A stretch of DNA of 20,136 nt. Origin: a virus. This document shows positions 1-20,136 of this stretch, piece by piece. Location of the stretch: the IMG/VR virus record IMGVR_UViG_3300033143_006408, positions 1 through 20,136 of that record. One strand, 5' to 3'. Numbering within the stretch: the stretch's first letter is position 1; each line of letters opens with the position of its first letter. A program made the translations under genes and the position numbers. The notes under the pieces were generated by a model, which made no database searches, was not told where the DNA came from, and was given only the letters and a program-made list of their open reading frames with translations.

Positions 1-1
1 G

Positions 2-100
2 CCCGAAGAGCACGAAGAGGCCCTGAGCCTTCTGAACGAAGCAGATAACGGCGCGATCGTCACCAAGCCAGTATACAAAAAGAAAGTGAAAGCGAGCTAA
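2..100 (+). CDS. 3' end of unknown protein (partial)
   Basis: An open frame enters from the left edge and stops at TAA 98-100, giving 32 C-terminal residues. The piece is acidic first (PEEHEEAL) and basic at the very end (KKKVKAS). No domain can be recognised from so little. A hairpin 22 bases downstream suggests the transcript may end here. Confidence 0.6.
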   Translation, partial: PEEHEEALSLLNEADNGAIVTKPVYKKKVKAS

Positions 101-121
101 CCAACGCTCCCTCATATCAAC

Positions 122-150
122 CGAGAGCCTCTTAATTGAGGCTCTCGTAT
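122..150 (+). terminator. Hairpin, possible rho-independent terminator
   Basis: A perfect 10-bp stem (122-131 with 138-147) encloses the six-base loop TTAATT. Only a weak T-containing tail (TATTACTT) follows, so termination may be partial. It lies between the partial gene ending at 100 and the gene starting at 169. It could instead act as a 5' mRNA stabiliser or processing site for the next gene. Confidence 0.5.
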
Positions 151-168
151 TACTTACAAGGAGATCGC

Positions 169-366
169 ATGATCACACAAAAAAGTCCTCCTCGATTTAC
201 TATTGCTCAAAAAATGGAAGAGAGCGCTCAGCAAGCTAAAAAAGAGTTTCAAGTAGATTGGAGTGCTCAGGAAGTAGCACAATGGTACGCTCGCTGGACT
301 GCACAAGCCGGTTACAAGCGCCTAAGTCGTATCTTACTTAGCGCATTCAATGAGAAGATACAATGA
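169..366 (+). CDS. Hypothetical protein, 65 aa
   Basis: The chosen ATG at 169 follows an AAGGAG SD site (158-163) by five bases. A TTG at 136 would extend the frame but lies inside the upstream hairpin. The protein is charged and probably helical, with a Trp-rich stretch in the middle (DWSAQEVAQWYARW, about residues 30-43) and a basic C-terminal part. It has no signal peptide, membrane segment or recognised motif. Its TGA overlaps the ATG of a 16-codon reading frame (ATGA at 363-366), and a strong symmetrical terminator follows. Function unknown. Confidence 0.7.
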   Translation: MITQKSPPRFTIAQKMEESAQQAKKEFQVDWSAQEVAQWYARWTAQAGYKRLSRILLSAFNEKIQ

Positions 367-413
367 TAGGTCTCATCATTCTCATACTCGTAATCGATTT
401 CATTATGCATTAA
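363..413 (+). CDS. Possible 16-aa hydrophobic micropeptide
   Basis: ATG at 363 overlaps the upstream stop (ATGA), a typical translational-coupling arrangement, and the frame ends at TAA 411-413, just before the terminator. The peptide MIGLIILILVIDFIMH is almost entirely Ile, Leu, Val and Met, like a short single membrane helix. It has no SD of its own and would depend on re-initiation. It may be chance, although the overlap, hydrophobicity and position before the terminator fit a small membrane peptide. Confidence 0.3.
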   Translation: MIGLIILILVIDFIMH

Positions 414-430
414 AGCACCACACCAAGGAA

Positions 431-470
431 AACAAAAACCCCCTCGCGTTAGCTTGGGGGTTTTTGTTGT
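431..470. terminator. Bidirectional rho-independent terminator
   Basis: A perfect 13-bp inverted repeat (431-443 with 456-468) has a 12-base loop. The stem carries five C opposite five G next to A5 and T5 runs. Each strand therefore has a GC hairpin followed by a T tract (GGGGGTTTTTGTTG on plus). It sits between the rightward genes ending at 366/413 and the leftward gene ending at 485, so it can serve both convergent transcripts. Confidence 0.9.
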
Positions 471-484
471 GAGGGCGCGGAAAA

Positions 485-958
485 TCACGTCTCGTCGAAC
501 TCCTCTTCCCAACGTTCTTCACTGGAGTCTGAACCTTCAGGTATCTCGTTGAACTCTTCGTCACACTCATCACATGTTACCTTAAATTCGTACTCTGCGG
601 GTTCATAAAGAGTTTGGAGAGAGACTAAACGACCATAAACTGTCACGCTCTTATGGCTACACGTTATTGAATCAGGATCAGGATCAGGATCAGGACGATA
701 CGAACAAGCTTCACAAGCCTCTCGGTTGAAATCCGGCTGACAGTCTTTGCAGTGATTCGGGCGAATACTTCTCTCCACTTGTTGCATAGCCCAGTCTAAT
801 CGATTACTAGGCATGCTATCTACAACTTCATTTATATCCAAAGTCAAATCATCAGGAGAGTACATTCTCTTAAATATAAGATGATTGGCCTCTGTCAACT
901 CAGCGAGTCCTTCTTTAAGAGTGTCTCGGGCAAACTTTTCCAATTGACTATTCATCAT
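485..958 (-). CDS. Hypothetical acidic cysteine-pair protein, 157 aa
   Basis: The start is set by GGAGG (968-964) five bases before tandem ATG ATG (958, 955); the first ATG overlaps the upstream gene's TGA. The N-terminal half is helical without motifs. CxxC pairs at C70/C73, C82/C85 and C129/C132 suggest one or two small zinc-ribbon or knuckle sites. Between them is a Pro-Asp repeat (RPDPDPDPD, about residues 88-96) encoded by a hexanucleotide tandem repeat. The C-terminus is very acidic (EERWEEEFDET). It is the last gene of the leftward four-gene operon. It may bind nucleic acid or protein; function unknown. Confidence 0.75.
   Translation of the reverse strand: MMNSQLEKFARDTLKEGLAELTEANHLIFKRMYSPDDLTLDINEVVDSMPSNRLDWAMQQVERSIRPNHCKDCQPDFNREACEACSYRPDPDPDPDSITCSHKSVTVYGRLVSLQTLYEPAEYEFKVTCDECDEEFNEIPEGSDSSEERWEEEFDET
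671..694. repeat. Hexanucleotide tandem repeat ATCAGG x4
   Basis: Four exact ATCAGG copies on plus (CCTGAT on the coding minus strand) lie inside the gene at 485-958 and encode an alternating Asp-Pro stretch. The unit is six bases, so copy-number change by slippage would keep the frame and alter only linker length. Confidence 0.9.
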
Positions 959-1140
959 CGAATCCTCCACAAGATATATACTACGATCAGAACTATCACC
1001 GCTCCGCAAAAGAAAAGCATGAAGTCTAAAAGGATTGCGAATGCGAATGCGGGCCCACGGACTGACCCGATGAGCAGTAGGGTTACGACAATGAGCCCTA
1101 AGTACCCAGAAATGAATGAGCGGTATTTACTTGGCCACAT
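955..1140 (-). CDS. Small two-helix membrane protein, 61 aa
   Basis: ATG at 1140 is preceded by AAGGAG and a five-base spacer (TAATT). The protein is strongly hydrophobic, with two predicted transmembrane segments (about residues 9-27 and 31-58) joined by a very short turn with one Arg. A basic start (WPSKYR) and a basic end (LWRIR) suggest both termini are cytoplasmic. No enzymatic motif is present. It is third in the leftward operon, two bases after its upstream neighbour, and its TGA overlaps the next gene's ATG. Such small phage membrane proteins often alter the host envelope or exclude other phages, but nothing here identifies the role. Confidence 0.75.
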   Translation of the reverse strand: MWPSKYRSFISGYLGLIVVTLLLIGSVRGPAFAFAILLDFMLFFCGAVIVLIVVYILWRIR

Positions 1141-1142
1141 AA

Positions 1143-1421
1143 TTACTCCTTATGTCTACGTAAATATAACGTGATGTGCCGTCCACACTCACATATCGAT
1201 TTACCATTTGCGTTATTGTCTCCAATCATGTACACTGCTGTGGACTGACCACATAGACACGGAATCAGTAACACAAGTTTGCCACGTTTGAATAGTTTCC
1301 AAGTGGCGCTGAGTTGCGAGAGTACGTTTTCAACTTGCTTCTGCTGTGTATTACTCAGATCCATAATCGCGCCACACAACTTCTTTTCAGAATCATATAC
1401 GAGCAAATGTTTATCATTCAT
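1143..1421 (-). CDS. Hypothetical CxC-pair protein, 92 aa
   Basis: ATG at 1421 overlaps the end of the upstream gene (TGA 1416-1414) by eight bases, so translation is probably coupled. SD complementarity is weak (CTTGGGAATCTTCGG upstream). The N-terminal half is probably alpha/beta. Cysteine pairs CLCG (C55, C57) and CECG (C77, C79) sit 20 residues apart and could bind one zinc as a ribbon. The C-terminus is basic (RHITLYLRRHKE). The fold may bind nucleic acid; family not recognised. Confidence 0.7.
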   Translation of the reverse strand: MNDKHLLVYDSEKKLCGAIMDLSNTQQKQVENVLSQLSATWKLFKRGKLVLLIPCLCGQSTAVYMIGDNNANGKSICECGRHITLYLRRHKE

Positions 1422-1641
1422 CCGAAGATTCCCAAGGCATCGGTTGATTTGTCCGAGCTCGTACGAAGCATCCTGTGAGCACTCTCCCTACTGAGTGTCC
1501 CACCTTCTCGGCAAACTTAGTAACCTTGTTTCGAGTGTCCAGATACGTAGCGGGTGTGCTCTCACCGCCGTGAAGACTTTCATCGAGTAGTTGAGAATAC
1601 TCATCAATCAGATATTCGGCTGTATCGGTATTTTTAGGCAT
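1414..1641 (-). CDS. Hypothetical protein, 75 aa (first gene of leftward operon)
   Basis: ATG at 1641 follows an AAGGAG site with a five-base spacer, and a TATAAT-like box lies about 40 bases further upstream on the same strand, so this is probably the promoter-proximal gene. The protein is hydrophilic, acidic at the N-terminus (AEYLIDEYSQLLDES) and basic in the centre (RNKVTKFAEKVGHSVGR), ending in an acidic tail. No HTH or other motif can be identified. Function unknown. Confidence 0.7.
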   Translation of the reverse strand: MPKNTDTAEYLIDEYSQLLDESLHGGESTPATYLDTRNKVTKFAEKVGHSVGRVLTGCFVRARTNQPMPWESSDE

Positions 1642-1671
1642 CGTTTCTCCTTGTAGGTTTTTTGAATCCGT

Positions 1672-1789
1672 ATTTATATTATAACACAGAACGAAAATTT
1701 TAACCAGGTATCAAAAATATATCCCCCCCTTCCCCGTATCTAAAATATTTGAAAAGACACCTTGTTGAAACCACTGATTTATATTATAA
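1672..1789. repeat. Two 13-bp direct repeats in divergent promoter region
   Basis: ATTTATATTATAA occurs exactly at 1672-1684 and 1777-1789, in the same orientation and 105 bp apart, close to ten DNA turns. The left copy contains the -10-like box for the leftward operon read on minus (TATAAT, 1683-1678). The right copy overlaps the rightward -10 box. The repeat may be shared promoter sequence or two binding sites on one face of the helix. The DNA between includes a C-rich run (1712-1724) and A/T tracts. Confidence 0.6.
1678..1706 (-). promoter_or_regulatory. Probable promoter of leftward operon
   Basis: On minus, TATAAT lies at 1683-1678, about 37 bases before the ATG at 1641. The hexamer 17 bases upstream is TGGTTA (1706-1701), a weak -35 match. 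Position and a perfect -10 support it; the poor -35 suggests activator dependence or weak activity. Confidence 0.5.
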
Positions 1790-1790
1790 T
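1762..1790 (+). promoter_or_regulatory. Sigma70-type promoter of rightward gene set
   Basis: TTGTTG (1762-1767), a 17-base spacer and a perfect TATAAT (1785-1790) lie just upstream of the gene at 1822. The predicted start near 1797 leaves a leader of about 25 bases. The bases from the -10 onward (TATTATAATTAC followed by ATTGAAA) recur at 6936-6960, so this looks like a phage promoter class. Confidence 0.75.
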
Positions 1791-1821
1791 TACTGTATAT
1801 TGAAAGTAAGAAAGGAAACAT

Positions 1822-2034
1822 ATGGCTAAACAACTCACTAAAACCGTACGTGTAACATTTGATGTTACTTTAAAAGGGGTGCTAACTATCTACAAGGTAC
1901 CCGCACTGCTAGCAACACAAAACAAATCTTTGCAAGCTGTTAACACTTACGGTAAACAATTGGCAGCAACCGAAGATATGATATTACATGCATATACAGT
2001 AACGAAAGTAAGAGAGGTGATCGATGAAGAATAA
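1822..2034 (+). CDS. Hypothetical protein, 70 aa
   Basis: ATG at 1822 has an AAAGGA SD eight bases upstream and is the first gene after the promoter at 1762-1790. The protein is small and rich in Thr, Val and Lys, with alternating patterns (TVRVTFDVTLKGVLTIYKV) suggesting beta strands, followed by a helix and a charged end. No motif is recognised. It overlaps the next gene by 11 bases. As the first gene of this unit it may be an early-expressed host-interaction protein, which is inference from position only. Confidence 0.7.
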   Translation: MAKQLTKTVRVTFDVTLKGVLTIYKVPALLATQNKSLQAVNTYGKQLAATEDMILHAYTVTKVREVIDEE

Positions 2035-2398
2035 GATGTACACCATCAATCAAGCCGCTACATTCGTTGGGCTCACTGCTCCGTATGTGAGGTCTCTCAT
2101 TCGAAAAGGTAAACTACCGTCACAGTTGTTACCTTTAACTGAGGGCTCTAAAGTGTTACGTCATCACGTTATGGAAACAGACTTGATTGAATATCGAGAC
2201 AATGCTCCACGTAAAATAAGACGCACTGACGGTAGGCGTAAGTACAGTATCTATGTACGTGATGGAGAATTAGATGCGGTACTTGAAGCTTTGTATGGCG
2301 CGGATCTTGGGGACGTCGCACACACAATTGTAACATCCAGTTTAAAAAGATTAAAGGAAGGTGTACCAGATGAAGAACCAATTATCTCGGATCAGTAA
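2024..2398 (+). CDS. HTH DNA-binding protein (excisionase/MerR-like), paralogue A
   Basis: ATG at 2024 follows GAGAGGTG with a suitable spacer. Residues about 6-60 look like a winged HTH of the excisionase/MerR type: a start like YTINQAATFVGLTAPYVRSL, then IRKGKL and a wing ending at EYRD. Residues 60-92 form a conserved block (PRKIRRTDGRRKYSIYVRDG) followed by a helix. That block matches the protein at 3592-4053 (PRIRKTSGPRGDGKLWVIRV), so the two are paralogues with the same domain order. This copy has a short acidic C-terminus rather than the basic tail of the other. It is probably a phage transcription regulator or accessory DNA-binding protein. Confidence 0.7.
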   Translation: MKNKMYTINQAATFVGLTAPYVRSLIRKGKLPSQLLPLTEGSKVLRHHVMETDLIEYRDNAPRKIRRTDGRRKYSIYVRDGELDAVLEALYGADLGDVAHTIVTSSLKRLKEGVPDEEPIISDQ

Positions 2399-2693
2399 GA
2401 CACATGAATGCTTTACGTACGAACGTACTTTTTCATTACGTCTCGTAACAAACTATCGAGGGCGACCTTTCACAGCAGCAGAAGCTCGCAATACGTTTCA
2501 TGTATGTTGTGTACCTCGTGAGTCTCGTAAGACAGCTCACACGTGGGCAGATATTTTGTTGAATGTAATGATAATGGAAGGCGTGATCCAATCACTAGGT
2601 CACAATACGTTTCGTTCATTAAAAAAGCAATTGAGTACCTTTCAAGATGATCTCGTTGACTTTCAAGCGGAGTCTAACGGTTATGGCAATTAA
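2370..2693 (+). CDS. Hypothetical protein, 107 aa
   Basis: ATG at 2370 is chosen because a GGAAGG site lies about eight bases upstream; a GTG at 2361 would add three residues but sits on that SD. The gene overlaps the HTH gene by 29 bases and the next gene by 11. The protein is basic in its first half (SLRLVTNYRGRPF) and helical in its second, with two adjacent Cys (FHVCCVPRES). No motif is recognised. Tight packing with the HTH gene suggests the same transcript. Function unknown. Confidence 0.65.
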   Translation: MKNQLSRISKTHECFTYERTFSLRLVTNYRGRPFTAAEARNTFHVCCVPRESRKTAHTWADILLNVMIMEGVIQSLGHNTFRSLKKQLSTFQDDLVDFQAESNGYGN

Positions 2694-3222
2694 GAAGTTT
2701 CGAGTTATCGATTCTCACTTAAATATACAATACAATCGACATACTGTATGGAGTGTCTCGTATGAACCTACGTGGCAAGCTTTACGATTATCTCTATCGT
2801 TTAAGGACCACGAAAAAATTAGGTATTCTTTCATCCGACTGAGAGCGTATCTCAACACTCCTATAGATACGTATACTGAAAGATTGTTTCGTATTCGTAA
2901 TCTCGTTTGTGCGTTACCTGTCGGACAAACATCTCAAATGGGTATAAGTTATTTCGATAACAGAGAGATAGATCAAATTGTGTTGTATCGGGACTCTATT
3001 TCAGATTTGTATTTGGCTGTGATACAAGTAGAGCCATTAACTTTCTGGGACTGGCATAATGTACGTCTTCGTTTACATTCATTGTGGAAAACCGATCCAG
3101 CAACATCCATATTAATTTACCGCAATCTTACGGGTGAGCGATCTTTTCGTATGAATCGTGCTCCCAAAAGAGAGTTGCGTCATTTCATTTTGTTACTCAA
3201 GGAGAGTATTTATGAATCTTAA
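2683..3222 (+). CDS. Hypothetical basic protein, 179 aa
   Basis: ATG at 2683 overlaps the preceding gene by 11 bases and follows a GCGGAG-like SD; an earlier in-frame ATG at 2647 would add 12 residues. The protein is basic and aromatic-rich with many Arg and Trp residues (LTFWDWHNVRLRLHSLW), and no membrane segment or cysteine motif. Its C-terminus is Arg/Lys-rich (RMNRAPKRELRH). The Arg richness may indicate nucleic-acid binding, but no family is recognised. It overlaps the next, membrane-protein gene by 11 bases. Confidence 0.65.
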   Translation: MAIKKFRVIDSHLNIQYNRHTVWSVSYEPTWQALRLSLSFKDHEKIRYSFIRLRAYLNTPIDTYTERLFRIRNLVCALPVGQTSQMGISYFDNREIDQIVLYRDSISDLYLAVIQVEPLTFWDWHNVRLRLHSLWKTDPATSILIYRNLTGERSFRMNRAPKRELRHFILLLKESIYES

Positions 3223-3469
3223 ACCACTTGGCTTTATATTTGCTGGATTGATGCTTCTAACTGTGGCCCTAAGTTTAGATGCTACGCTAACCCGCCTGAT
3301 TTTGGCAATTACACTAGCCGCTAATGTAGTACTTGTTATTCTCCTCATACCTCTATACGATCAGGTGCAGAGACATCAACGGGCTCTTGAATGGTTTATG
3401 GACCATGTCTATCAGAACGTGCCAGACACGGACCAGGAAGTACCAGAGGACCTGGCGGGGTTGATATAA
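3212..3469 (+). CDS. Small two-helix membrane protein, 85 aa
   Basis: ATG at 3212 is preceded by AAGGAG (3200-3205). Two hydrophobic segments (about residues 5-24 and 28-47) form a helical hairpin, followed by a soluble C-terminal tail. The tail is amphipathic and then acidic (NVPDTDQEVPEDLAG). It is the last gene of this rightward set; the next gene has its own promoter region and no clear hairpin terminator lies between. It could be an envelope-modifying or superinfection-exclusion protein, with no direct evidence. Confidence 0.7.
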   Translation: MNLKPLGFIFAGLMLLTVALSLDATLTRLILAITLAANVVLVILLIPLYDQVQRHQRALEWFMDHVYQNVPDTDQEVPEDLAGLI

Positions 3470-3524
3470 CACATAAACAAGGAAAACTCTCACGTAATTC
3501 TAACGTAAAAACTAAAATATAGGG

Positions 3525-3558
3525 TACAATAATTGTATAAGTTCAAAATGATTTGAAC
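3525..3558 (+). promoter_or_regulatory. Palindromic operator/promoter upstream of second HTH gene
   Basis: Two adjacent palindromes lie in the 122-base gap before the gene at 3592. TACAAT-A-ATTGTA (3525-3537) is perfect with a one-base centre. GTTCAAA and TTTGAAC (3541-3547 and 3552-3558) flank ATGA. TACAAT (3525-3530) and TATAAG (3536-3541) are possible -10 boxes; neither has a convincing -35. The layout fits an operator over or just after the transcription start, plausibly bound by the HTH protein encoded directly downstream. Confidence 0.55.
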
Positions 3559-3591
3559 GCCTATTTAATCCAAGTGCCTAGGAGGTACTCA

Positions 3592-4053
3592 ATGTCCGAA
3601 CCGCTCGATCTTTCACAAGTCAATTTTCCTGATGTCATGAATATTCGTATGGCATCTATCTTCTTGAATCTCTCGGAAGCCCGTATCCGTGCTTTGATTC
3701 GCTCAGAAGAAATCTCGGCCACGATGGTAGATAAGAAATGGACCATGTCCATCAAGGATCTCACCGTGTTCCGTGACACTCCTCGTATTCGCAAGACTTC
3801 CGGCCCTCGTGGTGATGGCAAACTATGGGTTATCCGTGTTCCTCACGGCAAACTCGAAGCAGTCAAAGCCATGCTTGCGAAAGAGGATATCGAGTTGGCT
3901 CCTCGGTATAACTATGAGAAGCAGAAAGCGTATCAAGTCAAACGCAAGGCTGCTCTGCAAGAGAAAGCTCTCGCCAATGCAGAGAAATCTGCGACTCCCG
4001 CTTCCGCTGCTTCCGTTACAGGGAAAGCAAAGAAGGGTCGATTCGGCAAATAA
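3592..4053 (+). CDS. HTH DNA-binding protein with basic tail, paralogue B
   Basis: ATG at 3592 follows GGAGG (3581-3585); a TTG at 3553 lies inside the operator and is unlikely. Residues about 15-60 form an excisionase/MerR-like HTH (MNIRMASIFLNLSEARIRAL). A conserved block at 61-100 (RDTPRIRKTSG, then KLWVIRVPHGKLEAV) matches the paralogue at 2024-2398. Residues 108-153 are low-complexity Lys/Ala/Arg sequence ending KAKKGRFGK, like a DNA-binding tail. Codons favour C-ending forms (ATC, TTC, GTC, CTC) more than in neighbours, suggesting high expression. With its own palindromic promoter region and strong terminator it is probably a separate single-gene unit. Likely an abundant, possibly autoregulated DNA-binding protein; a nucleoid-like role is an alternative. 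Confidence 0.75.
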   Translation: MSEPLDLSQVNFPDVMNIRMASIFLNLSEARIRALIRSEEISATMVDKKWTMSIKDLTVFRDTPRIRKTSGPRGDGKLWVIRVPHGKLEAVKAMLAKEDIELAPRYNYEKQKAYQVKRKAALQEKALANAEKSATPASAASVTGKAKKGRFGK

Positions 4054-4073
4054 GCTTGGTCTATCCGCCACGT

Positions 4074-4109
4074 GGTCGGACGATTGCCAAGTCGTCCGAC
4101 CCTTTTTTG
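4074..4109 (+). terminator. Strong rho-independent terminator
   Basis: A perfect 10-bp GC-rich stem GGTCGGACGA / TCGTCCGACC (4074-4083, 4092-4101) with an eight-base loop is followed by CTTTTTTG. It ends the HTH gene unit 20 bases after its stop codon and lies immediately before the SD of the next gene, so downstream genes rely on read-through, antitermination or another promoter. Confidence 0.93.
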
Positions 4110-4121
4110 CTGGGAGATATG

Positions 4122-4580
4122 ATGATTCTAATGGCTTTTGATCCAGGTAAAACAACCGGCGTATGTGTAGCCGATGTTTCTGCAGACAATTTTCAGGTAA
4201 CAGATTGCTTTGAGATACTTTGGTCTCATCGTTTCGCGATAACCAAAGCCCTTATAAGCGGCACGTACTACAATGCACGAGTACCGCGCTTACCTGATTT
4301 TGTCGTAGCAGAATCTTTTCGTCTCAGGCAAGGTAAAGCACTATCACAAACGGGGTCAGACTTTCCTTCAGTACAAGTAATAGCAATTATTCAAACTTAT
4401 TTATATATGTATGCTCGTGCAGAGAATGGTCACGAGCTTTTAAAGCTACAAGATCCCCACATGAGAGTCAAAGTGAAAGTTATGAATGAGGACAAATCAT
4501 GGGTACTTGGCTCGCCACATCGGAAGGACGCATATCAGCACGCTCGCCTCTTTTGGGCGAAAAACATAAAAGAATACTGA
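4122..4580 (+). CDS. RuvC-like Holliday junction resolvase / RNase H-fold nuclease
   Basis: ATG at 4122 is preferred because GGGAG (4112-4116) lies five bases upstream; ATGs at 4119 and 4131 are poorly spaced. Residues 5-13 read AFDPGKTTG, the first acidic motif of RuvC-type RNase H folds (D7). E64 in VVAESF follows the central region, and HRKDAYQHA near the C-terminus supplies D136 and H140. This order (D, E, then D in a KDAxxHA-like helix) is typical of small phage RuvC-like resolvases. The 152-residue length fits. It would cut branched DNA during replication, recombination or packaging. It starts directly after a terminator and its TGA overlaps the next ATG. Confidence 0.75.
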   Translation: MILMAFDPGKTTGVCVADVSADNFQVTDCFEILWSHRFAITKALISGTYYNARVPRLPDFVVAESFRLRQGKALSQTGSDFPSVQVIAIIQTYLYMYARAENGHELLKLQDPHMRVKVKVMNEDKSWVLGSPHRKDAYQHARLFWAKNIKEY

Positions 4581-4858
4581 TGACTAAACTTAAGTTATTT
4601 GTCATTACCTTTCATAAAAACAAAACTGTAGCTGTAACAGTAACAACTGATATAGACACAGTAATCAAACATGCTTTTGGTATATTACATCCTGTTAGTG
4701 CGGTACCCACAAAACCCGACACGCATAACATTTTTGTGGGCACTGAATTTGCAGCCTGTGTTACAGAACATAATTTCAACGAGCGAACTATTTATGTCCT
4801 ATCAAAGGAGAGCAAATGGACACACCCTCATTACCTAAAGACGCAAAAGACTTTCTAG
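4580..4858 (+). CDS. Hypothetical protein, 92 aa
   Basis: ATG at 4580 shares one base with the resolvase stop (TGATG), indicating coupled translation. The protein has a beta-rich N-terminal half (LKLFVITFHKNKTVAVTVTT) and a basic, His-containing end. No motif or membrane segment is visible. It overlaps the following gene by 43 bases. Family not recognised and function unknown. Confidence 0.6.
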   Translation: MTKLKLFVITFHKNKTVAVTVTTDIDTVIKHAFGILHPVSAVPTKPDTHNIFVGTEFAACVTEHNFNERTIYVLSKESKWTHPHYLKTQKTF

Positions 4859-5040
4859 AAGCGACGAAAATCAAACTCACCATCAAAAAAGGGGATGCAG
4901 GATGGGGTCGCAAAAGTGAAACACCTCTAACCAAGAAGCGCCACAAAATCGCCAAAGCTAGCAAACGTATCAATCGCAGACGTACGAAGGCTCACAAACG
5001 TCGTGTCCGCAAACAGAAAGCGAAAGGAACAAACCAATGA
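4816..5040 (+). CDS. Small highly basic protein, 74 aa
   Basis: ATG at 4816 follows AAAGGAG with a five-base spacer. The N-terminal 40 residues are mixed. From about residue 40 the chain is dense in Lys and Arg (KRINRRRTKAHKRRVRKQK), resembling a disordered nucleic-acid-binding tail or ribosomal-protein-like helix. No enzyme motif is present. Codons include more C-ending forms (ATC, CTC, CGC) than the flanking genes. It may bind DNA or RNA, an inference from charge alone. Its end overlaps the next gene's start (ATGA). Confidence 0.7.
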   Translation: MDTPSLPKDAKDFLEATKIKLTIKKGDAGWGRKSETPLTKKRHKIAKASKRINRRRTKAHKRRVRKQKAKGTNQ

Positions 5041-5303
5041 ATTCCAAGATTAAGAATCAAGGTACCATAAACCCTAACGAATTGAAAGCTGGCGATATCT
5101 TCATTACGACCGTTGTCTGCCACGTACGAAACTCCATTCAACAACCGGGCAAGTTGGCCTTTAAGATATACGAAGCTCGCCCTCCTATCTTTGAGGTTGA
5201 CGGCATTCCTCAAGGTAATCCTGTACATTCACCTGATGATACAGCATTTGGTCATGCATTGTTTTACCCTCTGGGCGCATTGGATCTTCATCATGAATCT
5301 TAA
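5037..5303 (+). CDS. Hypothetical protein, 88 aa
   Basis: ATG at 5037 overlaps the previous stop (ATGA 5037-5040), with AAAGGAA upstream. The sequence suggests a small beta-rich domain: NPNELKAGDIFITTVV, then a basic stretch and FEVDGIPQGN, ending with a His-rich tail (LDLHHES). It may be SH3-like, but this is not secure. It overlaps the next gene by 11 bases, and both are small putative beta-barrel proteins just upstream of the helicase. Confidence 0.6.
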   Translation: MNSKIKNQGTINPNELKAGDIFITTVVCHVRNSIQQPGKLAFKIYEARPPIFEVDGIPQGNPVHSPDDTAFGHALFYPLGALDLHHES

Positions 5304-5607
5304 ACAAGGCACACAAGTCGCTTACATCCCAACGCACGCTCACGGTGATATCGATCATGAAGCTGTCGAATTTGGTTTTGTGACTAAGGTTGACGTAGCT
5401 AAGCAAGTCGCTTGGGTGCGATACTGGAAAGGAGATCCCAGCAAAACAATGCATAGAGTTCTTCGCACAACCGGCAATAGCGAACGTTCGCGTCTCTCTT
5501 TGCTATCAGTGTGCGAGAAAATTTCCCGACGACTAATTGACAGAGAACTTTATAGACTCAACTACATAACCAGAGAAGAATTCACCTTACGTCAAATGGG
5601 TTGGTAG
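5293..5607 (+). CDS. Conserved phage protein with SH3-like N-terminus, 104 aa
   Basis: ATG at 5293 begins MNLKQGTQVAYIPTHAHGD; the SD is weak (GGATC) and translation is probably coupled to the gene ending at 5303. The pattern G-x-x-VAYIPxHAxGDxxHExxExG followed by VxxVxWVRYW (residues 6-45) resembles small SH3-like proteins common in phage genomes and annotated as hypothetical. The C-terminal half is basic and helical (ERSRLSLLSVCEKISRRL). It ends one base into the helicase gene (TAGTG). The molecular role of this family is not known to me. Confidence 0.6.
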   Translation: MNLKQGTQVAYIPTHAHGDIDHEAVEFGFVTKVDVAKQVAWVRYWKGDPSKTMHRVLRTTGNSERSRLSLLSVCEKISRRLIDRELYRLNYITREEFTLRQMGW

Positions 5608-6902
5608 TGAAAACACCTTACCCCTTTCAGCGTACTGCCATAGAAAGAATTCTATCATCGGCCGGCTTCCTGCTAGCCGATGATTGTGGTTGTGGCAAGA
5701 CTCTCGTATCTGTAGAAGTAGCGAAAGCGTCTCGCGAACTAGGTCAGAATAAAGTTCTCTTAGTTCTTCCTCATAGCGCAATAGCACAATGGATAGAGAC
5801 AATACATGAGCAAGATCCTGACTACGGACGAATATTGGTAATGAATAAAATACCGTGGAAACTAAATGACTTTGAAGGCTACGCTATTGTCACATACCCC
5901 GAACTATTCGACGATATATCAATAAATAATCTTCGTACTGTCTTGTGGGATTGGGTAATTGCTGATGAAGGCCATCGCTTTAAAAATCGAAAGACAGGAA
6001 CATTTAAATCTATAAAGAATCTCAATTACGTTCGAGGACTTGTACTGACTGCAACTCCGTCTGAGACTACCTCTGCTGACTACTGGGCTCTCTTACACTT
6101 TGTTCGACCAGATATATTCAAAGCTTTCTGGGGATTCGTTGCTAAGTGGATAATAAAAAAACCCGGGTATCAAAATCATTGGGTACTGGGGGGTGCAAAA
6201 GATCCCAAAGCCTTTGCTACTATGTTACAACCTTATGTATTACAAAGAGCACGTCGCGATGTCATGCCCGATTTGCCTCCAATGATTATCGCTGACATTC
6301 CCGTAGACTTTTTGCCTAAACAAGCCGAAGCATATAAACAATTCAAGGAAGCGGACGATATACTTGTACCAGTGCAAGAGAAAGAATTCTTGGTTACAAA
6401 CGTATTATCCTTCATCACCAAAGCCCATCAAGTATCGGTAGATCCTTCTTTGATTGGACTAAAGGGTTACTCAGGCAAGCTAGCATGGCTTGATGATTGG
6501 CTCTCTGATCACCCAAATGATCCCACAGTCATCTTTACACGATTTCGAGACCTCGCAATTAAACTATCCGAAGAGTACGACGGAGATCTAGTCGTGGGAG
6601 GTATGGGTGGTGTGCCTGCCGAGTGTTTTAAGACGGGCAAGACTCGCCTGATCTTTGGTACAATAGATGCTATGGGTGAGACGCTGAACTTACAACGTGC
6701 TCGTCATGCCATCTTTTTAGATGCTCATTGGTCTCATCGTGCAATGAAACAAGCAACTGATCGCATTGATCGAATGGATATCACATCACCTAGTACTGTT
6801 TATCGTCTATATTCATGTTATGAAGATCGTTTAGTATTGACTGCTGTAGACGAGAAGTGGAATGAGGGGGAGTTAGTGAGAAAATATCTTCAGGGTGACT
6901 AA
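5607..6902 (+). CDS. SNF2-type DEAD/DEAH helicase (ATP-dependent DNA translocase)
   Basis: The start is uncertain: GTG 5607 overlaps the previous TAG, and TTG 5601 would add two residues; neither has a good SD. Motifs are in superfamily 2 order: Q-like TPYPFQ (residues 3-8), Walker A ADDCGCGKT (24-32), DEAH-type DEGH (120-123), LTATPS (147-152) and motif VI QATDRIDRM (382-390). The Walker A centre reads CGC where SNF2 proteins often have MGLG. At 431 residues it is the compact phage SNF2 form, probably remodelling or unwinding DNA at forks or recombination intermediates. It precedes the recombination and replication genes. It may have lost the usual Gly-Gln after motif VI (RMD instead of R-G-Q). 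Confidence 0.88.
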   Translation: MKTPYPFQRTAIERILSSAGFLLADDCGCGKTLVSVEVAKASRELGQNKVLLVLPHSAIAQWIETIHEQDPDYGRILVMNKIPWKLNDFEGYAIVTYPELFDDISINNLRTVLWDWVIADEGHRFKNRKTGTFKSIKNLNYVRGLVLTATPSETTSADYWALLHFVRPDIFKAFWGFVAKWIIKKPGYQNHWVLGGAKDPKAFATMLQPYVLQRARRDVMPDLPPMIIADIPVDFLPKQAEAYKQFKEADDILVPVQEKEFLVTNVLSFITKAHQVSVDPSLIGLKGYSGKLAWLDDWLSDHPNDPTVIFTRFRDLAIKLSEEYDGDLVVGGMGGVPAECFKTGKTRLIFGTIDAMGETLNLQRARHAIFLDAHWSHRAMKQATDRIDRMDITSPSTVYRLYSCYEDRLVLTAVDEKWNEGELVRKYLQGD

Positions 6903-6935
6903 ACCTTTTTAGACCTTTTATTTTTTTGGGAAATG

Positions 6936-6960
6936 TATTATAATTACCATCTAATTGAAA
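6936..6960 (+). promoter_or_regulatory. Probable promoter for nuclease/replication operon
   Basis: TATAAT (6939-6944) lies 34 bases before the nuclease ATG. TATTATAATTAC (6936-6947) is identical to 1782-1793, and ATTGAAA follows six bases later (five in the other copy). A T-rich tract (6916-6927) precedes it, but no good -35 hexamer is present. Recurrence of the same -10 and downstream sequence supports a shared phage promoter type. Confidence 0.6.
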
Positions 6961-6978
6961 ACAGCAACGGGAGCTTAT

Positions 6979-8037
6979 ATGGCGTCAATATCAATACACA
7001 TCTCTGATGTAAAAACTTTTCGTCAGTGTCGCAGAAAGTGGGGTTGGTCATCTGCATTGCGAGAAAACCTTGAACCTATCATACCATATGCGCCCTTCTT
7101 TACAGGAAGAGCTGTACATGATTCTTTAGAGCAATATTATCTACATGATACAGATTTGTTTTTAGCATTGCAACAGTATCTAGATAAAGAATTAGCTGAG
7201 ATAGCGAAGTTAGAATTGTGGCCCTCCGAACAACAAAAAGTGGATGAGCAGATAGAACTTATCGAAGCTGTATTAACTCATTATACTCTTTGGCAAGAGT
7301 TCGACAGAAAGAACTACTCTGATAGAAACCTGGAATTTCTCGCTATGGAAGTTCCATTTGAAATTCCGTTGCTGGATCCTAAAGGGCGTGAAGTTCCAGG
7401 TTTTACTTTAGGTGGTCGTTTCGATGGTTGGGTACGTAATAAAACTACAGGCGAGTATTGGATTTGGGAAGCTAAAACAACTCGCTCAGTATCTGAATTA
7501 TTACGTTCACTTGCTCTCGATGAACAATCTTCATTATACTTACATGCTGCAGAAATTCATTTTGGAATAAAACCTGAGGGTATCCTATATAATGTGATGC
7601 GAAAAAAGGGACCCACTAAACCTGTTATACTCAAAAACGGCGGTCTCAGTCGAGCGAAAAATATGGACACAACTTCCTTTGCTTATCTTGATACTGTAAT
7701 GGAAGCATTTAATTGGACTAGAGAAACTGCTCTAGAAGAATACAGTCACACAGTCGCTCAGTATGAAGAGAATGAAGCAAAATTTTTCAAGCGCTTTCCC
7801 CTACGTAAAACTCGTCAAGTAATAGATTCAGTATTAGAGGGATTGTATTATACTGCGTTAGAAATGACGAACCCAGATATCACTTTATACTCAGCTCCTG
7901 GATGGCTATCTTGCAACTTCTGTTTATTCAAGAGCGTCTGTATAGCACAGAACGCAGGCGGGAATTATCGAGACATACTAAACTTAGAATTCCAAAAACG
8001 AAAATCGAATACGTCTGATCGAACAAAAAAGGAGTAA
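6979..8037 (+). CDS. Cas4/RecB-like PD-(D/E)XK exonuclease with iron-sulfur cysteines
   Basis: ATG at 6979 has a CGGGAG SD; an upstream TTG at 6955 overlaps the promoter region. The catalytic core reads: H47 in GRAVHDSL, D149 in GGRFDGW, E164-x-K166 in IWEAKT, and a QxxxY-like element (Q183, Y187). Four cysteines match the Cas4/AddB iron-sulfur layout: C17 in FRQCRRKW near the start, then C312, C315 and C321 in SCNFCLFKSVC. Proteins of this family degrade or process DNA ends, and phage members act in recombination. It is followed two bases later by the Sak4-like ATPase gene. At 352 residues it is longer than typical Cas4 and closer to phage RecB-like exonucleases. Confidence 0.85.
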   Translation: MASISIHISDVKTFRQCRRKWGWSSALRENLEPIIPYAPFFTGRAVHDSLEQYYLHDTDLFLALQQYLDKELAEIAKLELWPSEQQKVDEQIELIEAVLTHYTLWQEFDRKNYSDRNLEFLAMEVPFEIPLLDPKGREVPGFTLGGRFDGWVRNKTTGEYWIWEAKTTRSVSELLRSLALDEQSSLYLHAAEIHFGIKPEGILYNVMRKKGPTKPVILKNGGLSRAKNMDTTSFAYLDTVMEAFNWTRETALEEYSHTVAQYEENEAKFFKRFPLRKTRQVIDSVLEGLYYTALEMTNPDITLYSAPGWLSCNFCLFKSVCIAQNAGGNYRDILNLEFQKRKSNTSDRTKKE

Positions 8038-8039
8038 GC

Positions 8040-8831
8040 ATGGCACAGCGATATGCGGCAGAAGCCGAGAAGCTCAAATTAATGCTCTACGGACAACCTG
8101 GTTCAGGTAAAACAACCATTGCTGGCACAGCTGCAAGTTGTGGCTCTTTAGGTAATGTTTTGATGTTGGAATCCTTCGGTAATCCGATTGCTCTCCGTCG
8201 ACTTGTTAAAATGGGTCTCGCAATACCTGATGTTATTACAATCGAAGATATCGTAGATTTTAATGAACCGTATGAATGGTTAGTAAAGGGACAAGATCCC
8301 AAGAATGATTATGTAAAAAGATTCGATTTGAATCCTCCGTACGATACGTTAATTATAGACGGCATGACGGAAGTTCAGCGCTTCGTTATCCGTAAAGTTC
8401 TTGGAGGCAAAAATATCAAACCTGGTGATCTTAGTCCTAAGCTGCAACGACAAGGCTTTGGACAAGTATTAGCGACTATGCTTAACTGGGCGGTACATTT
8501 TGTTAAGTTAGATATGAATCTTATTTTAACTACGCTCGAAGCCAAAACAGTAGTTCAAAATGAGCCTACGTATTATTCTCCTTTAATGTGGGGGCAAGCA
8601 GGAACAGAAATTGCAGGCATGTTTTACACAGTAGGTCGTGTAATACCAATGTTAAAAGCACCCAAGAAGCTCATGACAGCAACAACTGATAAAATGACAA
8701 GTAAGACACATAGCGTTATGCTTGTTCATGAGACTGTAAATTATTATGGCAAGGATCAACACGGTATGAATATTCAACATATGTGTGATCCTACAATGGC
8801 AAAGATCATGGATTTGATTGAGCGGAGCTAG
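8040..8831 (+). CDS. Sak4-like RecA-fold ATPase (single-strand annealing recombinase)
   Basis: ATG at 8040 has AAGGAG just upstream, two bases after the nuclease gene stop. Walker A is GQPGSGKTT (18-26) and Walker B YDTLIIDG (101-108, acidic D107). The rest fits the phage AAA_24/Sak4 group, which are minimal RecA-like ATPases often found beside Cas4-like exonucleases and single-strand-binding proteins. The probable role is strand annealing or exchange. The 263-residue length is usual. The gene ends in a 10-bp palindrome (GAGCTAGCTC, 8825-8834) over its stop codon. Confidence 0.8.
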   Translation: MAQRYAAEAEKLKLMLYGQPGSGKTTIAGTAASCGSLGNVLMLESFGNPIALRRLVKMGLAIPDVITIEDIVDFNEPYEWLVKGQDPKNDYVKRFDLNPPYDTLIIDGMTEVQRFVIRKVLGGKNIKPGDLSPKLQRQGFGQVLATMLNWAVHFVKLDMNLILTTLEAKTVVQNEPTYYSPLMWGQAGTEIAGMFYTVGRVIPMLKAPKKLMTATTDKMTSKTHSVMLVHETVNYYGKDQHGMNIQHMCDPTMAKIMDLIERS

Positions 8832-8842
8832 CTCATGTTTTG

Positions 8843-8867
8843 CCGAACCGAACCGAACCGAACCGAA
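8843..8867 (+). repeat. Five tandem copies of CCGAA
   Basis: CCGAA is repeated exactly five times in the 55-base gap between the Sak4-like gene and the DUF669-type gene, three bases before that gene's AAGGAG SD. A five-base unit is not a codon multiple, so it is not coding. It could be a slippage-prone leader, an iteron-like protein-binding site or a translation-tuning element. Confidence 0.92.
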
Positions 8868-8886
8868 CGTAAGGAGTGTAATACCT

Positions 8887-9273
8887 ATGTCCCCCTCTAT
8901 TGATTTTAGTGACGTTAAAGGCTTAGAGCCTATCCCTGTTGGCGATTATTTGTGCTCTCTTGTCGCTGCTGAGGAAACAGTATCGAAAGCCGGGAATGAA
9001 ATGATCAATCTCCGCTGGAAAGTGGAAGAAGACGAATTTGAAGGTCGCATCATTTTTGATGCTATGGTCTTCACCGAAGCTGCAATGTTTCGTGTTAAAC
9101 AGACTCTTCGGGGTCTAGGCTTTCCCAAGAATTTTGCTGGCGAGATTGATGTTGAAGGGCTTGTAGGTAGAACTGCAATGCTCTTGATTGATATCGAAAA
9201 TAGCACGCAAACTGACGATGACGGCGATCCTTATCCTCCACGCAATCGCGTGAAGAAAGTACGCCAAATCTAG
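8887..9273 (+). CDS. DUF669-type phage protein, probable single-strand-DNA-binding role
   Basis: ATG at 8887 is set by AAGGAG (8871-8876); upstream in-frame codons run through the CCGAA repeat and are unlikely to be translated. The core IPVGDYLCSLVAAEETVSKAG, then NEMINLRWKV, matches the DUF669 pattern (GxY, then T-x-x-G-N-x-x-I/L). The protein is acidic in the middle (NSTQTDDDGD) with a basic end. DUF669 proteins in phage replication modules are thought to bind single-stranded DNA. The gene sits between the Sak4-like ATPase and the primase-helicase. Codon use shows more C-ending codons than neighbours, fitting high expression. Length 128 aa. Confidence 0.72.
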   Translation: MSPSIDFSDVKGLEPIPVGDYLCSLVAAEETVSKAGNEMINLRWKVEEDEFEGRIIFDAMVFTEAAMFRVKQTLRGLGFPKNFAGEIDVEGLVGRTAMLLIDIENSTQTDDDGDPYPPRNRVKKVRQI

Positions 9274-9320
9274 TAATACCTAATTGAGCTGCTCCGCTCA
9301 CCCAAATTTAGGATCGCAAT

Positions 9321-11696
9321 ATGACAGATTTTTTAGACGTGTTTCATTTTGGCGGTATAATATCTATGTCTGTTGGTTCGCCTCTCAATGCAACTTTTAT
9401 TGGTGAGGTACCTACAGATATAAATAATAATACTGATGTTTTCTTTGGTCCTGCCATGCGTAAAAGTCCTGGCAATGAGAAGACTGATACATTAGGTACA
9501 ATTGTTCTTTGGGTTGATATCGATGATCTCAAGAAAAAGCAAAGTACCTTACCTCCATCCATGTGCGTATTCAGCGGACATGGATGGCATTTGTATTGGG
9601 TATTGAATGAACCTTTAACTGATGTCAAGCAAATAGAGAAACTTAATAAGCTGTTGATAAAGGATGTACCTGGAAGTGATCCAGCTTGTTGGAATGCAAA
9701 TAGGCTTTTACGTATTCCTGGCACTATGAATCGCAAAGAAAAAGACAATCCAATTGAAGTACGATTAGATTTGTTTCGTCCAGAGCTTACCTATAACATT
9801 ACTGACTTTGATTTTTTGGCGAAACTAGATTCAAAGACCCGCCACAAAGTACGTACAGGCGATAGACGAGGATACAGATCTCGAAGTGAACGAGATTGGG
9901 CGATTATATTAAATCTTGTAAAAGCTGGTGCATCTGATGAAATGATTTATAGGATATTCGATCATCAAGTTTGCGGAGATAAACATCAAGATGAAAAAAC
10001 TTCAGACAATTATTTAAAGCGAACCATCAAAAAAATTCGTGATAAGAAACCTGAAATACCTGAGCAGGAAATAATAATAGATGAAGAGCAATACTTTATT
10101 CAAACAGGAAAAGGATTGCGACGAATAAGTACTTTCGTCCTTGAACCAAAAATCTTACTTGATGGCTCAGCAGAAGATAATCCCGATGCATTAGTATGTG
10201 ATGTCAGAGCTTCAGGTCATCAATGGAAGAACATAACATTTTCTCGTGCAGCCTTTACTTCTGTAAGACGTTTTGATGCTGAGGCGCCTGTAGCAGCCTG
10301 GCAATTCTTGGGTCGTGATGATTCTATTCGTCAATTATTGCCTATGTTATTACAAGAACTCCAAAAACAGGGTTTACCAAAAGTATCTGCGACCCCTGTT
10401 TTAGGATTGCATTGGAAAAAAGAACAGATGATTTTTCTTGGAGATAAGGGAGCCCTAAGTGCGGATAGTGTATGGAAAGATTTTGAAGGTCCTGTAGGTT
10501 GGTTGCCTACAAAACGTGAGCATCCTGAGTTATTGCTGAATCCTGGTATTACTGAAAAAGAGATAAATCTTGTGCGTACAGCAATACCTTCACTCAACAC
10601 TCAAGAAGCTATCTGGCCTATGATAGGATGGTATGCGGTAACATGTCTGAAGCCATGGATTGAAAAGCAGTTATATCGTTTTCCAGTTTTGAATGTGGCC
10701 GGAACAAAAGGCTCAGGTAAGACAACTTTGATACAACGTGTGTTTATGCCTCTACTCGGGCAAACTGATCCCAAGACATATGATTCAGGTACAACACGAT
10801 TTGTTACGTTAGCTTTGATGGGTTCTACAAACGCTGTACCTATTGCATTTTCGGAGTTCAGATATGAATTGGTGGAACGGTTTATTCGTTTTATACTTTT
10901 GTCTTACGATACTGGCCATGATCCGCGAGGGCGAGGCGATCAAACAACGGTTGATTACCCACTCACTGCACCCTTTAGTGTGGATGGCGAAGATCTTATT
11001 GAAGACCCTGCTGCCCGTGAACGTATTGTTGTGGCTCATTTACATCCTGATGCAATAACAGAAAACTCTAAAGCACATAATGCATTTAAAAAACTTCAAG
11101 GTAACATACCTCGTACATTTGGTGGCTGGTATATACAGCAAGTACTCAAGCGGGAAAAAGAATTGAAGTCGTTACTTAAGACAGCAAGCAAAGCAGTTTT
11201 TAAAGCATTCCCAAAGAAGATGCCCGATCGTGTACGTAACAATCATACAGTAGTTTATTTCGGTATTTTATTGTGGTGCAAGATTCTCGAAATTGAACCA
11301 CCAGAAGCAGCCATAATGGAAACAAGTATATCATCTGTATTTGATATCAATGCTGGTCGAGCTCGTACATTAGCAGACTCAATGACAGAAGATTTAGTAA
11401 ATATGATAGCACAAGGTCGTCCGCGATTTAATCATGCTTATAATGAGGAGACTAATGTTATATGGTTTCAGTTAGCTCCAGCACATACTTGGTGGATAAC
11501 ATCCAGGCGTCAGCAAGGTCGTGGCGCTCTTGAAAGGGACGCTCTACGAGCACAGCTAAGAGAAGCGCCCTACAGTGTACCGCCGCAATCTATAAATGAC
11601 GCCTGGATGTACGGTGTTGATTTACAGCAAGCGGCTGACATAGGTTTAGATATTCCATCTAAACTTTCAGAACGCACACTAGTTATACGATTCTAA
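9321..11696 (+). CDS. Primase-helicase (archaeo-eukaryotic-type primase plus P-loop ATPase)
   Basis: ATG at 9321 has a weak AGGAT SD. The N-terminal third carries primase-like motifs: WVDIDD (64-69, D66/D68), FSGHGWHLYW (84-93) and GSDPAC then NRLLRIPGTMNRK (127-139), typical of RepB-like/AEP phage primases. The second half has Walker A GTKGSGKTT (461-469), followed by an ATPase region without clear DnaB or SF3 signatures. The fusion would prime and open DNA at the fork. At 791 residues it is the largest protein here. It follows the DUF669-type gene by 47 bases and ends 38 bases before queC. The helicase class remains uncertain. Confidence 0.82.
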   Translation: MTDFLDVFHFGGIISMSVGSPLNATFIGEVPTDINNNTDVFFGPAMRKSPGNEKTDTLGTIVLWVDIDDLKKKQSTLPPSMCVFSGHGWHLYWVLNEPLTDVKQIEKLNKLLIKDVPGSDPACWNANRLLRIPGTMNRKEKDNPIEVRLDLFRPELTYNITDFDFLAKLDSKTRHKVRTGDRRGYRSRSERDWAIILNLVKAGASDEMIYRIFDHQVCGDKHQDEKTSDNYLKRTIKKIRDKKPEIPEQEIIIDEEQYFIQTGKGLRRISTFVLEPKILLDGSAEDNPDALVCDVRASGHQWKNITFSRAAFTSVRRFDAEAPVAAWQFLGRDDSIRQLLPMLLQELQKQGLPKVSATPVLGLHWKKEQMIFLGDKGALSADSVWKDFEGPVGWLPTKREHPELLLNPGITEKEINLVRTAIPSLNTQEAIWPMIGWYAVTCLKPWIEKQLYRFPVLNVAGTKGSGKTTLIQRVFMPLLGQTDPKTYDSGTTRFVTLALMGSTNAVPIAFSEFRYELVERFIRFILLSYDTGHDPRGRGDQTTVDYPLTAPFSVDGEDLIEDPAARERIVVAHLHPDAITENSKAHNAFKKLQGNIPRTFGGWYIQQVLKREKELKSLLKTASKAVFKAFPKKMPDRVRNNHTVVYFGILLWCKILEIEPPEAAIMETSISSVFDINAGRARTLADSMTEDLVNMIAQGRPRFNHAYNEETNVIWFQLAPAHTWWITSRRQQGRGALERDALRAQLREAPYSVPPQSINDAWMYGVDLQQAADIGLDIPSKLSERTLVIRF

Positions 11697-11734
11697 TATC
11701 GGCGAGATTCGTTGATAATAATTTGGAGGTAGTA

Positions 11735-12463
11735 ATGAAAAATGTGGTTTTATTTTCGGGAGGCGTAGATTCAACTACTGCGTTAGCGATGGCGTGTAAG
11801 GATGGACCTGAAGAGACATTAGCTCTTTCTGTAACGTACGGATCAAAGCACGAATCAGCTGAAATGCGTGCTGCAAGAAGTATTGTTGATTTTTTTGGTT
11901 GCAAACACGAAATAATTAAATTACCAGAATCAATTTTCCAAGGTAATGTATCTGCATTGATGGCAGATGCTGACATTGAAATGCCTCAAGCTGAGTATCA
12001 AGAAGTAGAAAAAGAAGGTCCATCATCAACTGTCGTGCCATTTCGTAATGCTTTATTCTTGACTATAGCAACTGCACGTGCAATAATTCATGATGCTAAC
12101 TATCTGTGGATAGCAACACATATGTCTGATTATGCTAATTGGGCGTATCCCGATTGTAGCCCAGAGTTTCTGGGTGGTATGGCAAATGCAATTTATGTAG
12201 GTACTATGCATAAAGTACGTTTAATCACTCCCTTCTCCTGGATGGCTAAAACTGGTATCATAAGTATAGCCAAAGCATACAATGTTCCGTTAGAGCTTAC
12301 ATGGTCTTGCTATCAAGGTGGCCTCTTTCATTGCGGAACATGTCCTACCTGTTTAGAACGTATTGCAGCTTTTAACGGAGCAGGTTTTACAGATGCTGTA
12401 GAGTACCTAACTTTTCCTTTGTGGTCACTAACAAACAAACCTTGGGAGGTTTCTGATGTTTGA
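11735..12463 (+). CDS. queC: QueC, 7-cyano-7-deazaguanine (preQ0) synthase
   Basis: ATG at 11735 follows GGAGG (11725-11729). It converts 7-carboxy-7-deazaguanine to preQ0 using ATP and ammonia. PP-loop motif SGGVDSTT is at 8-15. VPFRN (101-105) and YPDCSPEFL (138-146) match QueC, and zinc cysteines C192, C200, C203 and C206 sit in a CxxG...CGxCxxCLER arrangement. Length 242 aa is near the family norm. No amidotransferase domain is attached, so it is plain QueC rather than the fused form tied to 7-formamidino-7-deazaguanine. First gene of the modification set; it overlaps queD by eight bases. No preQ1-type riboswitch fits in the short gap upstream. Confidence 0.94.
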   Translation: MKNVVLFSGGVDSTTALAMACKDGPEETLALSVTYGSKHESAEMRAARSIVDFFGCKHEIIKLPESIFQGNVSALMADADIEMPQAEYQEVEKEGPSSTVVPFRNALFLTIATARAIIHDANYLWIATHMSDYANWAYPDCSPEFLGGMANAIYVGTMHKVRLITPFSWMAKTGIISIAKAYNVPLELTWSCYQGGLFHCGTCPTCLERIAAFNGAGFTDAVEYLTFPLWSLTNKPWEVSDV

Positions 12464-12914
12464 AATATCACGGCAGTACCATTTTAGCGCGGCGCACCGT
12501 CTTGAGGGTCATCCTAAATGTGGTCGTATGCATGGCCATAATTACGATGTAATAGTTGAAATTTCATCTGAGCGAATACCTCCAAACGGTATGCTCATTG
12601 ATTACGGTGAGTTAGATAATCACATCAAACCCTTGATCGCTTATTTAGATCACCGTTTCTTGGTCAGTGAGGATAATATCGAAGCTAACTGTCCTTATGT
12701 AGCAGCGGCACCAAAAACTGATGTCGTTCTTTTGCATTGCACAGCTTCCACAGCTGAAATGTTATCTCAGTATTTGCATACCCGTATTAGCGATATTGAT
12801 TGGCGAGAAAAGGGTTATCCTTGTATTGCAATGAGTTTTCTTACAGTCACCATTAAGGAGACTGCTAAGAGTGTTGCCTCTTATGCAGATTTCATGGCCA
12901 GCCAAATAACGTGA
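12456..12914 (+). CDS. queD: QueD, 6-carboxytetrahydropterin synthase
   Basis: ATG at 12456 overlaps the end of queC. QueD turns 7,8-dihydroneopterin triphosphate into 6-carboxytetrahydropterin, the second step to preQ0. The zinc site is H14 (FSAAHRL) with H26 and H28 (GRMHGHNY). The catalytic Cys is C22 and the partner D65-H66 is in LDHRF; E135 lies in TIKET. At 152 residues it is longer than the usual roughly 120. The extra length lies largely between LDHRF and the conserved TAE segment (about 68-97), and includes Cys residues. The family resemblance to PTPS is strong; QueD function is supported by the operon. Confidence 0.92.
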   Translation: MFEISRQYHFSAAHRLEGHPKCGRMHGHNYDVIVEISSERIPPNGMLIDYGELDNHIKPLIAYLDHRFLVSEDNIEANCPYVAAAPKTDVVLLHCTASTAEMLSQYLHTRISDIDWREKGYPCIAMSFLTVTIKETAKSVASYADFMASQIT

Positions 12915-13321
12915 AACCAACATCCCGAGACAAGGCTTATTTTGCAGGATTCTTTGATGGTGAAGGCTCTGTTATGCTCGGATTAAATCAATCCGGGGGT
13001 CTTCGTCTCGGGGTATCTTGCTCACAGAACACTAAGAACGTCATGGATATGTTCGAAAACTTTTTTGGCGGGCATGTCTATAGTTACACCCCTACTGGTC
13101 GCACATCATTAATATATCAATGGCGAGCTAATGGAAAGGTTGCTTATGACTTTTGTATTATTATGCAAGATCTTTTGATTGTCAAACTATATGTATGTAT
13201 GGAAGCAATCGAAACATACGAAGTAAAAGACGATAAACCCTTAATGCGATCATTAGTAAAAGCACATAAAGCTCATTTGAAAGAGGAACGATATGCCAGA
13301 AACCGGAAAAAAGATAATTGA
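12911..13321 (+). CDS. LAGLIDADG homing endonuclease (free-standing)
   Basis: A GTG start at 12911 overlaps the queD stop (GTGA). Residues 10-20, YFAGFFDGEGS, form one LAGLIDADG-type motif with catalytic D16/E18. FFGG and IYQW further on match the usual endonuclease core. With one motif and 136 residues it should work as a dimer. Homing endonucleases cut a target DNA sequence and spread by repair. It is neither inside an intron nor an intein as far as can be seen; it sits between queD and the next gene in the operon, overlapping the next gene by 29 bases. It does not contribute to preQ0 synthesis. Confidence 0.85.
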   Translation: MKPTSRDKAYFAGFFDGEGSVMLGLNQSGGLRLGVSCSQNTKNVMDMFENFFGGHVYSYTPTGRTSLIYQWRANGKVAYDFCIIMQDLLIVKLYVCMEAIETYEVKDDKPLMRSLVKAHKAHLKEERYARNRKKDN

Positions 13322-13562
13322 TGAACGTAATGATGTCTATGGCGAAGCGTGGTCATTGCATGGTATTATGTTATCCGCATGCTCGTCACGATTGATGGAT
13401 CTTCTGATTACACAGCCAAAATATTTCTTTGCGTGGAATCTAATTTTCAATAAATTAATCCGAGCACTCGCAACACCTTTAGATGAAGATCATTGGATCG
13501 ATATTCAAGGCTATGCTGAATTAGTGCTCCAAGATATAAGAAGAGGAAAACATGGATCTTAA
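13293..13562 (+). CDS. DUF6378/DUF1599-like phage protein
   Basis: ATG at 13293 has GAGGAA upstream and overlaps the homing endonuclease gene by 29 bases and queE by 11. The motifs IIDERNDVYGEAWSLHG (8-24) and KLIRALATPLDEDHWIDIQGY (54-74) resemble phage DUF6378/DUF1599-type proteins, a small helical group with a MazG-like look. The acidic and His residues (E11, D14, D66, D70) could bind metal or a nucleotide. Its role is unestablished; presence within the preQ0 operon makes a nucleotide-related role plausible, but such genes also occur in phages without deazaguanine pathways. Length 89 aa. Confidence 0.65.
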   Translation: MPETGKKIIDERNDVYGEAWSLHGIMLSACSSRLMDLLITQPKYFFAWNLIFNKLIRALATPLDEDHWIDIQGYAELVLQDIRRGKHGS

Positions 13563-14217
13563 TGAAACGAAATATGGAGTGAATGAAATATTTCATTCTA
13601 TACAAGGCGAGGGAAGATGGCAAGGTTCGCCCGCTACCTTTATTCGTTTACAAGGATGTAATGTAGGATGTCCTTGGTGCGATTCGAAAAGTACGTGGAG
13701 GAAAAGTGATGAAATGTTGGGTGTATTTACTGCTCCAGAATTGTTGAAACAGTTTATACATGTAAATCGTCATACTGTAATCACAGGAGGTGAGCCCACT
13801 CTACATAATTTGCAAGATCTGATTCTTGAAATTCGTAAAGCAATTTCACCCGTGTTTATTCAATTAGAGACCTCGGGACAAAATAAGATAGAAGGTTTTG
13901 GTATTTTTGATTGGATTACTTGGTCGCCAAAAGAAGTCTTGAATTTTGAAGCACATGAAGATATCTATCTATTAGTAAACGAGATAAAATTTGTTGTTGA
14001 TGAACCTCTCACTATAAGCGCAGTACATAAATGTCTGACGCAACGAAAATATCCCAATTTAAAGTCTGTTGCTTTTATGCCCGAAGGTTCTCCGCCTACG
14101 GATAACACTATTCAGTATGCAAGAAACATGGCACAAATTTTTCAAGATTTTTCAAGTGATATTTATGTTAATGTCATGTATGCAGATCGATTACAATGTC
14201 GTTTAGGAGTAAAATAA
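13552..14217 (+). CDS. queE: QueE, 7-carboxy-7-deazaguanine synthase (radical SAM)
   Basis: ATG at 13552 follows AGAGGAAA and overlaps the previous gene by 11 bases. QueE makes the 7-deazaguanine ring from 6-carboxytetrahydropterin. FHSIQGEG (14-21) and the cluster motif C36-x3-C40-x2-C43 (GCNVGCPWCDS) are the QueE hallmarks, with TGGEPTLH as the SAM-binding motif. Length 221 aa fits. Its stop shares a base with the folE ATG (TAATG). It has the standard radical-SAM cluster spacing and no missing residue. Confidence 0.94.
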   Translation: MDLNETKYGVNEIFHSIQGEGRWQGSPATFIRLQGCNVGCPWCDSKSTWRKSDEMLGVFTAPELLKQFIHVNRHTVITGGEPTLHNLQDLILEIRKAISPVFIQLETSGQNKIEGFGIFDWITWSPKEVLNFEAHEDIYLLVNEIKFVVDEPLTISAVHKCLTQRKYPNLKSVAFMPEGSPPTDNTIQYARNMAQIFQDFSSDIYVNVMYADRLQCRLGVK

Positions 14218-14780
14218 TGACAACAGAAATAAAGTACAGTTCCGAAATTACTGCAATAGCACACCAGCTAACGGAAATTTTCGGTAAAGAAGTTTGGGAT
14301 GATAGTGTAGAACAAACGGCCGAGCGCTGGATTCGTGCCATGAATGAATTCATACCCGAAAAAGAAATAGGATTCAAATTCACGACTTTCGAAGCTGAAG
14401 TCAATCAATTAATTGTGGTTAGAAATATCAAGTTTGCATCACTGTGTGCACACCACTTATTCCCTTTCCAAGGGGTCGTACATGTGGGATACCTTCCTAA
14501 CAGATTGCAAGTCGGACTCAGTAAGATACCTCGTCTTGTACATCATTTTGCAAAACGACCTCATGTACAAGAAGGTCTAACGGCTCAGATTGCCAAGTAC
14601 CTCAAAGATCGTTTAGAGGCACAAGGTGTTGCAGTAGTGATCGAAGCACAGCACACCTGCATGTCTTGTCGGGGAATTCGCGAGCACGATGCACAAATGG
14701 TTACTTCTGAGATGAAGGGAACTTTCCTTACATCTGGCACAGCACGAAACGAATTTCTCCGAGCAATAGGCTTATCATGA
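14217..14780 (+). CDS. folE: GTP cyclohydrolase I (FolE)
   Basis: ATG at 14217 is preceded by AGGAG and overlaps the queE stop. FolE converts GTP to dihydroneopterin triphosphate, the first step of this pathway and of folate synthesis. Zinc ligands C77 and H80 (LCAHHLFPF) and C148 (QHTCMSCRG) are all present, with VGLSKIPRLV and TSGTARNEFL as typical surrounding motifs. Length 187 aa is slightly short of the bacterial enzyme, mainly at the N-terminus. Having its own copy lets the phage raise pterin supply without depending on host flux. It overlaps the dpdA-like gene by four bases (ATGA). Confidence 0.95.
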   Translation: MTTEIKYSSEITAIAHQLTEIFGKEVWDDSVEQTAERWIRAMNEFIPEKEIGFKFTTFEAEVNQLIVVRNIKFASLCAHHLFPFQGVVHVGYLPNRLQVGLSKIPRLVHHFAKRPHVQEGLTAQIAKYLKDRLEAQGVAVVIEAQHTCMSCRGIREHDAQMVTSEMKGTFLTSGTARNEFLRAIGLS

Positions 14781-15496
14781 AACTAGCAGTTATATCACCA
14801 CCACAATGTATACATTCAGTTATGAAAGCACAGCTCGGATATCACATGGCTTTGGGTCAAGAACTAGTTGCAGACGAAATATACGAACGTATTTATACGG
14901 AGTTTAGTTATCGAGGTCATTATATTATTGTAGATAACGGAGCTGCCGAACGCGCAGATACGTCATTTCATCAGATAGTATTAGCAGCTAGTTTTGTCAA
15001 TGCAGATGAGATTGCTATGCCTGATGTATTACATGATAGTCGAGGTACAATTAAAGCCACACGTGCAGCAATACACTTAGTACCGGAACATAAACGTATG
15101 TTCATACCCCAAGGCGTAGATTGGAAAGATTGGAAACACTGTTTGAAACACCTCTCTCGATTGGGCGGTAAATCCATCGGTGTTCCCAAATTACTCCAGG
15201 GCTTGACTGGCGGTCGAGTAGAGGCTCTTAAAATTATTTATGATTTACAGCTTCACAATACTTTCGATATTCACTTGTTAGGATGTAATCGAGAACCTCT
15301 AAAAGAGATTCGTGAAATTCTTGTGCGATATGATTGGGTACGAGGCATTGATACTGGCGCACCGATTGCATATGCACAGCATGATAATTATATCTCTTCG
15401 CCTATTCGTCATTCATTAGACTGGAACGCTTCGTGTAATAAAGATATTGCAGAACAAAATATTCAAAAAATGATGGAGATATGTGATGGCGCCTAA
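14777..15496 (+). CDS. dpdA: DpdA-like 7-deazaguanine DNA transglycosylase
   Basis: ATG at 14777 overlaps folE (ATGA). DpdA proteins are TGT-related enzymes that replace guanine in DNA with a 7-deazaguanine base. VDNGAAE (52-58, D53) matches the conserved DNGA element. MPDVLHDS (81-88), MFIPQG (108-113) and GIDTGAPIAYA (190-200) fit the phage-type enzyme, D192 being the likely nucleophile. DIHLLGCN (164-171) is another conserved strand. At 239 residues it is the short phage form lacking the extra regions of the larger bacterial DpdA. With the complete preQ0 route beside it, the likely substrate is preQ0. It could use another deazaguanine if a modifying gene lies outside the window. Confidence 0.85.
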   Translation: MKLAVISPPQCIHSVMKAQLGYHMALGQELVADEIYERIYTEFSYRGHYIIVDNGAAERADTSFHQIVLAASFVNADEIAMPDVLHDSRGTIKATRAAIHLVPEHKRMFIPQGVDWKDWKHCLKHLSRLGGKSIGVPKLLQGLTGGRVEALKIIYDLQLHNTFDIHLLGCNREPLKEIREILVRYDWVRGIDTGAPIAYAQHDNYISSPIRHSLDWNASCNKDIAEQNIQKMMEICDGA

Positions 15497-15761
15497 ACAA
15501 GGTAGAGTCGAACATTTGCATTATGTAGCTGTCGATCCCGAAACAGGTAAAATTGACGGTGTGCTTTGCTATGACCGCCGTTCACAAACGTGTACGGTAT
15601 TGATGTGGAATAAACGATCCATACAAAAGCTTATGCAAGCGGCAGAAGCGCTTAGCTGTCCGACTGTATGTATAATGGAATCCGATAATGTCAAAATATC
15701 TGAGCTTCTAACTCTTGGTTGGGAGCCTACGAATGAAACAGTACTAATGAAGAAGGTGTAA
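15486..15761 (+). CDS. Hypothetical protein, possible GNAT-like fragment, 91 aa
   Basis: ATG at 15486 follows GGAG (15475-15478) by seven bases and overlaps dpdA by 11; a GTG at 15483 is an alternative. The sequence has DPETGKIDGVLCYD as a beta-turn-beta element. It ends ISELLTLGWEPTNETVLMKKV, which resembles the last helix and strand of GNAT acetyltransferases (an LGF-like turn followed by a strand). It lacks the acetyl-CoA-binding RxxGxG/A motif, so enzymatic activity is doubtful. Lying between dpdA and the DNA polymerase, it may be an accessory protein for modification or replication, inferred from position only. Confidence 0.6.
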   Translation: MAPKQGRVEHLHYVAVDPETGKIDGVLCYDRRSQTCTVLMWNKRSIQKLMQAAEALSCPTVCIMESDNVKISELLTLGWEPTNETVLMKKV

Positions 15762-15762
15762 T

Positions 15763-18096
15763 ATGGAATCACTACCGGGAGCGAGATGCTCTGTATGTCC
15801 TCTAGCTAATCCAGATAGTTTTCCTTTATCAGGATCTGGTCCTGATGATGCAGAGTTTATTTATGTAGGTGATAGTCCGGGCTCTACAGAGTTGTTTGCC
15901 AGACAACCATTGGCCGGCAATGCTAGAGTTTTACTGGATGCTGCTGTAAAGGAGGCGGGCGGAGATGTCGCGTCTGTCTTTCATACTAACATAGTTGCTT
16001 GCAAATCAAACTCCCGTAGTGGTCCTTCTGAGCAAGCAATTGCTTGTTGTCTTCCGCGTTTGAAATTAGAGCTTAAAGCGCTCAGTACAAAGAAAGTGGT
16101 TGCGGCAGGCCTTACAGCTCATCGCACTTTTGGAGTACCCTCAAATGAAAAGGGCGCAATTTATGATGTAGTTGATAAGCAAGTGATGCCTACATGGAAT
16201 CCTTCGTACATATTGCAACAACCAGCACACGGGGCTGAATTCTTAAAGCAGATCGATAGAGCTGTAAACGGTCCGTTTGTAAAAGACTTCATTAAACCGC
16301 CTGAACGGAATCACGTTAAAACGCTGAATGAGTTACAGCAGGCTCTCGATGCTTGTCCAGACGGAGTGAGAGTCTCTTTTGATATCGAGACGGACCAGGT
16401 TGTTTGGTTTAGACGGCCTGACAAAGCTCCTGACCCCATTCTCATGATGCAAATCTGTTGGACGTTAGATTTAGTCATTATCCTAACTGATGAATTATTT
16501 TACGATACTGATGGTTGCGTAGACATTCTTCAGAAATTTTTTGATAGGGTCCAAGTAGGGGGGCAAAACTTAAAGTTCGATTGTGTTTTCGTTAAAGCAC
16601 ATCTTGGCTTAGTTATCGAACAACATTTCGATACTATGCTTGCACATTATGCTCTTGATGAAAACTCGCCTCACGGCCTCAAAGTATTAGTACGAGAAGA
16701 ATTTGGGGTACCAGATTATGAAGCTACGACAATTAGCAAATATCTATCGAAAAAGAGTGATCGATATTCGAAGATTCCAACGGACGTTTTGGCTGAGTAT
16801 GGAGCTTTAGATGTAGTAGGTGTGCTATTGCTTTGGGATGTTTACGAAAAACGATTACGAGAGCAAAATCGATATGAAATGCCTTTTCAACAGATACTAA
16901 TGGCTGCTGCCAATAAATTTGTTGATATTGAAATTCGTGGCATTAAAGTAGATAGAAAACAATTGACGGAGGCGTCGAAAGAACTTGGAGAAATATGTGA
17001 TAGCTTGAAAGCTATAATGCGGGATCTGTGTGATAAGCCCGATTTCAATCCCAATTCTCCCCAGCAAGTTGCCATAGTATTGTTTGATGATTTTGGATTA
17101 CCTGAAGCACGTCCAACAAAGAAACTAAAAGCTCGTTCTACGAATAAAGATATTCTTGAGCGTCATAAAGGTAAACATCCATTTATTAAGCCTCTCCGGG
17201 AATATCGCCGGGTAGCAAAAATGAGATCTTCGTATGTCGACAACATGTTTGATATGATTGATTGCGATGATCGTGTGCATGCGACATTTAGTATACCGGG
17301 AACAGAAGTAGGTCGTTTAGCTGTACGTAAGCCAGCTTTGCAAACAATACCCCGACCTGATGATTACTATGGAGCATTAGTTCGAAGTTCCTTTATTCCT
17401 GGTGCAGGTAAAATTCTTGTATGTGTAGATTACTCTCAAGCTGAGCTTCGTGTCTTCGCTGTAAATTCTGGAGATCCTTTTCTACTTGATGTTTACGAAC
17501 ACGGACGAGATTTACATTCTGAAGTTGCTATTGGTATGTATGGCAATGATTATACTAAAGTACAACGTGTTCAAACAAAAATGTTTAACTTCTCTTATTT
17601 GTATGGAGGCAATAAATGGTCATTTGCACAAGATGCTGGATTGAATATTCGTATGGCCGAACAATTTGTTGATGATTATGATGCGTTGATGCCTGTAGGA
17701 AAACAATATAAACGGGATCAATTTAAGTTGTTGAAGGAACAAGGTTATGTAGAATCTGTTTTTGGCCGCCGTAGACATTTTCCGTTGATTACAAGCAGGA
17801 ACAAAGACGAAGCAAAGAAAGCTTGCGTACATATGCCTACAGCATCTGCTGCCAGTGATCTAACGTTGCTCTCAGGAATTGAAGCTGAAGAGCGTTGGGG
17901 AAATGTAGTTCTCATGGTTCATGATGAAGTTATTATCGAAGCTGATCTTTCCTTAATGAAGGAACAAGGTATAAGTCTTGCTAAGATCATGGAAGAAATG
18001 GGAGATAAGTATTTACCTGGTGTACCTTGGAAAACTGATATAGAGGAGAAATCACGATGGGCAGAACAGTTACCGAGGATAGAGAGTGGCGTTTAA
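15763..18096 (+). CDS. Family A DNA polymerase fused to UDG-like domain
   Basis: ATG at 15763 has AAGGTG upstream. Three domains can be seen. Residues 1-170 resemble iron-sulfur family 4 uracil-DNA glycosylase: CSVC (C9, C12), VGDSPG (35-40), TNIVACK (C80), ACC (C95/C96) and a WNPSYIL motif where the usual His is Asn146. Residues about 200-360 form a 3'-5' exonuclease with D207/E209 (SFDIET), N269/D273 (GGQNLKFD) and Y346/D350. The polymerase domain has motif A DYSQAELR (556-563), motif B R602-x3-K606 followed by F610 and Y614, and motif C HDE (720-722). All polymerase catalytic residues are present. It is the replicative polymerase candidate of the phage. Its last 40 bases overlap the HNH gene. 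Confidence 0.92.
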   Translation: MESLPGARCSVCPLANPDSFPLSGSGPDDAEFIYVGDSPGSTELFARQPLAGNARVLLDAAVKEAGGDVASVFHTNIVACKSNSRSGPSEQAIACCLPRLKLELKALSTKKVVAAGLTAHRTFGVPSNEKGAIYDVVDKQVMPTWNPSYILQQPAHGAEFLKQIDRAVNGPFVKDFIKPPERNHVKTLNELQQALDACPDGVRVSFDIETDQVVWFRRPDKAPDPILMMQICWTLDLVIILTDELFYDTDGCVDILQKFFDRVQVGGQNLKFDCVFVKAHLGLVIEQHFDTMLAHYALDENSPHGLKVLVREEFGVPDYEATTISKYLSKKSDRYSKIPTDVLAEYGALDVVGVLLLWDVYEKRLREQNRYEMPFQQILMAAANKFVDIEIRGIKVDRKQLTEASKELGEICDSLKAIMRDLCDKPDFNPNSPQQVAIVLFDDFGLPEARPTKKLKARSTNKDILERHKGKHPFIKPLREYRRVAKMRSSYVDNMFDMIDCDDRVHATFSIPGTEVGRLAVRKPALQTIPRPDDYYGALVRSSFIPGAGKILVCVDYSQAELRVFAVNSGDPFLLDVYEHGRDLHSEVAIGMYGNDYTKVQRVQTKMFNFSYLYGGNKWSFAQDAGLNIRMAEQFVDDYDALMPVGKQYKRDQFKLLKEQGYVESVFGRRRHFPLITSRNKDEAKKACVHMPTASAASDLTLLSGIEAEERWGNVVLMVHDEVIIEADLSLMKEQGISLAKIMEEMGDKYLPGVPWKTDIEEKSRWAEQLPRIESGV

Positions 18097-18350
18097 ATTA
18101 TAATCGTACAAGACATAACGAACGTGCTGAAATGATTCGAGAGTATAAAGCAGAACAAGGATGTAAACATTGCGGCACAAAAGACTTTAGAGTACTAACC
18201 TTCCATCACAGAATTCAAGAAGAAAAAGAATTTCATGTTGCTAAAGGACTCAAATACAGTTTGAAGAGATTGTGGGCAGAAATTGATAAGTGTGATGTAC
18301 TTTGTCATAATTGTCATGCAATTGAGACTTGGGAGAAACATTATGGGTAG
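18057..18350 (+). CDS. HNH endonuclease (homing-type), overlaps polymerase end
   Basis: ATG at 18057 follows GAGGAG and overlaps the polymerase gene by 40 bases. The protein has the HNH layout: CKHCG (C36, C39), TFHHR (H50/H51) and CHNCH (C83, N85, C86, H87), a ββα-metal fold with a structural zinc site. Length 97 aa. Small HNH proteins in phages often act as free-standing homing or nicking enzymes, commonly beside polymerase genes. It starts MGRT, as does the next gene. Confidence 0.85.
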   Translation: MGRTVTEDREWRLNYNRTRHNERAEMIREYKAEQGCKHCGTKDFRVLTFHHRIQEEKEFHVAKGLKYSLKRLWAEIDKCDVLCHNCHAIETWEKHYG

Positions 18351-18639
18351 AACGGCAAGCCCGCCCTTAAAGGACGCTTATAAAATCGTCGAACAAAAGG
18401 CGCGTGCATACATAGCTAAAAATAAATACGTATCTGTTCTTATATTTACGAAATATAGCTCAGAGACAGACCTATTGAAAAGAGTTTTTGGCGGCAAATC
18501 AAGCAAGCACGGTACAGGTTATTATTGGATGCTCAATAAAAAACCTGATGTCAAAGAATTTCTTGCTTTGTTACGAGTTGCTAATATAACCACCAAATAT
18601 GGAATCGAAAAGATTCTGAGAAAGGAGTATTTCGAATGA
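18343..18639 (+). CDS. Hypothetical protein, possible endonuclease-like remnant, 98 aa
   Basis: ATG at 18343 overlaps the HNH stop by eight bases, with GGGAG upstream. The protein begins MGRTASPP, repeating the MGRT of the HNH protein. A stretch at residues 41-75 (ETDLLKRVFGG, then GYYWML and DVKEFLALL) resembles the pattern after the LAGLIDADG motif in homing enzymes (leucine helix, FGG, aromatic-W, Fl). The same pattern occurs in the gene at 12911 (FFGG, IYQW, DFCIIM). No LAGLIDADG motif or catalytic acid is visible, so if related it is degenerate. Alternatively a small DNA-binding protein. Confidence 0.5.
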   Translation: MGRTASPPLKDAYKIVEQKARAYIAKNKYVSVLIFTKYSSETDLLKRVFGGKSSKHGTGYYWMLNKKPDVKEFLALLRVANITTKYGIEKILRKEYFE

Positions 18640-18797
18640 TACGGTGCTCAATATTATCATTTTCGTGGACAGCAACCTTAGTCATGCCAGCAGCAGTTCT
18701 TGTCGGACTAATTCCAGCAGATTTTACATTCTGGCTTGTTTGGATGTTTTATGCTTTCGTAGCAGCCGCAACTGCTTTAACATACGCGCCACGTTAA
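18636..18797 (+). CDS. Small hydrophobic membrane protein, 53 aa
   Basis: ATG at 18636 overlaps the previous stop (ATGA 18636-18639) with AAAGGAG 13-7 bases upstream. The frame ends at TAA 18795-18797, just before the terminators. The peptide is hydrophobic: MIRCSILSFSW, then a segment at about 11-28 and another at about 31-49 (WLVWMFYAFVAAATAL), suggesting one or two membrane helices. It is the last gene of the rightward operon. Coupling overlap, SD and position make it a real gene despite its length; function unknown. Confidence 0.65.
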   Translation: MIRCSILSFSWTATLVMPAAVLVGLIPADFTFWLVWMFYAFVAAATALTYAPR

Positions 18798-18800
18798 TAG

Positions 18801-18832
18801 AAATAAAAAAGACCGATACTGAGATCGGTCTT
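18801..18832 (-). terminator. Leftward rho-independent terminator
   Basis: A 9-bp stem (18809-18817 with 18824-18832) has a six-base loop. Read on minus it is followed by TTTTTTATTT (18810-18801), so it ends leftward transcripts from the genes at 18900-20136. Confidence 0.85.
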
Positions 18833-18838
18833 CCAATC

Positions 18839-18875
18839 AGACTCTCGACGATTCTATCGTCAAGAGTCTTTTTTT
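18839..18875 (+). terminator. Rightward rho-independent terminator
   Basis: A 14-bp stem with one C/A mismatch pairs 18839-18852 with 18856-18869 around a TCT loop. Seven T follow (18869-18875). It ends the long rightward replication/modification operon and lies just past the opposing leftward terminator. Confidence 0.9.
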
Positions 18876-18899
18876 ATGGGGAAAATATATTCTCGAATT

Positions 18900-19259
18900 T
18901 TATTTTCGAAAAACATATTTGTTCACTACTCCTGCAGTACCTTCAAGGAATTTCTGCCAAATTGTAGTATAGAATAACATCGCTGATCCGGCGATCGGGC
19001 CAAGAGAAGTAATGAGTTCGCTCACCCACCGTAAACCACTTGACACATATTCAAACGGAGAGACAGGCGGGATCCAGACAGGCAAGGTAAATGCGGTGTA
19101 GTAAAACGCAAGCCCGAGAGACACCACGTATACAAGCCACGACAGAACAATTTTACCTGGCTGCCATTTCGGAAACCATTTTGTTGCCTGTTTGATAAGC
19201 CACACGAGTGTGGATGCGAGCGTAATTGCCAACCAAAGTTGGACTTGAGTTAGTTCCAT
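18900..19259 (-). CDS. Membrane protein, candidate holin, 119 aa
   Basis: ATG at 19259 is preceded by TAAGGAG with a six-base spacer. Three hydrophobic segments are visible (about residues 6-22, 37-57 and 83-101) and the C-terminus is basic (NKYVFRK), the size and layout of class I-type holins. Trp residues are frequent in the first part (WFPKW). It is the last gene of the leftward set and ends 25 bases before the terminators. Holin function would need an adjacent endolysin, not seen here, so this is a topology-based guess. Confidence 0.6.
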   Translation of the reverse strand: MELTQVQLWLAITLASTLVWLIKQATKWFPKWQPGKIVLSWLVYVVSLGLAFYYTAFTLPVWIPPVSPFEYVSSGLRWVSELITSLGPIAGSAMLFYTTIWQKFLEGTAGVVNKYVFRK

Positions 19260-19268
19260 AAAATCTCC

Positions 19269-19301
19269 TTAGGTTATTTTTTTGTCCGACACTAGCCTCA
19301 T
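19269..19301 (-). other. Possible 10-aa leader reading frame before holin-like gene
   Basis: On minus, AAGGAGGTGG (19323-19314), a very strong SD, lies in the 68-base gap and no long gene follows it. A tiny frame ATG-AGG-CTA...TAA (19301-19269, ten residues) starts 12 bases downstream, and its stop lies next to the SD of the gene at 19259. It includes an A7 run. It may be a translational leader or merely spacer with a chance SD. Confidence 0.3.
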
Positions 19302-19327
19302 TGTTCAGAAATACCACCTCCTTATTT

Positions 19328-19639
19328 TTAGGGAAATTGTCCTGGATAAGCGTCGTTTATTAAACGGATAACGAAAAGCCCAATAACAATAGCCATAGCA
19401 CACGTCTGGCTAAACACAACTACGACCAAAGAGATAATCATATTACTTGCTGTCTTATTGACAGTGGCCATCCACTTTAGTAAGCGAGTGATGTCTTTTG
19501 CCATTAAAGGGATTTGTACGCTGATAGAGGGATTACCGTTTGTTTTCTCAAATAGAACTTTGCTGTTTTTTATTACAGCTGTCTCTAATGCTTTATGAGT
19601 TTGAAGGTGAGCAATAAACTCGGGATCTTGTTCGGGCAT
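19328..19639 (-). CDS. Membrane-anchored hypothetical protein, 103 aa
   Basis: ATG at 19639 follows AGGAGAG. The N-terminal 65 residues are soluble and helical (charged, for example HLQTHKALETAVIKN and MAKDITRLLKWM), and about residues 66-92 form one long hydrophobic segment (MIISLVVVVF, then AMAIVIGLFVI). The short tail ends YPGQFP. It lies three bases after the upstream gene and 68 bases before the holin-like gene, so it could be part of a lysis group, for example an antiholin or spanin-like anchor; this rests only on topology and position. Confidence 0.65.
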   Translation of the reverse strand: MPEQDPEFIAHLQTHKALETAVIKNSKVLFEKTNGNPSISVQIPLMAKDITRLLKWMATVNKTASNMIISLVVVVFSQTCAMAIVIGLFVIRLINDAYPGQFP

Positions 19640-19642
19640 TGG

Positions 19643-20136
19643 TTACTCTCCTACGATTAATAACCAGCGTGATAAGTTTATAATAGAATAATTCTTGTTG
19701 ACAATCATTGGAATAGCACCTAATTGCTCTATGGTCGTCGGGAACCGCTGCTTGAAGCAGAGCGTGGTCGTTCCCGTTCTTTCCAGCTTACCACCTTCGT
19801 AAAGTGGTTGCGCTACTTGGGGGGCTTGCTTGGATTTCGGCTCATCGTTTGATAGGTTCGGAGGGGGATGGACTACTGTAAAATTATGACACCACTCACG
19901 ATTAGCGTAAGCTGCATCTAAATCCGTTGGGGGGTCTTTATCCAAGTCCCAACCCATGACCCACATTTCACCATCAATAAACTCAACCTCAATCGGGTTG
20001 CCCTTGAATGACAGACTGTCTTTTATTAGATAGGGATCGTTGCGGTCTAGGTGTACGCCTAGCACGTTGTCGGTGTGTTCGTTTTTATTTTCTAAGTCCA
20101 CTTGCGCCCGGTGGTCTGCGTAGAGGCTGGCATAGA
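19643..20136 (-). CDS. Hypothetical protein, 5' end cut by window edge
   Basis: The frame stays open to the right edge (reading YASLYADHRAQVDLE before the GTG at 20101), so the gene probably begins outside the window. GTG 20101 lacks an SD and is a poor start. At least 163 residues are present. The sequence includes FIDGEMWVMGWDLDKDPP, a Pro-rich linker (HPPPNLSNDEPKSKQAPQ), and a C-terminal region ending ELGAIPMIV-like (QLGAIPMIVNKN) then SRWLLIVGE. No fold is recognised; leftward location next to membrane genes may place it in a structural or lysis region. Confidence 0.65.
   Translation of the reverse strand, partial: YASLYADHRAQVDLENKNEHTDNVLGVHLDRNDPYLIKDSLSFKGNPIEVEFIDGEMWVMGWDLDKDPPTDLDAAYANREWCHNFTVVHPPPNLSNDEPKSKQAPQVAQPLYEGGKLERTGTTTLCFKQRFPTTIEQLGAIPMIVNKNYSIINLSRWLLIVGE

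Follow-up and report, generated by a model that had tools for sequence, protein, structure and literature searches.

A viral preQ0 operon with a distinct short TGT-fold protein is a likely system for writing 7-deazaguanine in DNA

The window, by which we mean the whole 20,136-nt stretch of viral DNA analyzed here, carries on its plus strand a run of genes that leads from queC to a DNA polymerase gene, with each start or stop overlapping or abutting its neighbor. First comes queC (11735..12463), encoding a 7-cyano-7-deazaguanine synthase without an amidotransferase domain (Pfam QueC, E=1.8e-50, with the query started at 11738), followed by queD (12456..12914; 6-carboxytetrahydropterin synthase; Pfam PTPS, E=2.4e-25). 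Between queD and queE lie a LAGLIDADG-like ORF (12911..13321; LAGLIDADG_1, E=6e-4, below the cut-off; phrog_5046, E=5e-16) and an ORF for a protein of four predicted helices (13293..13562) that matches Pfam DUF6378, likewise below the cut-off (E=4e-5). The radical SAM 7-carboxy-7-deazaguanine synthase gene queE (13552..14217; NCBIfam QueE, E=4e-29; phrog_2076, E=1e-31) and the GTP cyclohydrolase I gene folE (14196..14780; Pfam GTP_cyclohydroI, E=2.9e-53) then lead into a gene at 14777..15496 for a 239-aa protein, which we assign by its fold, family profile, and invariant residues as a short TGT-fold transglycosylase of the DpdA superfamily (sTGT). A 92-aa ORF (15483..15761) separates it from the last gene of the run, which encodes a family-A DNA polymerase (PolA; 15763..18096; DNA_pol_A, E=1.3e-73; exonuclease, E=2.3e-14) with an N-terminal uracil-DNA-glycosylase-like domain (UDG, E=7e-15).

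The initial annotation had placed queC, queD, queE, folE, and the 14777-15496 gene in an operon with overlapping starts, and the profile matches, the TGT fold of the last protein, and the ORF coordinates all agree with it. The LAGLIDADG-like, DUF6378, and 92-aa ORFs were missing from that annotation. Because the layout is found again in dozens of independent viral contigs, it is not a product of chance. The LAGLIDADG-like ORF is probably a mobile intruder and is missing or different at the same place in most relatives. The 92-aa ORF is specific to the window clade (present in the window, L012-L017, and L020) and matched no family in Pfam, NCBIfam, or PHROG searches. All window-clade loci that extend over this position have DUF6378, and none of the other loci searched has it; considered as a MazG-like pyrophosphatase, DUF6378 gave a best Foldseek E of 5, VIA Z scores below 5, and no PDB profile match.

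We aligned the window proteins with FolE, QueD, and QueE of phage 9g, which complement E. coli mutants (Hutinet 2019, PMC6884629), and QueC with its counterparts in phages CAjan and Dp-1. In QueC, the PP-loop SGGVDST and the Cys4 motif Cx8CGTCPTC are intact. QueD retains HFSAAH, CGRMHGHNY, LDH, and KET, which hold the metal His and the catalytic Cys, Asp-His, and Glu; QueE retains GCNVGCPWC, with a CxxxCxxC that matches 9g QueE; and FolE retains its zinc ligands in CAHH and HTCMSC. The alignments thus bear out the claim that catalytic and metal residues are intact in all four enzymes and, with the profile matches, that of a complete preQ0 pathway with a plain QueC. Taken in order, FolE would convert GTP to dihydroneopterin triphosphate, QueD would yield carboxytetrahydropterin, QueE would contract the ring to give CDG, and QueC would amidate and dehydrate CDG to preQ0. 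No QueF or Gat domain was found within the 20-kb linear fragment, which is part of a genome, and a QueF-model search of several near-genome-size relatives gave no convincing separate QueF gene; those model matches that could be placed fall inside FolE, a T-fold cross-match, and were not counted as QueF. With neither QueF nor an amidotransferase found, we infer that the product is dPreQ0; a tailoring gene beyond the fragment could alter the final base. The QueC intermediate ADG is a possible alternative product, and dADG occurs in some phages.

The 14777-15496 protein matches no Pfam or NCBIfam model; its one match, to the unnamed phage family phrog_20335, is weak (E=2.5e-4). Its AlphaFold2 model (pLDDT 97) is a TGT-type TIM-barrel that aligns with 1iq8 over 228 residues (Z 18.2, rmsd 3.2). 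Each of the 50 matches in the VIA-align listing is a TGT (Z 17-18, 221-229 residues aligned), and so is all but one of the best 50 from Foldseek (49 of 50). Structure prediction and fold searches, on which the initial annotation had staked its assignment beforehand, thus place the protein in the TGT fold. The best PDB sequence for the family profile is the DNA-guanine transglycosylase 7ui4 (E=2e-5), a bacterial DpdA whose HLLG and SIDS motifs align with sTGT; it is a 436-residue chain, whereas sTGT is a bare barrel. D192 of the window protein aligns with D264 of E. coli TGT and D53 with the Asp of CAjan LDSGAF, and D53, D83, T91, H166, G169, and D192 all align with CAjan DpdA. H166 is equivalent to CAjan H187 and 9g H196, and the histidine at this last position separates DpdA from DpdA2 (Hutinet 2019, PMC6884629). 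Seven residues (D53, N54, E58, T91, H166, G169, and D192) are invariant among 49 sTGT family members; N54 and E58, together with R147 and N228, are specific to the sTGT family. Model and alignments together indicate that sTGT is a TGT-fold enzyme bearing both catalytic Asp positions and the DpdA-marking histidine. By TGT double displacement, it would swap guanine for preQ0 on deoxyribose: D192 would attack C1' as guanine departs, D53 would serve as the general acid/base, and H166 would occupy the position where DpdA replaces the TGT tyrosine.

The TGT fold would also suit an operon that serves tRNA, in which the phage boosts preQ0 or queuosine in host tRNA and sTGT is a stripped tRNA transglycosylase, and such boosting has been proposed where a phage has preQ0 genes and lacks DpdA (PMC6884629). 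We regard this as very improbable: the CxCxxC zinc motif characteristic of tRNA TGTs is present in 0 of 124 sTGT family members, a DpdA-type His stands where TGT has Tyr, and sTGT lies among replication genes, with PolA within two genes downstream in 50 of 63 operons.

The sTGT proteins form a coherent, distinct viral family of more than 100 loci, mostly within que operons just upstream of PolA. As a query against viral contigs, the single window protein found no close relatives; an alignment query was required. Scores between sTGT and classical DpdA profiles reach at most 18 bits in either direction, whereas the Cellulophaga phiSM protein scores 110, and the two groups fall in separate clades of the tree with a support of 99. 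We rejected short length as a family marker, since the phiSM protein, at 240 aa, fits the classical DpdA profile. DpdA2 of Vibrio phage nt-1 (YP_008125322), like sTGT, belongs to the TGT superfamily and is encoded within a phage preQ0 cluster, but it is 464 aa long and lacks the conserved histidine (Hutinet 2019, PMC6884629); a profile comparison with sTGT gave Prob 37. Judged by sequence, sTGT is neither a classical phage DpdA nor a DpdA2. The earlier label of a short DpdA-like transglycosylase therefore holds for the fold, the catalytic Asp, and the histidine, but not for membership in the studied classical family. An earlier name for the sTGT family, DpdA3/4, may exist.

The "group 2" phages of Hutinet 2019, Escherichia phage CAjan and Mycobacterium phage Rosebush, resemble the window in having folE, queD, queE, and queC with a TGT-superfamily transglycosylase and without an amidotransferase; in these phages, this set with DpdA gives dPreQ0 at ~30% of G (PMC6884629). 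The CAjan operon also adjoins replication genes, as the window operon does. However, the CAjan-type transglycosylase, in the separate clade described above, has 306 aa against the 239 of sTGT, and the CAjan-like operons sampled contain none of the DUF6378, MazG, or kinase genes that neighbor the sTGT family. Many viral contigs share the order of the window operon, as do Weizmannia phage Youna2 and Bacillus phages BSP7, BSTP5, 8, 10, and 12. The sTGT proteins of these phages are 28-34% identical to that of the window and are annotated as hypothetical, NadR, integrase, or polynucleotide kinase. Unlike the window, these operons lack DUF6378; in Youna2 and BSTP12, a thymidylate-kinase-like gene lies directly upstream of sTGT. 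Campylobacter Firehammervirus (CP220 group) and Flavobacterium immuto phages, like the window, combine an sTGT-family protein with que genes, but these proteins are distant from that of the window (22% identity for immuto, where it is annotated DpdA) and have dNMP-kinase-like neighbors. Complete replacement of dG by 7-deazaguanine is reported for Firehammervirus DNA (PMC10273834), and these phages are reported to be without DpdA. The sTGT members include a candidate for their insertion enzyme.

We consider it likely that the phage uses this operon to write 7-deazaguanine, most likely preQ0, for guanine in DNA. The phage DNA would probably carry modified G in part or throughout, and we infer that this protects it from host nucleases. 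Besides the possible tailoring gene and the alternative product ADG, other points weigh against this explanation: similarity to DpdA of proven DNA activity is very low (18 bits at best), and in two reduced operons (L016/L020) QueC and sTGT are not accompanied by QueD, QueE, or FolE. Because sTGT differs in kind from the DpdA studied so far, the initial claims that some guanines are replaced and that the enzyme acts on DNA are extrapolations; moreover, phages for which replacement of all dG is reported carry a relative of the family.

It had further been proposed that the position of the operon after replication genes implies modification coupled to DNA synthesis. This does not follow, because the same position is expected of an enzyme acting on nucleotides before polymerization and is shared by classical DpdA operons; we rejected polymerase proximity as evidence of coupling, since CAjan and 9g DpdA likewise adjoin DNA polymerase genes.

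The immediate neighbors differ between the two groups. A small P-loop nucleotide-kinase-like gene adjoins sTGT in 10 of 63 nonredundant operons versus 0 of 89 classical-DpdA operons (p=9.5e-5), in a comparison scored by motif alone and with a control set whose CAjan-like half is phylogenetically narrow. These kinases belong to at least four HMM families, and the label is scattered on the tree, with at least 12 changes. Ahp1 has a T4-gp1-like dNMP kinase elsewhere and a second, divergent kinase adjoining sTGT, and CP220 likewise has two kinases, the second adjoining sTGT. MazG is the commonest Pfam neighbor of sTGT (8/121) and is not among the families listed for control operons; custom HMMs gave 35/83 versus 0/45 and 1/65, a result biased towards their training set, and we prefer the Pfam tallies. 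A MazG-like gene is present in one classical-DpdA operon (S0112). ParB-like neighbors accompany classical DpdA and are not among the families listed for sTGT. In the window clade, phrog_761 (dNMP kinase) is missing from all six records searched, four of them of 50-55 kb, no Pfam MazG was found, and the clade has DUF6378 instead of such a kinase.

If sTGT acted after replication, like classical DpdA, it would flip guanines from DNA at preferred motifs and replace a fraction of them (tens of percent) with preQ0. The conserved histidine and catalytic Asp positions, the dPreQ0 content of CAjan and Rosebush, which share this gene set, and the missing dNMP kinase of the window clade are consistent with this; moreover, to our knowledge, the whole TGT superfamily acts on polymers. 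Such action is plausible, at somewhat less than an even chance, but would leave the kinase and MazG neighbors unexplained, and the ParB difference and the reported complete replacement in Firehammervirus also speak against it. Alternatively, by analogy with 2-aminoadenine phages and T4 hydroxymethyl-dCTP, sTGT might swap guanine for preQ0 on dGMP (or dGTP), after which a phage or host kinase would form the triphosphate, MazG-type enzymes would clear canonical dGTP, and PolA would write the product. We know of no TGT-fold enzyme for mononucleotides, and the window clade without detected kinase or Pfam MazG, the distance of the Firehammervirus sTGT, and the narrow control set also count against this. 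Nevertheless, kinase adjacency, MazG enrichment, the second kinases, and Firehammervirus make exchange on nucleotides a serious rival, favored too by the diversity and scatter of the kinases and the missing zinc motif; a modified dGTP route was proposed earlier (PMC6884629). Given that kinases and pyrophosphatases recur as neighbors across the family and that complete-replacement phages carry members of it, we lean slightly towards exchange on the deoxynucleotide before polymerization over exchange on finished DNA, with the remainder falling to other explanations. More tentatively, sTGT enzymes could use preQ0 and a dG nucleotide to produce 7-deaza-dGMP (or dGTP) such that, via kinase and PolA, all genomic dG is replaced.

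preQ0 operons in phages were already known; following this one brings to light a large family of viral transglycosylases outside every Pfam/NCBIfam model, its members hidden as "hypothetical", "NadR", or "integrase". The family makes it testable whether 7-deazaguanine is inserted after replication or given to the polymerase as a nucleotide. If exchange at the nucleotide level is true, sTGT would supply the insertion enzyme that is missing in Firehammervirus and many 50-kb phages, its TGT fold would offer a useful route to 7-deaza-dGTP analogues, and the pathway would be the G-genome counterpart of the 2-aminoadenine Z-genome pathway.

The initial annotation had claimed an operon for preQ0 synthesis and insertion at 11735-15496, and its observation of the operon was correct. 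QueC, QueD and FolE matched their Pfam families (E=1.8e-50; PTPS, E=2.4e-25; GTP cyclohydrolase I, E=2.9e-53), and QueE matched Pfam Radical_SAM (E=2.9e-7) and NCBIfam QueE (E=4e-29). All motif residues were retained when these enzymes were aligned with CAjan QueC and with FolE, QueD and QueE of phage 9g, which restore queuosine in E. coli mutants (PMC6884629). On the linear record of 20136 bases, a single run of overlapping or abutting genes extends from 11735 to 18096 in the order queC, queD, a LAGLIDADG-like ORF, a DUF6378 ORF, queE, folE, a 239-aa protein, a 92-aa ORF, and a family-A DNA polymerase. The genes originally listed stand, but the LAGLIDADG-like and DUF6378 ORFs within the operon had been missed. 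The former (12911-13321; homing-endonuclease type) is set between queD and DUF6378/queE, overlapping its neighbours at both ends, and is variable or absent in relatives; HNH genes occur at similar places in other operons. The 92-aa ORF (15483-15761), between the transglycosylase and polymerase genes, is without a family match and is conserved in the window's clade only. The polymerase (15763-18096) has an N-terminal domain of the uracil-DNA-glycosylase superfamily (residues 24-161, E=7e-15). A primase-helicase-like gene precedes the run, and upstream of it is a gene stretch common to relatives, which we read as a putative helicase, Cas4-like nuclease, Sak4-like ATPase, and SSB-like gene.

The 239-aa protein (14777-15496) matched no Pfam or NCBIfam family. 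The first relatives came from Weizmannia phage Youna2 and five Bacillus phages; others followed in phages of Flavobacterium (immuto), Brevundimonas, Campylobacter, Chryseobacterium, and Aeromonas, and then at more than 100 IMG/VR loci. The Bacillus-phage proteins (L003 6839-7627 and relatives) are annotated variously as NadR, integrase/recombinase, polynucleotide kinase, or hypothetical. A TGT fold, on which the initial annotation had made its reading depend, was upheld: an AlphaFold2 model built from 49 sequences reached a pLDDT of 97, and all 50 matches listed by VIA-align were tRNA-guanine transglycosylases (Z up to 18.2 over 228 residues). The best PDB sequence for the family profile was 7ui4, a DNA-guanine transglycosylase (E=2e-5). 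In alignments, D192 corresponded to the E. coli nucleophile D264, D53 to the aspartate of CAjan LDSGAF, and H166 to H187 of CAjan and H196 of 9g, the histidine that distinguishes DpdA from DpdA2 according to Hutinet et al. (PMC6884629). Seven residues (D53, N54, E58, T91, H166, G169, and D192) are invariant in the 49 sequences, and the tRNA TGT zinc motif is found in 0 of 124 members. Profile scores against classical phage DpdA were at most 18 bits, compared with 110 for phiSM, and the tree placed the two in separate clades (support 99); the enzyme also differs from the 464-aa DpdA2 of phage nt-1. Judged by sequence, this is a distinct short family, here called sTGT, and not the studied DpdA. 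The earlier reading was mostly right, in that a phage preQ0 operon carries a DpdA-superfamily enzyme. We found no biochemical assay of any sTGT enzyme in the literature accessible to us.

sTGT and classical DpdA have different gene neighbours. The comparison covered 63 nonredundant sTGT operons and 89 classical-DpdA operons, each with at least 2 que genes, the latter set being partly narrow (CAjan-like). Scored by motif only, a small P-loop protein adjoins the transglycosylase in 10/63 versus 0/89 (p=9.5e-5). Kinases near sTGT belong to several families: thymidylate-kinase-like (Youna2 and Bacillus phage BSTP12), AAA_28 (CP220 and immuto, in the latter two genes from sTGT), AAA_18 (Chryseobacterium phage), and T4-type dNMP kinase (Aeromonas Ahp1). 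On the sTGT tree, no fewer than 12 changes are needed to explain the kinase label, which therefore does not reflect a single ancestral linkage. In Ahp1, a divergent dNMP kinase adjoins sTGT in addition to a complete T4-gp1-like one at another place in the genome; CP220 also carries a pair of kinases from one family, and one of the pair lies next to sTGT. Of the Pfam families in other sTGT-operon genes, MazG is the most frequent (8/121); it is not among the families listed for the control set, which are headed by QueF, ParB, and the Vut_1 transporter. Three actinobacterial phages (L083, L084, and L078) have a ParB-like gene near classical DpdA, unlike sTGT operons, and the classical-DpdA que operon of Aminobacter phage Erebus includes a gene for a nucleoside deoxyribosyltransferase (L077 4379-4765).

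In the clade to which the window belongs (10 rows; support 100), the records searched contained no kinase by phrog_761 and no Pfam MazG. DUF6378 is present in every clade locus that covers the place and in none of the other loci examined. It is kept even in the reduced operon of two clade members, L016 and L020 (about 4128-7018: Vut_1-type transporter, QueC, DUF6378, sTGT, 92-aa ORF, and PolA), near which QueD, QueE, and FolE are absent; the Vut_1-type gene belongs to a preQ0 transporter family. The predicted four-helix fold of DUF6378, which may or may not take the MazG role, had no match in structure searches.

Our best guess is that the window operon would yield dPreQ0, since CAjan (~32% of G) and Rosebush (~28%) make it from FolE, QueD, QueE, QueC, and DpdA without an amidotransferase (PMC6884629), and since no other tailoring gene was recognised within the 20-kb fragment and no convincing QueF in the records of ten relatives (several of 50-55 kb). 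QueF-model matches in Youna2, BSTP12, and a further relative (L036) fell in FolE, which has a related fold, and were rejected; the remaining matches were weak and below the cut-off. dADG is a possible alternative product.

sTGT is also present in Firehammervirus-type Campylobacter phages; in CP220 (L009 8995-9771), its two neighbours are an HD/P-loop gene and a thymidylate-kinase-like gene. Campylobacter phages were among those that Hutinet et al. listed as having no DpdA, and the authors related a proposal that these phages use a modified dGTP (PMC6884629). Firehammervirus DNA is reported to have full replacement with 7-deazaguanine derivatives (PMC10273834), and the two Campylobacter phage genera are reported to carry deoxyinosine and deazaguanine, respectively (PMC8713573); which base goes with which genus is our own reading of these two papers. 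No sTGT match came from the sister genus, Fletchervirus, though its phage NCTC12673 was in the searched collection. Taken together, the kinase and MazG neighbours and the occurrence in Firehammervirus make it plausible that, for the sTGT family, the exchange takes place on nucleotides before polymerisation. Whether sTGT acts on DNA or on nucleotides is the interesting question that this distinct short family raises.
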